Shown piece by piece: positions 1-64,000 of a DNA stretch of 64,000 nucleotides. The notes beneath the pieces were generated by a model. It had not been told where the DNA came from. It saw nothing but the letters and a program-made list of their open reading frames with translations, and did no database searches. The DNA is from Archangium gephyra (GTDB taxonomy: Bacteria > Myxococcota > Myxococcia > Myxococcales > Myxococcaceae), in NCBI RefSeq assembly GCF_001027285.1, contig NZ_CP011509.1, forward strand, positions 3,790,501-3,854,500, written 5' to 3'. Positions within the stretch are counted from its first letter, which is position 1, and the number at the start of each line of letters is the position of its first letter. Position numbers and translations under genes: made by a program.

Positions 1-830
1 CTGGTCTGGCTCGCGTCGAGCGCCTCCTGGGCCGTCCGGGTGGCGGTGACGTCCCGGAACAGCGTGACGAAGCCCTCGGGGCTGGGCGTGATGGTCACCC
101 GCAGCCACTGGCCGAGCGAGGGGAGGTGCTCCTCGAACTCCACGGCCTGGTGCCGCTCCATCGCGTCGATCTGCCCCTTGAACAGCCGGGAGTCTCCGAG
201 CGTGGGGGGATCCTCCCAGAGCGAATGGCCCTGGAGCATCCGGGGAACCCGCTCGGAGTCACCGTAGAGGACGCGCAGCGCCGGGACGTTCACGTAGGTG
301 ATCCGCCACTGCCGGTCCACGATGAGGATTCCATCCGGCAATCCATCCACCACCGCGCGCAGGTCAGTGCCCACCGGGGGCAGCTCGGCCTGAAACCGGG
401 CGTGCTCGAGGCGGACGAACTCGACGCTCGAGGTGGCCGTGCTCTCGTCGAGCGCGGCCAGGAGCCGCCGCAGCTCCGGGGCCGCCAGGGGCTCCTCGCG
501 TTGGAGGACCCCGAGCATCACCTCGCGGAGCAGGCTGTACTCGAGGAGGATCTGATCGAGGGAGAACCCGCCGAGCTTCGAGCGCTGCTCTCCATGCTCC
601 TTGCCCAGCTCCCGGAGCTTCTGCTGCGCGGAGGACTCTCCGGCCATCCACGCGGCGTAGTGGAGGATGCACTCGGGCAGGGAGTCGATGATGAGGCTGG
701 CGGGCTTGTCCTTCGCCGCGGGGACACGGGCCCGGACAGCGGCCAGCCAGTCCTGGCAGATGCTGTCGCGCGAGCGTCTGATTCGTGCCGAGGTGGCCTG
801 GGCGGGGCCGGGGGCGCGAATGTCGTCCAT
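1..830 (-). CDS. PAS-domain sensor protein, probable histidine kinase (N-terminal part)
   Basis: The gene starts at an ATG on the minus strand and stays open through the left window edge, so only about 276 N-terminal residues are visible. Residues ~1-130 are helical and resemble the RsbRD-N/RGS-like sensory domains that often precede PAS domains (motifs RRSRDSICQDWLAAV, ILLEYSLLREVML). From ~145 there is a clear PAS fold (DLRAVVDGLPDGILIVDRQW, then TPSPEGFVTLFRDVTATR at its end). No kinase core is visible because the sequence ends, so histidine kinase is inferred from the usual architecture. A diguanylate cyclase or RsbU-type phosphatase is also possible. There is no membrane segment in the visible part, so it is probably a cytoplasmic sensor. 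Confidence 0.75.
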   Translation of the reverse strand, partial: MDDIRAPGPAQATSARIRRSRDSICQDWLAAVRARVPAAKDKPASLIIDSLPECILHYAAWMAGESSAQQKLRELGKEHGEQRSKLGGFSLDQILLEYSLLREVMLGVLQREEPLAAPELRRLLAALDESTATSSVEFVRLEHARFQAELPPVGTDLRAVVDGLPDGILIVDRQWRITYVNVPALRVLYGDSERVPRMLQGHSLWEDPPTLGDSRLFKGQIDAMERHQAVEFEEHLPSLGQWLRVTITPSPEGFVTLFRDVTATRTAQEALDASQT

Positions 831-945
831 GGTCACAAGCTGGGCGGGGTGGGGTGGCGGCGGAAGGGAGGGCTGTCCGCCGGGCGAGCCCCCGCCCTTC
901 CGGAGGACGGGAGCCGCGAGGTCCGTGGGCCCACCCACGACTCGC

Positions 946-1425
946 TCACGTGCCCTGGATGTCCGGGGTGCTCGGCGTGTCCGTCATCCGAGCCTCGGAG
1001 GTCTCCACGCCCGTGTCCTCTCCGGTGTGCTCCATCTCCATGCGCAGGCCGTTCAGGAAGTTCTCCCGATCCCTCGCGTCCATCGCGCCGAGCACCCGGG
1101 AGGCGATCATCCGCATCACACTGAGCTGTGCATGGAAGGGCAGTTCGAAGACCTGATCGATGAGCTTCGTCACCGACTCGCCAGCGCTCCGCTGGGGCGT
1201 GTCCAGGGTCATGCCCATGCCCGCGCCCGTGTCCATGCCGGTATGGCGCTTCACCGTCTCCGTCCCGTTGCCGAAACCGTGAACCGGGACGCCCCGGATG
1301 CCGGTCTCCATGTGATGCTGGGGCATCTCCATCGCGGCGGCTTCGCGGATGGTCATCTGGCCCTTGCGCTTGTCGGGGTGGTTCTCGGTCGTGGGGGTGA
1401 TGATGTCCTTGTCGTCCTGGGTCAT
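946..1425 (-). CDS. Hypothetical protein, Met/Thr-rich, acidic C terminus
   Basis: 159 residues. The start is placed at an ATG with GAGGAG about 8 bases upstream; an upstream in-frame extension overlaps the neighbouring R3H gene antisense and lacks coding character. The N terminus is charged and low in complexity (DDKDIITPTTENHPDKRKGQ), with a faint resemblance to KGG-type stress-protein repeats. The C-terminal half is helical (ESVTKLIDQVFELPFHAQLS, FLNGLRMEMEH). No signal peptide, membrane segment or catalytic motif is visible. It is divergently oriented to the downstream ATPase gene. The function is not recognised. Confidence 0.6.
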   Translation of the reverse strand: MTQDDKDIITPTTENHPDKRKGQMTIREAAAMEMPQHHMETGIRGVPVHGFGNGTETVKRHTGMDTGAGMGMTLDTPQRSAGESVTKLIDQVFELPFHAQLSVMRMIASRVLGAMDARDRENFLNGLRMEMEHTGEDTGVETSEARMTDTPSTPDIQGT

Positions 1426-1630
1426 GGGGTCGCTCCTCGGGGGGTAGGGGCTGGGGGCCCGTGGCCTCCAGTCATGCCCCTTGTCCTGAGCTATGCAGGC
1501 CCCGGGTTCGCACCCAGTCACGAGAGAGCGGCGATGCCCTTGAATGCCCGCTAGCATCGGGTGCTCCGCTGCCCCCCGGCCGCCAGACCACGTGCAACCC
1601 GACTCGGAAGGATTCACCTTTAGACACGTT

Positions 1631-3274
1631 ATGACCTCACGCGACGCCATTGCCGTTCCTGATGACGACTTCCAGCTCCTCATGAGCGTGCTGCCCGCGG
1701 CGCTGAAGGCCGCGGTCCGGGATCTGCCGCCCGGGGAGGTGCTCGAGGTGGTGATGGACCTTGGCCGCCCGCCCGAGGCCCGGCTCACCAGCCGGGTGGT
1801 GCGCCTGTCCGAGACCCCCATTACCCGCGAGGATCTGGCCCATGTGCTCGCGCAGGTGGGCACGGTGAGCGAGGACAACCGCGCCGGCATCGAGCGCACC
1901 CTCCACCGCGTCTCCGCCATCCGCAACCGGCAGGGCAAGGTGGTGGGCCTCACGCTGCGCGTGGGCCGCGCCATCTACGGCACCATCGACATGCTCAAGG
2001 ATCTCATCGCCTCGGGCCTGAACATCCTGCTGCTCGGCCGGCCCGGTGTGGGCAAGACGACCAAGCTGCGCGAGGTGGCCCGCGTGCTCGCCGATGACCT
2101 GGGCAAGCGCGTCATGGTGGTGGACACCTCCAACGAGATTGGTGGCGACGGCGACATCCCCCATCCGGGCATCGGCGGCGCGCGCCGCATGCAGGTGTCG
2201 CGGCCGGACCGCCAGCACGACGTGATGATCGAGGCGGTGGAGAACCACATGCCGGAGGCCATCATCGTCGATGAGATCGGCACCTCGGCCGAGGCCTCCG
2301 CGGCCCGCACCATCGCCGAGCGTGGCGTGCAGCTGGTGGCCACGGCCCACGGCAACACGCTGGAGAACCTGGTGCTCAACCCCACGCTGTCGGACCTCGT
2401 GGGCGGCGTGCACACCGTCACGCTCAGCGATGAGGAGGCGCGGCGGCGCCGCACGCAGAAGACGATCAACGAGCGCCGCGCCCCGCCCACCTTCGACGTG
2501 GTGGTGGAGATGGTGAGCCGCGACGAGGTGCTGGTGCACCGCGACACCGCCCAGTCGGTGGACCGGCTGCTGGCGGGGGAGAACGTGGGCGGCGAGCGGC
2601 GCCAGCTCGTCGAGGGCGAGGTGGAGGTGAAGGAGGAGCCGCAGTCGGTGGCCCCGCTGCCCGTCCGGTCCTCCGAGCTCCCTGCCACCGCGGCGTCCCG
2701 GGCGGCCCCGCGCCGGAGCGGCGGTGCCCAGCCCGGCCTGCGCCAGGGCACCACGCGCGTCTATGCCCACGCCGCCAGCCGGGACCTGCTCGAGCGGGTG
2801 CTGCGAGACCTGGGCCCGGACGCGCGGGTGGTGGGTCGGCTGGAGAACGCGGATGTCATCCTCACGCTGCGCTCGCGCGCCAATGATCCGAAGCTGCGGA
2901 AGATCTCCGAGAAGACGGGAGCGCGGGTGTTGGCCATCAAGCGCAACAGCTCGTCGGAGATGCGGCGGGTGCTGCGCGACGTCTTCCTCATCGCCGAGGG
3001 CGTGGACGAGGAGCAGGTGCGCGAGGCGGTGGCCGAGGCCGAGCACGCCATCCAGCGCGTGTTGAGCGAGAGCGTGGTGGTGCCGCTGGCCCCGAGGCCG
3101 CCCCGGCTGCGCAAGCTGCAGCACCGGCTCGTCTCGCGCTACCACCTGGAGACGGTGAGCCATGGCAGCGAGCCCCAGCGCCACCTCATCATCTACCCGC
3201 TGGGCGCGCTGGTGGACATCCCCCGGGACCAGCAGGACATGGAAGGCGAGGAGGGCGTGGAGGGCATGGCCTGA
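1631..3274 (+). CDS. R3H domain-containing AAA ATPase (SpoIIIAA/Ycf45-like)
   Basis: 547 residues. The Walker A motif GRPGVGKTT is at ~137-145 and the Walker B motif IIVDEIGT at ~211-218, followed by a sensor-like VATAHGNT. This is the SpoIIIAA/Ycf45 type of secretion-ATPase-like P-loop NTPase. After a Pro/Arg-rich linker (~340-375) the C terminus carries a globular module and an R3H motif (RLRKLQHRLVSRY, R-x3-H, ~495-510), which in this family binds single-stranded nucleic acid. It is probably a cytoplasmic nucleic-acid-associated ATPase, with its biological role unknown outside sporulation. An in-frame GTG/ATG extension upstream exists, but the internal ATG after GACACGTT begins the family-like N terminus. 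It converges with the BON gene. Confidence 0.85.
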   Translation: MTSRDAIAVPDDDFQLLMSVLPAALKAAVRDLPPGEVLEVVMDLGRPPEARLTSRVVRLSETPITREDLAHVLAQVGTVSEDNRAGIERTLHRVSAIRNRQGKVVGLTLRVGRAIYGTIDMLKDLIASGLNILLLGRPGVGKTTKLREVARVLADDLGKRVMVVDTSNEIGGDGDIPHPGIGGARRMQVSRPDRQHDVMIEAVENHMPEAIIVDEIGTSAEASAARTIAERGVQLVATAHGNTLENLVLNPTLSDLVGGVHTVTLSDEEARRRRTQKTINERRAPPTFDVVVEMVSRDEVLVHRDTAQSVDRLLAGENVGGERRQLVEGEVEVKEEPQSVAPLPVRSSELPATAASRAAPRRSGGAQPGLRQGTTRVYAHAASRDLLERVLRDLGPDARVVGRLENADVILTLRSRANDPKLRKISEKTGARVLAIKRNSSSEMRRVLRDVFLIAEGVDEEQVREAVAEAEHAIQRVLSESVVVPLAPRPPRLRKLQHRLVSRYHLETVSHGSEPQRHLIIYPLGALVDIPRDQQDMEGEEGVEGMA

Positions 3275-3314
3275 GGCCGCGCTCCCCTCACACCCTCCCG
3301 GGTGACACGGGCCC

Positions 3315-3896
3315 TCAGCCGCCCATGTGCGGCTGATCGTCCCGAGGCTCCTTCGACTGCTCGTCCCGCTCCCGCGGTTCCAGCGCGCCGTGGGCCATGG
3401 GCCTGCCCTCCATGGGCCGCACGCGCACGCGGTTGTGGACGTCGTGCACCCCGCGCACGTTGGCGGCCATGTCCTCGATGGCGCGCTTCTGCCAGCGCTC
3501 CTCCACCGTGCCACTCAGCGTCACCTCGCCCTGGGCGACGGTGACCTCCACGTCGCCCACGTCCACGGGGCCCTCCATGAGCCGCTCGCAGACGTCCTCG
3601 CGGATGCGGTCATCCGCGCGCTGGTAGCCCCGCGGCGGACGGGCGGGGCCGCGCTGCCGGCCTTCCATCCGGTCCAGCTTCGCGTCGTAGCTGCCCGGGC
3701 GGTAGCCGCGCTCGTAGGCACCGAGCCCGCCGTAGCCTCCCTGGTTGTAGCCGCGCTCGGCGCCGGACGAGCCGTAGCCCGGGCGGCCCGGCTCTCCGCG
3801 CTGCGTTCCGTCGTCCCGCACCGGGCGCTCCATGCGCCGCGCGCGCACGGGGAAGCGTTGCTCCTGGCCTTGGCTGTCGTTGTCTCGCTGTGCCAT
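3315..3896 (-). CDS. BON domain-containing protein (short paralogue)
   Basis: 193 residues, ATG start behind AGGAG. Residues ~1-85 are disordered and rich in Arg, Gly, Tyr and Gln. Residues ~90-165 form one BON domain (DDRIREDVCERLMEG ... VTVAQGEVTLSGTVEERWQK ... GVHDVHNRVRV). BON modules occur in OsmY-type periplasmic stress proteins and are thought to bind phospholipid or act as structural tags. No signal peptide is visible, so a cytoplasmic or RG-rich nucleic-acid-associated role is also possible. It lies 38 bp downstream of a longer paralogue with the same architecture, which suggests tandem duplication in one operon. Confidence 0.8.
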   Translation of the reverse strand: MAQRDNDSQGQEQRFPVRARRMERPVRDDGTQRGEPGRPGYGSSGAERGYNQGGYGGLGAYERGYRPGSYDAKLDRMEGRQRGPARPPRGYQRADDRIREDVCERLMEGPVDVGDVEVTVAQGEVTLSGTVEERWQKRAIEDMAANVRGVHDVHNRVRVRPMEGRPMAHGALEPRERDEQSKEPRDDQPHMGG

Positions 3897-3934
3897 GTGG
3901 ACTCCTCTCCTGTCGGATGTGTGGGGCACCGCCC

Positions 3935-5020
3935 TCACGAGTGCAGCGTCCGGTCCTGCCGCGTTCCCGAGTCCCGCCGCGAGTCGTCCTCGCGCGGCTG
4001 CTCGCGGGCGACGCGGAGCTCGTTGTTGACCTCCTTCACCCCGAGCACCTCCTCGGCCAGGTCCTCGATGGCGCGCTTCTCGTCGCGGCTCTTCACGGTG
4101 CCGGTGAGGGTGACCTCGCCCTTCGCCACCTGGACGGAGACGTCGTCGGCATCCATCCAGCCCTGCATCAGCCGGTCGCAGATGTCCTCGCGGATGCGGT
4201 CATCCGAGCGCTGGTAGCCGCGCGGCCCCCGGCCCTGGCGGCGCGGCGGCTCCGGGGACTGCTCGTCGTACGGGTAGGCGCCCTGCATGCCGCCGCGGCC
4301 CGCGCCGTGGCCCATGTCCCGGTCCATGTCGCGCGTGGGGCTGGTGGAGTAGCCGGTGCGCGGGCGCTGCTCGATGTACGAGGACTGCACGCGCGGCGGC
4401 TGGTAGTCGTCATCACCGAAGCCCCGGGTGCCGAAGCCCCGGTCGCGGCCCTGGTCCTGGCTCCAGCCCCGTCCCCAGCCGTAGCGCTCGGAGTCCTCGC
4501 GGCTGCCGCTCGCCCCCAGCCCGTACTGGCCCCGGTCCCAGCGGTCCGTGTCGTAGGGCTGCGTGCGCTGGGCGCCGGGCTCGCCGTAGCGGTCGAAGTC
4601 GCCCCGCACCCGATCGCGCGACAGCTCGCTCCAGAAGCCCTCGCCGAACTCCTCGCCGGGCCCACCCGCGCGGCGCACGCCCGGAGCGCCGCGCATCAGC
4701 CCGCCGCGGTGGTACTCCTCGCGGCTGTCCTGGTCGAAGCGGCCCCGGTCCTCGTCACCGCCGTACTCGTAGCCCCGGCCGTAGCGGCCCACCTCCTGGT
4801 CGCTGAAGCCGCTTCCCCTCATGCCTTCGCCGCCTCCGCGTCCGGAGCGGCCGCGGCCCCGGTGCTCGTCCCGGCCCCGGCCCGGTCCCCGGTCCTCGCC
4901 GCTGTAGCCGCGCACGCGGCCCATGTCCCGCCCGCGCTCCGTGGTGTCCCGCCGGTTGCCGCGCTCCGGGTCCTGGCCCCGCCCCTGCCACTCCACGTCC
5001 GACCGCCGCCTGTCCGCCAT
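3935..5020 (-). CDS. BON domain-containing protein with long RG/DRY-rich disordered region
   Basis: 361 residues, ATG start with a strong AGGAGG ribosome site. Residues ~1-270 are almost wholly disordered, dominated by Arg, Gly, Asp, Tyr and Glu (GRGRDEHRGRGRSGRGGG and many DRG/RYG repeats). The BON domain is at ~275-345 (DDRIREDICDRLMQGWMDA, VQVAKGEVTLTGTVKSRDEK). The low-complexity part resembles RGG/RG intrinsically disordered proteins that bind RNA or form condensates; this is inference from composition only. It is transcribed together with the shorter BON paralogue. It has no signal peptide, unlike classical OsmY. Confidence 0.78.
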   Translation of the reverse strand: MADRRRSDVEWQGRGQDPERGNRRDTTERGRDMGRVRGYSGEDRGPGRGRDEHRGRGRSGRGGGEGMRGSGFSDQEVGRYGRGYEYGGDEDRGRFDQDSREEYHRGGLMRGAPGVRRAGGPGEEFGEGFWSELSRDRVRGDFDRYGEPGAQRTQPYDTDRWDRGQYGLGASGSREDSERYGWGRGWSQDQGRDRGFGTRGFGDDDYQPPRVQSSYIEQRPRTGYSTSPTRDMDRDMGHGAGRGGMQGAYPYDEQSPEPPRRQGRGPRGYQRSDDRIREDICDRLMQGWMDADDVSVQVAKGEVTLTGTVKSRDEKRAIEDLAEEVLGVKEVNNELRVAREQPREDDSRRDSGTRQDRTLHS

Positions 5021-5105
5021 CGCCGCCTCCTTGGGGTATGGATTGCCCTGAGGGTCGTACCGGCTCGCACCTCCGGCAAGGGGGCGTCCGCGGCAGGCCG
5101 TCCGG

Positions 5106-5426
5106 CTATCCCTCCCCGCGGGACGAGGCCTCCGCCCAGCGCTCGACCCAGGTACGCCGTGCCACCCATGCCACCACCAGGGACACCGCTCCGAGCAGCC
5201 CCAATTCCAGGCCCTCGGGGTGACGCACCGCGCAGGCGCCGACGAGCAGTCCGGCCAGCAACACCAGGAACGTGGACAGTCCGTGGTGGAAGCGGGCGAC
5301 GTCCGTGCGCGGCCAGGAGTCGTCTTCCGCACGGGCCTTGCGTCCCATGGCCACCATTCCCCGCGCCACGGCCAGCAGGAAGAGCGCGTAACCGCAGGCC
5401 CACAGCACCTCGTCGTGGATGCTCAT
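5106..5426 (-). CDS. Small membrane protein coupled to nitric oxide reductase
   Basis: 106 residues. The start ATG overlaps the stop of the upstream norB gene (ATGA), so translation is probably coupled. Three hydrophobic segments (VLWACGYALFLLAVARGMV; STFLVLLAGLLVGACAV; LLGAVSLVVAWVA) predict a polytopic inner-membrane protein ending in a charged tail. No named family is recognised. Context suggests an accessory or assembly partner of the NO reductase. Confidence 0.65.
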   Translation of the reverse strand: MSIHDEVLWACGYALFLLAVARGMVAMGRKARAEDDSWPRTDVARFHHGLSTFLVLLAGLLVGACAVRHPEGLELGLLGAVSLVVAWVARRTWVERWAEASSRGEG

Positions 5427-7723
5427 GGTTGTCCCTCGAACGGTCCGGCCGCGCCGTCCACCCGGGTGAAGAGCGGGGCGGGCTCCGGACCGGTCTGTTC
5501 CGTGTGCGGCACCCGGTGGCGCACGCCCCGCCAGCACAACAGCACCAGGGGCAGCACGCCGCCGAGGATGAAGAGGGCATCCCCGGGCAGCCGCATCCAC
5601 TCGAGCAGCTCCACGCGCTCGCTGGTGAGGAAGTCGAGCTGGCGCGCCTCGTGGTAGCCGTGGCTGACGGACTCGTGCAGCTGCAGCACGCCCAGCGGGA
5701 AGAGGGTGGCGAACACCATCCACGCCAGCCCGAGGTTGAGGGACCAGAAGCTGAGCTTCGCGGCGCGCTCGGACCAGCGCTCCTCGGGGATGAGGTAGCG
5801 CAGGGCGAAGAGCGCCAGCGCCACGGCCAGCATGCCGTAGACGCCCATCATCGCCGCGTGGCCGTGGTTGGAGGTGAGCGCGGTGCCAATCTCGTAGTAC
5901 GACACGATGGGCAGGTTGATGAGGAAGCCGAAGACACCGGCGCCCAGGAAGTTCCAGAAGCCCACCGACACCAGGAAGAGGATGGCCCAGCGGTGGGGGA
6001 AGGGCGCGTGGGACTTCGCGTCCTGCTCGCGGCCGAGCCGCAGGAAGCTCCACGCCTCCACGGTGAGGAAGGTGAGGGGGATGACCTCGGCGGCGGAGAA
6101 GAAGGCGCCCAGCGCCATGTGCTCCGCCGGGGTGCCGGAGAAGTACAGGTGGTGCATGGTGCCGATGACGCCGCCGGCCGAGTACAGGATGACGTCCAGG
6201 TAGATGACGCGCAGGGCCACGCGCTCGGACACCACGCCCAGCAGCACGAAGATGTAGGCCACCATGAGGGTGGTGAAGAGCTCGAGGAAGTCCTCCACCC
6301 ACAGGTGCACTACCCAGAAGCGCCAGAACTCGGTGAGGGTGAAGTGTGAATCGGGCCGGGCCAGCAGGCCCACCGCGTAGAAGGCGGGGATGGCCAGTGC
6401 CGAGTAGAAGAAGAGCCAGGGCATGTTGGCGGCGCTCTCGGTGCGCAGCTGGCGCCGCAGCACGCGGAAGAGCAGCACCACCCAGAAGAGCAGCCCCACC
6501 GACAGCAGCACCTGCCAGAAGCGCCCGAGGTCCAGGTACTCGAAGCCCTGGTTGCCGAACCACACGCTGGTGGTCCACCCGTGGATGCCGGCGAGCTCAC
6601 CCGCCATGCTCCCGAACACCACCACCGCGAGCGCCCCCAGCAGCCCGTAGGCGAGCCAGTGCTGCCCGCGAGGCTCGTGGCCGGCCACCAGGGGCGCCAG
6701 GAAGATGCCGGCGGCCAGGTACGAGGTGGCCACCCAGAGCAGGGCGAGCTGCACGTGCCAGGTGCGCGCGAGGTTGAAGGGCAGGAGGGTGGCCAGGTTG
6801 AAGCCGAAGAAGCTGGCCAGCTCCGCGCGGTAGTGCTGCGTGGCGCCGCCCAGCAGCGCCTGCATCAGGAAGAGCACCGCCATCACCAGGAAGAACCACG
6901 CGCACGCGCGCTGGGACGGGGTGAGGGACACCTCGCTGGGGCGGCGGAAGGACACCGTGCGCTGCTCGTGGCCGTGCCAGCCGAGGAAGTTCCACCGTCC
7001 GAAGACGGCCATCAGCAGGCCAATGCCTCCCAGCAGCGCGATGAGCGAGAGCACGCTCCACACCACCATGGGGCCCGTGGGGCCGTTGCCCACGCGCGGC
7101 TCCGGGGGCCAGTTGTTGGTGTACGTGTAGTCCTTGCCCGGCCGCAGGGTGGAGGACGTCCACGCCGTCCAGGCGAAGAAGGCGGTGAGCCGCCGGGTGT
7201 CCGCCTCGTCCGTGATGGCGCCCGGCCGCAGCCCCATCGCGGTGTCCGGCCGCGAGAAACTGGCGTGGTAGTGCTTCGCCAGTGTCTCGAAGGCCTCGGC
7301 CTGCTCCGCCGTGAGGACGAGCGTGCCGGTGTCCGCCGCGTACCGGTTCTCCTTGAAGTCCTTCACCGTGCGCGGCGCCGCCGCATCCTCCTGCCCGCCG
7401 ATCCGCTCGCGCACGAAGAGGGCCGAGCGGCGCAGGTAGTCCGCCGTGTAGTCCGGCCCCAGGTAGGCGCCGTGGCCGTACACCGAGCCGTACTGCATCA
7501 GCCCGTTGCGCAGGAAGATCTCCTGTCCGGCCAGGATGTCCTCCCGGGTGTAGACGGTCCTGCCGTCCGGGGTGACGGTCCGCTCGGGAAGTGGGGCGCT
7601 GTCCGTATGGGCCCGGTAGGCGAGCAGTCCCAGGACGAAGAAGCCGAAGAGCATCACCAGGACGGCGGCCTGCACCCAACCCCTGGACAGGAGGAACTCG
7701 CGTCGTCGCGGCTCGGCGTTCAT
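5423..7723 (-). CDS. norB: Quinol-dependent nitric oxide reductase (qNOR), NorB type
   Basis: 766 residues, the usual length for single-subunit qNOR, which reduces two NO to N2O with quinol electrons in the inner membrane. An N-terminal membrane anchor is followed by a periplasmic cytochrome c-like region without a CxxCH haem-c motif, as expected for qNOR. The catalytic haem-copper-type core then follows with many helices. Conserved elements: ARTWHVQLALLW (haem ligand His), HLWVEDFLELF, GTMHHLYFSG (metal-site histidines) and NHGHAAMMGVYGM. The start has AAGGAG upstream. It may serve NO detoxification or partial denitrification; no norC or norD is adjacent. A short inverted repeat lies upstream. 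Confidence 0.93.
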   Translation of the reverse strand: MNAEPRRREFLLSRGWVQAAVLVMLFGFFVLGLLAYRAHTDSAPLPERTVTPDGRTVYTREDILAGQEIFLRNGLMQYGSVYGHGAYLGPDYTADYLRRSALFVRERIGGQEDAAAPRTVKDFKENRYAADTGTLVLTAEQAEAFETLAKHYHASFSRPDTAMGLRPGAITDEADTRRLTAFFAWTAWTSSTLRPGKDYTYTNNWPPEPRVGNGPTGPMVVWSVLSLIALLGGIGLLMAVFGRWNFLGWHGHEQRTVSFRRPSEVSLTPSQRACAWFFLVMAVLFLMQALLGGATQHYRAELASFFGFNLATLLPFNLARTWHVQLALLWVATSYLAAGIFLAPLVAGHEPRGQHWLAYGLLGALAVVVFGSMAGELAGIHGWTTSVWFGNQGFEYLDLGRFWQVLLSVGLLFWVVLLFRVLRRQLRTESAANMPWLFFYSALAIPAFYAVGLLARPDSHFTLTEFWRFWVVHLWVEDFLELFTTLMVAYIFVLLGVVSERVALRVIYLDVILYSAGGVIGTMHHLYFSGTPAEHMALGAFFSAAEVIPLTFLTVEAWSFLRLGREQDAKSHAPFPHRWAILFLVSVGFWNFLGAGVFGFLINLPIVSYYEIGTALTSNHGHAAMMGVYGMLAVALALFALRYLIPEERWSERAAKLSFWSLNLGLAWMVFATLFPLGVLQLHESVSHGYHEARQLDFLTSERVELLEWMRLPGDALFILGGVLPLVLLCWRGVRHRVPHTEQTGPEPAPLFTRVDGAAGPFEGQP

Positions 7724-7799
7724 CCCCACTCCTTCGTGTGCCTCGGGTCTGGAGTGCCGTGCTCCTGGATCAACACCGTACTGGCAAGAGTTTGGTGTG

Positions 7800-7815
7800 G
7801 CACCGTGTGCGGTGC
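7800..7815. promoter_or_regulatory. Short inverted repeat upstream of norB
   Basis: GCACCG-TGTG-CGGTGC is a perfect 6-bp inverted repeat with a 4-base loop, about 77 bases upstream of the norB start. Its position suits an operator for an NO-responsive regulator, but it matches neither the FNR/DNR consensus (TTGAT-N4-ATCAA) nor an obvious NsrR site. It could also be chance in GC-rich DNA. Confidence 0.25.
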
Positions 7816-8169
7816 ATCCACTGCTCAACGAGCCTGACGTGGAGAGTGTTGGGAGTTGAATGGCGACACGACCAAGGAACACCATCGCCACCAACGGCAT
7901 GGCGACGCCTTCGACTTCAGCGGGAGTCAGCCCAGGTGGCGATACGCAGTCCAGATGGAATGTGGGTAGCTCTCATGGGCAAGAGCGGCTTGCGTGGATG
8001 CAACAAAGTGCGAGCCAAATCCTGCCAACATTCCAATGCGAGCTGGTGAATACTGATGGCAAGTGGCTGAAATTACGACGTTTTTCGCGGCCTGTAGAAT
8101 CGTTCAGGACGTCCCTGGACATGTTGTTGTCTGATGAACAGCTTGGATTTGGAGCTTGGAGGTACTGCC
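7816..8169. other. Intergenic stretch with drop in GC content, no supported gene
   Basis: This is the transition from the high-GC backbone to a lower-GC islet. A 112-codon plus-strand open frame (7860-8198) runs through it and overlaps the TIR-like gene start. It has no recognisable domain and only weak ribosome-site support, so it is not called. It may hold the promoter of the TIR-like gene and a decayed 5' gene. Confidence 0.4.
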
Positions 8170-9396
8170 ATGAAATCGGGACAAAGAAGAGCCAGTAAGC
8201 AAGTAAGCTCAAGAGAGGTCAAAGGGGCCAAGAAAGCAAGCGCTGGGCCTCCCTCCCGTGTGTATGTATCTCAGAACGATATTCCCTCCTGTTCATTGGA
8301 ACAGGCACTTCGTATTGCTAGAGCCATCGCGGATGACTATGCGCTGCAGCCGGCATCGCCGCTTCGCGTAGCTAGTGCTCTTGGTGTTCAGCCCGATTCT
8401 GGATCTTTCAGGCAAATATGTGGAGCTGCAATCGCCTATGGCCTGACCAAAGGTGGGGCTTACTCTCAAGAGATCGGCCTTGAGCAACTTGGCCAACGGA
8501 TCGTGCGTCCTCTGGATGAGGCTGATGGGCTGAGTGCTCGGCGTGAGGCACTTCTTCGCCCACGTGTTATCGGCGATTTCCTGCGAAAGTACGATGGTTC
8601 GAAGCTTCCTCGCGAGGAGATTGCCAAGAACGTGCTCCATGACATGGGTGTTCCGTTGGAGCGAACAGCAAAGACCTTTGAGCTGATAGTAGAGGGAGCT
8701 AGGGCTACCGGGTTGATTCAGCAGATAAATGGGACCCCCTACATTGAACTCGCTGGTGTTGCAGCACGGTCTCAGATGACTGCGAGTGACGCACAGCCAC
8801 CTCCGACTGCGCAGCCTGTTCCCTCTGCTGAGCCTGCTGGGGTAATTCCCAAGTTTGACGCTGCGGATGTCCGGCCTGTTGCTCCTATCGATCCCGAAGC
8901 GACCAGCGAGCACTTGAGCAGGAAGCGCCGCGTCTTTATCGCGCACGGGAAGAATAGGGCATTTATTGAACCGCTCAAGAAGCTTCTCGGTTTTGGTGAG
9001 CTGGAAGCTGTTGTGGCTACTGAGCGAGAAACGGTTTCAGTTCCTGTGCCCGACAAGGTCATGAAGGATATGAGGAACTGTGGAGCAGCAATCATTCATG
9101 TTGAAGATGAAGTGAGGCACAAGGATGCCGAAGGCGTTGAGCGCGTTGAGCTGAATCCAAATGTGCTCATCGAGATCGGAGTGGCCAGAGCACTCTACGA
9201 TTATCGGTTCATCCTTCTGGTGAAATCAGGGATCGAGCTTCCCTCGAATCTGCAGGGCCTGTATCAAGTGCGCTACGTGGGTGATCGTCTGGATGGTGAT
9301 GTCACTCTCAAACTCATGGAGGCCATACTAGACATTAAAAACCACCCTCTTCCAGTGGTTGATGGAGCCTCACAGGAGAATGGAACCGGGGAATAA
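8170..9396 (+). CDS. TIR-like (CAP12/Pycsar-effector type) nucleotide-binding protein, probable defence effector
   Basis: 408 residues. The ATG start has GGAGG 7 bases upstream and is preferred over an in-frame start 36 bases earlier. Residues ~30-200 form a helical/winged-helix-like region (SLEQALRIARAIADDYALQ, LPREEIAKNVLHDMGVPLER). Residues ~205-250 are a Pro-rich linker. From ~251 there is a TIR-like domain of the PF10137 type: RRVFIAHGKN, then ERVELNPNVLIEIGVARA with Glu335 in the NVxxE position expected for NAD-cleaving catalysis, and FILLVKSG. Relatives act as abortive-infection NADases triggered by cyclic nucleotides. No cyclase is adjacent. GC is clearly below that of its neighbours, a sign of transfer. 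Confidence 0.75.
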   Translation: MKSGQRRASKQVSSREVKGAKKASAGPPSRVYVSQNDIPSCSLEQALRIARAIADDYALQPASPLRVASALGVQPDSGSFRQICGAAIAYGLTKGGAYSQEIGLEQLGQRIVRPLDEADGLSARREALLRPRVIGDFLRKYDGSKLPREEIAKNVLHDMGVPLERTAKTFELIVEGARATGLIQQINGTPYIELAGVAARSQMTASDAQPPPTAQPVPSAEPAGVIPKFDAADVRPVAPIDPEATSEHLSRKRRVFIAHGKNRAFIEPLKKLLGFGELEAVVATERETVSVPVPDKVMKDMRNCGAAIIHVEDEVRHKDAEGVERVELNPNVLIEIGVARALYDYRFILLVKSGIELPSNLQGLYQVRYVGDRLDGDVTLKLMEAILDIKNHPLPVVDGASQENGTGE

Positions 9397-9456
9397 TTCA
9401 TTTCGCGTGCTCTGGATTTTGATGGATATCGGTTGGGGCTTTGGAATCTTTAGCAG

Positions 9457-9837
9457 ATGGAGGCCACGGTTTCACGTGGATGCAGATTGATGAGGCAACC
9501 TTCCTACCCAGTCTATGGCATCACTGCTGTCTGCTACGGTGATAGCAAGGACCACATAGTGGAAGTTAAGGCACATGCATCAGTTTCAAATGCACCAAAT
9601 GGTCCAGATGGACTGGTGAGCGAAGTGTTGAGGTTGAACCGAGACGAGGTGGTCTTTTGGATCAAGATGGGCATCACCTTCTACACCTTCACCATGCAGG
9701 GGAATGTAGCGACTCGTGGCGCAAAAATAGAACTCGTCGAGATCGGAGAAGAGACTTTCCTGCGCACTACACCCAACAAGATCCGTGGAGATAATCTCGG
9801 AAATCTGCCGACGTATGCCTGTATGACGCAATCGTAG
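9457..9837 (+). CDS. DUF3892-like small protein
   Basis: 126 residues, or 115 if the second in-frame ATG (at 9490) is used; neither has a strong ribosome site. The pattern YPVYGITAVCYGDSKDHIVE followed by VLRLNRDEVVFWIKMGITFY resembles DUF3892, a small domain of unknown function found in many genomes and often in accessory regions. No signal peptide or membrane segment is visible. It follows the TIR-like gene by 60 bases on the same strand and shares its low GC, so the two probably arrived together. The family call is by eye and tentative. Confidence 0.5.
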   Translation: MEATVSRGCRLMRQPSYPVYGITAVCYGDSKDHIVEVKAHASVSNAPNGPDGLVSEVLRLNRDEVVFWIKMGITFYTFTMQGNVATRGAKIELVEIGEETFLRTTPNKIRGDNLGNLPTYACMTQS

Positions 9838-9939
9838 GGCGAGAAGAGAATCGGGCGCGGATGGGTCTACTCCTAAAACTCAGCGCCTGGGCCTAAGCCA
9901 TCGGAACAAAGTCCTTTCAGGGGGGAGTGAGTCCGCCCC

Positions 9940-10000
9940 CCGGGCACGCTCTTCACGAAGTTGTCCAACTGTTGGACAAGTTTGGCGAGACCGTGCCCGG
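9940..10000. repeat. Nested palindromic element, copy 1
   Basis: A 19-bp perfect hyphenated palindrome TTGTCCAACTGTTGGACAA (9961-9979) sits at the centre of outer complementary arms CCGGGCACG (9940-9948) and CGTGCCCGG (9992-10000). A second copy with the same architecture but different outer-arm sequence lies at 19890-19952. The conserved core with compensating changes in the arms suggests a dispersed palindromic repeat (REP/MITE-like), or a protein-binding site that also folds as a hairpin. It lies between the DUF3892-like gene and the acyl-CoA synthetase. Confidence 0.75.
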
Positions 10001-10117
10001 AGGGGTCCCTCCTGCTTTCGAGCTGAGGGCAGACCCCTGTAAGAACTTGGTTCCTACGGCTTAGACGAGCATATAGGGGCTTGCACGAGCCAAAGGAGCG
10101 CGGGAAGGATCCGTGCC

Positions 10118-11758
10118 ATGTCCTCTCCTTCCTACGTCCACGGAACCAGCACCACCCCGCTGCTCGGGGAGACCATTGGCCACAACCTGCGCCGGACCGT
10201 CGAGCGGTATGGCGATCGCGAGGCGCTCGTCGTCGTCTCGCAGGGCTACCGCGCCACGTGGCGTCAGCTCTGGGACGAGACCACGAAGGTGGCCCTGGGT
10301 CTGCTGGCCTTCGGCGTGGAGAAGGGGGACCGGGTGGGCCTCTGGTCTCCCAACCGCTTCGAGTGGGTGGTGACGCAGTTCGCCGCGGCCCGCATCGGCG
10401 CCATCCTGGTGAACCTCAACCCCGCCTACAAGACGGCGGAGCTGGAGTACGCGCTCAACCAGTCCGGCACCAGCGTGCTGCTGCTCTCGCGCGGCTTCCG
10501 CCAGACGGACTACCGCAAGATGCTCGAGGAGGTGCGCCCGCGCTGCCCCCAGCTGCGCGTGTCCCTCGTCCTGGACGACGACTGGAAGCTGCTGCTGGAC
10601 AACGGCACCCGCGTGAGCGAGCGCACGCTCACGGACCGCGAGGCCACGCTCCAGTTCGATGACCCCATCAACATCCAGTACACGTCCGGCACCACGGGCT
10701 TCCCCAAGGGCGCCACGCTCAGCCACCACAACGTCCTCAACAATGGCTTCTTCGTGGGCGAGGCGCTGAAGCTCGGGGCGGAGGACCGGGTCTGCATCCC
10801 CGTGCCCTTCTACCACTGCTTCGGCATGGTGATGGGCAACCTGGCCTGTGCCTCCCATGGCTCCACCATGGTGATTCCGGGCGAGGCCTTCGAGCCGCTC
10901 GCGGTGTTGCAGGCGGTGGGCGCCGAGCGCTGCACCGCGCTCTACGGCGTGCCCACCATGTTCATCGCCGAGCTGGACCACCCGCGCTTCGGCGAGTTCG
11001 ACCTCTCCACGCTGCGCACCGGCATCATGGCCGGCTCGCCGTGCCCCATCGAGGTGATGAAGAACGTGCAGTCGCGCATGAACATGCGCGAGGTCACCAT
11101 CTGCTACGGCATGACGGAGACCTCGCCCGTGTCCACGCAGAGCGGGTTGGAGGATCCGCTGGACAAGCGCGTGGGCACCGTGGGCCGCGTGCACCCGCAT
11201 GTGGAGGTGAAGATCCTCGACGCGGCCACGGGCGCGGTGGTGCCCCGGGGCTCGCCCGGCGAGCTGTGCACGCGGGGCTACAGCGTGATGCTCGGCTACT
11301 GGAACAACCCCGAGGCCACCCGCACCTCCATCGACGCGGCCGGCTGGATGCACACCGGCGACCTCGCCACCATGGACGAGGACGGCTACGTGAAGATCGT
11401 CGGCCGCATCAAGGACATGATCATCCGCGGCGGCGAGAACGTGTACCCGCGGGAGATCGAGGAGTTCCTCCACACGCACCCCTCCGTCAGCGAGGCCCAG
11501 GTCATCGGCGTGCCCAGCGAGAAGTACGGTGAGGAGGTGATGGCCTGGGTGAAGCCCAAGCCCGGCGCCACCCTCACCCAGGAGGAGCTGGTCCGCTACT
11601 GCACCGGCCGCATCTCCACCTTCAAGATTCCCCGCTTCTGGAAGTTCGTGGACGAGTTCCCGATGACGGTGACTGGAAAAATCCAGAAATTCCGGATGCG
11701 AGAGGTGGCGGTGGCGGAGCTGGGGTTGCAGTCCGCGGCGGCGATCCGCACGGCCTGA
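10118..11758 (+). CDS. AMP-binding acyl-CoA synthetase (fatty-acyl-CoA ligase)
   Basis: 546 residues, typical for a medium/long-chain acyl-CoA synthetase of the adenylate-forming superfamily, which activates a fatty acid with ATP and CoA in the cytoplasm. The P-loop-like motif is [18 protein letters not shown] (~190). Further motifs are YGMTETSP (~330), the hinge and catalytic region [32 protein letters not shown] (~410-450), and C-terminal Lys in [12 protein letters not shown]. It is monocistronic with a short upstream leader. The chain-length preference cannot be read from the sequence. Confidence 0.92.
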
Positions 11759-11819
11759 CCCCCGGAGGGCGGGTTTTGCGCTCTAATGGAGCACCCCGCC
11801 CCCCCGGAGCTCCCCCACC

Positions 11820-12404
11820 GTGTCCTCCCCCTCCGCCCCCGGATTGGAGCAGCTGCTCACCCTCGCCACGCCCATGGATACGTGCCGTGGCCTGTTCTTC
11901 AACGGGGTCTTCGAGGCGGTGCGCTCGCTCGGGGGTGAGGAGGCCCGGGTGCGGTGCTACGGGGCGGTCGGGGAGAAGAAGTACGTCGACTTCTTCAGCT
12001 ACCCGGTGGCGGACTTCCTCAAGACCATCTTCAGCGCCGCGGAGGTGCTCGGCGGCCAGGGCGGGCGGTCCATGGTGCTGCGCCAGCTCGGGCGCCGGGC
12101 CACGGCGGACTTCCTCCACTCCACCGTGGGCAAGACGATGATGGCGCTGGCGGGGACGGATCCCCAGCGGCTGCTCGCGAGCTTCCCCAGTGCCTACCGC
12201 GCCTCGCTGAGCTACGGCGATCGCTCCGTGGAGCGGCTCGGGGAGAAGCAGGCGCGGCTGATGGCGCGCCGGGACTTCCTGCCGCTGGAGTACAACGAAG
12301 GCGTCCTCCACGCCGCGATGGAGCACTCCACGGCCCGGGATCTGGTGGTGCGGGGACGCCAGCTGGCACCGCTCGACGCCGACTACGACATCAGCTGGTC
12401 GTGA
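11820..12404 (+). CDS. DUF2378 / TIGR02265 family protein (myxobacterial paralogous family)
   Basis: 194 residues, GTG start preceded by GGAG. Hallmarks of the TIGR02265 family are visible: DTCRGLFFNGVFEAVRSLGG near the N terminus, a central KKYVDFFSYPVADFLK, and the C-terminal half RASLSYGDRSVERLGEKQARLMARRDFLPLEYNEGVLHAA. The family is expanded in Myxococcus and Stigmatella relatives, its function is unknown, and it shows a distant resemblance to haem-NO-binding-like folds. No signal peptide is present. It is the best lineage marker in the window. Confidence 0.82.
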   Translation: MSSPSAPGLEQLLTLATPMDTCRGLFFNGVFEAVRSLGGEEARVRCYGAVGEKKYVDFFSYPVADFLKTIFSAAEVLGGQGGRSMVLRQLGRRATADFLHSTVGKTMMALAGTDPQRLLASFPSAYRASLSYGDRSVERLGEKQARLMARRDFLPLEYNEGVLHAAMEHSTARDLVVRGRQLAPLDADYDISWS

Positions 12405-12565
12405 GCGGGTGAAGACGTGAGCAAGCACACTGACGGGAGCGCCTGGGAGAAGGGGCGCCCGTCCGGCTCCCCGCCCTGATACACCCGCGCCGCGCGACAT
12501 AATCCCACCCCTCCACCCGTTGCGTGGAGAGGGGGGGCCGGGCCCGAGGGAGACGCGAGGACGAC

Positions 12566-13831
12566 ATGGGTGTGAAGCTGCTGCTGGCAGGCTGGTACGG
12601 AGGCGATGAGCTCTTCTCGGCACCCGAAGCGCCCTGGCCCTGGCTGCGGCGGGTGGAGCGTTGGGTCCGGGGGGCGGCGGAGGAGCTGCTGGAGAGCTCG
12701 CGCACGGTGGAGGGCCCCCGGGGTCCCATCCTGTTCCTGCGCCTGCACCCGGCCGCCGAGGAGGTGGCCATCGTCGCCGCCGGGCAGGGGCGGGTGGTGG
12801 TCCTGGCCAATACCTCCATGGTGGGGCCGGGCTATCACCGCTACCTCTGTGATCTGCTCCACGCCCTGGGGGACGCGCTCCATGTGGACTGGGCGGACCC
12901 GGCCCTCACCGTGGCGGGAGTGGGAGACCCCACGGGGTATTTCCACACGGGGGACCCGAGTGACATCGCTCCTCGCATGCTTGCCTGGCTGGGGGCCATG
13001 GCGGGCCGGGTGCTGGAGTTCCGGAGACAGGGCCACTCGGGGGCCACGCTCTCGCTGCGTGCCGGACACGGCTTCGAGCATCCCGGTGCGCTGCTGACGC
13101 CCATGGGCCCGCGGGATGAGGCGTGGCTGCGCGCCGTGCACGAGGATCCACTGAGTGGCCGGGACATCTTCCCGTGGTGGGAGCCGGGCCAGGGCGCCTC
13201 GACGAAGCTGGGCCGGGCGTTGAGCCTCATCTGGACGGAGATGGTGTGGCGTCCGCCGTTGCTCGAGGAGGAGCGCCATCGCTTCCGCGAGGTGGCCCGG
13301 TTGCTGGAGTCCGCGTGGCGGGAGGCGCCGGAGCTGGCCTATCCCTGGCGCGAGTGGCAGCAGGTGCTGGGGTATCTCGGCGTGGGCGGCACGCTGGCGG
13401 AGAAGGTCTCGCGCCGCGCTGTCGAATCTCCCGCGGGGCCGCTCATCGGCTACCGGCGAGGCGCGGTGCAGGTGACGCTGCCGGAGGGCTGGGAGATCCG
13501 CATCCCCGGCTCGCTCGCCGAGCAGCGCCTGGCGGATGGGAGCTGGGTGGCGCGGGATCACCGCCGCAGCGTGCGCTTCGTGCCACTGCAGGATGACGTG
13601 CAAGGCATCGCGCCCGGCCCCGAGGAGTCGCTGCCCTACGAGTTCCAGCACCAGGGCGAGCGGGTGAGTGGACGGGCCACGCTGCATATGGAGCCGGGAG
13701 ACTGCCGGCTCACCGCGCTGTGCGAGGCCGGTGCGCACCGCGCTCTGTGTGTCGTCAGCTTCGACGATCCGGAGGAGCAGGATTGGGCGCTGGGGACGTG
13801 GCGCTCGCTGGACCACGCCGTGGCGGCGTGA
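12566..13831 (+). CDS. Hypothetical protein, ~420 residues
   Basis: 421 residues. The ATG is chosen for GAGG about 5 bases upstream; an in-frame extension upstream is Arg/Gly-rich and not convincing. The N-terminal half is a mixed alpha/beta region (KLLLAGWYGGDELF, RGPILFLRLHP, VAIVAAGQGRVVVLANTSMVGPG) and contains a possible Gly-rich turn. The C-terminal half has beta-rich stretches (VQVTLPEGWEIRIP, VSGRATLHMEPGDCRLTALC). There is no signal peptide and no recognised family. Codon use is typical of the host. It converges with the large surface-protein gene. Confidence 0.65.
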   Translation: MGVKLLLAGWYGGDELFSAPEAPWPWLRRVERWVRGAAEELLESSRTVEGPRGPILFLRLHPAAEEVAIVAAGQGRVVVLANTSMVGPGYHRYLCDLLHALGDALHVDWADPALTVAGVGDPTGYFHTGDPSDIAPRMLAWLGAMAGRVLEFRRQGHSGATLSLRAGHGFEHPGALLTPMGPRDEAWLRAVHEDPLSGRDIFPWWEPGQGASTKLGRALSLIWTEMVWRPPLLEEERHRFREVARLLESAWREAPELAYPWREWQQVLGYLGVGGTLAEKVSRRAVESPAGPLIGYRRGAVQVTLPEGWEIRIPGSLAEQRLADGSWVARDHRRSVRFVPLQDDVQGIAPGPEESLPYEFQHQGERVSGRATLHMEPGDCRLTALCEAGAHRALCVVSFDDPEEQDWALGTWRSLDHAVAA

Positions 13832-13855
13832 CGGCCTTGCACGCCGGGCGTCGGT

Positions 13856-16738
13856 TCACTTCGCCCGGGTGAGTGTGAGGGACAGGGTCCTGCCGTCCCG
13901 GCGGAGCATGAGCGTGCACGGGCTTCCGGGGGCTCCCAGCTCTCGCAGGCGGGCTTCACCCGGGTCGAGCACCGTGGCGCCATCGATCGCCGTCACCACG
14001 TCACCCACCCGCAGGTCTCCCGTCTCCGCACCCTCGGCGATGAAGCTGATGGTGACGTCGTTGCCGCTCATGCCGAAGGTGAGCCCCAGCCGTCCGGGCT
14101 CTACCCGCGTCGGGCCCAGGCTCCAGTCACCCAGGTCCCGTGTCTTCCCGGCGGTGATCGTCACCTGTCTGTCCACCAGCGCATGTCCCCGGCTCCAGAC
14201 GGTGACCCGGTGGGCCCCGGGCGCGAGGTCGTCGAGCTGGAAGCGTCCATCCTCGCCCGTCGTCGGTGAGCGGAGCCCGTCCACATCCACATAGGCCAGG
14301 CGGATGGGCGTGCCCGTTTTCGCGTCCAGCAGCCGCCCCGTGAGGCGGCCTCCGGCGTCTACCACCACCTCGACCCGGGCCGTGCCTCCCGGGGGAGTGG
14401 TGGTCTCCGCCTTGCCGGCGCGGCCGTCCGGCAGCGTGGCGGTGATGGCCACCCGGGACGCGAAGACGTCCTCGACGACGAACCGGTCTCCGGTGAACTC
14501 GAGCTGCTGTTGCGTGAGGAAGTCCTCGTCCTCGGTCCGCAGGGCCGTCACCAGCAGCGTGAAGCCGTTGACGGCACGGCCTCCCGCCGAGCGCACCGTG
14601 CCGGTCAGCCGCGCGCCCGGCTCCAACTGGAGGGTCACCGCCGTCCGCGTCGAGGGCACCGAGAGCAGATCCCCCCGCCGGCCACCGTTCGTCGCCCACA
14701 GGTGCAGCGCGTCGCTCCCCACTCCATCCACCACCAGCGTGGCCCGTCCGGACTCGTCGGTCAGCCGCTCGGCCAGGATGTTCGACCTCCCCGCCTCGCT
14801 GCCCATGACGGTGGCGCGCACGCTGGGGGCTCCGTTGGGCTCGAGCACCGTGACCACGATGGGCTTCTTCGCCGCGTGCAGCTCCAGCGCGACGTGCCGC
14901 GACTGGCCCGCCTTCAGCTCGATGACCTGCTCCTGGCTCTCGCTCTGGGCAGTGGCATCCGTCATCCACGCGCTGAGCTGGTAGCGGCCCGCGCCCACCC
15001 GCATCGACCAGGTGCCATTGGCGGAGGCCGGGACCTCGAGGCCCTCGGAGCGGGGCGCGCCGATCCGCTGGGCGAAGACCATGACGGGCCGGGCCGGCAA
15101 GCCGCCACCGGCCATGCGGACGGTCCCCTCGAGCACGCCCTCGTCGGAGAGCTGAAGCCGCACCCGTGCCGTCTGGCCCGGCTCGACCTTGACGGGCTCA
15201 CGGGCATTCACCGTGCTGCCCGTGCGCGCGGCGGCCACGTACACGTCTCCGGGTGGCATGTCCTCGAGGACGAATGCCCCCATCGCATCGGTCACCGTCG
15301 CAACGGCTCCCTCCATCGCGCCCCACTTGCGCTGGGGAGTGACCTGCACGCCCGCCAGGGGCTTCTTCTCCCCATCCACCACGCTGCCCTCGATGCGGCC
15401 ATTGGCGTCCAGCTCGGCGAGCAGCTCGAAGCGTTGTCCCTCCAGCACGGTGAGGCCCCGGCGCGAGAGCGCCTTGAAGCCCCGGGCCCGCACCGTCACG
15501 TCATACGCACCCGGGGCGAGCCCGTTCACCTCGAAGTGCCCATCGGCCCCGGAGCTGGCCTGGGCGATGTCACCCCGGTCTCCATGCGGGCCGAGGACGA
15601 TGGCCGCATCGGCGATGGGCTGGCCCGAGTCCTTGCGCCGCACCACGCCCACGAGGGAGGTGGGGGCTCCCAGCCGGATGCGCAGTCCCTCGAGCGTCAT
15701 CCCCGCCGCCACCACGAGCCGGCCAGCGGCCGTGCCCGTCTTGTCTCCCTTTCGCGCCGAGAGCTGGTAGGTGCCCGGGGGAACGTCGAGCGAGAAGCCG
15801 CCCCCGGCTCCCGTCACGCCCACCACGGCCTCGTCGGCGCCGAAGGCACTCACGCTGGCATCGGCGGCCGGCGTGCCATCGGCCTGCTCGACGAAGCCCG
15901 CGAGGAAGGCCGAGCCCTCCAGCTCGACCGCGACCCCCGAGGACGGCACGTGCACGCGCGCCAGCCGCTTGGGGGCGTGGCCCGGGGCCCGGGCGTCGAG
16001 CTGGTAGTCCCCCTGCGTCAGGCCCTCGAAGCGGAAGCTCCCGCGTGCATCGCTCACCGCCGAGAGGCGCTCCTCCTCGGGCGCCGAGGCCCGCGAGTAG
16101 AAGGAGCCGGAGAGTCTCGGAGTGAGGGTGAGCTCCACGAGCGGCACCGGGTTGCGCGAGGTCCGCTCCACCGTGGAGCCCTCGAGTCCCTGGCCCGCGT
16201 CGAGCGTCAGCCGGACCGTCGTGCTCGCCTCTCCCCGGGGCCGGGTGACCTCGGCTCTCGCTGGAGCGAGGCTCTCGGTCCGGGCCGCGACGAGGTAGTT
16301 GCCCGCACGCGCGGGCAGCACGGCCACGCCCGCCTCATCCGTGAGCCCGGTGCCAGCCAGGCGCCATGCGGGCTGGCCCGTGGTGGGCGCGTGCGCTCCT
16401 CGCAGGTACAGCGTCACCCGGGCGCCCGGGCGTGGGCCCGTGGGCGAGAGGACCTCGACGCGCAGGGTGCCTTCTTCCTCTCGCATGGGCTCGTCGATGA
16501 GGGGGGTGGCGCCGTCCATCGCGGCGTTCTCGTCCGGCCCACCCCTCCCGGGGAGATCGGCCGTGCCGGTCCCCTTTCCCGAGCGGCCCTTGTCCGGTGC
16601 GGAGCTCCGTTCCGCGGTGGCGTGTCCTCCCCGGACGGACGCAGCCTCCGGCGCCGACGCGCCGCGCCAGACGAGACCGACCACGAGCAGGAGCGTTGCT
16701 CCACCCACCACGACGAGTGCCGTTCGTTTCATGCCCAT
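13856..16738 (-). CDS. Exported protein with tandem carboxypeptidase-regulatory-like domains and C-terminal PDZ
   Basis: 960 residues. The N-terminal signal anchor is MKRTALVVVGGATLLLVVGLV. About eight repeats of the CarboxypepD_reg/Cna-B-like beta-sandwich follow (recurring patterns GSFRFEGLTQGDYQLDARAPG, GGFSLDVPPGTYQLSAR, GAFVLEDMPPGDVYVAA). The C terminus (~880-960) is a PDZ-like domain (LRVGDVVTAIDGATVLDPG). Such proteins are common on myxobacterial envelopes and are structural or adhesive; no protease domain is present. The start may be this ATG or one two codons later. It is divergent from the GIN-domain lipoprotein gene. Confidence 0.85.
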   Translation of the reverse strand: MGMKRTALVVVGGATLLLVVGLVWRGASAPEAASVRGGHATAERSSAPDKGRSGKGTGTADLPGRGGPDENAAMDGATPLIDEPMREEEGTLRVEVLSPTGPRPGARVTLYLRGAHAPTTGQPAWRLAGTGLTDEAGVAVLPARAGNYLVAARTESLAPARAEVTRPRGEASTTVRLTLDAGQGLEGSTVERTSRNPVPLVELTLTPRLSGSFYSRASAPEEERLSAVSDARGSFRFEGLTQGDYQLDARAPGHAPKRLARVHVPSSGVAVELEGSAFLAGFVEQADGTPAADASVSAFGADEAVVGVTGAGGGFSLDVPPGTYQLSARKGDKTGTAAGRLVVAAGMTLEGLRIRLGAPTSLVGVVRRKDSGQPIADAAIVLGPHGDRGDIAQASSGADGHFEVNGLAPGAYDVTVRARGFKALSRRGLTVLEGQRFELLAELDANGRIEGSVVDGEKKPLAGVQVTPQRKWGAMEGAVATVTDAMGAFVLEDMPPGDVYVAAARTGSTVNAREPVKVEPGQTARVRLQLSDEGVLEGTVRMAGGGLPARPVMVFAQRIGAPRSEGLEVPASANGTWSMRVGAGRYQLSAWMTDATAQSESQEQVIELKAGQSRHVALELHAAKKPIVVTVLEPNGAPSVRATVMGSEAGRSNILAERLTDESGRATLVVDGVGSDALHLWATNGGRRGDLLSVPSTRTAVTLQLEPGARLTGTVRSAGGRAVNGFTLLVTALRTEDEDFLTQQQLEFTGDRFVVEDVFASRVAITATLPDGRAGKAETTTPPGGTARVEVVVDAGGRLTGRLLDAKTGTPIRLAYVDVDGLRSPTTGEDGRFQLDDLAPGAHRVTVWSRGHALVDRQVTITAGKTRDLGDWSLGPTRVEPGRLGLTFGMSGNDVTISFIAEGAETGDLRVGDVVTAIDGATVLDPGEARLRELGAPGSPCTLMLRRDGRTLSLTLTRAK

Positions 16739-16933
16739 TCCATGGAGGTGACCGCGCAGCGGACAACGCGGGGCGCGCCGGGTTCCACGCCATCCCACTC
16801 GAGCCGGTATCACGCCCTCTTGGCAATACGGGAGGCGGAATTTTTCGCCGGGCCCGGTGACGGCTCCTGGCCGCCACGGTGTTTCAGTGGGCAGCGGCCG
16901 GCGTCACCGGCCAGGACACCTGGGGGTCGGAAG

Positions 16934-17686
16934 ATGAAGCGCATTTCTCGTGGGCTGTGGGTGGGCATGTCATGGCTGGTGGTGGCGGTGATGGGCTGTG
17001 GTGGCGGGCATCAGGTGGAGGGGAGCGGTCGGCTGGTGCAGGAGGATCGGCAGGTGCCCGAGTTCACGTCGCTCATCGTGGATGACGGTATCGAGACCAC
17101 GTTGGTGGTGGACCCGGACCAGCCCCGGAAGGTGCGAATGGTGGGGGACGACAACCTGGTGCGATTGGTGCGGACGGAGCTGGCGGGGACGGCGGGGCTC
17201 GTCATCGTCCACTTCCCCCCGGGATACCTGGGGAGCTGGAGCTCTCGTAACCCCCTGCGTGTGGAGGTGACGGTGCCGGAGCTTCGGCAACTCTCGTGCC
17301 GGAAAGGGGGGCCGGTGGACGTGAGCGGCCATGTCGTGGGCATCGACCGGGCCTTCACCCTGCAGTTGAGTGAGGGCGGCACGGCCAGGGTGCGGGGCCT
17401 CGACACCGGGTCCTTCTTCCTGGACGTGAGGGACGGAGGGGATGTGACGGTCGAGGGGCGCGCCACCAGGATGGAGAGCGCGATGTCCGGCGGTGGCGTG
17501 CTGAGGGCGCGCGAGCTCTCCGTGTCCGGTGCCACGCTCCTTTCCAGCGGTGGTGGCTCCACGGAGCTTCGGGTCTCCGGCTCGCTGAGCGTAACGGCCT
17601 CCGGTGGAGGCGCGGTGCGCATCATTGGCCGGCCCATGGTGCTTCAGCAGAACCTCAGCGACGGCTCGACGCTCAGCTTCGAGTAG
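16934..17686 (+). CDS. GIN-domain (DUF2807) lipoprotein
   Basis: 250 residues. The signal peptide has a lipobox (LVVAVMGC, Cys about residue 20), so the mature protein is probably membrane-anchored. The remainder matches the putative auto-transporter adhesin head GIN domain: a right-handed beta-helix-like repeat (SGRLVQEDRQVPEFTSLIVD, LRVEVTVPELRQLSCRKGG, then repeated S/G-rich strands ending SDGSTLSFE). The role is unknown, possibly surface adhesion. The ATG has a purine-rich GGGGGTCGGAAG just upstream. Confidence 0.83.
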   Translation: MKRISRGLWVGMSWLVVAVMGCGGGHQVEGSGRLVQEDRQVPEFTSLIVDDGIETTLVVDPDQPRKVRMVGDDNLVRLVRTELAGTAGLVIVHFPPGYLGSWSSRNPLRVEVTVPELRQLSCRKGGPVDVSGHVVGIDRAFTLQLSEGGTARVRGLDTGSFFLDVRDGGDVTVEGRATRMESAMSGGGVLRARELSVSGATLLSSGGGSTELRVSGSLSVTASGGGAVRIIGRPMVLQQNLSDGSTLSFE

Positions 17687-17701
17687 CCGCCGAGGCTTCC
17701 T

Positions 17702-19042
17702 TCAGGGCTCCAGAGGGGCTCCCACCAGGTCCGGGTATTTGGCCGCGGTCGCGATGGGCCCCTCGTGCTGGAGGAGCTCGCGGGCCGCTTCCTGGAAGGC
17801 GCGCTCGTTGGGTGCCCGGGGCTGCCGCTTCATCGGGGGCATGGGCGGAACGGGCCGGGGCGACCGGGTGGGAATGGGCCTCTGGGCCGGTGCCTCGGCG
17901 AGGGCCTCGGACAGGCTGTGGATGCCCTGGGCCCGGCGGTGGTTGACCGAGGCCGAGTAGTCCTCCGGGCCCGCGCCGAACTTCTCGGCGATCAGCTGCA
18001 GGATGGAGGTGTGGTCGACGTTGGCGTGGAAGGCCTTTCCCGGCTGGACCCAAGGGGACACGAGCAGTCCAGGCACCCGGGGGCCCGTCGTCCTGAAGGG
18101 CTCCGTGAAGTGCGCTCCCGGCGGGGGCTGATGGTCGATGGGCAGCGGCGGCACGTGGTCGAAGAAGCCGCCGTGCTCGTCATAGGTGTGGATGAACAGC
18201 GTCCGGGCCCACTTCGCCGGGTTGCTCGTGAGCGTCGTGTACACCCGGTGCAGCAGCGCCTCGCCATGGTCCACGCGGGCGAGCGGATGGTTGCAGTTGG
18301 GCGGCGCGTCCGACCAGAAGAAGTCGAAGTAGCGCGGCTCCAGGAAGATGACCTGCGGCGCCTGGTCCGGCGGCTCGTGGAGGATGTCGTGCGCGAGCTC
18401 GCTCATGGGGCGGTACTTCATTCCCACCAGCTCGTGGAACCGCCCGAACAGCAGGAAGAAGGGCGGCCCGTCATGGTAGACGCGCCACCGGACGCCGTGC
18501 TTGTTCAGCCAGTCGAAGACGTGCTCGCGGTGGGGAATCAGCCGGGAGCCCGTGTCCTCGATGAGCGTGGTCCCGGTGAAGGCCATGCACCGGTTGGGCT
18601 GCGTGTCCGACGGCAGGGGCGTGAACCAGCGATCGCACACGCAGTACTCCCGGGCCAGGAAGGACGTCATCCAGGCGCCGTTCGAATCGAAGTAGCCCAT
18701 CGGGGGCGGGTGCTCGGCCTGGTGCTGCGTGTATTGGAAATAGGCATCCACGAAGCCCGACATGCGGAACTTCTTGCCGCTGGGGCTCCGGGCCATCTGG
18801 ACGTCCACCAGGTGGCGGCTGTGCGGGGGATCCCGGATGACCGACACCTCGTCACCGATGCGGAAGGGCCGGTAGACGCGGTTCTGGAAGACGTTGGCGT
18901 AGCGCGGGTTGGTGTCGGGGTTGCGCAGCCCGTCCACGTCCGACTGGGGATTCTCCAGCGACAGGTGCCCGAGCATGTGATCGAACGACCTGTTCTCCAG
19001 CATCAGGATGACGAGTGTGCGGATCTCATCGAGCGCGGCCAT
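17702..19042 (-). CDS. Phosphoesterase family protein (phospholipase C-like, PF04185)
   Basis: 446 residues. The phosphoesterase superfamily signature is clear: N-terminal IRTLVILMLENRSFDHMLG (metal-ligand Glu/Asn) and later TLFIHTYDEHGGFFDHVPP (metal-binding Asp/Glu/His) and VPGLLVSPWVQPG. Family members are non-haemolytic phospholipases C or acid phosphatases. Unlike most, this one has no signal peptide and begins almost directly with the catalytic domain, so its export is unclear. A Pro-rich C-terminal tail follows the domain. It starts 4 bases after the stop of the upstream lipoprotein gene, so the two form an operon. Confidence 0.85.
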   Translation of the reverse strand: MAALDEIRTLVILMLENRSFDHMLGHLSLENPQSDVDGLRNPDTNPRYANVFQNRVYRPFRIGDEVSVIRDPPHSRHLVDVQMARSPSGKKFRMSGFVDAYFQYTQHQAEHPPPMGYFDSNGAWMTSFLAREYCVCDRWFTPLPSDTQPNRCMAFTGTTLIEDTGSRLIPHREHVFDWLNKHGVRWRVYHDGPPFFLLFGRFHELVGMKYRPMSELAHDILHEPPDQAPQVIFLEPRYFDFFWSDAPPNCNHPLARVDHGEALLHRVYTTLTSNPAKWARTLFIHTYDEHGGFFDHVPPLPIDHQPPPGAHFTEPFRTTGPRVPGLLVSPWVQPGKAFHANVDHTSILQLIAEKFGAGPEDYSASVNHRRAQGIHSLSEALAEAPAQRPIPTRSPRPVPPMPPMKRQPRAPNERAFQEAARELLQHEGPIATAAKYPDLVGAPLEP

Positions 19043-19046
19043 GGTG

Positions 19047-19745
19047 TCACCTCGGGCAGGAGAGTTGGAGTTTGATGATCAGCCGGCCATCCACCGACTC
19101 GAGCGCGTCCTCGCAGCTCTCGCCCTCGTCGAGCGGGACGCGCAGCCGCCAGAGTCCCTGGGCCGGCTGTCCTTCGAAGCCCGGCGCATTCGCGCCCTCG
19201 GCCACCGTCTCGGACGCCTCGCCCTTGCTGATGACCAGCGTGCGCACGTTCATGTTCAGCACCTGCCCGATGCGCACGTTGGGCGAGATGTGGCTGCCGT
19301 CCAGCTGGAAGGAGGACTCCAGGGCCCCCGTCTGCGTCGAGCACGTGAAGCGGCCCTGGCCCTCGGCGTCGACGATGCCGTACTCGAGGTCCTTGGGAGG
19401 GGAGAGCACCTCGCTCTCCGTCATCTCCTTCTTCAGCCCGAAGACGCGGGAGACCTCCAGGCGGAAGGTGGTGGGCCCGCTGACGGTGACCGTCTGCTGG
19501 CCCGAGTCGTCCTTCCTGCCGAGCTTCGGCACCTCGGGGTTGGACTCGAGGCGGACGGGCCCGTTCGTCTCCCAGCGCAGGGTGACCTCGTCGCCGGGGC
19601 AGGCCACCGGAGGCGACGTGGTGAAGTGGTGGATGTGGGGCTTGGGGCAACCGCCCAGCAGCGCCGCGAACAAGACGCTCACCAGGAGCCCGGCCGGGCG
19701 GCCTCGTGGCCCGCGCCTCGGGCCCTGGCTCGATGTCACGCTCAT
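19047..19745 (-). CDS. Lipoprotein, hypothetical
   Basis: 232 residues, ATG behind GGGGGGAGGT. The signal peptide has a lipobox (VLFAALLGGC). The mature region starts with an Ig-like/beta-sandwich appearance (SPPVACPGDEVTLRWETNGP, TVTVSGPTTFRLEVSR), then an unrecognised C-terminal domain with a CxxxLESVDGRLIIKLQLSC ending that may form a disulphide. It is in an operon with the phospholipase C-like gene, which suggests a shared envelope role, possibly as an anchor or cofactor. No specific family is recognised. Confidence 0.75.
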   Translation of the reverse strand: MSVTSSQGPRRGPRGRPAGLLVSVLFAALLGGCPKPHIHHFTTSPPVACPGDEVTLRWETNGPVRLESNPEVPKLGRKDDSGQQTVTVSGPTTFRLEVSRVFGLKKEMTESEVLSPPKDLEYGIVDAEGQGRFTCSTQTGALESSFQLDGSHISPNVRIGQVLNMNVRTLVISKGEASETVAEGANAPGFEGQPAQGLWRLRVPLDEGESCEDALESVDGRLIIKLQLSCPR

Positions 19746-19889
19746 ACCTCCCCCCGTGCCCACCGTCTCCGGTGGGTGGCTGTCGCGCCGCGAAGCGAAG
19801 GCGCCCCATGAGGATGAAGGATGGCGCCTCGGTTGTGACGGGGGGACCGGCCCCGACTCTCCTGTACCTGACAGGAGAGGGGGCAGGCT

Positions 19890-19952
19890 CCCGGGCGCGC
19901 ACCGTGAGAAGTTGTCCAACAGTTGGACAAGTTCTCGGCGAACGCGCCCGGG
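19890..19952. repeat. Nested palindromic element, copy 2
   Basis: The core TTGTCCAACAGTTGGACAA (19912-19930) differs from copy 1 (9961-9979) only at the central base. Outer arms CCCGGGCGCG and CGCGCCCGGG flank it at nearly the same spacing, with AAG and GTT joining the core on either side in both copies. It sits between the protease stop and the lipoprotein start on the minus strand. Confidence 0.75.
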
Positions 19953-19962
19953 ACCCGGGTGC

Positions 19963-21918
19963 CTACTGGAGGGTGTAGACGACCGTGCCGTCGCAGCTGC
20001 GATTGCCGGCGCAGCCCGCGCGGAGCTGGTACGTGCCGCCCGCCCCCGCGGGGATGGTGTAGCTCAGGTGCGAGAGCGAGCCGCACGCGTTGTCGTTGGC
20101 GGCCACCAGGGCGCCCGTGGAGGTGTAGAGCCGCAGGTACGTGTCGCCGCTGCCGGACGCGCCCGTCAGGGTGCAGGTGCCGAAGGTAAGGGTCTGCCCC
20201 GCGGCCGCCGTCACGTCGTGGTGTGTGGTGTCGCGGGTGGCGTTGTTGGTGCGGCTGGCGGTGTAGGTGAACGAGCCGGTGAGGGGCCCAGGTGGCGGGG
20301 TGCCGGCGGTGAGCTTCCACACCACGGTGCCGCCGCAGCTGCCGCTGGAGTAGCAGCCGGCGCGGAGCTCATGGGTGCCCCCCTTGCCCGCGGGCACGGT
20401 GTACTTGAAGTACGACGAGCGGCCGCCACAGGCGTCGTCATTGGAGGCCACCTGGATGCCCGCTCCATCGTACAGGCGCAGCCAGGTGTCTCCACTCGCG
20501 GTGGCGCCCGTGAGGTTGCAGGTGCCCATCTCCACCACGTCCCCCGCGTTGAAGGTGAGGCGCTTGTTCACCGTGTTCTGCTGGGCGCTGTTGGTGTTGG
20601 TGGCGCTGTAGGTGAATGACTGGACCGGGGGCGGAGGCGGCGGGGGAGGCGGCTCTCCGTTGGCGCCCCACGGGTCCGGGCACGTGGCGCTGCGCAGGGC
20701 ACACGCCGGCAGGCTGCTGCCCAGGTGGGTGATGATGTCCTGGATGGGCACGCCGCGGTTGGGGCAGTTGGCGCAGTGGTGCAGCGACACCACCTGGTGG
20801 TCCGCGTACCCGAGCACCGGCGAGCCCGAGGAGCCCCCCTGGGTGTCCGCGTGGTAACCCACGTCGCTGGGGCCCCCACTCTGGCAGGCCGGCTCGGTGA
20901 GGCTGTACACCTCGGCGTAGCCGGAGGCGTCGGCCGTGGCGCTGGAGGTGACGGCGATCTTCTTGCCGTACGCCGCCGGATGCTGGGGGACGTAGATGCG
21001 CTCGTCCACCACCGCGCCGGTGGCGCGCAGCTGGAGGAAGCCGTAGGTGCTGGTGGGGTTGGTGGGCAGCTGCACCAGCGTGTAGTCGCGCGGGGCGTCC
21101 GTCTTCACCAGGGTGGCGCCGGTGGCCACCACCGTGCCCGGGCACGCGCCCCAGGAGCCGCAGCTGGTGGCGCAGGTGGCGCCCTCGGCCATGAACTCGT
21201 AGGTGGTGTTGCGTGCGTCCGTGTCCGTGCCGATGCAGTGGTTGTTCGTCAGCAGGTGGCCCTGGTTGCCCACGAGCCAGCCCGTGCAGGCGTTGGAGCC
21301 ATTGATGAGCAGGCGCGCCACCGCCCGGCTGTGGTTGTAGAGCTGCGGCTCGCTGCTCTCGTAGCACCGCGCCTGGCCGGAGTCGTCCACGCCGCACAGG
21401 GCCTCGGCCTGCACACCGTTCGTGCCGAGCTCCCGGGCGCTGTAGCCGCGCCCGTACTTGTCGATGCGGTAGCCGTACTGGTTGAGCACGCCCCGGCGCT
21501 CCACCACCGGGCTGTGCAGCTCGATGATGGCGGTGTCTCCGGGAATGGGGATGCTCCAGAAGCCATCGCGCGCGCCCGGGTGCGTCGTGTCGTAGCGCCA
21601 GGAGCGCGAGCCGTCCGGAGCGCGGACGAGGACGTAGTCGCCCTCCTCGAGCTCGAGCGTGGCGAAGTGCGGGGCGATGTACGAGGCCCCGGGGTGGGTG
21701 AGCGTGTCGGTGTGGAGGGCCCCGGTGGCGCCGGGCCGCTCCACCGCCGCGTACGGGTGCGGCGACTCGAGGCGGCGCACCACCTCCTCGCCCACCTTCC
21801 TGCTGCTCTGCGACGCGGGCGATGCCTCGCACACCGGTCCATTCCCGGGCACCTCGGCCCACGCGGTGGTGCCGAGCGCGAAGCTCAAGGCGAGACCTGC
21901 CAGTCGGACGTTCTTCAT
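19963..21918 (-). CDS. Secreted trypsin-like serine protease with two PPC domains
   Basis: 651 residues. The signal peptide is MKNVRLAGLALSFALGTTAWA. After a propeptide-like region, the protease domain shows LLTNNHC (catalytic His), DYTLVQL (Asp) and GGSSGSPVLG (Ser), resembling lysyl-endopeptidase/glutamyl-endopeptidase-type S1 proteases. Many cysteines (ATCATSCGSWGACPG) suggest disulphides. Two C-terminal bacterial pre-peptidase (PPC) domains follow a Pro-rich linker (PPPPPPPP), each with DTWLRLYDG or DTYLRLYTS motifs; these are usually removed on maturation. It is an extracellular hydrolase consistent with predatory nutrition. Confidence 0.9.
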   Translation of the reverse strand: MKNVRLAGLALSFALGTTAWAEVPGNGPVCEASPASQSSRKVGEEVVRRLESPHPYAAVERPGATGALHTDTLTHPGASYIAPHFATLELEEGDYVLVRAPDGSRSWRYDTTHPGARDGFWSIPIPGDTAIIELHSPVVERRGVLNQYGYRIDKYGRGYSARELGTNGVQAEALCGVDDSGQARCYESSEPQLYNHSRAVARLLINGSNACTGWLVGNQGHLLTNNHCIGTDTDARNTTYEFMAEGATCATSCGSWGACPGTVVATGATLVKTDAPRDYTLVQLPTNPTSTYGFLQLRATGAVVDERIYVPQHPAAYGKKIAVTSSATADASGYAEVYSLTEPACQSGGPSDVGYHADTQGGSSGSPVLGYADHQVVSLHHCANCPNRGVPIQDIITHLGSSLPACALRSATCPDPWGANGEPPPPPPPPPVQSFTYSATNTNSAQQNTVNKRLTFNAGDVVEMGTCNLTGATASGDTWLRLYDGAGIQVASNDDACGGRSSYFKYTVPAGKGGTHELRAGCYSSGSCGGTVVWKLTAGTPPPGPLTGSFTYTASRTNNATRDTTHHDVTAAAGQTLTFGTCTLTGASGSGDTYLRLYTSTGALVAANDNACGSLSHLSYTIPAGAGGTYQLRAGCAGNRSCDGTVVYTLQ

Positions 21919-22048
21919 CGGGGCTCCGGAGCCGTGGGGGGAGGGGCGGAAGGTAGGAACGGGCAGGCAGGCGTCCAGCCCTCCCGGGAGTCCAGGCAGT
22001 GCGTGGCCGCACAGACTCCGCCTGGGACGTCCTAAAGTGGGCGCCACG

Positions 22049-22536
22049 ATGCCGGACGCATCCACGCTCGCCGATTGGGGACTGCCGGGGCTCTTCCTCG
22101 TGGCGATGGTGGCCGGCTCGGTGCTGCCCGCGCCCTCCGAGGCGGTGCTGGCCGCGCTCGTCTATGGCGGTGTGCCCCCGGCGCCCGCCGTGGCCGTGGC
22201 CACCGTGGGCAACGTGCTCGGAGCCCTCACCCTCTATGCCCTGGGACGCTGGGTGGCGCGCGGCGGGGGGGCCCGGTGGGACGGTGGGTGCAGCGCCGCC
22301 GGGAGCGCGAGGGCCCCCGGCTGGCACGGGCCCAGGCTCGGCTGGCCACCTGGGGCGCCCCGGTCCTCGCCCTGGCCTGGGTGCCCGTGGTGGGGGACGT
22401 GTTCGTGCTCGCCGCCGGCCTCGTGGGCGTGCGCTGGGGGCCCTTCGTCGGCTTCGTCACGGTGGGAAAGGGGCTGCGCTACCTCTTTGTCGCCCTGTCC
22501 GCCCTGGCGGCGGCCCCCGCTGGAATTTCACCGTGA
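22049..22536 (+). pseudogene. YqaA/DedA-type membrane protein gene with frameshift
   Basis: The N-terminal half (MPDASTLADWGLPGLFLVAM ... VGNVLGALTLYALGRWVARG) is in one frame. The C-terminal half (VLALAWVPVVGDVFVLAAGL, GFVTVGKGLRYLFVALSALA) is in another, with the switch at a run of seven G near 22264-22270. Joined, they give an ordinary SNARE-associated/YqaA-like inner-membrane protein of about 160 residues. A single missing base in the G run explains it: a real inactivating mutation, phase variation, or an error in the sequence. Confidence 0.75.
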
Positions 22537-22600
22537 GACTGCGATGATGGGGCCGCTGTTACCCCCAGCGCCCGCCTCGCGCGGGCAGGAAGTGTTTGCG

Positions 22601-24235
22601 ATGCGACAGTCCTCTCCCTCCTCGAAGCGCTCGGGCCTGGGCCCCTGGCTTCTGGTTCCACTGCTCACCCTGGTCCTCGCCGCGTGCGGTGAGGGCGCCG
22701 CCGTGGACCCGCGGGAGGAGGCCGCGAACGAGGAGCTGTCCACCGGCGCGGCCTCGCTCGGGGAGTTCCGGCTGCGCGTGATGGCCGCCAACACCACCAG
22801 CGGCAGCGCCCAGAGCTACGACCCCGGTCACGGCATCCGCATCTTCCAGGGCACGAAGCCGGACGTGGTCGCCATCCAGGAGTTCAACTACGGGAACAAC
22901 TCGGCGAGTGCCATCCGGGGCTTCGTCGACACCACCTTCGGCTCGGGCTTCTATTACTACCGCGAGGCCGGCGCGCAGATCCCCAACGGCATCATCAGCC
23001 GCTACCCCATCCTCGCCTCGGGCGAGTGGGACGACACCGAGGTCTCCAACCGCGACTTCGCCTGGGCGCGCATCAACGTGCCGGGGCCCAAGGACCTCTG
23101 GGTGGTAAGTGTGCACCTGCTCACCTCGAGCAGCACCGTGCGCAACATCGAGGCCACCAACCTCGTCAAATTCATCAAGGACAACGTCCCCACGACGGAT
23201 TACCTGGTCATCGCCGGTGACTTCAACACCAGCAGCCGCACCGAGCCCTGCTTCTCCGCCTTCGCCCAGGTGGTCAGCACCGCCAGCCCCTACCCGGCCG
23301 ACCGCAACGGCAACACCAACACCAACGCGAGCCGTGGCAGCCCGTACGACCACGTGCTGGTGGATGCGGACCTGCGCGCCTACCAGATGGCCACGGTCAT
23401 CGGCTCCAGCTCGTTCAGCGCGGGCCTGGTGGTGGACACGCGCGTGTACTCGCCCATCGCGGAGATCTCCCCGGCGGAGTCGGGGGACAGCGGCGCCTCC
23501 AGCATGCAGCACATGGCCGTCATCAAGGACTTCCTGCTGCCGGGGGATGATGGGACGACGCCCGTGGGGAGCGTGACGGTGGGCTCTCCCAACGGTGGGG
23601 AGAGCTGGGTGGGGGGCAGCAGCCAGCCCATCACCTGGACGGCGAGCGGGGTGAGCAACGTGAAGCTCGAGTACACGCTGGACGGGAGCACGTGGACCCT
23701 CATCTCCGCGAGCACGCCGGCCTCGGCGGGCAGCTACACCTGGGTGGTGCCGACCACGGCGGCCACGGCGGCGAGGGTGCGGGTGAGCGACGCGGCCAAC
23801 ACCACCATCACCGACTCCAGCAACGCGGCCTTCACCATCACCGTCTCGACGACCCCGGGGCCCACGCCCCCCATCACCGTGGAGACCGAGTCCAACGACA
23901 CCGCGGCGGCCGCGAGCGGCCGGGTGGGGGCGGGTACCAGTGTGAGCGGGAGCCTCGCCACCAGCACGGACGTGGACTGGTTCAAGTTCACGGTGACCGC
24001 GCCGGGCACCGTCACGGTGAAGCTGACCATGCCCGGGAGCGCGGACCTCGACTGGTTCCTGTACACCTCGTCCGACCTGAACTTCTTCGAGGCGCGCGGC
24101 TACACCACGAGCAACCCGGAGGTGGGCACCTACGAGGCGCTCGCCGCGGGCACGTACTACGTGAAGGTGGTGGGGTACGCGGGCGCGACGAGCAGCTACT
24201 CGCTGCTGGTGACGGGGGCCGGCGTCCAGCCGTAG
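22601..24235 (+). CDS. Endonuclease/exonuclease/phosphatase (DNase I-fold) lipoprotein with Ig-like and PPC domains
   Basis: 544 residues. The signal peptide has a lipobox (LLTLVLAAC). The DNase I-like fold at ~40-300 carries DVVAIQEFNY (metal Glu), VSVHL, IAGDFNTSS (Asp/Asn) and SPYDHVLVD (catalytic Asp-His). A fibronectin/Ig-like domain (VGSVTVGSPNGGESWVGG ... PITWTASG) and a C-terminal PPC domain (ETESNDTAAAA, DVDWFKFTVTAPG) follow. It is probably a surface or secreted nuclease/phosphodiesterase; a sphingomyelinase-like activity is possible. The start has AGGAAG upstream. Confidence 0.85.
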   Translation: MRQSSPSSKRSGLGPWLLVPLLTLVLAACGEGAAVDPREEAANEELSTGAASLGEFRLRVMAANTTSGSAQSYDPGHGIRIFQGTKPDVVAIQEFNYGNNSASAIRGFVDTTFGSGFYYYREAGAQIPNGIISRYPILASGEWDDTEVSNRDFAWARINVPGPKDLWVVSVHLLTSSSTVRNIEATNLVKFIKDNVPTTDYLVIAGDFNTSSRTEPCFSAFAQVVSTASPYPADRNGNTNTNASRGSPYDHVLVDADLRAYQMATVIGSSSFSAGLVVDTRVYSPIAEISPAESGDSGASSMQHMAVIKDFLLPGDDGTTPVGSVTVGSPNGGESWVGGSSQPITWTASGVSNVKLEYTLDGSTWTLISASTPASAGSYTWVVPTTAATAARVRVSDAANTTITDSSNAAFTITVSTTPGPTPPITVETESNDTAAAASGRVGAGTSVSGSLATSTDVDWFKFTVTAPGTVTVKLTMPGSADLDWFLYTSSDLNFFEARGYTTSNPEVGTYEALAAGTYYVKVVGYAGATSSYSLLVTGAGVQP

Positions 24236-24291
24236 CCCCGGTGCCGTGAGGGCTCCCGGGTGCGCCGCGGCCCCCGGGAGTCCCGTGCGTG

Positions 24292-25467
24292 TCAGTGGGG
24301 GTGGCTGTCCACCAGGTGCTCATCCGAGTGGAGCCCGGCGGGCTCGAACTCCTCGCCCTCGGCCACCGTGGGCTGGTTGCGCGGGGGCGTGGCCGGGTCC
24401 CCGGGGCGGGGAGAGGGCCGGCCGTAGTCGCGCTCGTAGATGCGCAGCGCGGCGAGGAAGAAGGCCACGATGAGGGGGCCCAGCAGCAGGCCAACGGCGC
24501 CGAAGACGGCCAGGCCCCCGAGCAGCGAGAAGAAGACGATGGCGCCGTGCATGTGCATGCCGCGCTTGGCCAGCAGCGGCTTGACGACGTTGTCGGAGAG
24601 CCCCACCACGACCACGCCCCAGATGGCCAGCACGAGGGCGGCGATGGGGTGGCCGGTGGCGAGCAGCAGCAGGGCGGCGGCCAGGCACACCACGGCGGCA
24701 CCGACGGCCGGGATGAGGGCGAAGAAGAACGTCACCGCCGCGAAGAAGATGGGGACTGGCACGCGGGTGATGAGGTAGCCCACCAGCGCCGCCGCCGCCT
24801 GCACGCCCGCGGTGAGGATGCTGGACACCAGCACCGACTTGGTGACGCGGCGGAACTCCATGAGCAGCTCCGTCGTCTGCCCGCGCTTGAGCGGGGACAC
24901 GCTCTCCAGCCACGCGACGAGCTGCCTGCCCTGCACCAGCAGGAAGTAGAAGGCGATGAGCATCATCACCGTCTGGAAGACCACCGTACCGGTGGTCACC
25001 ACCACCCCACCCACCGTCTGGGCCGCGGTGGCGCCCCGGGTGGAGATCTGCTCCTGCAGCGTCTGCCACAGCCCGGCGCTCCGCGTCTGGAAGTTCTCCA
25101 ACATCTGCGCGGCGTGCCCCTTCAGCGGGCCGGGGACGTAGGCCACCAGCCCCTCCAGCCCCCGTTTCTCCACGATGTCGGCGATGAAGCTCACGCCCTT
25201 GGAGATTTCGGAGACCAGGAAGGCCGTGAGGCTGGCCAGGGGCGCGAGCACCGCCAGGATGACGCCCACGCAGATGAGGCCGGCCGATAGCCCGCTCTTG
25301 CCGCGGACGTGCCGCGTCAACCACCGGTGCAGCCCATAGAGGGCTCCGGCGAGCACCGCGGCCAGGAAGAAGGCCTCGAAGAAGGGGGAGAAGACCCACA
25401 ACACCAGGGCGATGGACAGCGCGATGAGCCCGATGAGGACCCGTCGGGCGCCTTGTTCAGTGGCCAT
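24292..25467 (-). CDS. AI-2E family transporter (UPF0118 permease)
   Basis: 391 residues with about eight membrane segments. The family features are the N-terminal helix pair (VLIGLIALSIALVLWVFSPFFEAFFLAAVLAGALYG), a long amphipathic middle domain, and the C-terminal motif VPIFFAAVTFFFALIPAVGAAVV followed by IVFFSLLGGLAVFGAVGLLLGPLIVAFF. Members move diverse solutes (AI-2, Na+/H+); the substrate cannot be told from the sequence. The C-terminal tail is acidic and His-rich. The gene stands alone, divergent from the DoxX gene. Confidence 0.88.
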   Translation of the reverse strand: MATEQGARRVLIGLIALSIALVLWVFSPFFEAFFLAAVLAGALYGLHRWLTRHVRGKSGLSAGLICVGVILAVLAPLASLTAFLVSEISKGVSFIADIVEKRGLEGLVAYVPGPLKGHAAQMLENFQTRSAGLWQTLQEQISTRGATAAQTVGGVVVTTGTVVFQTVMMLIAFYFLLVQGRQLVAWLESVSPLKRGQTTELLMEFRRVTKSVLVSSILTAGVQAAAALVGYLITRVPVPIFFAAVTFFFALIPAVGAAVVCLAAALLLLATGHPIAALVLAIWGVVVVGLSDNVVKPLLAKRGMHMHGAIVFFSLLGGLAVFGAVGLLLGPLIVAFFLAALRIYERDYGRPSPRPGDPATPPRNQPTVAEGEEFEPAGLHSDEHLVDSHPH

Positions 25468-25585
25468 GGTCGGACGATGGGTGTGCTCCCTGGTGGGCGG
25501 TAGGGGTGGGGGACGGCCGGTTGTCCGCTTCTGGAGGCCGCTCGGCTCTTGGGTAGGCAGGCAGGCCGGGTAGAGTGCGCCCCCC

Positions 25586-25999
25586 ATGCCGGCTTTCGAC
25601 TCGAACCTCTTCCCCCTCTGGCTCGTCCAGGCGCTGTGCGCCCTCTTCCTCGCCATCACCTTCCTCCAGTCCGGACTGGACAAGGTGATCGACTGGAAGG
25701 GCAACCTCGGGTGGCTCACCGGACACTTCGCCAAGAGCCCCCTGCGCGGGGTGGTCCCGCCCATGCTGGCCACCATCACCCTGATGGAGCTGGCCGCGGG
25801 GGCCGTGAGCGCCGCCGGACTGGTGGTCCTGGTGCTCTCCGGGGGCACCCGGGTGGCCATGTGGGGCGCGGCCCTCTCGGGGCTGTCCTTCGTGGCCCTC
25901 TTCTTCGGCCAGCGCATGGCCAAGGACTACGCGGGCGCCGGGGGTCTGGTGCCGTACTTCCTCGTCACCCTGGTGGCCCTGCTGGCCCTTCGCGGGTGA
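25586..25999 (+). CDS. DoxX-like membrane protein
   Basis: 137 residues with four membrane helices in the DoxX arrangement: LVQALCALFLAITFLQSGLDKVIDWKG near the N terminus (FLQSGLDKV is the family signature), two central hydrophobic helices and a final VPYFLVTLVALLAL. DoxX relatives are small quinone/thiol-linked inner-membrane proteins. The xanthine dehydrogenase genes follow about 100 bases downstream on the same strand, but a shared transcript is not evident. Confidence 0.78.
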   Translation: MPAFDSNLFPLWLVQALCALFLAITFLQSGLDKVIDWKGNLGWLTGHFAKSPLRGVVPPMLATITLMELAAGAVSAAGLVVLVLSGGTRVAMWGAALSGLSFVALFFGQRMAKDYAGAGGLVPYFLVTLVALLALRG

Positions 26000-26101
26000 A
26001 CCGTCCGCCCCCGGCCCCCTCCGGCCGGGGTTCCCGCGGGCGCGAGCCGTAGTAGTCTGGCCCCCCGGCCCTTCCGCGATGGAGGGGACCGGAGGAGGCC
26101 C

Positions 26102-27553
26102 ATGGAACGCCTGCGCTTCTTCCTGAATGACAAGCCCGTCGAGGAGACGGGGCTCTCTCCCACCACCACGCTGCTGCGCTACCTGCGCGACCGGGTGCAC
26201 CTCACCGGCACCAAGGAAGGGTGCGCCGAGGGCGACTGCGGGGCCTGCACCGTCGCCGTGCTGGAGCACGACAGCCAGGGGGCACCGGCCCTGCGCGCGG
26301 TGAACTCGTGCCTGGTGCTGCTGCCCATGGTGCAGGGCAAGCGGGTGTACACGGTGGAGGCCCTCAAGGAGGGCGGCAAGTACCACGTCGTGCAGGAGAC
26401 GCTGGCGCGCGAGCTGGGCTCCCAGTGTGGCTACTGCACCCCGGGCATCGCCATGGCGATGCTGGAGGCCTGCCACCGCCGGGACATGGACGAGCCCTGG
26501 AAGCTGGACGCGCAGATGTGCGGCAACCTCTGCCGTTGCACCGGCTACCGGCCCATCCGCGAGGCGGCGAACCAGGTGGCCGGCCTGCGCCCGCAGGACC
26601 GCTTCGCCCGGGCGCTCGCGGAGACGCGGCCCGAGCCCATGGCGCTGGCCTACGAGGCCGGGGCCCAGCGCTTCTTCACCCCCGGCTCGCTGGAGGCCCT
26701 CTGGGACGTGCTGGACAAGCACCCCGAGGCGCGCTTCGTGATGGGGGGGACGGATCTGTCGCTGGAGGTGACGAAGCGCTACGCCGAGCCTCCGCTGCTG
26801 GTGTCGCTGGAGGCCCTGCCCGAGCTGCACGTGCTGGAGCCCCGTGCCGGCGGGCACCGCCTGGGCGCCACCGTGTGGCTGACGGACCTGGAGGACTACG
26901 CGCGTGTCGCGTGTCCGCCCCTGGAGCGGATGCTGCGCTACTTCGGCTCGCGGCAGATCAAGAACCGCGCGACGGTGGGCGGCAACCTGTGCACGGCCTC
27001 GCCCATTGGAGACCTGGCGCCGGTGCTGCTGTCGCTGGGGGCCGAGGCGGTGCTGCGCTCGCGGGCGGGCGAGCGGAGGATGCCGCTGGAGGACTTCTTC
27101 CAGGGCTACCGGCGCACGGCGCTCGGACGCGGCGAGGTGCTGGCGTGCGTGGACGTGCCGGCGCAGCCGGAGGGCTCGCGGGCGCTGGCGTACAAGGTGT
27201 CCAAGCGGCGTGAGTTGGACATCAGCGCGGTGTCCGCGGGCTTCCGGGTGGTGGTGGACGGGGAGGGGAAGGTGACGGAGGCGCGGCTGGCGTACGGAGG
27301 CATGGCGGCCACGCCCGCCCGGGCCCGCCGCACCGAGGCCGCGCTGGTGGGCCAGCCCTGGACGGAGGCCACGATGGAGGCGGCCCTGGCCCGGCTGGAC
27401 GAGGACTTCAAGCCGCTGTCCGACCATCGCGGTTCGGCCTGGTACCGCGCGCAGGTGGCGAAGAACCTGCTGCGCGGCTTCTTCCACGAGACGCTCTCCA
27501 CGCCGGTGCCCCGGCTCGCGGAGGGCCACTCGGCCACGGTGCAGGTGAGGTGA
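26102..27553 (+). CDS. xdhA: Xanthine dehydrogenase small subunit ([2Fe-2S] and FAD)
   Basis: 483 residues. Two [2Fe-2S] clusters: EGCAEGDCGACTVAV (plant-ferredoxin type) and CGYCTPG/CGNLCRCTGYRP (alpha-helical type). The FAD-binding domain follows (RFVMGGTDLSLEV, IKNRATVGGNLCTASPIGDL) and then the CO-dehydrogenase flavoprotein C-terminal domain. This subunit passes electrons from the molybdenum centre to NAD+. A strong GGAGG precedes the ATG. The stop overlaps the next gene's region (GTGA), so it is co-translated with the large subunit. No xdhC chaperone is seen nearby. Confidence 0.93.
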   Translation: MERLRFFLNDKPVEETGLSPTTTLLRYLRDRVHLTGTKEGCAEGDCGACTVAVLEHDSQGAPALRAVNSCLVLLPMVQGKRVYTVEALKEGGKYHVVQETLARELGSQCGYCTPGIAMAMLEACHRRDMDEPWKLDAQMCGNLCRCTGYRPIREAANQVAGLRPQDRFARALAETRPEPMALAYEAGAQRFFTPGSLEALWDVLDKHPEARFVMGGTDLSLEVTKRYAEPPLLVSLEALPELHVLEPRAGGHRLGATVWLTDLEDYARVACPPLERMLRYFGSRQIKNRATVGGNLCTASPIGDLAPVLLSLGAEAVLRSRAGERRMPLEDFFQGYRRTALGRGEVLACVDVPAQPEGSRALAYKVSKRRELDISAVSAGFRVVVDGEGKVTEARLAYGGMAATPARARRTEAALVGQPWTEATMEAALARLDEDFKPLSDHRGSAWYRAQVAKNLLRGFFHETLSTPVPRLAEGHSATVQVR

Positions 27554-27558
27554 CCCGG

Positions 27559-29946
27559 ATGAGCACGCTTCCTTCTTCTCCCGACAGCGCCCACGCCCAG
27601 CAGCCCGGGCCCTCCCGCTCGCCCCTGCATGCCCCGGCCCCTCACGAGAGCGGCCTGAAGCACACCAGCGGCGAGGCCCTCTATGTGGATGACCTGCCCG
27701 CGCCGCCGGGGCTGTTGACCGGGCACCTCGTCACCTCGCCGCACGCGCACGCGCGCATCCTGCGCAGGGATGCCACGCGCGCCCGGGCGCTTCCCGGCGT
27801 GCACGCCGTGCTCTTCGCCGAGGACATCCCCGGGGAGAACCAGGTGGGCCCCGTCATCCACGACGAGCCCCTGATGGCCGAGAGCGAGGTGCTCTTCCTG
27901 GGACAGACGGTGGGGCTGGTGCTGGCGGAGGACGCCACCGTGGCCCGCCGCGCCGCCGCGCTGGTGGAGGTGGAGTACGAGTCGCTGCCCGCCCTGCTGT
28001 CCATCCAGGCGGCGGTGGAGGCCGGCTCGTTCCTCACCACCCCGCACGTCATCGGCCGGGGCGAGCCGGACGCCGCGCTCGCCGCCGCGCCGGTGCGCCT
28101 GTCCGGCGAGTGCTCGACGGGCGCGCAGGACCACTTCTACCTGGAGACGCAGGCGTCGCTGGCGGTGCCCGGCGAGGATGGCGCGGTGCACCTGTGGAGC
28201 TCCACGCAGCACCCCTCGGAGGTGCAGGCCATCGTCGCCGGAGTGCTGGGGACGGGGCGGCACCAGGTGGTGGTGGAGGTGCCGCGCATGGGCGGCGGCT
28301 TCGGCGGCAAGGAGACGCAGGCCGCGCCCTTCGCGGCCCTGGCGGCCCTGGGCGCACGTGCCACCGGGCGGCCGGTGAAGGTGTGGCTCAACCGGGACCA
28401 GGACATGGCCTTCACCGGCAAGCGCCACCCCTTCTGGGGCCGCTACGAGGCCGGGCTCGACAAGGACGGACGGCTGCTCGCGCTGAACGTCGAGCTCGTC
28501 TCCGATGGCGGGTGGAGCACGGACCTGTCGCACGCCATCCTGGACCGGGCGCTCTTCCACCTGGACAACGCGTACTTCGTCCCGGCCCTGCGCTTCACCG
28601 GCCGGGTGGCGCGGACGAACCTGCCCTCCAACACGGCCTTCCGCGGCTTCGGCGGGCCCCAGGGCATGTTCGTGATGGAGGAGGTGCTCAACCGCGCCGC
28701 CGAGGTACTCGGGTTGGACCCGGCGGTGGTGCGCGAGCGCAACTACTACCGCGAGGCCCCCGCCCACCTCACCCACTACGGACAGGCCGTGGAGGGCAAC
28801 CGGCTGCCGCGCATCCACGCGGAGTTGATGGCCTCCAGCGACTACGCCCGGCGCCGCGCGGAGATAGAGGCCTTCAACAAGGGCTCCCGGTGGACGAAGC
28901 GGGGCATCGGCTTCCAGCCGGTGAAGTTCGGCATCTCCTTCACCACGAGCTTCCTCAACCAGGCCGGGGCCCTGGTGGTCATCTACACGGATGGCAGCGT
29001 GCAGCTCAATCACGGTGGCACCGAGATGGGGCAGGGCCTGCACACCAAGATGAGGGCCGTGTGCGCGCACGAGCTGGGCGTGCCTCCCGAGCGCGTCCGG
29101 GTGATGAACACCGCGACGGACAAGGTGCCCAACACGTCGGCCACGGCGGCCTCGAGTGGCTCGGACCTCAACGGCATGGCGGTGAAGCAGGCGTGCGAGG
29201 TGCTCCGGGAGCGGCTGCGCCCGGTGGCCGCGCGGCTGCTCCAGGCCGAGCGGGGAGGCGAGGTGGACTCGCTGGCCTTCGTGGGCGGCCGGGTGTTCCT
29301 GCCCGCGCGTCCCGAGCGCTCGGTGTCCTTCGCCGAGGTGGTGCACGCCGCTTACCTGGCTCAGGTGTCGCTGTCGGCCACGGGTTACTACCGCACGCCG
29401 GACATCTCGTATGACCGGGTGGCGGGGCGCGGAAAGCCCTTCCACTACTACGCCTTCGGGGCCGCGGTGGTGGAGGTGGAGGTGAGCGGCCTCACCGGCG
29501 AGCACCGGGTGCGCCGCGTGGACATCCTCCACGACGTGGGTACGTCGCTGATACCGAGCATCGACCGGGGCCAGGTGGAGGGCGCCTTCATCCAGGGCGT
29601 GGGCTGGCTCACGTGCGAGGAGGTGCTGTTCGACGCGAAGGGACGGCTCGTCACGCACTCGCCGGACACGTACAAGATTCCGGCGGTGGGCGACGCGCCC
29701 GAGGACTTCCGCGTGGCCCTGCTGGAGCGCGCGCCGCAGGACAGCACCATCCACGGCAGCAAGGCGGTGGGCGAGCCCCCGTTCATGCTGGCCATCGGCG
29801 CGGTGACGGCGCTGCGGCACGCGGTGGCCGCTTTCGGGCCAGCGCGCACCCCGGTGGAGCTGGCCTCGCCCGCGACGCCGGAGGCGATCCTCCGTGCGGT
29901 GGAAGTGGCGCGGGCCGCGGGAGCGCTTCCGGACGGGAAGGCCTGA
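27559..29946 (+). CDS. xdhB: Xanthine dehydrogenase molybdopterin-binding subunit
   Basis: 795 residues from the ATG behind GAGG; a GTG three codons upstream overlaps the xdhA stop and is the alternative. Motifs are RMGGGFGGKE, the molybdopterin segment FRGFGGPQGMFVMEE, HGGTEMGQGLHTK, TSATAASSGSDLNG, and the C-terminal GSKAVGEPPFMLA with the catalytic Glu. With the small subunit it oxidises hypoxanthine and xanthine to urate in purine breakdown. It is cytoplasmic. Length and motifs are complete, so it is predicted to be functional. Confidence 0.93.
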   Translation: MSTLPSSPDSAHAQQPGPSRSPLHAPAPHESGLKHTSGEALYVDDLPAPPGLLTGHLVTSPHAHARILRRDATRARALPGVHAVLFAEDIPGENQVGPVIHDEPLMAESEVLFLGQTVGLVLAEDATVARRAAALVEVEYESLPALLSIQAAVEAGSFLTTPHVIGRGEPDAALAAAPVRLSGECSTGAQDHFYLETQASLAVPGEDGAVHLWSSTQHPSEVQAIVAGVLGTGRHQVVVEVPRMGGGFGGKETQAAPFAALAALGARATGRPVKVWLNRDQDMAFTGKRHPFWGRYEAGLDKDGRLLALNVELVSDGGWSTDLSHAILDRALFHLDNAYFVPALRFTGRVARTNLPSNTAFRGFGGPQGMFVMEEVLNRAAEVLGLDPAVVRERNYYREAPAHLTHYGQAVEGNRLPRIHAELMASSDYARRRAEIEAFNKGSRWTKRGIGFQPVKFGISFTTSFLNQAGALVVIYTDGSVQLNHGGTEMGQGLHTKMRAVCAHELGVPPERVRVMNTATDKVPNTSATAASSGSDLNGMAVKQACEVLRERLRPVAARLLQAERGGEVDSLAFVGGRVFLPARPERSVSFAEVVHAAYLAQVSLSATGYYRTPDISYDRVAGRGKPFHYYAFGAAVVEVEVSGLTGEHRVRRVDILHDVGTSLIPSIDRGQVEGAFIQGVGWLTCEEVLFDAKGRLVTHSPDTYKIPAVGDAPEDFRVALLERAPQDSTIHGSKAVGEPPFMLAIGAVTALRHAVAAFGPARTPVELASPATPEAILRAVEVARAAGALPDGKA

Positions 29947-29965
29947 AGCGCGGAGCGGGGTGGAC

Positions 29966-30493
29966 TCACCCCGAGAAGGAAAAGATGCGCTTCCTGACGG
30001 GCTTGCCGGGACAGGGGGCGACGGGCTTTCCGGCGGGGGTCCTGTCGCTGAACTGGACCCCGGTCTCACCGGCGGGGGGTTCCTTCATGGCCGCGGAGGC
30101 TTCCTTCCGGGTGGCCTCGTCCGCGGGGGCGGTGGGGGTCTGGGCGAGATGCTCCGAAGCCAGCTCCCGGAGCTGCTCCACCTTCGCGGCGGGGGTCTTG
30201 GGGCCCTCCTTCCCGAGGACCTCGGAGACCCCCGGGAGTTGGGGATCCGCGTCGAATCCCTCGCCCAGAGCACACATCAGCTCGATGAAGCCGCGGACGT
30301 CCTTCTCGACGGTGATTCCATGGGTCGCCGCGCGCGCCACGCCCCTCTGCACCAGTCGGAGCAGGCTCCAGGAGTCCATGCTCCCGCAGCGAAGCGGGAA
30401 TCGCTCGCCCAGATAGCGGACCATCCGGTCCTCGAAATCGTGGGCGCTCGACCGGGTCAACAGGGCCATCTGCTGTTGGCTGACTTTGAACAT
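29966..30493 (-). CDS. Small T6SS-associated-type protein (candidate adaptor/accessory)
   Basis: 175 residues with a strong AGGAGG site. The N-terminal ~95 residues follow a pattern I know from genes beside T6SS effectors: FKVSQQQMALL, FEDRMVRYLGERFP, LLRLVQRGVARAATHGITVE, then FIELMCALGEGFDADPQLPG. The function is unproven, possibly a loading or accessory role. The C terminus is disordered and Pro/Lys-rich (PAGKPVAPCPGKPVRKR). It is the last gene of the minus-strand module with the two peptidoglycan hydrolases. The family assignment is pattern memory, not a search. Confidence 0.55.
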   Translation of the reverse strand: MFKVSQQQMALLTRSSAHDFEDRMVRYLGERFPLRCGSMDSWSLLRLVQRGVARAATHGITVEKDVRGFIELMCALGEGFDADPQLPGVSEVLGKEGPKTPAAKVEQLRELASEHLAQTPTAPADEATRKEASAAMKEPPAGETGVQFSDRTPAGKPVAPCPGKPVRKRIFSFSG

Positions 30494-30506
30494 GGGCAAC
30501 TCCTCC

Positions 30507-31097
30507 TCACCATGAACCACACTGGTCGGACGTGGCGGTGATGGGGATGAACTTCGCGCCTTCCATCACGAAGATGCGTTCACGGCATTTCTCGCCGGAT
30601 TCCGTCTCGATCAGATACTGGGCCACCAGCATCCTGCTCTCAGGCCGCCCGATCAGCCGGGTGATATAGGGATGGCCGTCCTTGGTCCTGGGCGGTGGCT
30701 CCGTCGCACTGAACATGTCGATCTCGGGCAGATTCACGCCGGTCGTCAGGTCCGTCAGCGTGTAGTACCTGCAGCCGGCGCCGCAGCTATGCAGCCCGAG
30801 GTGATATTTCCCGGCGAAATTCATCGTGGGTTCCTCGACGAGCTTGCCCAGGTCGTCGCGCCACGTTCCATTCGGCTCTCGCTTGTATCCGCTCGGCACC
30901 TTCGTCGCCCGTGCGTCGCGAGCGGCCGCATGCTGGTCGAAGCGGGGGGTCCGCGACGCCGTCTGACTGGCCTGGCTGGCCGGCGGATTCGTGCTCGTGC
31001 TCGAGGTGGGCTGTCTGGCATGAGAGACCCCGGCCCCCGTCAGCAGCAGCAGACACAGGTTCCACGCGCGCAACGCACGGCCATCACAGCAGATCAT
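30507..31097 (-). CDS. Exported protein, candidate periplasmic immunity protein
   Basis: 196 residues. The ATG with GGAAGGGAG upstream is preferred over a TTG 18 bases earlier. The signal peptide is ALRAWNLCLLLLTGAGVSHA. A Ser/Thr/Ala-rich linker leads to a C-terminal domain (FAGKYHLGLHSCGAGCRYYT, IGRPESRMLVAQYL, CRERIFVMEG, then a final Cys). The cysteine pairs suggest disulphides in the periplasm. It overlaps the GH104 gene stop by 14 bases, so the two are tightly coupled. A periplasmic protein directly behind a cell-wall hydrolase fits an immunity role; this is inference. Confidence 0.55.
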   Translation of the reverse strand: MICCDGRALRAWNLCLLLLTGAGVSHARQPTSSTSTNPPASQASQTASRTPRFDQHAAARDARATKVPSGYKREPNGTWRDDLGKLVEEPTMNFAGKYHLGLHSCGAGCRYYTLTDLTTGVNLPEIDMFSATEPPPRTKDGHPYITRLIGRPESRMLVAQYLIETESGEKCRERIFVMEGAKFIPITATSDQCGSW

Positions 31098-33201
31098 CGA
31101 TGTCTCCCTTCCCAATCGCCAGGTCGCTCTTGCCCTTCAATTCCTGCTCGAGGTAGCCGTTGTACTCGCTGATCGCCCGGTCCCAGTTGACCGTCGGTTG
31201 GCCATAGGGCGAGCCGGGCAGACTGGCCCACTCGGTATTGCACTTCTGGATGGCTTCCTTGATCTTGTTGTTCTTGACCTCTTCCAGCGCGTTGCGCTTG
31301 TGCTTGATCAAGATGACGCCATAGCGGTCCTGCGACTTGGGCGAGAAATCCTTGATGCCATACTTCTTCCGCAGGGCCACCTGCCCGGGGTCATCCCAGG
31401 TGTACTGCATGACCTGGTAGGCGCCCGCCGCGCTGGAGTTGTAGCCCTTCTTGATCAGGATCCGGGGATGGTCGGCGAACGTCTTGCCGTGATCCTGGAT
31501 GAACGATGATCCACCGAACAGGCGCGCGTACCCCGCGACTCCCTCGGTTCCCTCTCCGACACGGATCATGCGCAGGAACGCCCGGACCCGGGCTTCTGCC
31601 TCCGACAGGTTGGTACTGGTGCCGCCAATGAAGTTGGCCACCAGGGCGATGGGATGGATGTGGAAGGCGAGCGGGCTGGCTGGGAAGCCCTTGAGCTTCG
31701 CCGCCATCTGCGGCCACCAGCGCAAGCTGTCGATGCGGAGTTTCTCCGCTGCCCACTCGGGCTTGCCGTCGATCATCAGCGGATCGAGCGCGTTCCATTT
31801 GGCCATGTCGCCGCCCCATTCGCTTTCGTAACGCGCGATGAGCCGGGACAGCGATTGCGCCAACAGCGGTTGCTTGATGGCCTGCCTCAACTCCTGGGCA
31901 TCCAGCCTGCCGTCTTTGTTCTGGTCGATGTTCTCGTAGATCTTCTTGACCAGCGCGCTCTTGTCGACCTTGTCGGCACGTGCCTTGAAGTCCACTCCCT
32001 CGCCCGGTTCGGCCATGCCCGTGCGGTGCTGGAGGCTCGACCACATGTCGATGGGTTGGACGTCACCCTCCTCGACGAAATCGAAGCCGGGCCACGCCCA
32101 CGGCGACTGCCAGGACACCTTCTGCAGCCCCTTCTCGCAGACCCATCCCTCGGTGGCCATGCTGTGCGTGGGATCGTTGCTGGTGATGCGCACATTCAGC
32201 CTCCACCAGTGAGTGCCTTCCGGATCCACGGCCCGGTCCTGAGGCGGCACGCGCTCCAGCTCCGCTCGCGACACCACGCGCGTGAGGCTCACGTCGGGCG
32301 CCTTCGTGTTCTTGAGCTGGAGCGGAAACGCGCTCCAGGCGGGCAGCGCCTGGGTGAGTTGCGCCGGCTGTGTGCCGCCGGACCATGCCTTGCGCTCCAC
32401 CCAGAAGGGTTTTCCCGTTGGCACCAGGACCTCGCGCCGGGTGTAGCCCTTTCGCGTCGCCTCCGCTTCATCCCGGGTGCGCTGATCCGCGCGCGCGCCG
32501 ACGAACCAGCCGGTCCAGGTCCCGCCCTTGGCGTAACTGTTCGTGGCCTTGTTGAACGTCCCGAGCTTGCTCCGCTCCATGACCTGCGCGCTGACCCGGC
32601 TGACCTTGAGCCAATGGCCCGCCTTGGACGAGCCGTCCAACAGCGTCACGTGCTCCCCGGGCGCGAGGTTCGTATCGGCCTTGTCCGGATAGACCAGCCT
32701 GGCGCCGCTCTCGATGACGAACAGCGAGCCGCTGCCCTCCGGCAGGGTCTTCGCATGGTTCCGGCTGAGGCCGATGAAGGCGGGAACGTTGTCACCGCTG
32801 AAGACTTCCACGTGCAGCAGCGAGCGCCAGCCACGCTTCACCACCGGCTGGGCATCGTCGTACTGCTGGTACTCGCCGACGTGGCCGATCAGCTCTCCTG
32901 CTTTGATGGGCCTCGGTTTGGCCGGCACGACGATGCTGTCGAAGGCTTCCGGCTCCGCGGGCTCCGCGTCCAATTCACCCAGGAACACCCAGCCGGTGGA
33001 GGCGCCGGGGTCGACCCGGCCTCCCTTCGTGACTGGAGCGATCTCGCCCGACAGCACCTTCTTGATCCTTCCCCATTTGCCATCGGGGGAGTGCTCGCCG
33101 AGCTCGATGCGCGCGCCCCGCGGCAACAGACCGAGTTTGGCGCTCCGGCCGTTGGCCTCCTTGCGGATGTTGAGTCCGACGATTGCGTTCTCGTTGCTCA
33201 T
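31084..33201 (-). CDS. SH3b / EF-hand / lambda-endolysin-like (GH104) lytic transglycosylase, candidate antibacterial effector
   Basis: 705 residues with no signal peptide. The N terminus has an SH3-like repeat (GLNIRKEANGRSAKLGLLPR, ~8-60), with further SH3-like stretches later. An EF-hand loop DQNKDGRLDAQE lies near 425. From ~545 the sequence closely parallels phage lambda endolysin R: VGEGTEG with Glu550 as candidate catalytic residue, FADHPRILIKKGYNSSAAGAY, GIKDFSPKSQD and CNTEWASLPGSPYGQ. This fold cleaves the glycan strands of peptidoglycan. Without a signal peptide it must be delivered, for example by T6SS, or released by lysis. The ribosome site is weak. Confidence 0.8.
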   Translation of the reverse strand: MSNENAIVGLNIRKEANGRSAKLGLLPRGARIELGEHSPDGKWGRIKKVLSGEIAPVTKGGRVDPGASTGWVFLGELDAEPAEPEAFDSIVVPAKPRPIKAGELIGHVGEYQQYDDAQPVVKRGWRSLLHVEVFSGDNVPAFIGLSRNHAKTLPEGSGSLFVIESGARLVYPDKADTNLAPGEHVTLLDGSSKAGHWLKVSRVSAQVMERSKLGTFNKATNSYAKGGTWTGWFVGARADQRTRDEAEATRKGYTRREVLVPTGKPFWVERKAWSGGTQPAQLTQALPAWSAFPLQLKNTKAPDVSLTRVVSRAELERVPPQDRAVDPEGTHWWRLNVRITSNDPTHSMATEGWVCEKGLQKVSWQSPWAWPGFDFVEEGDVQPIDMWSSLQHRTGMAEPGEGVDFKARADKVDKSALVKKIYENIDQNKDGRLDAQELRQAIKQPLLAQSLSRLIARYESEWGGDMAKWNALDPLMIDGKPEWAAEKLRIDSLRWWPQMAAKLKGFPASPLAFHIHPIALVANFIGGTSTNLSEAEARVRAFLRMIRVGEGTEGVAGYARLFGGSSFIQDHGKTFADHPRILIKKGYNSSAAGAYQVMQYTWDDPGQVALRKKYGIKDFSPKSQDRYGVILIKHKRNALEEVKNNKIKEAIQKCNTEWASLPGSPYGQPTVNWDRAISEYNGYLEQELKGKSDLAIGKGDIDDLL

Positions 33202-33250
33202 TCCATGACTCTGACGGCCAGACCCCGGGCTGGCGGCATGTGATGGCGGT

Positions 33251-34384
33251 TCAGCACTCGAGCTCCTCGCCCGCATCATCCAGGCCGCATAGGCCCTCGA
33301 ACTCAGCCAGCGTCGAGTTGACGAGCGTGAGCCCGTTGCCCTGGGGCGTCACCGGGGGAGGTGGCGGCAGCTCCTGTTTGTCCTTGGCCTTCTCGCCCAC
33401 GCGGAAATGCTTCGGCTCGCCCCAGTAACCCGGCCGCGCGAGCTTGGGTCTCTCCTGATAGCCCTGCCAGTCGAGCTGATGCATGTAGAGGCTGTAGAAG
33501 ACCAACGCTTCCTTCTTGGCCTCGGGCTTCTCCTTGGGCTTCTCCTTGGCCCCGGGCTTCTCCTTGCTCTGGGGCTTCTCCTCGGGGAGCTCCAGGCGAT
33601 GCCGCACCAGGGTGAAGCCCGTTGAATACGCTGCCCGCTTCTTGCTGGGCAGGAATTGGATCTCGGGATACTTCTTGTTGACGAGGTAGGCGACGACCTC
33701 TCCATCGCTGATGCATCGCACGCCGTCGCGCTGGTCGAGCAACGTGCCGCTGCCCGCATCGAAGTGGATGCCGCCATGCCACAGGCCGTTGGCGCCGACC
33801 GGGTAGAAACCGTCGTGGGTCCGCGACAACGCGCCCTCCTTTCCTCCGGACATACCCAGAAAGGTGCCGCCATCGGTCGTCCCCTCGCGTCCGCTGGCCT
33901 CGAACGGAAACGACCAGGGACCTCGTCCCTGCTCCTCCTGCTCCCCTGGGAAATCAAAGGTCGAGGGATCGACAGTGGGATGCCCCCTGGCCAGGTTGGG
34001 GGCTCCGGGCCTGGCGCCGGGCATGACCTCGAAATGAAGGTGATTGCCGCTGCTCACTCCACCGGTCATGCCCACCGTACCGACGGTCTGCCGCGCCTTG
34101 ACCTCCGCTCCGACTGTCAGCGGAGAGGCCACGTTCATGTGGGCATACAGGGTATGCACCGTCTGGTCGCGTATCTGGTGTTCGAGGACGACGAGGTTCC
34201 CGTAGCCGTCGACCCAGCCCTTGTACACGACCTTGCCGTCCGCGGCCGCCGGGATGTCCGTGCCCTCCGCGGCTGCCCAGTCCTCACCGCGATGGGGCTG
34301 GATCTTCCCGGTCTTGGGCTGTTTTCGTGCCAAGCTCCATGGGCTGGATTTGGTGTACTTGGCGCCCGGGTTGTACGTAGGCAT
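33251..34384 (-). CDS. M23 family peptidoglycan endopeptidase, candidate effector
   Basis: 377 residues with no signal peptide. The LytM-type zinc site is complete: His31/Asp35 (HRGED), His82 (HTLYAHM) and His115-x-His117 (SGNHLHFEV). Residues ~160-330 form a second, degenerate hydrolase-like domain (GLWHGGIHFDAG, GEVVAYLVNKKYPEIQF, FTLVRHRLELP) interrupted by a low-complexity KEKPGAKEKPKEKPEAK stretch. It ends 49 bases before the GH104 gene on the same strand. In some proteobacterial effectors similar parts are, to my memory, fused in one long polypeptide, so this may be a split form. Confidence 0.8.
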   Translation of the reverse strand: MPTYNPGAKYTKSSPWSLARKQPKTGKIQPHRGEDWAAAEGTDIPAAADGKVVYKGWVDGYGNLVVLEHQIRDQTVHTLYAHMNVASPLTVGAEVKARQTVGTVGMTGGVSSGNHLHFEVMPGARPGAPNLARGHPTVDPSTFDFPGEQEEQGRGPWSFPFEASGREGTTDGGTFLGMSGGKEGALSRTHDGFYPVGANGLWHGGIHFDAGSGTLLDQRDGVRCISDGEVVAYLVNKKYPEIQFLPSKKRAAYSTGFTLVRHRLELPEEKPQSKEKPGAKEKPKEKPEAKKEALVFYSLYMHQLDWQGYQERPKLARPGYWGEPKHFRVGEKAKDKQELPPPPPVTPQGNGLTLVNSTLAEFEGLCGLDDAGEELEC

Positions 34385-34489
34385 GGTGGCCCCTTCTTGG
34401 CCACGACCGCCTCCGCGCTGGCTGGACCATCCCGTCGTGACCGCGGACAGGATTACCAGAATTCGCCGAAAAACGCTGTAGTGTTGCCC

Positions 34490-35209
34490 TCAGGACATCC
34501 CGCGTGCCAACGCCAGCGGCCGCGGCCACCAGCCGCCTGACCTGACGCGCTCGCGCTGTTCGCGGGCCATGGGGAGATTCCGGCCCAGGGCCTCGAAGAG
34601 CGCGTGCACGCCGCGGACGGCGAGCCGGGCCTCCTCGGCGAGCGCCTCGCGAGAGGCTTCGTCCAGGCGCAGCTGATCGAGCGTGTCGAGCAGGTGCGCC
34701 CGGTAGGCCGCTCCGTCGAGGTGGGTGGCGTGACGGAGGAAGACGGTCCCTTCCTTCCCACGCAGTCCGAGCGCGCGGGCAATCCCGGCGCCGCTCTGGC
34801 CGGCTCCGGGCAGGTCCGTGGCGTAGAGCACCCAGGCATGCGCGGCGAGCAGTCCAGGGGCCTCATCGCAGAGCAGGCCGAGCCGCTCCACATGCGCCAC
34901 CCCGTCCTGGCGCGGCGCGCTCGCGTACCACCCCGGGCCGAGCAGGGTGCGCAGATCGTCCTGCAGCAACTCGTTGCGCCACAGCTCGGGCAGGCAGAGG
35001 GGCGCCACCGCGGGGTTCTGGCGGTTCCACATGAGCGCCCACTCCAGCTCCGCGTAGAGGGCCTGGAGGTTGGCCAGCAGCCGCACGTAGCGCGTCCGGT
35101 CCACCTCTCCCCGCGCGAGCCGCTGGGCGAAGGCGGTGCTCGCCACGGCGCGCAGCTCGTGGGCGGTGGCCTGGCGGAGCAGCTCCGTCAACGGGCTCAC
35201 TGCCTCCAC
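34490..35209 (-). CDS. Heme oxygenase-like protein
   Basis: 239 residues, all-helical. The N terminus LTELLRQATAHELRAVASTAFAQRLARGEVDRT (split by the linker before YVRLLANLQALYAELEWAL) matches the biliverdin-producing haem oxygenase pattern, and the glycine-rich distal helix may be DLPGAGQSGAGIARALG. In known enzymes the haem-ligand His lies in xxVH before the acidic run; here the only nearby His (His17) is two residues earlier, so ligation is uncertain. The start is GTG; a second GTG three codons later fits the ribosome site GGAGG better. It overlaps the small upstream gene by 13 bases and sits behind a Fur box. Confidence 0.7.
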   Translation of the reverse strand: MEAVSPLTELLRQATAHELRAVASTAFAQRLARGEVDRTRYVRLLANLQALYAELEWALMWNRQNPAVAPLCLPELWRNELLQDDLRTLLGPGWYASAPRQDGVAHVERLGLLCDEAPGLLAAHAWVLYATDLPGAGQSGAGIARALGLRGKEGTVFLRHATHLDGAAYRAHLLDTLDQLRLDEASREALAEEARLAVRGVHALFEALGRNLPMAREQRERVRSGGWWPRPLALARGMS

Positions 35210-35418
35210 CCTCCGGTGGCCACTGCCTCGGGCTCGGCCGCCGAGGAGAGCGCCCGCTGTGCGTCTCCCAACGTGTGCCAGATGGCGTGCAGCGTTCCCT
35301 CGTCCATGCGGATCGTCATCGGTCCGAGGCTCAGGTGGATGTGCCCACAGGAGCAGCGCGCCACCTCCGCGCTGGGACTACGGGCCAGGACGGTGCGGCA
35401 GCAGGGGGGCGTTTGCAC
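35197..35418 (-). CDS. Small CxCG protein in the haem-iron operon
   Basis: 73 residues with a GTG start behind a good GAGGAGG site. It carries CC near the N terminus and VARCSCGHIHLSLGPMTIRM, which may bind metal or iron-sulphur through the Cys/His residues. The C-terminal half is helical (EGTLHAIWHTLGDAQRALSS). It is translated first in the Fur-box operon and overlaps the haem oxygenase-like gene. Function unknown; iron/haem handling is suggested by context. Confidence 0.65.
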   Translation of the reverse strand: MQTPPCCRTVLARSPSAEVARCSCGHIHLSLGPMTIRMDEGTLHAIWHTLGDAQRALSSAAEPEAVATGGWRQ

Positions 35419-35448
35419 GGCGGACCTCCTCGTTGATGTCTTGAAGTT

Positions 35449-35467
35449 GATTCTGATTATCGTTTTC
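35449..35467 (-). promoter_or_regulatory. Fur box upstream of the haem oxygenase operon
   Basis: On the minus strand GAAAACGATAATCAGAATC matches 15 of 19 bases of the Fur consensus GATAATGATAATCATTATC. It sits about 30 bases upstream of the CxCG gene's GTG, in a markedly AT-rich patch within GC-rich DNA. It predicts repression by Fur when iron is plentiful. Confidence 0.75.
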
Positions 35468-35528
35468 AAAATGAAGATGCCAGACGAGGGGCGAGCGGTC
35501 AAGCGGAAGGGAGGGGGTGGAATCGCCC

Positions 35529-36806
35529 TCAGAGCACCTTGCGCGGCTGGACGAGGGCGTTGGCGAAGAGAAGTCCGGCGACGAGGGCCACGGCCACCAT
35601 GAGCATGGAGAAGGCGGTGTCCACGCCGGCGAGCACATCGCGGGCGAGCAGGGACTCCATGCTGCGGAAGCCGATGCTGCCGGGCACCAGCACCATGATG
35701 GCGGGCACCAGGGTGATGACGGCGGGGCGGTTGCGCACCCGTGCGAGCAGGTTGGTGACGAGTCCCACGATGAGCGCTCCGACGAAGGCGCCCAGCTGCG
35801 TGCCGAGCACCTCGGAGCCCAGGCGCGAGCCCACGTAGGCGAGCGTGCCGGCCACGCCAATCCATCCCCAGTCCTGGGGACGGGCGCGGAAGAGGACGCT
35901 CACACCGAACAGCATGGACACGAGGGCGAGCGGCTCTGTCCAGCCGGGGAGGTCGGGCACCGGGCCGAGCTTCGCGGGTAGGGGGAACCACTCCGCCAGC
36001 CGGGAGCCCAGCGCCACGCCGAAGCCGAGCTCCAGGAAGACGAGTGCCGCACCGGTGAGCCGGGAGGTACCGGAGATGAGGTTGCGCGTGGCGAGCTCGT
36101 TGAGGGCCACGGTCAGGCTGAGGCCGGGCAGCAGCACGATGAGGCCCGCCAGCGTGACGATCTGCACGGACAGGGGACCCACGAGGCTCGCGGCGATGAC
36201 GGCGAGGGCCGAGGAGAGGATGGCGGCCACCGGTTCCAGCACCCACATGGTCGAGGACTGCCGCCGCGTCCACAGATCCAGCCCGCCGATGAGGAGGCTG
36301 ATCAGCGCGGCGACGCCCATCTCACGCGGACCTCCGCCGAAGAGTCGGGCGCCACCGACGGCGGCGAGGGCCCAGCACAGCAGGAGCAGGGGACTGCCGT
36401 GGCGAGGGGGCTCGGCGAGGATGGACTCCACGTGCTCGGCGCCCTCCTCGGGGGAGAGCTCTCCGCGGATGACGGAGTCCGCGAGCGCATCGAGCCGGGC
36501 CAGGCGGCCGAGGTCCATCTCGCCGGGCTCCACGCGGATGAGGGAGGTCTGGAGGGCCTCGGGGGGGCCGAAGGACGCGAAGATGGAGGTGGGGGTGGAG
36601 AAGAAGCGGGCCTCCAGGCCCAGCCGTTGGGCCACCAGGCGCATCTGCTCCTCCAGCTGGTGGGCGGGAGTGCCATAGCGGTGCAGCGCCTGTCCGAGCC
36701 GCAGCGTGAACGACACCGCCGGGACGGGAGGAGGCGGCTGGAGCACGAGGAGCTGTTCTGCCGGGAGCACAGGCCGCACATGGCAGAGGGTCCCCTGGGG
36801 AGTCAA
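35529..36806 (-). CDS. Threonine/serine exporter family protein (ThrE, DUF1212/DUF3815)
   Basis: 425 residues. The N-terminal cytosolic domain (FTLRLGQALHRYGTPAHQLEEQM, YjjP-like) is followed by about ten membrane helices in two blocks: LLLLCWALAAVGGARLFGGG..., VTLAGLIVLLPGLSLTVALNELATRN (the ThrE signature), and a YjjB-like C-terminal block ending ITLVPAIMVLVPGSIGFRSME. YjjP and YjjB are fused here, as in ThrE. It exports small amino or organic acids across the inner membrane. The start is uncertain: a TTG is given, and a GTG 27 bases downstream is possible. Confidence 0.85.
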   Translation of the reverse strand: MTPQGTLCHVRPVLPAEQLLVLQPPPPVPAVSFTLRLGQALHRYGTPAHQLEEQMRLVAQRLGLEARFFSTPTSIFASFGPPEALQTSLIRVEPGEMDLGRLARLDALADSVIRGELSPEEGAEHVESILAEPPRHGSPLLLLCWALAAVGGARLFGGGPREMGVAALISLLIGGLDLWTRRQSSTMWVLEPVAAILSSALAVIAASLVGPLSVQIVTLAGLIVLLPGLSLTVALNELATRNLISGTSRLTGAALVFLELGFGVALGSRLAEWFPLPAKLGPVPDLPGWTEPLALVSMLFGVSVLFRARPQDWGWIGVAGTLAYVGSRLGSEVLGTQLGAFVGALIVGLVTNLLARVRNRPAVITLVPAIMVLVPGSIGFRSMESLLARDVLAGVDTAFSMLMVAVALVAGLLFANALVQPRKVL

Positions 36807-36893
36807 ACGAAGCCTGTGTGCCAGTGAGGCAGGACGCCCGCCCGCTTGCTTTCTCCTTGACGGAACCGACGCGTCGCCGTGCTCTTACGGCCC

Positions 36894-37475
36894 ATGAGTG
36901 ACACCGCGCAGGGATTCATCGTATTGGGAGCGGCCCGGACCAAGGTGCAGCGCTGGCTCGGCTCCCACCCGTTGCCGGCCTTCCTCGCCGCCGGTCCGGG
37001 CAAGGCGTTGCGGCTGTGGCCCCGTGCCGAGGGCGAGGCCGCCGAAGCCGCCGCCACCGCCCTCTCCGGCGAGCTCCCCAAAAGCCGCGTCGTCGTCTTC
37101 TCCATCGGTCAGGATTCGCTGCGCATCAGCGTCCACGTGGACGGCTCGTGCCAGACCCGCGAGGAGGTCGCCCTGCGCATGCGTACCGCGAAGCAACTCT
37201 CCCAGGCCCACGCCGCCCTCCAGCGCGTCTCCACCGCCATCGACTTCAAGGGGCACCGGCCCACGCTGCTGCGTGACGGCGACAGCGTCCCCGGTTTCCT
37301 CGCACTCGCCGGTGTGAAGGAGGACGACCTCTCCTCCCTGTCCCACGCGCGGCTCGTGGAGGCTCGCCAGCACCCGGAGGCTCCGGACGCCGCCCGCTTC
37401 CAGGACTTCACCTTCGTGGACGAACAGGGAAAGGCCCATCCCTTCTTCGCCAGCACTCCGGGCCCGGAGTCCTGA
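36894..37475 (+). CDS. Hypothetical protein
   Basis: 193 residues. The ATG is chosen over one 15 bases upstream because it begins a compact domain; neither has a strong ribosome site. The content is alpha/beta (FIVLGAARTKVQRWLGSHPL, SRVVVFSIGQDSLRISVHVD, then a helical stretch and VPGFLALAGVKEDDLSSLSH). No signal peptide or membrane segment is visible, and the family is not recognised. The acetyltransferase gene starts 5 bases after its stop, so they are probably co-transcribed. Confidence 0.6.
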   Translation: MSDTAQGFIVLGAARTKVQRWLGSHPLPAFLAAGPGKALRLWPRAEGEAAEAAATALSGELPKSRVVVFSIGQDSLRISVHVDGSCQTREEVALRMRTAKQLSQAHAALQRVSTAIDFKGHRPTLLRDGDSVPGFLALAGVKEDDLSSLSHARLVEARQHPEAPDAARFQDFTFVDEQGKAHPFFASTPGPES

Positions 37476-37480
37476 ACGCC

Positions 37481-38047
37481 ATGCTGCTCACCACCCCCCT
37501 GACCACATCCCGCCTCCTGCTGCGCGAATTCCAGGAGGACGACTGGCGCGCCACCCACCCCTACGAGTCCGACCCCGAGGTGGTGCGCTACCAGTCGCAT
37601 GGCGTCCGCACCCCCGAGGAGAGCCGGGACTACATCGTCCGGGTGATGGCCCTCGCGCGCGAGACGCCCCGGCACGTCTATGACCTCGCCGTGGTGCTGC
37701 GCGACAGCAACCGGCTCATCGGCCGCTGCGGCATGCGCATCACCGACCCCGAGGTGCGCGAGGCCTCGCTCTGGTACATCCTCGACCGCTCGCTGTGGGG
37801 CCGGGGCTACATCACCGAGGCGGCGCGGGGCCTCATGGACTTCGGCTTCGGGACGCTCGGCCTGCACCGCATGTGGGCCGACTGCGACCCTCGCAACCCC
37901 GGCTCCTTCCGCGTGATGGAGAAGCTGGGCATGCGCCAGGAGGCCCACTTCCGCGAGAACGGCTTCTACAAGGGCGAGTGGTGCGACTCCCTCATCTACG
38001 CCCTGCTCGACCGCGAGTGGCGGGCTCTTCCTCCGGCGGCCCGCTAG
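37481..38047 (+). CDS. GNAT family acetyltransferase (RimJ/RimL-like)
   Basis: 188 residues. The start LTTSRLLLREFQEDDW is the typical RimJ-like opening; the acetyl-CoA-binding P-loop region is SLWGRGYITEAARGLMDFGF (~107-127), followed by HRMWADCDPRNPGSFRVMEKLGM and FYKGEWCDSLIYALL at the end. It transfers acetyl groups to an amine, perhaps a protein N-terminus or small molecule; the substrate is not predictable. Cytoplasmic. Confidence 0.88.
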   Translation: MLLTTPLTTSRLLLREFQEDDWRATHPYESDPEVVRYQSHGVRTPEESRDYIVRVMALARETPRHVYDLAVVLRDSNRLIGRCGMRITDPEVREASLWYILDRSLWGRGYITEAARGLMDFGFGTLGLHRMWADCDPRNPGSFRVMEKLGMRQEAHFRENGFYKGEWCDSLIYALLDREWRALPPAAR

Positions 38048-38146
38048 CCCCCGCACGGAGCAAGGCCGGGCGAGGCGATTGACGCCCCGTCCGGCCTCGT
38101 GCGCTCCGTCGCTTCAAGCCCGGCCCCGCGTCAGGGGGCGCCCGGC

Positions 38147-39142
38147 TCAGTGCACGGAGGTGTAATCATCGAGTGGCGGCAGCGGAGGAATGGCGCCGCG
38201 CTCGTTCTCGCTCTGCGAGGAGGCGGAGGCCTGGAACTCCTCATCCTGGACGCCCTCTTCCCCGGTCTGCCCCGAGAGCTTGGTCTCGAGCTGATCGCCG
38301 AGGGTGGAGATGCGCTCCTTGACCTTGGCCTTGGCCGGCTCGATGAGCTGGCGCTCGCGGTTGCTCACCGGGATGAAGCTGGCGAACAGCGCGCCGATGG
38401 CGAGGCCACCGATGGCCAGCAGCACCGGGTTCTCGGACACCGTGCCGTACCAGTCCGAGGCCTGGTGGCGGATGGCGTCGCGGTCCGGAATGCGCTCACG
38501 CAGCCCGTGGGTCTTGTCCATGGCCCGGTCCACCAGGCCGCTGGCGCGCTCCTTGATATCGGAGGCCTTGTCCTTCGCCATGTCCATGACGTCCGAGGCG
38601 CGCTCCTTCAAACCGCCCCCGCCGCTGTCCACGCCGCCCAGGTTCATGGACGAGGAGGTGCCCACGTCCGAGCTGGTGCGCATGCCGAGGTCGGCGGTGC
38701 CCAGCGAGCCCAGCTTGTCTCCGGTGGGCCGCATCAGGCCCCCATCCGGCGCGGGGACCAGGGACGGGGAGCTCCGGTCATAATCGCCGTACATGCGGCT
38801 GTTCCACTGCGAATGCTGGCGCACGTCGAAGGCCTTCTTCATCAGCGCCGAGCCCACTCCGGCACCGAGAATCGCACCCAACATGCTCCAGCCCCTGGGC
38901 GTGTCCGCCCGTTCCTTCACCTCGTAGCTCTTGCGCATCACGGTCTCCTTGGCTTGCGTCTTGAGTTCGTCGACCTTCTCCACCGCCTTGTCCCGGGCCT
39001 GCTCCTTGAGGTCCGAGACCTTCTCCGCGGCGATCGCCTTGAGGTGCTCCGGCTCCATGCGCCGGGCCAGCTCATCGGCGAGCTCGCTCATGCGTGCCCG
39101 TGCATCTGAGATTTCACGGATTGGAACGTCCTGCTCGCCCAT
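38147..39142 (-). CDS. DUF3618-like envelope-stress protein
   Basis: 331 residues, ATG behind AAGGAGG. The N-terminal MSELADELARRMEPEHLK resembles the start of DUF3618 proteins. It continues with amphipathic, Lys/Glu-rich helices (VSDLKEQARDKAVEKVDELK; DVMDMAKDKASDIKERASGL; LEA/apolipoprotein-like 11-mers) and one hydrophobic segment near the C terminus (NPVLLAIGGLAIGALFASFI). It probably associates with the inner membrane and has a protective or stress role. It overlaps the end of the upstream DUF1469 gene by 55 bases and is last in a three-gene operon. Confidence 0.72.
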   Translation of the reverse strand: MGEQDVPIREISDARARMSELADELARRMEPEHLKAIAAEKVSDLKEQARDKAVEKVDELKTQAKETVMRKSYEVKERADTPRGWSMLGAILGAGVGSALMKKAFDVRQHSQWNSRMYGDYDRSSPSLVPAPDGGLMRPTGDKLGSLGTADLGMRTSSDVGTSSSMNLGGVDSGGGGLKERASDVMDMAKDKASDIKERASGLVDRAMDKTHGLRERIPDRDAIRHQASDWYGTVSENPVLLAIGGLAIGALFASFIPVSNRERQLIEPAKAKVKERISTLGDQLETKLSGQTGEEGVQDEEFQASASSQSENERGAIPPLPPLDDYTSVH

Positions 39143-39564
39143 TGACTGTCCTCCTTCAGGGTTTGAATGGTCTGGTTCGGTGCGTGGACCTGCTTGAGGC
39201 TCTTGATGCCCGCCAGGGCGATGCCCGCGCCGATGCCGAGGAAGAGCACCGTGACGATGAGCGCGGCGGCCCACAGCGGCAGCACGAGATCCAGCAGGAC
39301 GATGGCGAAGGCCGCGAAGGCGAGGGCGCCGATGAACAGCAGCAGGCCTCCCGCACCCACCAGCACGCTGCCGGCCTTGACCTTCGTCACCTCCTGGCGC
39401 AGCTCGGTCTTGGCCAGGGCGAGCTCCGCGCGGATGAGGCGCTTGCCCTGGTCGAAGAACTCGCCCACCAGCGAGCCGAACGCACGTCCCGACATGCCAT
39501 CACCTGGGATGGTGCGGTCTTCGTAGTCGAAGCCACTTCGAGTGTTGGGGTTGCCCGGTTGCAT
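39088..39564 (-). CDS. Phage-holin-like / DUF1469 (YqjE-type) membrane protein
   Basis: 158 residues. An N-terminal amphipathic helix (LVGEFFDQGKRLIRAELALAKTE) is followed by two membrane helices (LVGAGGLLLFIGALAFAAFAIVL; LPLWAAALIVTVLFLGIGAGIALAG), the arrangement of the putative actinobacterial Holin-X/YqjE superfamily. In bacteria such genes sit with ElaB/YqjD-type and DUF3618 partners, as here. Probably an inner-membrane stress protein rather than a phage holin. Confidence 0.8.
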   Translation of the reverse strand: MQPGNPNTRSGFDYEDRTIPGDGMSGRAFGSLVGEFFDQGKRLIRAELALAKTELRQEVTKVKAGSVLVGAGGLLLFIGALAFAAFAIVLLDLVLPLWAAALIVTVLFLGIGAGIALAGIKSLKQVHAPNQTIQTLKEDSQWASRTFQSVKSQMHGHA

Positions 39565-39575
39565 CGTGTCCCCTC

Positions 39576-39995
39576 CTATTCCTTGAGGATGCGGGCGGCG
39601 AGGAAGCCGAGGGCGACGCAGCCGGCGAAGAAGGGCGCGGGCTTCTCGCGGATGAACTGCTTGGCATCACGCACCAGCTCCTCGGTGGTGCCGTTCTCGA
39701 TGCGGTCCGAGAACTGGCGCACGTAGCCCACGGCGCCGTTGAGGAACTGCTGGGAGAAGCCGTCCGCGTTCTGCGAGGCGTTCTCCAGTGTGGACACAAA
39801 ACCCTGGAGGCTCTTGATGAGATCGCCCTTGCGGTCGTCGATCTGGTGGTAGACCCGGTCCCGCGTCACACCGGTGAAGCGCTTCACCTGCTCCTTGCCC
39901 TGAGCGGTGAAACCGGTGTCCTGCTCCGCCCCGATGGACTGGCTGGTGCCGGTATAGCTGGAACCCTGGATACCTCCTTCAGTCACGGTTGCCAT
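39576..39995 (-). CDS. ElaB/YqjD-like small membrane-anchored protein
   Basis: 139 residues with GAGGAG upstream of ATG. The body is helical and charged (KEQVKRFTGVTRDRVYHQID, SLQGFVSTLENASQNADGF) and ends in one hydrophobic segment AFFAGCVALGFLAARI-like (PAPFFAGCVALGFLAARILK), the C-tail anchor typical of DUF883/ElaB-YqjD proteins, which can bind ribosomes at the membrane in stationary phase. Sequence identity to DUF883 is not certain; the architecture and operon with DUF1469 and DUF3618 genes support it. Confidence 0.65.
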   Translation of the reverse strand: MATVTEGGIQGSSYTGTSQSIGAEQDTGFTAQGKEQVKRFTGVTRDRVYHQIDDRKGDLIKSLQGFVSTLENASQNADGFSQQFLNGAVGYVRQFSDRIENGTTEELVRDAKQFIREKPAPFFAGCVALGFLAARILKE

Positions 39996-40184
39996 GCGCT
40001 CTCCTCCGAGTAGGTTGATGAGGTGCTGCTCATGCGGGAATGCCCCACACATGCTTCAAGCTAGGCACGGTCAGGCATGCGCCAGGAATGAAGCGGGGAA
40101 CGCTCGCGAAGCAGGCAGCGGAGGGCGGGGGCCGGGAGGCGGGAATAGGAATGGAAGATCAGCGCAGCAGGAGGGGATTCACGG

Positions 40185-41009
40185 ATGGCGAGGAAGCCGA
40201 AGACGCCCCGGTGGCTGGAGGCCGCGCGCCGGCGCCAGGAGCCGGTTCCCGAGGGGAGCCGCGCGGACTGGCTGGCGCGAGCGCTGGGGCGAGCCGGGGT
40301 GATGCCTCGGGCCGAGGCGGAGCAGGCCATCCGGGAGGGACGGGTGGAGGTGGACGGACGCGTGGAGCACGAGCCCTTCGCGCCGGTGCACGCGGGCAGT
40401 GTCGTGCGGGTGGATGAGACGCCCCGCTCGCTGGAGGCGCGGACGCTGGCGCTGCTGTTCCACAAGCCCGCGGGCGTGGTGGTGCACGGGAGCGATCCCG
40501 AGGGCATCGGCACCGTCTTCGAGCGGCTGCGCCCGGTGCTGCCGCCGGAGCTGCGAGGCCATGAGTGGTACGCGGTGGGACGGCTGGACCGGGACACCAC
40601 CGGCCTGCTGCTCTTCACCAACGAGGAGCGGCTGGTGGCGCACGCGACCTCGCCGGAGACGCACGTGCCCAAGCGCTACGTGGCGGACGTGGAGGGGAAC
40701 CCCTCCGAAGCGGCCCTCCAGCGGCTGCGCGAGGGCCTCGTGCTCGACGATGGACCGACCAGGCCGGCGGGCGCCAGACTGCTAGCACCGGGGCGGGTCG
40801 AGCTGGTGCTCACCGAAGGGCGGCACCACCAGGTGAAGCGGATGCTGGCGGCGGTGGGGCACCCGGTGCGGACGCTGCACCGCGAGGCCGTGGGCTCCCT
40901 CGTCCTGGACGTGCCGGAGGGCGCCTGCCGGCTGCTCACGGACGCCGAGGTGGAGCAGGGCCTGGGCTTCCGCGCTCACCCCTCTCCCTCTGGGAGAGGG
41001 CCAGGGTGA
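40185..41009 (+). CDS. 16S/23S rRNA pseudouridine synthase (RsuA/RluB/RluE family)
   Basis: 274 residues. The N-terminal S4 RNA-binding domain (DWLARALGRAGVMPRAEAEQAIREGRVEVDG) is followed by the catalytic domain with YAVGRLDRDTTGLLLFTN, in which Asp of GRLDxxTxGL is the nucleophile. The typical RHHQVKRMLAAVGHPVRTLHRE and a late VPEGACRLLT follow. It isomerises a specific uridine in rRNA. The last residues (GFRAHPSPSGRGPG) come from a dispersed repeat that has replaced the natural C terminus. Confidence 0.92.
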   Translation: MARKPKTPRWLEAARRRQEPVPEGSRADWLARALGRAGVMPRAEAEQAIREGRVEVDGRVEHEPFAPVHAGSVVRVDETPRSLEARTLALLFHKPAGVVVHGSDPEGIGTVFERLRPVLPPELRGHEWYAVGRLDRDTTGLLLFTNEERLVAHATSPETHVPKRYVADVEGNPSEAALQRLREGLVLDDGPTRPAGARLLAPGRVELVLTEGRHHQVKRMLAAVGHPVRTLHREAVGSLVLDVPEGACRLLTDAEVEQGLGFRAHPSPSGRGPG

Positions 41010-41014
41010 GGGTC
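40975..41014. repeat. Dispersed CCCTCTCCC/GGGAGAGGG inverted repeat, copy 1
   Basis: CCCTCTCCC (40980-40988) and GGGAGAGGG (40992-41000) form a hairpin, with outer CTCACCC and GGGTGAG arms. It covers the end of the pseudouridine synthase gene and the gap to the convergent aminotransferase gene, so it may act as a bidirectional terminator. Similar units occur at 56437-56529 and 60703-60726. Confidence 0.7.
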
Positions 41015-41015
41015 G

Positions 41016-41831
41016 TCATCCTTCCCGCCGCGCGTACTCCCGCACCACGGCGCGGGCGTTCTCGGCCAGCGCGTGGCTTCCAGGCAGCTCCCTCCCAAGC
41101 AGCCGCGGGACGGCCAGGGCGAGGCTCACGGAGTTGGTGAGGACGCAGCCACGCACGTCCTCCACCTGCCCCCGGAGCACCGTGCGCTCCACGACGGGCA
41201 TGCCGCCAAGGCGCCCCTGCTCCAACAACACGGAGCGGATGACACCGGGGAGACACGGGGCCTCCAGCAGCGGCGTCACCACGGCATCGCCCACGAGGAA
41301 GAACAGGTTCCCATTCGGAGCCTCGCAGAGCTCCCCGGCCTCGTTGACGAAGACGGTGCCCCGCCCGAGCTGCGCGTACTGCCGCAGGTACGAGACGCTC
41401 TTGTGATTCAGCGTGGGATCTCCCCGGCGGTAGCAGCGGTCCTCCGCCGTCTCGAGGACCATCCCCTCACCAGGGGCTCGTTGGGGCAGGGGCGAGAAAG
41501 ACAGCAACAGCCGCCCATCTCCCGCCACCAGCTTGGCCACACCGGTGAAGCGAAGCCCGAGGCTGGCATCCGCCTCCAGGCACCGGCGCATCGCCTCGCG
41601 GACGGCCTCGGGGGTGAGTACGTCCGGCGGAGGCGGGTGCACGCAGCCCGTATGGGCCCCGAGGCTCTCGCGCAGCCGCGCGAGGTGCCGCGCGAGGAAC
41701 ATCGGGGCGCCCTCCTCGACGAGGAGCGTCTCGAAGAAGCCCGCGCCGAAGAAGAAGGACTGGAGGAAGTCCTGGAGCCGCAACTCCTCCAGCCGGCGCA
41801 CCTCGCCGTTCACCGCGACCGTCCCCGTCAT
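41016..41831 (-). CDS. Aminotransferase class IV (PabC/4-amino-4-deoxychorismate lyase-like)
   Basis: 271 residues. The fold-type IV PLP enzyme pattern: FFFGAGFFETLLVEEGAPMFLARHLARL near the N terminus, the PLP lysine probably in DPTLNHKSVSYLRQYAQLG (~148), NEAGELCEAPNGNLFFLVGD and the substrate loop CLPGVIRSVLLE. Members are aminodeoxychorismate lyase (folate), branched-chain or D-amino-acid aminotransferases; the sequence is closest in style to PabC. ATG chosen with GGAGG at a long 11-base spacing; an upstream GTG is possible. Confidence 0.82.
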   Translation of the reverse strand: MTGTVAVNGEVRRLEELRLQDFLQSFFFGAGFFETLLVEEGAPMFLARHLARLRESLGAHTGCVHPPPPDVLTPEAVREAMRRCLEADASLGLRFTGVAKLVAGDGRLLLSFSPLPQRAPGEGMVLETAEDRCYRRGDPTLNHKSVSYLRQYAQLGRGTVFVNEAGELCEAPNGNLFFLVGDAVVTPLLEAPCLPGVIRSVLLEQGRLGGMPVVERTVLRGQVEDVRGCVLTNSVSLALAVPRLLGRELPGSHALAENARAVVREYARREG

Positions 41832-41924
41832 CCGATGCGCGCCTCCAGGAAGTGGGCGCTTGTAACAGAGGTCCCCGGGCTCGGGTTGCTCCGTATGCAC
41901 TCCTCGCCCGCGGGGTGCTGGGGC

Positions 41925-42329
41925 TCAGTGGTGGTGGCCCGCGGCCTGCGGCTGGTAGGTCACCGAGAGGATGTGCAGGCGCTTGATCTTCCCGCCCGGA
42001 AGCTCCCAGTCGATCTCCTGCCCCACCGAGAGCCCGAGCAGCGCCGCTCCCACGGGCGCCAGCACGGACACCCGCCCCTGCTCCAGCGACGCGTCCTGGG
42101 GGTAGGAGAGCGTCACCTCCCGCGTCTCCCCCGTGTCCTCGTCCCGGTACACCACCCGGCTGTTCATGGTGACGACGTCCGGCGGCACCTGCGTCGGCTC
42201 GACGACCTCCGCGCGCAGCAACTCCGCATCGAGCGCGTCCGCCTTGTCGCCCGCGGTCGTGTCGATGAGGGTCCGCAGCCGCTCCATGTCGGTCGACGTG
42301 ACCACGATCCTCGGCTCTTGCGTACTCAT
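41925..42329 (-). CDS. Rnk/GreA-C-like nucleoside-diphosphate-kinase regulator
   Basis: 134 residues (ATG; a GTG immediately before it is equally possible). The N-terminal MSTQEPRIVVTSTDMERLRTLID resembles Rnk and the short coiled coil is followed by the GreA/GreB C-terminal FKBP-like fold: VVTMNSRVVYRDEDTGETREVTLSYP, SVLAPVGAALLGLSVGQEIDWELPGG. It binds RNA polymerase in relatives; it lacks the long coiled-coil arm of GreA, so it is not a canonical transcript-cleavage factor. C-terminal HHH. Confidence 0.85.
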   Translation of the reverse strand: MSTQEPRIVVTSTDMERLRTLIDTTAGDKADALDAELLRAEVVEPTQVPPDVVTMNSRVVYRDEDTGETREVTLSYPQDASLEQGRVSVLAPVGAALLGLSVGQEIDWELPGGKIKRLHILSVTYQPQAAGHHH

Positions 42330-42449
42330 CACGACTCAATCCTTTGACCCTGCGTGTGGCCGGTCAACCAAGCGGGTTCCGAACCACGCCTGCATGGCGG
42401 CAGGGCGTCTGACACCGGACGTCCCACCAGGCGCAAACCTGACGGCCCG

Positions 42450-43022
42450 TCAGGGATTGAGCGTCCCGGCGAAATGCAGACGCAGCGCGTCGAGCACCGC
42501 CGGCTCCTGCTCGCCGTTGAAGTGGCGCGCGCCTGGTACGAGCACCACCTCGGCGCCGAGCCGCTCCTTCCAGAGCCGCCCGTTCTCGCGGAAGTCGGAG
42601 GTGAACGGATCGTTGTCGGACAGCAGCACGACGAAGCGGCGCGAGGCGGCCCGCACCCGCGCGAGGTCCACCGGCGTCTCCACCCACGGGCGCAGGCTGT
42701 CCCACGGCTTGTCCACGCTCCACCAGGCGGCCACGAGCAGCACGCCGTCCACCGTGCTCCCCGGGGGCAGCTCCGCCAGGTAGCGCACCACCGCCTGGCA
42801 TCCGACGCTGTGCCCCAGCAGCACCGTCCCGGGCGCGGGCGCCGTTCCCAGCGTGGTGGTGAGCGCGGACACCCACTCACGAATCGCGGGCTGCTTCGGC
42901 TCCGGCATGTCCAGCGCGCGCACGGCGTCGAAGCCCGGGGGCCGCTCGCGGAGGAGCCAGGGATAGAAGTCCGAGCCGGAGTGGCCGGCCCAGCGGGGGA
43001 CGATGGTGAGCGTGCGCGTCAT
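42450..43022 (-). CDS. Alpha/beta hydrolase of the RBBP9/YdeN family
   Basis: 190 residues. The family start IVPRWAGHSGSDFYPWL, nucleophile elbow GHSVGCQAVVRYLA (Ser ~72), catalytic Asp in VLLSDNDPFTS and His in PGARHFNGEQE give a complete Ser-Asp-His triad. Members are small serine hydrolases of unknown natural substrate. It is divergent from the cysteine desulfurase gene, from which it is separated by 78 bases. Confidence 0.87.
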   Translation of the reverse strand: MTRTLTIVPRWAGHSGSDFYPWLLRERPPGFDAVRALDMPEPKQPAIREWVSALTTTLGTAPAPGTVLLGHSVGCQAVVRYLAELPPGSTVDGVLLVAAWWSVDKPWDSLRPWVETPVDLARVRAASRRFVVLLSDNDPFTSDFRENGRLWKERLGAEVVLVPGARHFNGEQEPAVLDALRLHFAGTLNP

Positions 43023-43100
43023 GGTGGCCCCGGGGCATAACACCGATGCGCCTGGACAGGGCCGTCCACGGGCCTTCAAGCTTGGCGCGAGGAGCCGGCC

Positions 43101-44240
43101 ATGCACGAACACCCCATCTACCTGGACCACAACGCCACCGCGCCGCTGCTGCCCGAGGTGGTGGACGCGATGGTGCCGTACCTGCGCGAGCACTTCGGCA
43201 ACCCGTCGAGCGCGCACGTCTACGGGCGCCAGGCCAAGGCGGCCGTCGACCAGGCGCGGGCCCGGGTGGCGGTGCTGCTCGGCGCGGCGGCGGAGGAGCT
43301 CTTCTTCGTCGCGCATGGCACGGAGGCCAACAACCTCGCCATCCGGGGCGTGCTGGCGGCGCTGCCGGAGAAGCGGCACGTGGTGACGTGCGTGACCGAG
43401 CACCCGGCCACCACCGAGCCGTGCCGCCAACGGGAGAAGCAGGGCGGGCAGGTGACATGGCTGCCGGTGGACGGAGAGGGCCGCATCCGTGTCTCCGAGG
43501 CCGTGGCCGCGCTGCGGAGCGACACGGCGCTCGTCACGCTCATGCACGCCAACAACGAGACGGGCGTGCTGCAGCCCATCGCGGAGGTGGCGCGCGAGGC
43601 CCGGGCGCGGGGCGTGCTGCTGCACACCGACGCGGCCCAGTCCGTGGGCAAGCTGCCCGTGTCCGTCGAGGGGCTCGGCGTGGATCTGCTCACGGTGGTG
43701 GGCCACAAGTTCGGCGCGCCCAAGGGCGTGGGGGCGCTGTACGTGCGCAAGGGCACGCCGGTGCGTCCGGTGCTGCTCGGCGCGGGGCACGAGCGCGGCC
43801 TGCGTCCGGGCACGGAGAACGTCGCTTCCATCGTGGGGCTCGGGGTGGCCTGCGAGGTGGCGCTCCGCACGGTGGAGACGGAGGCGGCGCGGGTGAGGGG
43901 CCTGCGCGATGAGCTGTGGGAGCGGCTGCGAGCGCGCGTCCCGGGACTGGCGCTCAACGGCCATCCGGTGGAGCGGCTGCCCAATACGCTGAACGTGCGC
44001 TTCCCCGGGGTGAGCGGCTCCGCCCTGCTGACGGCCACTCCCGAGGTGGCCGCGTCCACGGGCTCGGCGTGCCACGCGGGCGAGGAGTCCGCCTCCTCCA
44101 TCATCACCGCCATGGGGGTGGAGCCCTCGGCGGCGCTCGGCTCGGTGCGCCTGTCCCTGGGCCGGATGACGACACAACCGGACGTGGTGGCCGCCGCCGA
44201 GGCGCTCGCCGCGGCGTGGAAGCGCCTGGCGCGAGGCTGA
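43101..44240 (+). CDS. Cysteine desulfurase (NifS/IscS family)
   Basis: 379 residues, ATG with GAGGAG. PLP-dependent class V fold: YLDHNATAPLLPEV at the start, HTDAAQSVGK, the PLP lysine in VVGHKFGAPKG (~199), and the sulphur-accepting loop GSACHAGEE (Cys ~328). It releases sulphur from cysteine for Fe-S clusters or thio-modification. No iscU, sufBCD or thiI-like partner is adjacent, so its target pathway is open. Confidence 0.93.
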   Translation: MHEHPIYLDHNATAPLLPEVVDAMVPYLREHFGNPSSAHVYGRQAKAAVDQARARVAVLLGAAAEELFFVAHGTEANNLAIRGVLAALPEKRHVVTCVTEHPATTEPCRQREKQGGQVTWLPVDGEGRIRVSEAVAALRSDTALVTLMHANNETGVLQPIAEVAREARARGVLLHTDAAQSVGKLPVSVEGLGVDLLTVVGHKFGAPKGVGALYVRKGTPVRPVLLGAGHERGLRPGTENVASIVGLGVACEVALRTVETEAARVRGLRDELWERLRARVPGLALNGHPVERLPNTLNVRFPGVSGSALLTATPEVAASTGSACHAGEESASSIITAMGVEPSAALGSVRLSLGRMTTQPDVVAAAEALAAAWKRLARG

Positions 44241-44294
44241 GCCGTTCACCGAGCGCCGCTCGCCATTTCGACTGGAAAGAAAGGGAGACGAGAC

Positions 44295-44858
44295 ATGCGG
44301 AGACTGACCGTTTTCAACAACGTGTCGCTGGACGGGTACTTCGTGGACGCCAACGGCGACATGAGCTGGGCCCACAGGGCGAACCAGGACGCGGAGTGGA
44401 ATGACTTCGTCTCGGGGAATGCCAGTGGCGGAGGCGAGCTGTTGTTCGGCAGGAAGACCTACGAGCTCATGGCCAGCTTCTGGCCGACGCCCATGGCGGC
44501 CCAGATGCAGCCCCTCGTGGCCGAGCGGATGAACAACCTGTCCAAGGTCGTGTTCTCCAGAACCCTGGACAAGGCGTCGTGGAGCAATACGACGCTGGTG
44601 AAGGGCGACCTGGTGGCGGAAGTCCGCAAGCTGAAGCAGGCGCCCGGACAGGGCATGACCCTCATGGGAAGCGGCAGCATCGTCGCGCAGCTGGCCCAGG
44701 CGGGGGTGATCGACGAGTACCAGCTCGTGGTGAATCCCATCGTGCTGGGCAAGGGCAGGACGATGTTCGAGGGCATCCCGGAGAAGCTGCTCCTGAAGCC
44801 CACGAAGACGCGGACCTTCGGCAACGGGAATGTCCTGCTGTGTTACGTGCCGGCGTAG
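44295..44858 (+). CDS. Dihydrofolate reductase-like (RibD C-terminal) protein
   Basis: 187 residues, ATG with AGGGAGA upstream. MRRLTVFNNVSLDGYFVDAN is the signature start; GGELLFGRKTYELMASFWPT and MTLMGSGSIVAQLAQAGVID-like segments mark the NADPH-binding fold (residue order as in RibD_C/YwjB). It is probably an NADPH-dependent reductase of unknown substrate; a true DHFR is unlikely from the lack of classical folate-binding motifs. Confidence 0.87.
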   Translation: MRRLTVFNNVSLDGYFVDANGDMSWAHRANQDAEWNDFVSGNASGGGELLFGRKTYELMASFWPTPMAAQMQPLVAERMNNLSKVVFSRTLDKASWSNTTLVKGDLVAEVRKLKQAPGQGMTLMGSGSIVAQLAQAGVIDEYQLVVNPIVLGKGRTMFEGIPEKLLLKPTKTRTFGNGNVLLCYVPA

Positions 44859-44933
44859 CGGCGGCCCAGGTGCAAAGGGGCAACCTGTTGGGCCATACTT
44901 CGGCTCCCCCCAGGCGATCCCGAGGCACGCACC

Positions 44934-46433
44934 TTGGCCGAGTCCACCCCCGCGCTCTCCCAGACGGCGTTCGTCCAACAACTCAACTTCTGGGCTCGTG
45001 ACGCGAGCAACGAGTCCGCGGCGCTCCTGGGCGCCTTCGCGCTCGGGATGTTCGCGCACGTTCCGGACGAGGGGGCCTCCGCGCCCATCTCCCTGGAGTC
45101 GCTCGCCCAGCGTATCGGCGGCACCGTGCGTGGCACTCGCTCCGTCATCGAGCCGCTCGTCGGGCTCGGCTTCGTCCGGCTGGAGGAGGGGAGGGGGTAC
45201 TCGCTCCCGGCCTCCAGCGCCTTCCTGCGTCAGGAGGGGTTCTCCGCCCGGATGCGCGAGGCGCTGGACGGGTGGCTCGTGTCCGCGAAGTTGCCCGAGG
45301 CCCTCCGCACGGGCGCTCCGGTGGAGTGGCGCGGTGGCTCGCGAGACCTGCTCGGGTGGTACCGCCAGGAGTTCCTCTCGCCCCGCGCGCCCGCGCCGAG
45401 CCCCACCGCCGCGGACTACGAGGACCGGGCCGTCCGCAACTTCCTGCGCACCCAGGCGCTCGTGACGAGTGGCACGGTGGGCCTGCTGGAGGCCATGGTG
45501 TCCGGCCCCCGGCCGCTCGCGGAGCTGGCGACGGCCACCGGCTCCCAGCCCGAGGCCCTGCGGGTGCTGCTCGGGGTGCTCGCCTCCATGGGGCTCGTGC
45601 GGCAGGAGGGGGAGGCCTTCGGCTTCTCCGAATTGGCCGGCCGCTCCCTGGACGCCACCAGCCTGCCGTACTTCCAGCGCGCGCTGCCGGCCACCATGGA
45701 CTACTGGGAGGCCTTCGCGCACGTGGACGAGGCCGTCACCCAGCAGAGGTTCCGCCTGGACCTGCGCGACCCGGAGACGGCGAAGCGCATCTACCAGCAG
45801 AACGCCTCGCGCATCACCGGCATCTTCGTCTCCCACCTCAAGCTGGGCCGCAAGGCCGCGGAGCTCGCCGCCAGCATGCGCCCCCTGAAGGACGCGCGGG
45901 TGCTCGACGTGGGCACCGGCTCGGGTGTCTGGGGCGCTGCCTTCGGACTGGCGGACCCTTCCGTGCACGTCACCTACCTGGACTCCGAGCACGTCCTGGA
46001 GCAGGTGAAGCCCAACATCGCGAAGCTCAAGCTGGATGGGCGCGCGCGCTACTGGGCCGGGGACTGCCTCTCCGTGGACTACGGCGAGTCCCAGTACGAC
46101 ATCATCCTCCTGCCCCAGGTCATCCCCGCGCTGCCTCCCGAAGAGCTGCCGCGCCTCTTCGGCAAGCTCGCCCGCGCGCTGCGTCCCCAGGGGCTGCTCC
46201 TCATCTCCGGCTACCTGCTGACGGACCGGCGCGATGGGCCCCTGGACGCGCTCTACTTCGCGCTGCGCCGCTACGTGTCCAACGAGGGCGACGTGCTGTC
46301 CATGCCCGACTTCCGCCGGCTGCTCGAGCCCGTGGGCCTCACGTCCTCCCGTGGCTTCGAGATGCCCATCCAACAGGTCGTCGTCGCCTCGCGCGGAGAC
46401 GTCCCCTGGCCCGCCGCCGCCCCGGCCCGCTGA
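44934..46433 (+). CDS. SAM-dependent methyltransferase with two winged-helix dimerisation domains (copy A)
   Basis: 499 residues, TTG start with GAGG 8 bases upstream. Residues ~1-130 and ~160-240 are two successive winged-helix/dimerisation-like segments (e.g. LESLAQRIGGTVRGTRSVIE; LATATGSQPEALRVLLGVLA). The Rossmann methyltransferase domain follows with motif I ARVLDVGTGSGVWGAAFG (~325) and VTYLDSEHVLEQVK, and a late LLLISGYLLTDRRDGPLDALY. It resembles plant-type O-methyltransferases used in natural-product pathways. It is paralogous along its length to the gene at 50610-52121. The PLP enzyme follows 35 bases downstream. Confidence 0.85.
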   Translation: MAESTPALSQTAFVQQLNFWARDASNESAALLGAFALGMFAHVPDEGASAPISLESLAQRIGGTVRGTRSVIEPLVGLGFVRLEEGRGYSLPASSAFLRQEGFSARMREALDGWLVSAKLPEALRTGAPVEWRGGSRDLLGWYRQEFLSPRAPAPSPTAADYEDRAVRNFLRTQALVTSGTVGLLEAMVSGPRPLAELATATGSQPEALRVLLGVLASMGLVRQEGEAFGFSELAGRSLDATSLPYFQRALPATMDYWEAFAHVDEAVTQQRFRLDLRDPETAKRIYQQNASRITGIFVSHLKLGRKAAELAASMRPLKDARVLDVGTGSGVWGAAFGLADPSVHVTYLDSEHVLEQVKPNIAKLKLDGRARYWAGDCLSVDYGESQYDIILLPQVIPALPPEELPRLFGKLARALRPQGLLLISGYLLTDRRDGPLDALYFALRRYVSNEGDVLSMPDFRRLLEPVGLTSSRGFEMPIQQVVVASRGDVPWPAAAPAR

Positions 46434-46468
46434 CGTCTTCCTCCTCCCGCCTTCCCGCCTGGACAGAC

Positions 46469-47635
46469 ATGGATCTGCTTCGCTCGTTCTTCATGGAGGA
46501 CTACCTCGAGGGCTCGCGCTTCACCGCGCGCTACAACCTCGGCGAGTCCGGTGCCCGGCCCCGCACCGTGGGAGAGCTGCTCACCGGCTCCGGTGTCAGC
46601 CCCCAGCAGGCCATGGACACGTTCCTGTCCACCCTGCTGCGCGACAGCCCCAACTGGGGCCGCGCCGATCTGCGCGACCTCGTGGCCGCCATGCACCCTG
46701 GCACCACGCGCGACAACGTCCTCATCACCACGGGCACCAGCGAGGCCCTGCTGCTCCTCTTCCGGCAGCTCCGTCCTCGCAAGGTGGCCCTCGCCTGGCC
46801 CGCCTTCCAGCTCCTCTACGAGCTGCCCATGCAGCAAGGCGCGGAGATCGTCCGCCTGCCCGTGCGCTGGGACTCGCGTGGCGTGCCCTCCGTCGACACC
46901 GGTGAGTGGCTCGCCCTGCTCGAGCGCGAGTCCCCAGACGTCGTCATCATCAACAACCCCCACAACCCGAGCGGCCTGGTGCTCGAGCCGGAGCTGCTGG
47001 AGCGTGTCTCGCGGTGGGTGGACGCGTCCGGCGCCACGCTCGTGGGGGACGAGCACTACCGCTTCCTCTCCTCGGACACCGAGGTGCTGGGCGCCACCGT
47101 GTACCGCCCGGGCACGCGCTCCTTCGTCACCGGCTCGTTCATCAAGTGCCTCGGCTGTCCGGGGCTGCGCATCGGCTGGTGCGTGGGCGACACGGCCATG
47201 CTGGCGCGCATGCAGAACGAGAAGAACTACACCACGCACACCGTGAATCCCGTCACCGAGTGGATCTCCCACGAGGTGCTCAAGGACCTCGGCAGCTCCG
47301 TGCTCACCGAGGCGCGCGAGGACTGGCGGCGCAACCGGCGCGCCCTGGCCTCCTTCCTGGGGCGCTCCCAGGGCGTGTACGGCGTGGCTCCGGCGGGAGG
47401 ACTCGTCACCTGCATCGGCGTGCGGGGCGTGGCCGGCCCGAAGGAGTTCGAGGCGAAGCTCCAGGCGCTCGGCGAGGCCGGGGTGTTCGTGCTGCCGCTC
47501 AGCGCCATGGAGCACGGCGAGCCCTCGGGCACCCACCCGCTGGAGCGCGGCCACGGCTTCCGCCTGGGCCTGGGCATGTCTCCGGAGCGCTTCCCCGAGG
47601 CCCTGGAGGCCATCGAGCGCGCCACCCGCGGCTGA
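46469..47635 (+). CDS. PLP-dependent aminotransferase, capreomycidine-synthase-like
   Basis: 388 residues, ATG 35 bases after the methyltransferase stop. Fold-type I aminotransferase: ITTGTSEALLLLFRQLRP, VVIINNPHNPSG, SFIKCLGCPGLRIGWC with the Schiff-base Lys, and a final GFRLGLGMSPERF. The N-terminal FRDSP-like LLRDSPNWGRADLRDLVAAM and order of motifs resemble capreomycidine synthase/VioD enzymes that cyclise hydroxyarginine, but substrate prediction from this is weak. Probably part of a small biosynthetic operon. Confidence 0.82.
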   Translation: MDLLRSFFMEDYLEGSRFTARYNLGESGARPRTVGELLTGSGVSPQQAMDTFLSTLLRDSPNWGRADLRDLVAAMHPGTTRDNVLITTGTSEALLLLFRQLRPRKVALAWPAFQLLYELPMQQGAEIVRLPVRWDSRGVPSVDTGEWLALLERESPDVVIINNPHNPSGLVLEPELLERVSRWVDASGATLVGDEHYRFLSSDTEVLGATVYRPGTRSFVTGSFIKCLGCPGLRIGWCVGDTAMLARMQNEKNYTTHTVNPVTEWISHEVLKDLGSSVLTEAREDWRRNRRALASFLGRSQGVYGVAPAGGLVTCIGVRGVAGPKEFEAKLQALGEAGVFVLPLSAMEHGEPSGTHPLERGHGFRLGLGMSPERFPEALEAIERATRG

Positions 47636-47650
47636 GCCGCCCGCGCTCCC

Positions 47651-48622
47651 CTACAGCAACGCGGAGAAGGCGTGCGGCCGGTCCGCGTACTGGGGATCCG
47701 ACAGGAGGAGCGCGTGGACGCGGCCCTGCGCGGTGGTGGGCACGGCCGGGAAGAGGTGGTGCGTGAGGTGGTACTGGTCGTTGCGCGGGAAGAGCACCCG
47801 GTTGAGCAGGCCCCAGCGGAAGATGTGGTTGCGCGAGCGGTGGAACTCGTCCGCCTCGCCGATGACACCCGCGTGGTCCACCGCATCCGACCAGTAGCGG
47901 ATGACCTGGTAGGCCACGAAGTAGGGCAGCCCGTAGAAGAGCAGGAAGTTCTTCCAGCCGATGCCCCACTGCGCCAACGCGAGCAGCCCGGCCAGGAAGG
48001 CCCACCGGCCCAGCGTCACCAGCCAGGGATCCGTGCGGCTCCACAGCACCGGGCGCACGAAGGACGGCAGGTGGACGAGCAGCAGCGGCCGCAGCAGGTG
48101 GCGCCGCACGAAGTGCTCCGTGGGCTCGGCGAAGCCGAACTTGCGGCGGGGGATGAAGTCCAGGTCCTTGACCGGGTCTCCCAGGTGCTGGTGGTGCGTG
48201 AAGTGCTCGCGCGTGTAGGGCTCCAGCGCCGTCAGGTCGATGATGGCCAGCACGTGCCCGAAGACGCGGTTGGCGCGCTTGCCGCGCACGAACATGCCGT
48301 GACACGCCTCGTGCAGCATGTTGCCGAGCGCGCGGAACCGCGTGGCGATGAAGAAGGCCACCAGCGGGTAGAGGCACCCGCCCACCACGGGATTCACGTT
48401 GAGCAGCGCGTGCGCCGCCACCGCCGCGCCCACGCCCAGCCCGATGTGCAACGCCAGATGCCCGACCCCCTCGGCCTTCGAGTGCGCGTGGTTGCCCAGC
48501 CGGGCCACCTCTCGCGCGTACTTCGCCCTCAGCCGCGAGGCCTCCGAGCCGGATCGCTCCCGCACGGCGGGCGCCAGGCCATCGCTCGTGCGGCGGGAGT
48601 CGTCCAACGGCGCCAGGGCCAT
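47651..48622 (-). CDS. Membrane fatty acid desaturase
   Basis: 323 residues, ATG with GGAAGG. The three di-iron histidine boxes are present: HEACHGM (HxxxH), HFTHHQHLGD (HxxHH) and the late HLTHHLFPAVP (HxxHH). Membrane helices lie between them (VVGGCLYPLVAFFIA, FLAGLLALAQWGIGW, FLLFYGLPYFVAYQVI). It introduces a double bond or hydroxyl into a lipid or carrier-bound acyl group. It is convergent with the PLP-enzyme gene, leaving only 15 bases between the stops. Confidence 0.88.
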   Translation of the reverse strand: MALAPLDDSRRTSDGLAPAVRERSGSEASRLRAKYAREVARLGNHAHSKAEGVGHLALHIGLGVGAAVAAHALLNVNPVVGGCLYPLVAFFIATRFRALGNMLHEACHGMFVRGKRANRVFGHVLAIIDLTALEPYTREHFTHHQHLGDPVKDLDFIPRRKFGFAEPTEHFVRRHLLRPLLLVHLPSFVRPVLWSRTDPWLVTLGRWAFLAGLLALAQWGIGWKNFLLFYGLPYFVAYQVIRYWSDAVDHAGVIGEADEFHRSRNHIFRWGLLNRVLFPRNDQYHLTHHLFPAVPTTAQGRVHALLLSDPQYADRPHAFSALL

Positions 48623-48731
48623 GAGACCTTCCGAGGAGACGGAAAAGGTGTAATCCCAGCCTAAGCTGAGACTACTGGTGTGGGCAAGCGAGCGGGTCTC
48701 AAAAGGTAATAAAAAGTGATGATGGGGTGCG

Positions 48732-50090
48732 TCAGGCGGCGGTAGGGCCTCGAGCCCGGTGCCGCTCGGCCACCCGGTAGAGCTGGGTGAGCGAGGCGTC
48801 CAGCAGGGACTGGCAGGAGCGCATGTAGTTGTAGGCCCGGACAAAGGGGAACCAGACGCGCCCGCCCACGAGCACCTGGGTCTCCTCGAGCTTCTGGCGC
48901 GGTATCCACCGGCCGCCCAGGTGGCGGATCAGCACCTCGCCCAGGTACGCGCCAATCGCGGGCACCGCGTGCTCGTCGATGCGCTCCCGCTCGAAGACCC
49001 GCGGGAAGCTCTCGTGCCAGAACTGGTAGTCCACGTCCGTGAGGGACTCGGGCGTGGCCTTGAAGACGGAGGGCACCTTCGTGTGCAGCAGCGCCACGAG
49101 GAGCTCGGCGAGATAGCTGTAGTGCTCGAGCGCGCGCTGGGGGTCCGCGACGTCCGGAGGCAGGGCGGCGCCGGCGGGGCGCCACTCCTCGGGCTCGGGC
49201 GGACTCCAGGTGTTGAGCTCGGCGATTTTGCGCTGGCGCTCGTGGATGGCGACGCTGTCCACCACGCGCGAGAGGAGCGGGGCCACGTCCGGGTGGAAGC
49301 GGGGCTCCACGGGGGCCAGTGCGGCACTGCGCTCGCGCAGGGTGCGCAGCACGGTGGCGAAGTCGAGGTCCGGCCGGAGGTGGCAGTACGCACGGGCCTG
49401 GGCGAGGCGGGCTTCGTCGCTGGCGAAGTCCGCGGCGATGGGCCATGTCACCAGCAGGACGCAGCCGTTGGGGAGCTCCTCCACCCGCCAGGCCGGCGTG
49501 GACAGCATGCGCTCGCGGCCCACGGCTTCCACCAGCTTCGGGCCGAAGACGTTGAGCCAGAAGAGCTCGTAGATCTTGTCGAACCCGTCCCGAATGGACG
49601 TCTGCAGGTCGCGGCCGAAATTGGGAGCGCCAGCCAACTGGTCGTCAGCCAGGCTGTGGGCCGAGGCATGGGAGACCGGGTAGCGCGAGGCCCACGTGCG
49701 GACCATCTCCACGAACTGGAGACAGCGCCCCGCCTCCGTGAAGAAGGAGAGCGGCTGCACCTCGAGCAAGAGGTCCAGCCTGGGAGGGAGGCTCGAGGAA
49801 TAGAGCCTCAGCGTCATGCTCAACGCTGGCCACTTCGTCCGGTAGAGCCCGATGGTCGTTACGCGTTCACCGCGTTCCTCCTCCAGTGCTTTCCAGACAG
49901 CGGCGCGGGCGTACTTGCGTTGTCGCTTGCCTTTAACGGTATCCGCCATCCAATCGCCTGCGTACTCCTCAAGCGCCTGGAAGAAGGGCGTCAGCTCGTT
50001 TTCCAGTGCCGCTCCCAGGTCGAAGGCACCGTCGAAGGTGAGCAGGAGGCTGTCCTCCGGCTTCGAATCGCGCACGCTCAGCACCTTCAT
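48732..50090 (-). CDS. DUF3396-like protein (type VI immunity-like), with long C-terminal extension
   Basis: 452 residues. The start ATG overlaps the stop of the upstream frame (ATGA). Residues ~10-265 follow the pattern of DUF3396/type VI immunity proteins: TFDGAFDLGAALENELTPFF near the N terminus, then IYELFWLNVFGPKLVEAVGR, and PNGCVLLVTWPIAADFAS. The rest (~265-452) is a helical unknown domain (LEHYSYLAELLVALLHTKVP, VRAYNYMRSCQSLLDASLTQ). No signal peptide is visible. It may protect against a toxin, possibly derived from the disrupted lipoprotein gene beside it. The family call is by eye. Confidence 0.5.
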   Translation of the reverse strand: MKVLSVRDSKPEDSLLLTFDGAFDLGAALENELTPFFQALEEYAGDWMADTVKGKRQRKYARAAVWKALEEERGERVTTIGLYRTKWPALSMTLRLYSSSLPPRLDLLLEVQPLSFFTEAGRCLQFVEMVRTWASRYPVSHASAHSLADDQLAGAPNFGRDLQTSIRDGFDKIYELFWLNVFGPKLVEAVGRERMLSTPAWRVEELPNGCVLLVTWPIAADFASDEARLAQARAYCHLRPDLDFATVLRTLRERSAALAPVEPRFHPDVAPLLSRVVDSVAIHERQRKIAELNTWSPPEPEEWRPAGAALPPDVADPQRALEHYSYLAELLVALLHTKVPSVFKATPESLTDVDYQFWHESFPRVFERERIDEHAVPAIGAYLGEVLIRHLGGRWIPRQKLEETQVLVGGRVWFPFVRAYNYMRSCQSLLDASLTQLYRVAERHRARGPTAA

Positions 50091-50599
50091 TGGAACAGTA
50101 TCTCCACTCCCGGGACTTCTTCCGTAGTTGCCTTCACGGCTGACTCCAAATCCCTTGCCTTCGATGGCTTGAGTGCGCCGCCCTCGTAGATGAGATGGAC
50201 CCGCTGGACGGGCACTTCGCCAACCTCGCGGAGAAGGGTCTGGAGGGAGTCGCGGCGGATGTCCAGCGTCTCACCTTATTTCCGCAGATCGTCCAGGGCC
50301 TCCAGCAGCCGTGGCATGTCCACACGCTGCTGCAACGCGACGAGCTCCGCGGGCGAGCGACATGCGAGGAAGGGGGCGAGGAGCGACTCCTCGTCGCCGG
50401 AGGAGAAATCGGGCCCATCCGGGACGGAGGCTTGGCCTCCGCAGAGGGGAGGGGCCATCCCCATGCCAGGCATCTGGCACGAGGCACCGGAGCGCGGCGC
50501 CACCGTGACGCACCCCGTGGTGAGCAGGGTGGCTCCCAGCAGCAGCAGTGCCCACCCATGCGCCATGGCCCTGGCGCGCAGGGTCTTGTTCAGCGGCAC
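50087..50599 (-). pseudogene. Lipoprotein gene with in-frame stop (107-residue N part, 62-codon C part)
   Basis: A GTG-started frame gives a signal peptide with lipobox (MAHGWALLLLGATLLTTGC) and a helical acidic region ending LLEALDDLRK, then TAA (50276-50278). The same frame continues for 62 codons with host-like third positions (ETLDIRRDSLQTLLREVGEV ... HLIYEGGALKPSKARDLESA) and ends at the ATGA overlap with the next gene. Only poor restart codons exist after the stop. The simplest reading is one lipoprotein of about 170 residues broken by a nonsense mutation. Alternatively the N part alone is functional. Confidence 0.6.
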
Positions 50600-50609
50600 G
50601 AACAGCCGC

Positions 50610-52121
50610 TCAGGCTGCGGCGCGCGGGGGCGGCGCGAGCTGCGTGGGCAGGTTCACCCCGGGGCGCGCCGCGAGGACGAGCTCCTGCGTCGGCAGCGGC
50701 AGGCACACCGACGAGGCGAGGCCCACGTCCGTCAGCAGCGCGGCGTACTCCGAGTGGGAGAGCAGATCCCCCTCGTTGGTGAGGAAGCGCCTCAGTCCAA
50801 AATAGAGGTGGTCCAGCGGGCCGTCCCGCCGCTCGTTCAGCACGTACTCGGCGATGACCAGGATGCCGTCCGGCTTCAGCGCGCGCGCCACCCGGCGGAA
50901 CATGTCCGGCAGGGACTCGGGCCGCAGCACGTTGAGCACCTGCGGCAGGATGATGAAGTCATACGCCGCCTCGCCGAAGTCCTGCGTGAAGAGGTTGCCC
51001 GGCCAGAAGCGCGCCTGCCCCAGCGCCTTGAGCTGCTCCACGTTGCGCCGCGCCTGCTGCAGCACCACCTCCTGGTCGAAGTAGGTGACCTGCGCCGTGG
51101 GCTCCGTCCGCGCGAAGGCCACCCCCCACACCCCCGAGCCCGTGCCGATGTCCAACACCCGCGCTCCCGCCAGCGGCTTCACCTGGGCGAGCGTCGCCGC
51201 CGCGCGCCGGCTGAGCTGGAAGTGCGAGGCGAACACCGCCGTAATCTGATTCGAGTTGTCCGCGTAGAAGCGCTGGCTCACCTCGGGATCCTTCAGGTCC
51301 AGGATGAAGCGCTCGTGCCGCACCGTCTCCTCGAGCCGCTCCAGCGCCTCCCAGTACTGCGCCGACACGGAGAAGGAGCGCAGCAGGTACGGCAGCGCCT
51401 TGCCGTCGAGCACCTGCCGGGCCTCCTCCGTGAAGGTGCTCGTGGTGCCCTCGCTCCGGGTGATGCCCAGGTGCCCCAGCACGTCCAGCATCGTGCGCAG
51501 GCCTCGCTCACTCGCGCCCGTGGCCTCCCGCAACGCCGCCTCGTCCCGGGGACCCGCGGCGAGCTGCTCGAGCAGCCCCAGCCGGCCCGCCGTCACCAGC
51601 ACCCACGTGCGTGCCGCACTGCGCGCGAAGCGGTCGAAGAAGTCCTCCGCCTCCGCGGAGGGCGAGGGCACCTTCTCCAGGAAGAGCCGCCGGTAGTGCT
51701 CCAGCACGTCCCAGCGCTGGCCCTCGTGGGTGACGGGCGCTCCCGACCGCACCGCCTCCTCCAACCGGCCCATGGGCCCCCACCCACCCACCGCCTCCTG
51801 GAGCCGCTCGCGGAACGACGGCTCCCGCAGGAAGGCCGCCACCGGACGGGCGAGCACGAGTCCGCGCGCCTCGTCCTGGTGCACCAGTCCCAGGCACACC
51901 AGCAGCTCGGTGAGCGAGCGCACGCCCCGGACCGACGCGCCCACCTTCCCGGCGAGCTGCTGGACCGTCATGGGCGTGCCCTCGCCCTCCACCGGCAGGG
52001 CATCGAAGAGGCCCACCGTCAGCGAGGTGCGCAGCAGCGCCGACTCGTTCGAGGCATTGCGCGCCCAGAAGTGCAGTGACTGCGCCAGGGAAGGGGACGG
52101 GGTGCTCCGTGGAGCCGTCAT
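50610..52121 (-). CDS. SAM-dependent methyltransferase with two winged-helix domains (copy B)
   Basis: 503 residues, ATG behind GAGG. It aligns over its full length with the methyltransferase at 44934-46433: matching starts (SLHFWARNASNESALL), paired winged-helix regions (VQQLAGKVGASVRGVRSLTE; ALREATGASERGLRTMLDVL) and the motif I ARVLDIGTGSGVWGVAFAR. The active-site region ends LVIAEYVLNERRDGPLDHLY. Probably an O-methyltransferase acting in the same pathway as copy A. Opposite strand to the ABC permease genes, from which it diverges. Confidence 0.85.
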   Translation of the reverse strand: MTAPRSTPSPSLAQSLHFWARNASNESALLRTSLTVGLFDALPVEGEGTPMTVQQLAGKVGASVRGVRSLTELLVCLGLVHQDEARGLVLARPVAAFLREPSFRERLQEAVGGWGPMGRLEEAVRSGAPVTHEGQRWDVLEHYRRLFLEKVPSPSAEAEDFFDRFARSAARTWVLVTAGRLGLLEQLAAGPRDEAALREATGASERGLRTMLDVLGHLGITRSEGTTSTFTEEARQVLDGKALPYLLRSFSVSAQYWEALERLEETVRHERFILDLKDPEVSQRFYADNSNQITAVFASHFQLSRRAAATLAQVKPLAGARVLDIGTGSGVWGVAFARTEPTAQVTYFDQEVVLQQARRNVEQLKALGQARFWPGNLFTQDFGEAAYDFIILPQVLNVLRPESLPDMFRRVARALKPDGILVIAEYVLNERRDGPLDHLYFGLRRFLTNEGDLLSHSEYAALLTDVGLASSVCLPLPTQELVLAARPGVNLPTQLAPPPRAAA

Positions 52122-52264
52122 CGGTACCTCGTTCGGGGGGGCCCCAGCTTCGCCGCTTCGCTCCCGGTTTCGCAACCCGGCCTCCCCGTGAGTCCCGGGC
52201 CCCATGGCTTGCCAGGATTGGCATGTTTTTCTAACTTCCACCCCTCGGCGAGAGGGAGTCCGCA

Positions 52265-54298
52265 TTGACACTGCTGTTGCTGACGTTGCAGGGCGTCCTG
52301 GCGCGTCGCCGGAGCTGGTGGGTGGGTCTGCTGGCGGCGGGCGCGGCGGCGCTGCTGACGCCGAGTCTCGCGCTGGTGGAGACCATCCATGACGGGACGC
52401 GTCGCAGTCTCATCGAGAGCGGCGCCGGGCACCTGCAGGTGTACCACTCGGGCTCGCCGGAAACGCCCGTGCTGCTGACGGGCCCGGGCGGTGCGCCGGA
52501 GCTCGTTCCCTTCGAGGACTTCCCCGCCACCGAGGCGCTCGTGCGCTCGGTGGAGGGCGTGCAGGACGTGGTGCCCATGGAGGCGGGGACGGCCTCGGTC
52601 TTCCGGGGCAACTACCTGGACGAGAAGCTCGCCGCGGTGCGCGCGGTGACGCGCGAGCCCGCCTCCGAGGCCCGGGACGCGCGGCTGGGACGGCTCGCGG
52701 AGGACCTGCGGCGCACCCTGGAGCGCGTGGCCCACGACGAGCGCCAGCGCGAGCAGGCCTTCGCGGGCGACGTGGGTCTGCCGGAGGATCGGCGCACCCT
52801 GGAGGCGGTGACCGCCGACGCCTTCTGGGTCCGCTTCCGCACCAACCCCGAAGCGGCCCTCGAGTACCTCGAGGAGCGCGTGGCCAAGCTGGCCGGAGAG
52901 GGCGAGTCCCTCTCGCTCGACTACCTGGGGACGGATCCGGTGCAGTTCGCGCGGGCCTTTCCCCGCTTCGAGCTCCTCTCGGGGGAGCTGCCACCGCCCG
53001 GCAGCCGGGGCATCCTGCTCGGGCAGGCGGCGTACGAACAGAACTTCAAGCTGCCCATCGCCCTGCGGCTCGACGAGCTGCGCCGGGAGCGCGAGCATGG
53101 GGGCTCCTTCGCGGACGAGCGGCTGAAGACGCAGGTGGAGCGCAACCTCGCCGAGCTCCCGGACCTGCTGTCGCGGCTGGACGTGGAGCGGGCCTCGGCG
53201 CTCCGGGCCACCCTGGTGCGCGTGCTGGGGCATGAGGGTGAGCTCGAGCCGCTGCTCCGGGAGTTCCTCTCCGTGGAAGATGGCACCTTCGACACCCGCT
53301 ACCGGCTCTTCTACGACGAGCTGGCACCGCACCTGCCGCTGTACCGGGTGCGTCCCGGGGAGACCCTCACCTTGCGCAACCGGCTGCTCTCCGCGGCCAA
53401 CGTGCCGGTGCGGGTGTGGGGCACCTTCCGCTTTCGCGGGCTGGGCGGTGACACCAGCCAGGTCAACAGCACGTGCCTGGTGGACCTCGTCAGCGCGCGG
53501 CTGCTGGCGGGCCGGCAGACACGGGAGCAGCAGGAGGAAGCGCGGGCGCTCGTGGCCGCGTTCGGCATGAGCAAGGAGCAGCTCTCCGCGGACACCCTGG
53601 GGCGGCCGATGATCGTCGACGTGGAGCCACAGGCGCCCGGCGCCGAGGCGCCCGTGCTGGAGCGGTCCGAGGTGGCCGGGAGCGTCTCGGACGAGGAGCT
53701 GCGGGCGGGCAGTGTGCTGCATGCGGCCATCGTGTTGCGTCCGGGCACCTCGGCCGAGGACGTCACCGTGCGCCTCCAGCGGCTGGTGGCCGAGCGGAAG
53801 CAGCCGCTGGCCATCGTGAGCTGGGAGGAGGTGGGTGGCCTCTTCAGCGGGGTGGTGGGAATCAGCCAGCTGGTGCTGGGGGTGTTCGCCGCGCTGCTCG
53901 CGTTCTTCGTGCTGCTGGTGGCCACCGGCACGCTGTTGTTGTTGGCCAAGGAGCGCGTGGGCGAGGTGGGCACCCTGCGGGCCATGGGCATGCAGCGCCG
54001 GGAGGTCTTCTCCTCGCTGTTGCTCGAGGGGCTCGTGCTCGGAGGGGTGGGAGGGCTGCTGGGCTCCGGATTGGGCGCGGCCCTGCTGCTGGGCCTGGCG
54101 GGCGGGGGCATCCCCGTGAGTGACGACATGTTGCAGTTCGCCCTCGGTGGCGCGGTGCTGGTGCCCCAGCTCGCGGTGGGGCACATCCTCTGGGTGGTGG
54201 CGGGGGTGCTGGGCGTGGTGATGGTGGCGTCCCTGGTGCCCGCCTGGCGGGGCAGCTCGGTGCCTCCCGTGGTGGCCATGCGCCGGAGGGAGGACTGA
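52265..54298 (+). CDS. ABC transporter permease, FtsX/MacB type (large periplasmic domain)
   Basis: 677 residues, TTG start with GGAG upstream. Helix 1 is LLLLTLQGVLARRRSWWVGLLAAGAAALL; a ~500-residue periplasmic/helical region follows; the three C-terminal helices carry the FtsX signature (VVGISQLVLGVFAALLAFFVLLVATG, EVGTLRAMGMQRREVFSSLL, VLWVVAGVLGVVMVASLVPAW-like). The EVGTLRAMGM coupling loop binds the ATPase, which is not encoded nearby. The periplasmic region is much longer than in LolC/E. Likely lipid or lipoprotein/peptide export with the next two genes. Confidence 0.83.
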   Translation: MTLLLLTLQGVLARRRSWWVGLLAAGAAALLTPSLALVETIHDGTRRSLIESGAGHLQVYHSGSPETPVLLTGPGGAPELVPFEDFPATEALVRSVEGVQDVVPMEAGTASVFRGNYLDEKLAAVRAVTREPASEARDARLGRLAEDLRRTLERVAHDERQREQAFAGDVGLPEDRRTLEAVTADAFWVRFRTNPEAALEYLEERVAKLAGEGESLSLDYLGTDPVQFARAFPRFELLSGELPPPGSRGILLGQAAYEQNFKLPIALRLDELRREREHGGSFADERLKTQVERNLAELPDLLSRLDVERASALRATLVRVLGHEGELEPLLREFLSVEDGTFDTRYRLFYDELAPHLPLYRVRPGETLTLRNRLLSAANVPVRVWGTFRFRGLGGDTSQVNSTCLVDLVSARLLAGRQTREQQEEARALVAAFGMSKEQLSADTLGRPMIVDVEPQAPGAEAPVLERSEVAGSVSDEELRAGSVLHAAIVLRPGTSAEDVTVRLQRLVAERKQPLAIVSWEEVGGLFSGVVGISQLVLGVFAALLAFFVLLVATGTLLLLAKERVGEVGTLRAMGMQRREVFSSLLLEGLVLGGVGGLLGSGLGAALLLGLAGGGIPVSDDMLQFALGGAVLVPQLAVGHILWVVAGVLGVVMVASLVPAWRGSSVPPVVAMRRRED

Positions 54299-54300
54299 CC

Positions 54301-55599
54301 ATGCGCTCGCTTCTGCGTATCGCCCTGCGCAACCTCTTCGTCGACCGCGAGCGGGGACTGCTGCTCTTCTTCGTCATCGCCAGCGCCAGCGCGGTGCTCG
54401 TGGGGATGATGTCCCTGACGGCGGGCGTCGCCACGGAGCAGCGCAAGGCCGTGTTGACGCTGATCAGTGGGGACCTGAACGTCGGGGGCTACTTCAAGGT
54501 CCACCCCGACACCATCGCCCCGGTGATTGGCGATACCCCCCGTGTGCGGGCCGCGGTGGAGCCGATCCTGCCCGCGGGCTGCCGCATACGGGAGCGGGGC
54601 CGGGGCCAGGCCGCCGTGGGCTCGGGCCGGCATCGCAGCCGCTCCTTCATGATGAGCCTGGACGTGAAGCAGGAGCGTGACTCGCTCGGGCTGCTCCGGG
54701 TGGAGAAGGGCTCGCTGGAGGCGCTGGACAGGCCGCGGACGGTGGCGCTCTCGCTGCCCATGTCCGAGCGGCTCCGCGTCCAGGTGGGGGATGTGGCCAC
54801 GCTCTACGCGGAGATGGTGGGTGGCAAGCGCAACGCGCTCGACGTGGAGGTGGTCGCCATCACCGGGCGCGCCGGCTTCCTGGGCGAGGCGGCGGGCATC
54901 CTCGTCTCCAACGCCACCCTGCGGGAGCTGAGCGGCTTCCGCCCCGAGTCCTCTAGCGTGCTGCAGCTCATGTGCGGCGAGGGCTCGGAGCTCGAGGCGC
55001 TGGATGGCTCGCTGCGCCAGGCGCTGCGCCAGGCGGGCTTCGAGGTGCTCCCGGCCTCGCACGAGGCCTATGGTGACAAGGTGTCCCCGCTGCTGCGGGA
55101 GGACTGGGCGGGCCAGCGGCTGGATGTGAGCACCTGGGAGGACGAGTCCTCCTTCCTCTCCTTCGTGACCGATGGGCTCACGGCCCTCACCGCGCTGGTG
55201 GGGTTGATTGGCATCGCGGTCGTCATGGTGGGGCTGTTCGTCTCCCTGAGCGTCTCCGTGCGTGAGCGGACGCGGGAGGTGGGCACGCTGCGGGCCATGG
55301 GCATGCACCGCCGCTCCGTGGTGGGCCTGTTCGTGCTGGAGGGCCTGCTGCTGGGCCTGCTGGCCTCGACGACGGGGGCCCTCGTGGCCTCGCTGCTGGG
55401 GCTGCTGCTGCGGGGGACCATCACCCTGCCCGCGCAGATCGCCAGCCTCTTCTTCAGTGACACCCTGCCGCTGGAGCCCCACCTGCCAGCGGCCGTGCTC
55501 GCGGTGGTGCTCGTCACCCTGGGCGCGGTGCTCGCCTCCATCATCCCGGCGGCCCGCGCCGCCTCGCTGTCCCCCCGTTCCGCCATGGAGTCCCTGTGA
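54301..55599 (+). CDS. ABC transporter permease, FtsX/MacB type
   Basis: 432 residues, starting 2 bases after the previous stop. Helix 1 (GLLLFFVIASASAVLVGMMSL), a periplasmic domain with ~240 residues, then three helices around the coupling loop EVGTLRAMGMHRRSVVGLFV, nearly identical in motif to its neighbour. It lacks an ATP-binding domain. It probably pairs with the 677-residue permease in a heterodimeric exporter; an ATPase must be supplied from elsewhere. Confidence 0.85.
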   Translation: MRSLLRIALRNLFVDRERGLLLFFVIASASAVLVGMMSLTAGVATEQRKAVLTLISGDLNVGGYFKVHPDTIAPVIGDTPRVRAAVEPILPAGCRIRERGRGQAAVGSGRHRSRSFMMSLDVKQERDSLGLLRVEKGSLEALDRPRTVALSLPMSERLRVQVGDVATLYAEMVGGKRNALDVEVVAITGRAGFLGEAAGILVSNATLRELSGFRPESSSVLQLMCGEGSELEALDGSLRQALRQAGFEVLPASHEAYGDKVSPLLREDWAGQRLDVSTWEDESSFLSFVTDGLTALTALVGLIGIAVVMVGLFVSLSVSVRERTREVGTLRAMGMHRRSVVGLFVLEGLLLGLLASTTGALVASLLGLLLRGTITLPAQIASLFFSDTLPLEPHLPAAVLAVVLVTLGAVLASIIPAARAASLSPRSAMESL

Positions 55600-56417
55600 T
55601 GAAACCGAGTGCCCGTCTGCCCGTGCTCCTCGTCGCGCTCCTCGTGCAGGTGCCCGTGCTGGCCGCCGAGCCCGCCAAGGCCCCCGCCGCCGACTCCAAG
55701 GCAGCCACGGGCGCGTCCCGGGAGGAGCTGGTGGCGTACCTGGCCCGCATCGACAAGCGGATGACCTTCACCAGCGACTACAAGGGCACCGTCCGCATCA
55801 TGGGGCTCAGCAAGCAGAACTCCGAGACGGCGGTGGAGATCCACGTCTACCGCCGCGACAAGACGAGGGATCTGCTCTTCATGACCACGAAGCCCAAGTA
55901 CATGGCGGGCAGCGGGTACCTGCGCGTGGGCAACAACCTGTGGGAGTACGAGCCCACGGTGGGCCAGTGGACGCGGAGCACCATGCGGGCCAACATCTCC
56001 GGCACCTTCACGTGCGAGGCGGACTTCGAGCGCTCCCGGCTCGCCGAGGCCTACGAGCCCAAGGACGAGGGCACGGAGGTCGTCGATGGCGTGACGTACC
56101 GCAAGCTGTTCCTGACGGGGAAGCCGGGCACCGAGGTGTCCTTCCCCCTGCTGCGCCTGTGGGTGGACCCTGACCTGAACATCGTGAAGCGCATCGGGTA
56201 CGCGCCGTCGGGCAAGCCGCTGCGCACCGATATCGTCCGCGGCTACCAGCGCATCAAGGATCCGCTGACCAACGAGTTCGTCTACCACTACAAGGAAGTG
56301 ATGGAGGAGGAGGCGGAGGAGGGCTCGCGGGTGCTGGTGCGCTACGACGAGGTGGTGCTCGCCCCGCTCGACCCGAGCATCTTCACCAAGTCCTGGCTCG
56401 AGTCGCGCTCGCGGTAG
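55599..56417 (+). CDS. LolA-like outer membrane lipoprotein-sorting protein
   Basis: 272 residues. The ATG overlaps the permease stop by one base. Signal peptide MKPSARLPVLLVALLVQVPVLA, then an unclosed-barrel protein of the DUF4292/LolA-like family: YKGTVRIMGLSKQNSETAVE, VYRRDKTRDLLFMTTKPKYM, LWVDPDLNIVKRIGYAPSGK. Such periplasmic carriers shuttle lipids or lipoproteins, and they accompany MacB/LolCE-type permeases. Completes a three-gene operon that may export or traffic a lipid product. Confidence 0.83.
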   Translation: MKPSARLPVLLVALLVQVPVLAAEPAKAPAADSKAATGASREELVAYLARIDKRMTFTSDYKGTVRIMGLSKQNSETAVEIHVYRRDKTRDLLFMTTKPKYMAGSGYLRVGNNLWEYEPTVGQWTRSTMRANISGTFTCEADFERSRLAEAYEPKDEGTEVVDGVTYRKLFLTGKPGTEVSFPLLRLWVDPDLNIVKRIGYAPSGKPLRTDIVRGYQRIKDPLTNEFVYHYKEVMEEEAEEGSRVLVRYDEVVLAPLDPSIFTKSWLESRSR

Positions 56418-56436
56418 GACTCGGGTTGTGCAGGCT

Positions 56437-56529
56437 CCCTCTCCCTTTGGGAGAGGGCGGGGGGGGTGAGGGTCTTCCCCGCGTGCAGACCCTCTCCCTG
56501 ACCCTCTCTTAGTGGGGGAAAGAGGGTAG
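56437..56529. repeat. Dispersed CCCTCTCCC/GGGAGAGGG inverted repeat, copy 2 with a degenerate second unit
   Basis: CCCTCTCCC (56437-56445) pairs with GGGAGAGGG (56449-56457), followed by GGTGAGGGT and a second degenerate CCCTCTCCC unit (about 56490-56529, ending in AGAGGGT). It separates the LolA-like operon from the low-GC islet and may act as a terminator. The same family is seen at 40975-41014 and 60703-60726. Confidence 0.65.
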
Positions 56530-56595
56530 GCCCCTGCTAGCGCTCCATTTTGCGTTTACCTAGTTTCGGGTACATGCCGGATCTATGCTCGCGGC

Positions 56596-57183
56596 ATGGC
56601 GGACGGCGGAACGAGCAAGGCAGCACAAGGCACGATTGGAGCCCCAACGGACAGTGCAGTTGGCCAAGTTAGAGATGAAGCCCAAAGCCACTCGGGTTTA
56701 GGCAAGAACGAGGTAGCAAAAAGTGAGATACAAGTTCCCGCCAAAGGCTGTGGCTGGCGGGACAATATCGGCTTGGCCTCAGACCTTATTGGCATCGGTG
56801 GGGTCATTGTCACAGCGCTTACGCTCTCTGCGGTAAAGAAACTTCGGCGTGACACGCTGAGCCGCGTTCGGCTTCCCACACACATCAAAGCTCTACAGAA
56901 GTACGCCTCTGAATTGAACACCACGCTTGGCAATCTCAAAAGTAACGCGAACGCCATTTGTGCCACAATCGCGCAACTGGATTCGACACTCGCCGAGATA
57001 GTGTCAATAACGACCGGCGAACCGCAAGATAAAGCGAAAGATCTGAGGGAACGCGCAAATGCCTTCGCGGCGAGCGAATTAAACAATAGTCGCGAGGGAT
57101 GGAATGTGTATAGCGCTATCAACGGATTGATAGTCGCACTGGAAAACGTCGTTGCTAATGAGCAAGTGGTGCCAAATCCATGA
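56596..57183 (+). CDS. Membrane-anchored coiled-coil hypothetical protein
   Basis: 195 residues. A disordered N terminus, one hydrophobic segment (DLIGIGGVIVTALTLSAVKK, ~70-85), then a long helical region with possible coiled coil (LNTTLGNLKSNANAICATIAQLDSTLAEI). No ribosome site is clear. GC is much lower than the flanks. The stop overlaps the next gene (ATGA), so the two are translationally coupled. No family is recognised; topology suggests a membrane signalling or effector protein in an accessory locus. Confidence 0.65.
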   Translation: MADGGTSKAAQGTIGAPTDSAVGQVRDEAQSHSGLGKNEVAKSEIQVPAKGCGWRDNIGLASDLIGIGGVIVTALTLSAVKKLRRDTLSRVRLPTHIKALQKYASELNTTLGNLKSNANAICATIAQLDSTLAEIVSITTGEPQDKAKDLRERANAFAASELNNSREGWNVYSAINGLIVALENVVANEQVVPNP

Positions 57184-57566
57184 TGACCCGTTCGCAGGCC
57201 GCCAAACTCTTCTCGGAACTCAATCGGAAAACCCAAGCAGGAGAAATCACATGGCAGCGGAACATCAATAAAGTGAGTGGGTATAGTGGCGATTCTTTGA
57301 TCGACTCCTTTTTCGCCAAATACAACAATTGGCGCATGGGGCTTCTACGGATGGCATATCGCCAGTACGACCCGGAGCGCGATATCAACTTTTTTGAGGA
57401 GGGAACTAGGCTTGTGCTCCTCGATCTTATGGACCAAGTTCAGTATGAATTCCCAGAAGCCCCGGGGCTCAGCGACCTTATGAATGCGGTCACGTATACA
57501 ACATCCAACGCAGCGGACTTCGTGGCCGATATTCTCGGAGATACCACTAAGGAGGAAGAGGACTAG
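57180..57566 (+). CDS. Hypothetical acidic protein, partner of the membrane coiled-coil protein
   Basis: 128 residues, start overlapping the upstream stop (ATGA). Mixed helical protein (QAAKLFSELNRKTQAGEI, FFEEGTRLVLLDLMDQVQYE) ending in TTKEEED. No signal peptide or membrane segment. Same low GC as its neighbour. Not recognised. The tight coupling suggests a complex with the upstream product. Confidence 0.62.
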   Translation: MMTRSQAAKLFSELNRKTQAGEITWQRNINKVSGYSGDSLIDSFFAKYNNWRMGLLRMAYRQYDPERDINFFEEGTRLVLLDLMDQVQYEFPEAPGLSDLMNAVTYTTSNAADFVADILGDTTKEEED

Positions 57567-58431
57567 ACTGAGGAACTTTTCGCCCGCAGATGCTGTTTCG
57601 TGGTCTTGTGAGGAGCTACCGTCGAAAAGCGGTCCTGGAAGCAAATCCTGCCAGCTTCCCATTCAACAGACGTTAAAGCGCTATTGAGGCTGGGTCCTCT
57701 CTCGGGGCCCCCAGCGGCCTGATGGCGTTTTCCCTGGGGGGTTGATACCCGGGGCCCCTCCCCCTGCTCGCTGGCCTTCCGCGCCACGTCACTCGCCAGT
57801 CGACCGGGCCCGGGATGCGACTCGCGAGCTATCCCACTAACGCGGAAGATCTCGAAGATGCACGTCAGCAGATGCGTAACGTCCTCGCCGTGGAGGTCGT
57901 GCCGTAATACCAGCAGATGACCGAGGAACAGCTAAAGCGCCTCGACAATCCGCCCCCGGAGTCGTGACCGGCTCGGGGCTGGGCGCTCGGGAGTAGGGCG
58001 CAAATCGCAGGAGCCCCCGTAGAGCGCCCTTGAGGCTCCGGGACGAGGCCAACCCGGGGACAGACTCGGAGGCTTGGCAGGCCCTTCCCGGCGACGTGGA
58101 GGGCATCGCGGCTCGTACTTGCCGGAGGTGCCCCACTTGAGATCGGCTGGGGAAGAAAATAGGTCCTACCGACAGAGGGGCAATTGTGGAGTGGGCTGAC
58201 CTCCCCAAGATTGACGGTTTAGGAAACGGAAGGATCCGAGTAGCCTTGCGATGCACTGGGCGACCTGAGAATTCTGAGATGTGCGAGTCACAACCCCAAT
58301 ACCCTAGAAAGAGGCCCCTCGGGCAACCAGATGCCAAGCAGGGGGACCCTGTAGGCCCCTCACCACGCTAGATGCTCATGCAAAATGCAGAGTTCTTTTT
58401 AGGATCCGATTAATTGATGTAAGAGGTGAAC
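57567..58431. other. Long non-coding or decayed stretch within the second low-GC islet
   Basis: No convincing gene on either strand. A short plus-strand frame at about 57830-57968 (NAEDLEDARQQMRNVL ... TEEQLKRLDNPPPES, interrupted by a stop) may be a degraded gene remnant. A minus-strand frame of 166 codons lacks a ribosome site and domain. The last 60 bases are AT-rich and probably carry the promoter of the DACNV-type gene. Confidence 0.45.
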
Positions 58432-59649
58432 ATGTTCGAGAGAGATATATTTGATAAAATACAAGAGATTTGGTTCTCCGAGCAATTCCGATGCGATTAC
58501 CCAGGAGAAAAACCAAAAGAACCGCCTGCGATTGATACATTGCGCGCTGTGATCGAAGCCGCATTTCTCGCCAGTTTGAAGAGGGAGGAGGGGCGTCCGG
58601 TCGATTTCAGCATTGCTCTGGTCTCTCAGGAAGAAATCCAAGAATCACACAGGGTTGACATTTTTGGCGGGATGCAGCAAGTGATGAGCTTTCCGGCTCC
58701 ACTCCCGTTGCGTGTCGAGATTATTTCCAAACTAGCCGCAGCTATAGACAAGCGGACAACCGCCTTGGCTGTTGAGCCAGTGAAAGGTAAATCCAATGCG
58801 GAATTCCAAATATGGGGATTTCTGTATTTTGGTCCATCTCAGGATCGTTTTGATGAGGTGAACCTCTCAGGGCCTCGCCTCTCAACGTTGAGGCCGGATT
58901 GTCTAATAATAACCACGGCCTCGGCTGGCTCGCTCACGATTGCTCGAGGATACAATCTGCTTGGTTACTTCGAGTCAGGTAGACTTACGCGCTCTACTGG
59001 TTCGCCACTAACTCAGGACTTGATGCAGCACCATATTGAATCTGCCATAAAGGAAAACATCCCACCCGATCTTAACGCGGGCTTGTATTCGCTTATCTAC
59101 CGAGATTCCATTAAACGGCTGCTGACGGAAGCATCGAGGCGAGGGGACGGTGGAACAGTTATTTTGATTCCGCCTGCCGATGCAGCAAAAACGACAGGCC
59201 TGTATCGACCCATATATTCCTTTGATGGAGATTTGGGCATCGGTCATCTTCTTGAGAAGATGGTCATTGCGGAAATGGACCATTCTCCGCACTACGATCC
59301 CATAAAAAGACTGTTGGCCCTAAGACTTGCGGCGCTTTCTCAGTTCTCATGCATAGATGGCGCATTGCTCATTACTGCGAATTGGCACATGATTGCATTC
59401 GGCGCCAAGTTGGCTGCGACCAAGTGGACGGGACAGGTGCTCATTGGCCCTGGTGCAATTGGAGGTGGCGGCACATTTGACACATCGAAATTAGGTACCA
59501 GGCATAATTCGGCGATCGATTTCGTCGGGGCGTGCTCTAGTGCAATTGGATTCGTTCTGTCAGAGGATGGTCCGATCAGGGGGTTGATCAAGCGCGACGA
59601 GCAAACAATCCTTTGCTGGCCAGACTGTAGGTCTTCCATATTTGACTGA
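58432..59649 (+). CDS. DisA_N-like (DACNV-type) nucleotide-sensor protein
   Basis: 405 residues, ATG with AAGAGG upstream. The C-terminal third resembles the DisA/diadenylate cyclase fold: CIDGALLITANWHMIAFGAK with Asp309-Gly310-Ala311, and LGTRHNSAIDFVGACSSAIG with Gly355-Thr-Arg-His358, then GFVLSEDGPIRGLIKRDEQT. In conflict systems such domains (DACNV) are thought to sense nucleotides rather than make them. Here DGA is retained and RHR reads RHN, so activity is open. The N-terminal two thirds are unrecognised. Low GC; probably a defence or signalling gene. Confidence 0.65.
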   Translation: MFERDIFDKIQEIWFSEQFRCDYPGEKPKEPPAIDTLRAVIEAAFLASLKREEGRPVDFSIALVSQEEIQESHRVDIFGGMQQVMSFPAPLPLRVEIISKLAAAIDKRTTALAVEPVKGKSNAEFQIWGFLYFGPSQDRFDEVNLSGPRLSTLRPDCLIITTASAGSLTIARGYNLLGYFESGRLTRSTGSPLTQDLMQHHIESAIKENIPPDLNAGLYSLIYRDSIKRLLTEASRRGDGGTVILIPPADAAKTTGLYRPIYSFDGDLGIGHLLEKMVIAEMDHSPHYDPIKRLLALRLAALSQFSCIDGALLITANWHMIAFGAKLAATKWTGQVLIGPGAIGGGGTFDTSKLGTRHNSAIDFVGACSSAIGFVLSEDGPIRGLIKRDEQTILCWPDCRSSIFD

Positions 59650-59960
59650 TGCTGTCTGAGCGTCGCCTAAGAGGCTGTTGAACTGGGCGGGCTTATCGCT
59701 GCGGCAGATCATTGAATGATTCTGATGCTGCACGGGCTCGATGAGCTATGGGACCACAACCCCGTGGCCAAGAGGATAAAGCGCATGCACCTGATGCCGC
59801 GCGCACCCGTAGCGCTCACCTCGCTGGTGGAGGACTCCCGCGTTGTCGCTGCCGCCATGTCCGCTGCCGCACCACCTCCTGGTTACCTTCCAGAAAAGTA
59901 GGGGCGGGGACCTGACCGGGCAAGTTGTGCCCCTGGAGAGGTGTTCTTACCTCAAGAGGC
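59650..59960. other. Boundary region with transposon-end-like remnant
   Basis: GAGGCTGTTGAACTG near 59670 resembles the ends of some IS elements, and a 61-codon frame starting at 59716 (MILMLHGLDELWDHNPVAKR) looks like a transposase or accessory fragment. No complete gene. It lies between the DACNV-type gene and the IS5-type transposase and supports repeated insertion here. Confidence 0.4.
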
Positions 59961-60715
59961 ATGAGCGACCTGCCCATGCCTTCCAGAAAACCGTACGCCA
60001 CCGACCTCACCGACGATCAGTGGGCGTTGGTGGAGCCCTTCGTCCAGGCCAGCCAATGTGGACCCCAGGAGCAGTTGCATCCGCGCCGGGAGGTGGTCAA
60101 CGCCATCCTCTACATCACCCACACGGGAGCGCAGTGGCGCTACATGCCGCACGACCTGCCGGACTGGCAGCTCGTCTACCACTACTTCGACGAGTGGAAG
60201 AAGGACGGCACGCTCAAGCGCATCCACGACACGCTGCGAAAGAAGGTGCGCAAGAAGGCCGGCCACAAGGAAGCGCCGACAGCGAGCATCCTGGACAGCC
60301 AGAGCGTGAAGACGACGGAGGAGGCGGAGACGAAGGGCTACGACGCGGGCAAGAAGGTGAAGGGCCGCAAGCGTCACCTGCTGGTGGACACGCTGGGTCT
60401 GGTGCTGCTGGTGTGGATGTCGACGGCGGATGTGCAGGACAGGGATGCAGCCCAGGCGGTGTCGCCCCTGGCGGCACACGACTACCCCACGCTCCAGAAG
60501 ACGTGGGCGGACGGTGCCTACCAGGGACAACAGGTGGAGAAGGTGGCCAGGGAGAGCGGGGCATCACCCTTGAGGTGGTGAAACGCTCGGACAAGGACAG
60601 GGGCTTCGTCGTCCAGGCGAAGCGCTGGATTGTCGAGCGCACCTTTGGTTGGCTCAATCGGGAGCGGCGCCTATCCAAGGACTACGAACGCAAGGAGGAG
60701 TCCTCCCTCTCCTAG
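59961..60715 (+). pseudogene. IS5 family transposase, frameshifted and 3'-truncated
   Basis: Frame 1 gives the N-terminal domain ([38 protein letters not shown]) and the first catalytic Asp ([13 protein letters not shown]), with WADGAYQG for the second Asp. The catalytic Glu region ([20 protein letters not shown]) lies in the next frame, joined across GAGAGCGGGGCATC by a -1 shift. The C terminus stops at [11 protein letters not shown], inside a CCCTCTCC repeat, instead of the usual helical tail. The element is probably inactive. No clear terminal inverted repeats found. Confidence 0.75.
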
Positions 60716-60726
60716 GGGGAGAGGGG
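60703..60726. repeat. Dispersed CCCTCTCC/GGAGAGGGG inverted repeat, copy 3
   Basis: CTCCCTCTCC-TA-GGGGGAGAGGGG folds as a tight hairpin at the broken 3' end of the IS5 transposase, 6 bases before the convergent NRPS stop. It may serve as a terminator for the NRPS gene or mark the truncation point. Confidence 0.6.
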
Positions 60727-60731
60727 ACTGT

Positions 60732-63700
60732 CTACCGCCCCATCGTGGCCAGCACCCGCGCCACCACCGCGTCCGCTTGTGGCGCACGGATGAGGTCGGG
60801 GTGATCTCCCTCCAGCGGCACCACGTCGAGCTGCTCGCGCGGCAGCAACTGGCTCCAGCCGAGCGTCTCGTCGCGGCCAGTGCGTGAGTAGGCCGAGGTG
60901 AAGAGCTGGAGCCGCGCACGCAGCGGCGGCACCGTCCACCCCCGCACCTGCGGCGTCAGCACCTCACCGAGGATGTGCCACACGCGGGACAGCTGGCTGC
61001 CCTGGAAGTGGGGCGCCAGCATGCCCTTCTCCCGCGCACGCACCGCGAGCAGCTCCCAGCGAGCCTCGGTGTCCAGCGGCGCCAGCTCGCGCTCGAACTG
61101 CGCGTCGAGCACACCGAACTCCTCGGCCAGTTGCAGCACGGGATCCGCCGACGCCGGCACCGGGATGGCGTGGACGGGAGGCGTGTCGAGCAGGCCCACC
61201 AGCTCCACGCGCTCCCCCTGGGCCTCGAGCGCCGCCGCGACGCCGAGCGCCACGTAGCCGCCGAACGAGAACCCCATCAGCCGGTACGGCCCGTGGGGCT
61301 GTGCTTCGCGGATGTCCCGCGCGTACACCTCCACGCGCTCCTCGAAGGTGGCGAGGTGGCGCTGCGACACTGTCTCGGGCGCCTGGATGCCGAAGCAGCG
61401 CAGGCGCGGCTCCATCCTCCGGGTGAGCTCCTGGTAGTGGTGCACCTCGCCGTCGCCCGGGTGGAAGAGGAACACGGGCGGGGCATCCTCCGGCGTCTCC
61501 GGGCCCGACAGGCGCACCACGCTCGTCCGGGGCGGCCCCTCCTCCAGCAACTCCCTCACCGCGTCCGTGCTCGCCCTCAGCGTCGGGTACAGGAAGAGCG
61601 TGGCCAGCGGCATCGGCATGCCGAGCTCCTCCTCGATGCGCCCCAGCAGCCGCATGGCCAGGATGGAGTCGCCGCCCTGCTCGAAGAAGTCGTCCTCGGG
61701 CCGCAGGTCCGGCCGGGCCAGCACCTCGACCCACAGGCGATGGAGCGTCATCTCCAGCGTCGAGCGGAACGCCGTCTCCCGCTTGTCCGGTGCCGCCGGC
61801 GCGGTGGGCAGTGCGTCCGGATCTGGCAGCGCCTGGCGGTCCACCTTGCCGTTGTTGTTGACGGGCAGCTTCTCCAGCACGACGAACGTCGCGGGCACCA
61901 TGTACGGAGGCAGCTGCTCCGCCACGTGCTCACGCAGCGCGTCCGCGCGCACTCCGGCCGGAGCCTGCACCCAGGCGCACAACTGCTGCACGCCCGCGGC
62001 CGACGTCCTCGCCATCACCACCGCCTCCTCCACCTCCGGGTGGCGCCGCAGGCACGTCTCGATCTCCGACAGCTCGATGCGGAAGCCGCGGATCTTCACC
62101 TGGTGGTCCACCCGCCCGAGGAAGCGCAGGCGCCCGTCCGGCAGCGTCCGGGCCAGGTCTCCCGTGTGGTACATGCGCGCGCCCGGCTCGCGGGAGAACG
62201 GATCCGGCAGGAAGCGCTCGGCCGTCTGGTGCGGCGCGCCGAGGTAGCCTCGCGAGAGCGCCGCGCCTCCGATGTACACCCGGCCCGGCATGCCCGGCAG
62301 CACCGGCTCGAGGTGCTCGTCCAGCAGGTAGAAGCGGACGCGGGGAATGGGCCGCCCGATGGGGAAGGTGGGCGCGGTGCCCACGCCCTCCGCGCCGGGG
62401 ATGTCGCACGTGGCCGAGGTGATGGTGCACTCGGTGGGGCCGTAGACGTTGAGCCACGGCGCATGCCCGCCGCCCACGCGCACCCAGGCCTCGTACGTCT
62501 CGCGCTTGAGCACGTCGCCGCCGGGCGCCAGCAGCCGCAGCCTCGGGGGCACGCGCTGGCCATGGGCCTCCATCTCGCGCACCCACTCCTCGATGTACGT
62601 GGGCGGGAGGCTGATGATGCTGATGCCCTCCTGCTCCAGGTACGGCGTCATGAGGTGCGCGGGCACCAGTCCGTCCCGCATCACCACCGTGGCTCCCACC
62701 GCCAGTGGCGGGTACAGGTCCTCGGCGGCCGCGTCGAAGCTCAGCGGCGCGAACTGCAACATGCGGTCACCCGGGCGCAGGCCGAAGCGGGCCGCGAGGG
62801 CGAGGTTGTGGTTGACCACCGAGCGGTGCTCCACCATCACGCCCTTGGGCTCGCCGGTGGAGCCGGAGGTGAAGACGATGTAGGCGAGCTGGGCATCGGA
62901 CACCGTCCGCGGCCCGGGGCCCGTCTCCGCCGTCACCTGCGCGGGCTGGGGCGCCACCTCGACGAGGGACACGAGCCCCTCATGGGCGGGCAGCGCCGCC
63001 TCGTCCACCCACAGGCGCTTCACGCCGGAGCGCTCCAGCACCGTGCGCTTGCGCGGCTCGGGCCAGCCCGCGTCCAGGGGAACGTAGGCGCCGCCGGCCT
63101 TGAGGATGCCCAGCAGCACGGCCATGCCCTGCGCGGACGGCTGCATCACCACGCCCACCCGCTCCTCGGGCCGCAGGCCCTGCTCGACGAGGCGGGCGGC
63201 CAGGAGGTTGGCGCGAGCGTTGAGCTCGGCGTAGCTCCAGGTGGTGGTGCCGTGGGCCACGGCGGGCGCGTCCGGCGTGCGGCGCACCTGGGCCTCGAAG
63301 AGCGTGTGCACGCACGCTCCCGCCGGCACCTCCTGGGGGCCGCCGTCCAGCGAGGCCAGCACCTGCGCGCGCTGGGGCGCGGACAGCAGGGGCAGCCGGG
63401 ACAGGGGCATGTCCGGAGCGCGCACCACCTCGGAGAACAACTGGACGAAGGAGCCGGCCATGCGCTCCGACGTCGCCGCCGAGAAGAGGGCGCTGTCGGT
63501 GGCGATGAGGGCGCGCAGCTCGTCCCCGGGCATCTCCAGGAAGTCGAGCACCACGTCGTAGGCCGGGATGACGCTGCGGCCATCCCCCTCGAGCTGCGAG
63601 GCCGTGAGCCCCGCGAAGGACGGAGCCCCGAGGCCGTCGAGGTGCATGAGCACCTGGGCCAGGGGCGCGGCGTTGCGGTCCGCATCGGGACGCACGGTGT

Positions 63701-64000
63701 CGGCGATGCGCTTGAGGGGCACTTCCTGGTGGCGGGTGGCGTGCGCCACGACGTCGTAGACCCGCCGCAGGAGCGTGCGGAAGGAGGCGGCGCCCCGCAC
63801 CTCGGTGCACAGGGGGAGCAGGTTGGTGAAGAAGCCCACCTGCTTCTCCGTCCCCGGGAGGACTCGGCCGGTGAAGGGCGACGCCACGACGACGTGCGAC
63901 TGGCCGCTCAGCCGGTGCAGCCACAACTGCGCGAGCGCCAGCATGGCCACGAAGGCGGTGACACCCTCGCGCCGGGCCAGCGCCTTGAGCGCGCCCACGT
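60732..64000 (-). CDS. Non-ribosomal peptide synthetase, terminal module (C-A-PCP-TE), 5' truncated by window edge
   Basis: At least 1,088 residues visible, still open at the right edge (the first ATG-like Val is internal). Order: C-terminal part of a condensation domain (residues 1 to ~210 of the visible part); adenylation domain with VFTSGSTGEPKGVMVEH, SFDAAAEDLYPPL, LNVYGPTECTIT, MYHTGDL and NGKVDRQALP; a carrier domain DDFFEQGGDSILAMRLLG with the phosphopantetheine Ser; and a type I thioesterase with GFSFGGYVALG and late GDHPDLIR. The TE shows this is the last module. The A-domain specificity begins Asp235-Ala236 with an acidic residue where Trp239 is common, so no standard substrate is predicted. 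Confidence 0.93.
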   Translation of the reverse strand, partial: VGALKALARREGVTAFVAMLALAQLWLHRLSGQSHVVVASPFTGRVLPGTEKQVGFFTNLLPLCTEVRGAASFRTLLRRVYDVVAHATRHQEVPLKRIADTVRPDADRNAAPLAQVLMHLDGLGAPSFAGLTASQLEGDGRSVIPAYDVVLDFLEMPGDELRALIATDSALFSAATSERMAGSFVQLFSEVVRAPDMPLSRLPLLSAPQRAQVLASLDGGPQEVPAGACVHTLFEAQVRRTPDAPAVAHGTTTWSYAELNARANLLAARLVEQGLRPEERVGVVMQPSAQGMAVLLGILKAGGAYVPLDAGWPEPRKRTVLERSGVKRLWVDEAALPAHEGLVSLVEVAPQPAQVTAETGPGPRTVSDAQLAYIVFTSGSTGEPKGVMVEHRSVVNHNLALAARFGLRPGDRMLQFAPLSFDAAAEDLYPPLAVGATVVMRDGLVPAHLMTPYLEQEGISIISLPPTYIEEWVREMEAHGQRVPPRLRLLAPGGDVLKRETYEAWVRVGGGHAPWLNVYGPTECTITSATCDIPGAEGVGTAPTFPIGRPIPRVRFYLLDEHLEPVLPGMPGRVYIGGAALSRGYLGAPHQTAERFLPDPFSREPGARMYHTGDLARTLPDGRLRFLGRVDHQVKIRGFRIELSEIETCLRRHPEVEEAVVMARTSAAGVQQLCAWVQAPAGVRADALREHVAEQLPPYMVPATFVVLEKLPVNNNGKVDRQALPDPDALPTAPAAPDKRETAFRSTLEMTLHRLWVEVLARPDLRPEDDFFEQGGDSILAMRLLGRIEEELGMPMPLATLFLYPTLRASTDAVRELLEEGPPRTSVVRLSGPETPEDAPPVFLFHPGDGEVHHYQELTRRMEPRLRCFGIQAPETVSQRHLATFEERVEVYARDIREAQPHGPYRLMGFSFGGYVALGVAAALEAQGERVELVGLLDTPPVHAIPVPASADPVLQLAEEFGVLDAQFERELAPLDTEARWELLAVRAREKGMLAPHFQGSQLSRVWHILGEVLTPQVRGWTVPPLRARLQLFTSAYSRTGRDETLGWSQLLPREQLDVVPLEGDHPDLIRAPQADAVVARVLATMGR

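Follow-up and report, generated by a model that had tools for sequence, protein, structure and literature searches.

Diadenylate cyclases (DACs) that make c-di-AMP are usually recognised by a DGA motif and an RHR motif, and the gene considered here raises the question of what a protein does when it keeps the first and alters the last letter of the second. The gene lies in a 64,000-nucleotide stretch of Archangium gephyra DNA (the window) and encodes a DACNV-DAC protein in which RHR reads RHN, as an earlier note had seen and as the codons AGG CAT AAT confirm. That note had offered three readings: a nearly intact cyclase, a pseudo-enzyme that binds a dinucleotide, or a phage-signal receptor. Five classes of c-di-AMP cyclase, CdaA, DisA, CdaS, CdaM and CdaZ, are distinguished in the accessible part of one source (PMC10167629). 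The gene and its elements are as follows, all in window coordinates.

58432..59649, + strand: DACNV-DAC gene, 405 aa from ATG 58432, or 407 aa if GTG 58426 is used (ORF list, Pfam)
58422..58428, + strand: Shine-Dalgarno-like AGAGGTG directly 5' of ATG 58432 (sequence inspection)
58516..58824, + strand: N-terminal DACNV domain (PF21751), aa 31-133 in GTG numbering (Pfam E 3.4e-18, 66.1 bits, cut-off 27)
59017..59640, + strand: C-terminal DAC-fold domain, aa 198-405 (AF2 model with VIA-align, profile match)
59149..59160, + strand: GGTV (aa 242-245), counterpart of GALI with Leu replaced by Thr (profile alignment)
59356..59364, + strand: DGA (D311, G312, A313), codons GAT GGC GCA (sequence, census)
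59494..59508, + strand: GTRHN (G357-N361), counterpart of GTRHR (sequence, census)
59560..59568, + strand: SED (S379-D381), counterpart of the SEE cation-binding motif (census, profile alignment)

The reading frame 58426-59649 (+) is uninterrupted and of full length in the ORF list. Judging from its sequence context, ATG 58432 is the likely start codon, since GTG 58426 falls within AGAGGTG and four orthologs (L097, L098, L099 and L104) have N termini that begin MF[ED]. Residue numbers are counted here from GTG 58426 and exceed those counted from ATG 58432 by two; with the ATG as start, the positions given earlier for the motifs, DGA at 309-311 followed by GTRH at 355-358, are exact. Both motifs had been placed in a DACNV-like domain, whereas they lie in a separate C-terminal DAC-like domain (PF02457), and the DACNV domain, which passes the curated cut-off for PF21751, occupies aa 31-133. 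Both domains being in Pfam, the architecture is of an already known kind; what is described newly here is an RH[NS] clade, a residue census and an insertion. A literature search, incomplete in its coverage, found DACNV named nowhere and its relatives DACNG, DACNH, DACNK and DACND unstudied. DACN domains reportedly trace to a 2015 study.

By sequence models the C-terminal domain scores low. The Pfam match to PF02457 (DAC) over aa 308-384 is below the cut-off (16.2 bits against 27, E 0.008), and an NCBIfam search of the protein returned no family at E <= 0.1, so neither the DisA model nor the CdaA model TIGR00159 matched. In the single-chain AlphaFold model (pLDDT 81.9, from an alignment of 11 rows), VIA-align matched aa 198-405 to M. 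tuberculosis DisA (9y4s) with Z 13.3 and 2.7 Å over 133 residues, and to further DACs with Z 13.1 (4yxm), 12.9 (3c1y, T. maritima DisA) and 12.5 (2fb5); among the 50 rows listed the top 40 were all DACs, and the following row had Z 4.3. Foldseek with the whole model likewise ranked DACs first (E 8.2e-5, probability 1.00 to CdaA/DisA), with a superposition so poor (TM-score by query about 0.2, rmsd about 10 Å for CdaA) that the fold assignment is based on VIA-align and on profiles. A profile of 21 family members compared by sequence with the PDB retrieved 2fb5, 7l8n, CdaA and DisA chains (best E 8.6e-5). With a larger family profile, the C-terminal half matched nine CdaA-like cyclases at 96.9% probability (E 1.4e-10, 117 columns), in an alignment that pairs DGA with DGA and GTRHNSA with GTRHRSA, and a DacZ-like profile at 96.8% (E 2.7e-10); the DacZ-like profile reached 91% against the profile labelled A3, and the control, the C-terminal half against its own reverse, 1.7%. 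By predicted fold and by profile the C-terminal domain is a DAC, though below the Pfam cut-off, and the strong match over aa 198-405 implies that DGA and RHN share one predicted pocket; the refuting condition of the earlier note, that the two motifs form no common pocket, was examined on the predicted model by fold comparison and did not hold, both lying in one DAC fold.

The window protein has the fold, DGA, RH, the Ser and an acidic metal residue in common with CdaA, DisA and CdaS, and differs from them in a cyclase that is C-terminal behind DACNV, in RHN for RHR, in SED for SEE and in its low Pfam score. DisA has an N-terminal DAC and then further domains, whereas the DAC-like domain of the window protein ends at the C terminus. 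CdaA has N-terminal transmembrane segments; in the window protein the corresponding half matches DACNV.

Alignment equates D311 with the Asp of DGA, G357-T358-R359-H360 with GTRH, N361 with the third Arg and S379-E380-D381 with SEE. For a census of these positions, 101 ORF matches were brought to 37 by similarity reduction. Three DS2_3-type proteins, the DacZ-like cyclase L001 and L096, a plasmid copy that appears broken, were then set aside, which left 32 non-redundant DACNV-DAC proteins. L104, which a contig end truncates, and L105, of which a remnant survives next to a transposase-like gene, stand outside the census; L106 and L108 apparently represent contigs already present as L072 and L073. 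Computed in this way, the conservation of the pocket is strict: D311, G357, R359, S379 and D381 are invariant (32/32), H360 and A313 are each kept in 31/32 and G312 in 27/32, the exceptions being L099 (DCA), four rows with DNA, L033 (DGC) and L036 (RRR). Sensor-type relatives had been expected to lose the catalytic residues as a rule; among these 32 the key residues hardly vary, if at all, and loss of the catalytic Asp or of the first Arg, the hallmark of a pseudo-enzyme, is seen in none. The complete GxRHRxA motif is absent from the window protein, whose GTRHNSA keeps R and H and lacks the third Arg, and in place of (V/I)SEE stands LSED, in which the Glu at the metal position has become an Asp that the family carries in 32/32.

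The title of a PDB entry records T. maritima DisA D75N crystallised with c-di-AMP. We take D75 to be the Asp of the DGA motif; that Asp would then be dispensable for holding the product, so that its strict conservation points to catalysis. In the accessible part of a study of Listeria CdaA, ten ATP-site residues are given, with side-chain contacts from Leu31, Asp71, Thr102, Arg103, His104, Ser122 and Glu124 and main-chain contacts from Leu88, Gly101 and Glu123 (PMC7288161). Compared with the listed residues other than Leu88, the window protein has the same Asp, Thr, Arg, His, Ser and Gly, and its E380 corresponds to the main-chain Glu, whereas the metal Glu is replaced by Asp and the adenine-contact Leu by Thr. 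In Leptospira CdaA, according to the available portion of the source, single Ala mutants of the Asp or of the first Arg kill activity, and a Ser mutant retains about half of it (PMC12974146).

The altered letter itself occupies a position at which the family varies freely. Position 361 is R in 16 of the 32 proteins, N in 7, S, H and Q in 2 each and A, T and K in 1 each, with a full RHR in 15/32. Among the many DAC loci of the phylum outside this family, 30 were read at the same position, 23 CdaA-like and 7 DacZ-like by labels assigned here from score level and tree group (L001 alone being compared with NCBIfam); 21 of the CdaA-like loci have R and two have L, and five of the DacZ-like loci have A and two have S, with Arg in 0/7, so that these cyclases likewise go without the third Arg (RHA or RHS). 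The third Arg is also absent from the ten residues of the Listeria list, in the part of that source covered (PMC7288161). Taken together, the free third position in the family, the place of that residue outside the CdaA ATP-site list and the non-Arg letter in 7/7 DacZ-like loci speak against RHN as a loss. That Asn is tolerated at this position we infer from sequence comparison, because the published mutants, as far as the accessible parts of the sources go, changed either the whole RHR triplet (PMC3328451, PMC4568413, PMC13022847) or the first Arg alone. H. volcanii DacZ has been reported active, in the portion of the source available (PMC6741144); the third-position letters given above come from the loci of this phylum. 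An essential third Arg was considered and set aside as unsupported by the published CdaA site list and mutants in the parts of these sources covered (PMC7288161, PMC12974146, PMC3328451, PMC4568413, PMC13022847).

In the computed tree, the window protein and L097-L103 form a clade of eight rows (support 97/86) that has N at the third position in six and S in two. Its other members derive from a Deltaproteobacteria MAG, Desulfobacterales, Magnetococcales (two), Acuticoccus yangtzensis, Desulfotignum and a Rhodospirillales MAG, so that the RH[NS] clade is found in Deltaproteobacteria-type MAGs, Magnetococcales and Alphaproteobacteria; a scan of named genomes that used the three closest members as queries gave 12 loci. 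CdaA-like (99/98), DacZ-like (95/91) and DS2_3-type (100/99) sequences form separate groups, and the other 24 DACNV-DAC rows form no single group, L015 standing weakly beside canonical cyclases and L036 beside DS2_3, in a tree whose deep order is weak and whose four long-branch rows drew a long-branch-join warning from the program; most DACNV-DAC rows fall outside the CdaA-like and DacZ-like groups. Since N or S runs throughout the clade, decay of a single copy as the origin of RHN is ruled out, and the letter, as the aligned sequences have it, is typical of its family branch. L008 also has N there and lies outside the clade, at an unresolved place in the tree.

The DACNV-DAC proteins of Myxococcota and Hymenobacter have the same two-domain order and the same invariant residues, with a full-length profile match of 100% (E 1.4e-41); RHR stands in 13/22 of the other Myxococcota rows, whereas the window protein belongs to the separate RH[NS] clade. 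DACNV matches occur in 34/195 genomes of the phylum, and a DAC scoring over the cut-off is present in 96/117, which makes a DAC in itself nothing unusual in these bacteria. A search of 144 relatives gave matches to the window protein in 30, the best after the protein itself at E 5e-13, and no close copy among them. A second DACNV-DAC gene of the same genome (G000:C1:377063-378130; L002, L078) has the full GTRHRAA. Three ortholog loci were inspected by eye: in a Geobacter MAG (L105:9014-10315) only the last part of the ortholog remains and the adjoining gene looks like a REP-associated transposase, a small RelA/SpoT-like synthetase gene lies 600 bp downstream of another ortholog (L097:11815-12492), and a cyclic-nucleotide-binding-like protein is encoded upstream of a third (L100, just upstream of 9998).

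The N-terminal half may itself have been a cyclase once. Modelled alone, aa 1-196 reach pLDDT 81.8, and the first 31 rows returned by VIA-align are all DACs, with Z from 7.4 to 4.3 (next row 3.4), values under 8 being ones which, by the program's own warning, may reflect a common arrangement; 112 residues superpose on MsDisA at 3.8 Å. Foldseek gave no match for aa 1-196 at E <= 0.001, and hhalign with the N-terminal half as a DAC gave 0.3% against the C-terminal half, 0.3% against CdaA-like, 0.7% against DacZ-like and 0.4% against pooled DACs, little or no better than the reversed controls (0.1-0.2%). It is tentatively suggested, at somewhat under even chances, that the DACNV half is a worn-down DAC without the RHR-motif helix and the protein a pseudo-cyclase joined to a cyclase. 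The two would then pair asymmetrically within one chain, one of them shaping or controlling the only active site, by analogy with the paired halves of other nucleotide cyclases. In published descriptions, DACs act through two sites of the same kind, which have to meet head to head. If DACNV is a pseudo-DAC, the DACN-type 'sensor' domains found with CBASS would be DAC-derived regulators.

The gene stands on DNA that differs from its surroundings, and the elements concerned are the following.

56419..60813: outer limits of the insertion, with orf195, orf128, the DACNV-DAC gene and the IS5-like transposase (flank comparison, low GC)
56596..57183, + strand: 195-aa orphan ORF (orf195), in the insertion
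57180..57566, + strand: 128-aa ORF (orf128), with a 4-nt overlap with orf195
59843..60715, + strand: IS5-like transposase in two overlapping frames (59925-60581 and 59843-60715), DUF4096/DDE_Tnp_1 in one and DDE_Tnp_1_2 in the other (Pfam)

The flanks (window 56418 and 60814) are separated by 94 bp in the same-genus genome G005 and by about 220 bp in G002, and about 1.5 kb of different sequence lies between them in G003 and in G001; the contig of G004 ends before the second flank, and the comparison comprises four same-genus sites. Because the flanks at these sites are close together or enclose other sequence, up to 4.4 kb of the window is an insertion, of foreign composition and absent from the four comparable sites. 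The DACNV-DAC gene has a GC of 49.9% and a GC3 of 50.7, and a neighbouring gene (55596-56417) a GC3 of 96.4. The IS5-like transposase is broken or read by frameshift, and it is no proof of the route by which the DNA arrived. No plasmid match was found for orf195, whose relatives are absent from the 97 other genomes among the 98 searched, and orf128 has no Pfam match at E <= 1 and no PHROGs match at E <= 0.001. The insertion is bordered by a long ORF on the minus strand (window 60732-63998) that looks by eye like a non-ribosomal peptide synthetase.

The neighbours of the family were surveyed at 23 loci outside the window, with up to three genes per side, a simple ORF caller and genes longer than 1200 aa or containing N left out, which yielded 128 genes. 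At least one of them was matched by each of 146 PADLOC models and 123 Pfam families, raw counts that do not say whether defence genes are over- or under-represented, and no Pfam family (E <= 1e-5) or PADLOC model (E <= 1e-10) recurred in more than two of the 128. The family members themselves gave no PADLOC match at E <= 0.01 (21/21); no relatives were found in phage records, or in viral contigs by pattern scans.

Links to phage defence come from one ortholog and from a sister group. The ortholog of Acuticoccus yangtzensis (L101:3284-20323) lies in a prophage, with primase and RuvC genes on one side and terminase and portal genes on the other; the same prophage also has HNH and ParB-methyltransferase genes. 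On a Citrobacter plasmid (NZ_CP029730; L092:4045-7719), genes for a patatin, a CD-NTase and a DACNG-DACNH-DAC protein correspond to DS2_1, DS2_2 and DS2_3, named anti-phage by NCBIfam. The window protein resembles DS2_3 (NF053872) in a profile match over aa 42-388 that covers both halves (96.6%, E 5e-10) and in an R-x-N-S signature, all six DS2_3-type DAC domains reading R[YF]NS and the window protein RHNS; it differs in that DS2_3 has DACNG/DACNH N-terminal domains, R[YF]N and its own tree group, whereas the window gene has DACNV and RHN, with no CD-NTase nearby. By analogy, an immune role for the window protein is possible. No literature on DS2_3 was found, and the parts covered of an account of the DS2 hotspot contain no DAC system (PMC10250203). 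In a myxobacterial genome (G038; L066:1-3243), a Cap15 gene (Pfam) and a stretch that looks by eye like a CD-NTase immediately precede a DS2_3-type DACNG-DACNH-DAC gene, a set that resembles a CBASS operon in which a DAC protein is combined with an effector other than patatin. On a plasmid of Hymenobacter monticola (L095:5584-9110), a patatin-Omp85 gene stands directly in front of a DACNV-DAC gene.

The host has c-di-AMP parts of its own. Its DacZ-like cyclase L001 reads GARHAAA, has no DACNV domain and matches NF041371 with 163 bits, below the cut-off of 430. It also encodes a 7TM-HD protein, which is presumably of the PgpH phosphodiesterase kind, and no ydaO-type c-di-AMP riboswitch was found in it at E <= 1. 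SMODS genes over the cut-off lie at C1:343807, 5010148 and 6024388, the DACNV-DAC gene being at 3.85 Mb.

The reading that best accounts for these observations, and one to which we give slightly better than even chances as a whole, is that of a gene horizontally acquired by the myxobacterium which encodes a two-domain, regulated and probably active nucleotide-signalling cyclase. Of the three readings offered in the earlier note, the nearly intact cyclase fares best, given the fold, the single pocket and the conserved residues, all as predicted. As to ATP binding, catalysis, product, gating and purpose, we infer the following course. In the DAC pocket the usual residues would hold ATP and a divalent cation: T358, R359, H360 and S379 would contact the phosphates, D311 the ribose and D381 the metal. 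Two sites facing one another would then turn a pair of ATP molecules into a cyclic dinucleotide, with c-di-AMP as the likeliest product. The DACNV half may gate the cyclase, by ligand sensing or by control of DAC pairing. The product would act on diffusible receptors, a proposal that fits the absence of a recurrent partner gene, and it could join the host's own c-di-AMP circuit, with its DacZ-like cyclase and 7TM-HD protein.

Against activity, it must be considered that a fixed pocket would equally fit a strict binder. A pseudo-enzyme or receptor, whose DAC domain would bind and signal the presence of ATP, c-di-AMP or a CBASS-type dinucleotide but catalyse nothing, would be in keeping with the missing third Arg, the change of the metal Glu to Asp and of the adenine Leu to Thr, and with sister R[YF]N DACNG/DACNH-DAC proteins that can adjoin a CD-NTase, itself a source of a nucleotide signal. 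We hold this to be unlikely, as the catalytic Asp, the first Arg, the Ser and the metal-position Asp are kept in 32/32, full RHR occurs in 15/32 and no effector gene recurs beside the family (128 neighbour genes, 23 loci); for the more particular idea of a phage-signal receptor no direct evidence was found, despite the prophage setting of L101 and the anti-phage name of the sister operon. An active cyclase with another product, a mixed or linear dinucleotide perhaps arising through the changed adenine contact and pairing, is suggested by the Leu to Thr change in GALI and by the place of most DACNV-DAC rows outside the CdaA-like and DacZ-like groups; with phosphate and ribose residues as in c-di-AMP makers and no direct sign of a different base preference, it is distinctly improbable.

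A claim about purpose, compatible with any of these biochemical readings, is that the protein serves anti-phage defence, stand-alone or on mobile elements, and signals infection. The insertion with its transposase, L101 in its prophage, the DS2 operon named anti-phage, the Hymenobacter plasmid copy beside a patatin-like gene and the PADLOC matches of some of the 128 neighbours (a GajB-like helicase, mad2, a type IIG restriction enzyme) lean this way, yet many ortholog neighbours look metabolic, for example sulphite reductase, no PADLOC model matches more than 2/128 neighbours, 0/21 family members were matched and phage or viral relatives were not found; the claim is accordingly regarded as rather doubtful. 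That the gene is a decaying foreign one without function might be read from its foreign composition, the neighbouring split-frame transposase and its single copy on an insertion, but the frame is open over its full length, the start and the family-invariant residues are intact and N361 is clade-typical and not private, which leaves this explanation with very little probability.

The DACNV-DAC family, as seen here, extends over several phyla, sometimes on mobile DNA, and keeps the Asp and first Arg found individually essential in Leptospira CdaA, often without the third Arg. If its members are active, the RHR annotation rule is too strict and the family would be a further cyclase class with a built-in regulator; if they are inactive, the pocket would be held fixed for sensing alone. 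The family offers a simple entry to the question of why DACN-DAC genes can adjoin CD-NTases in anti-phage operons.
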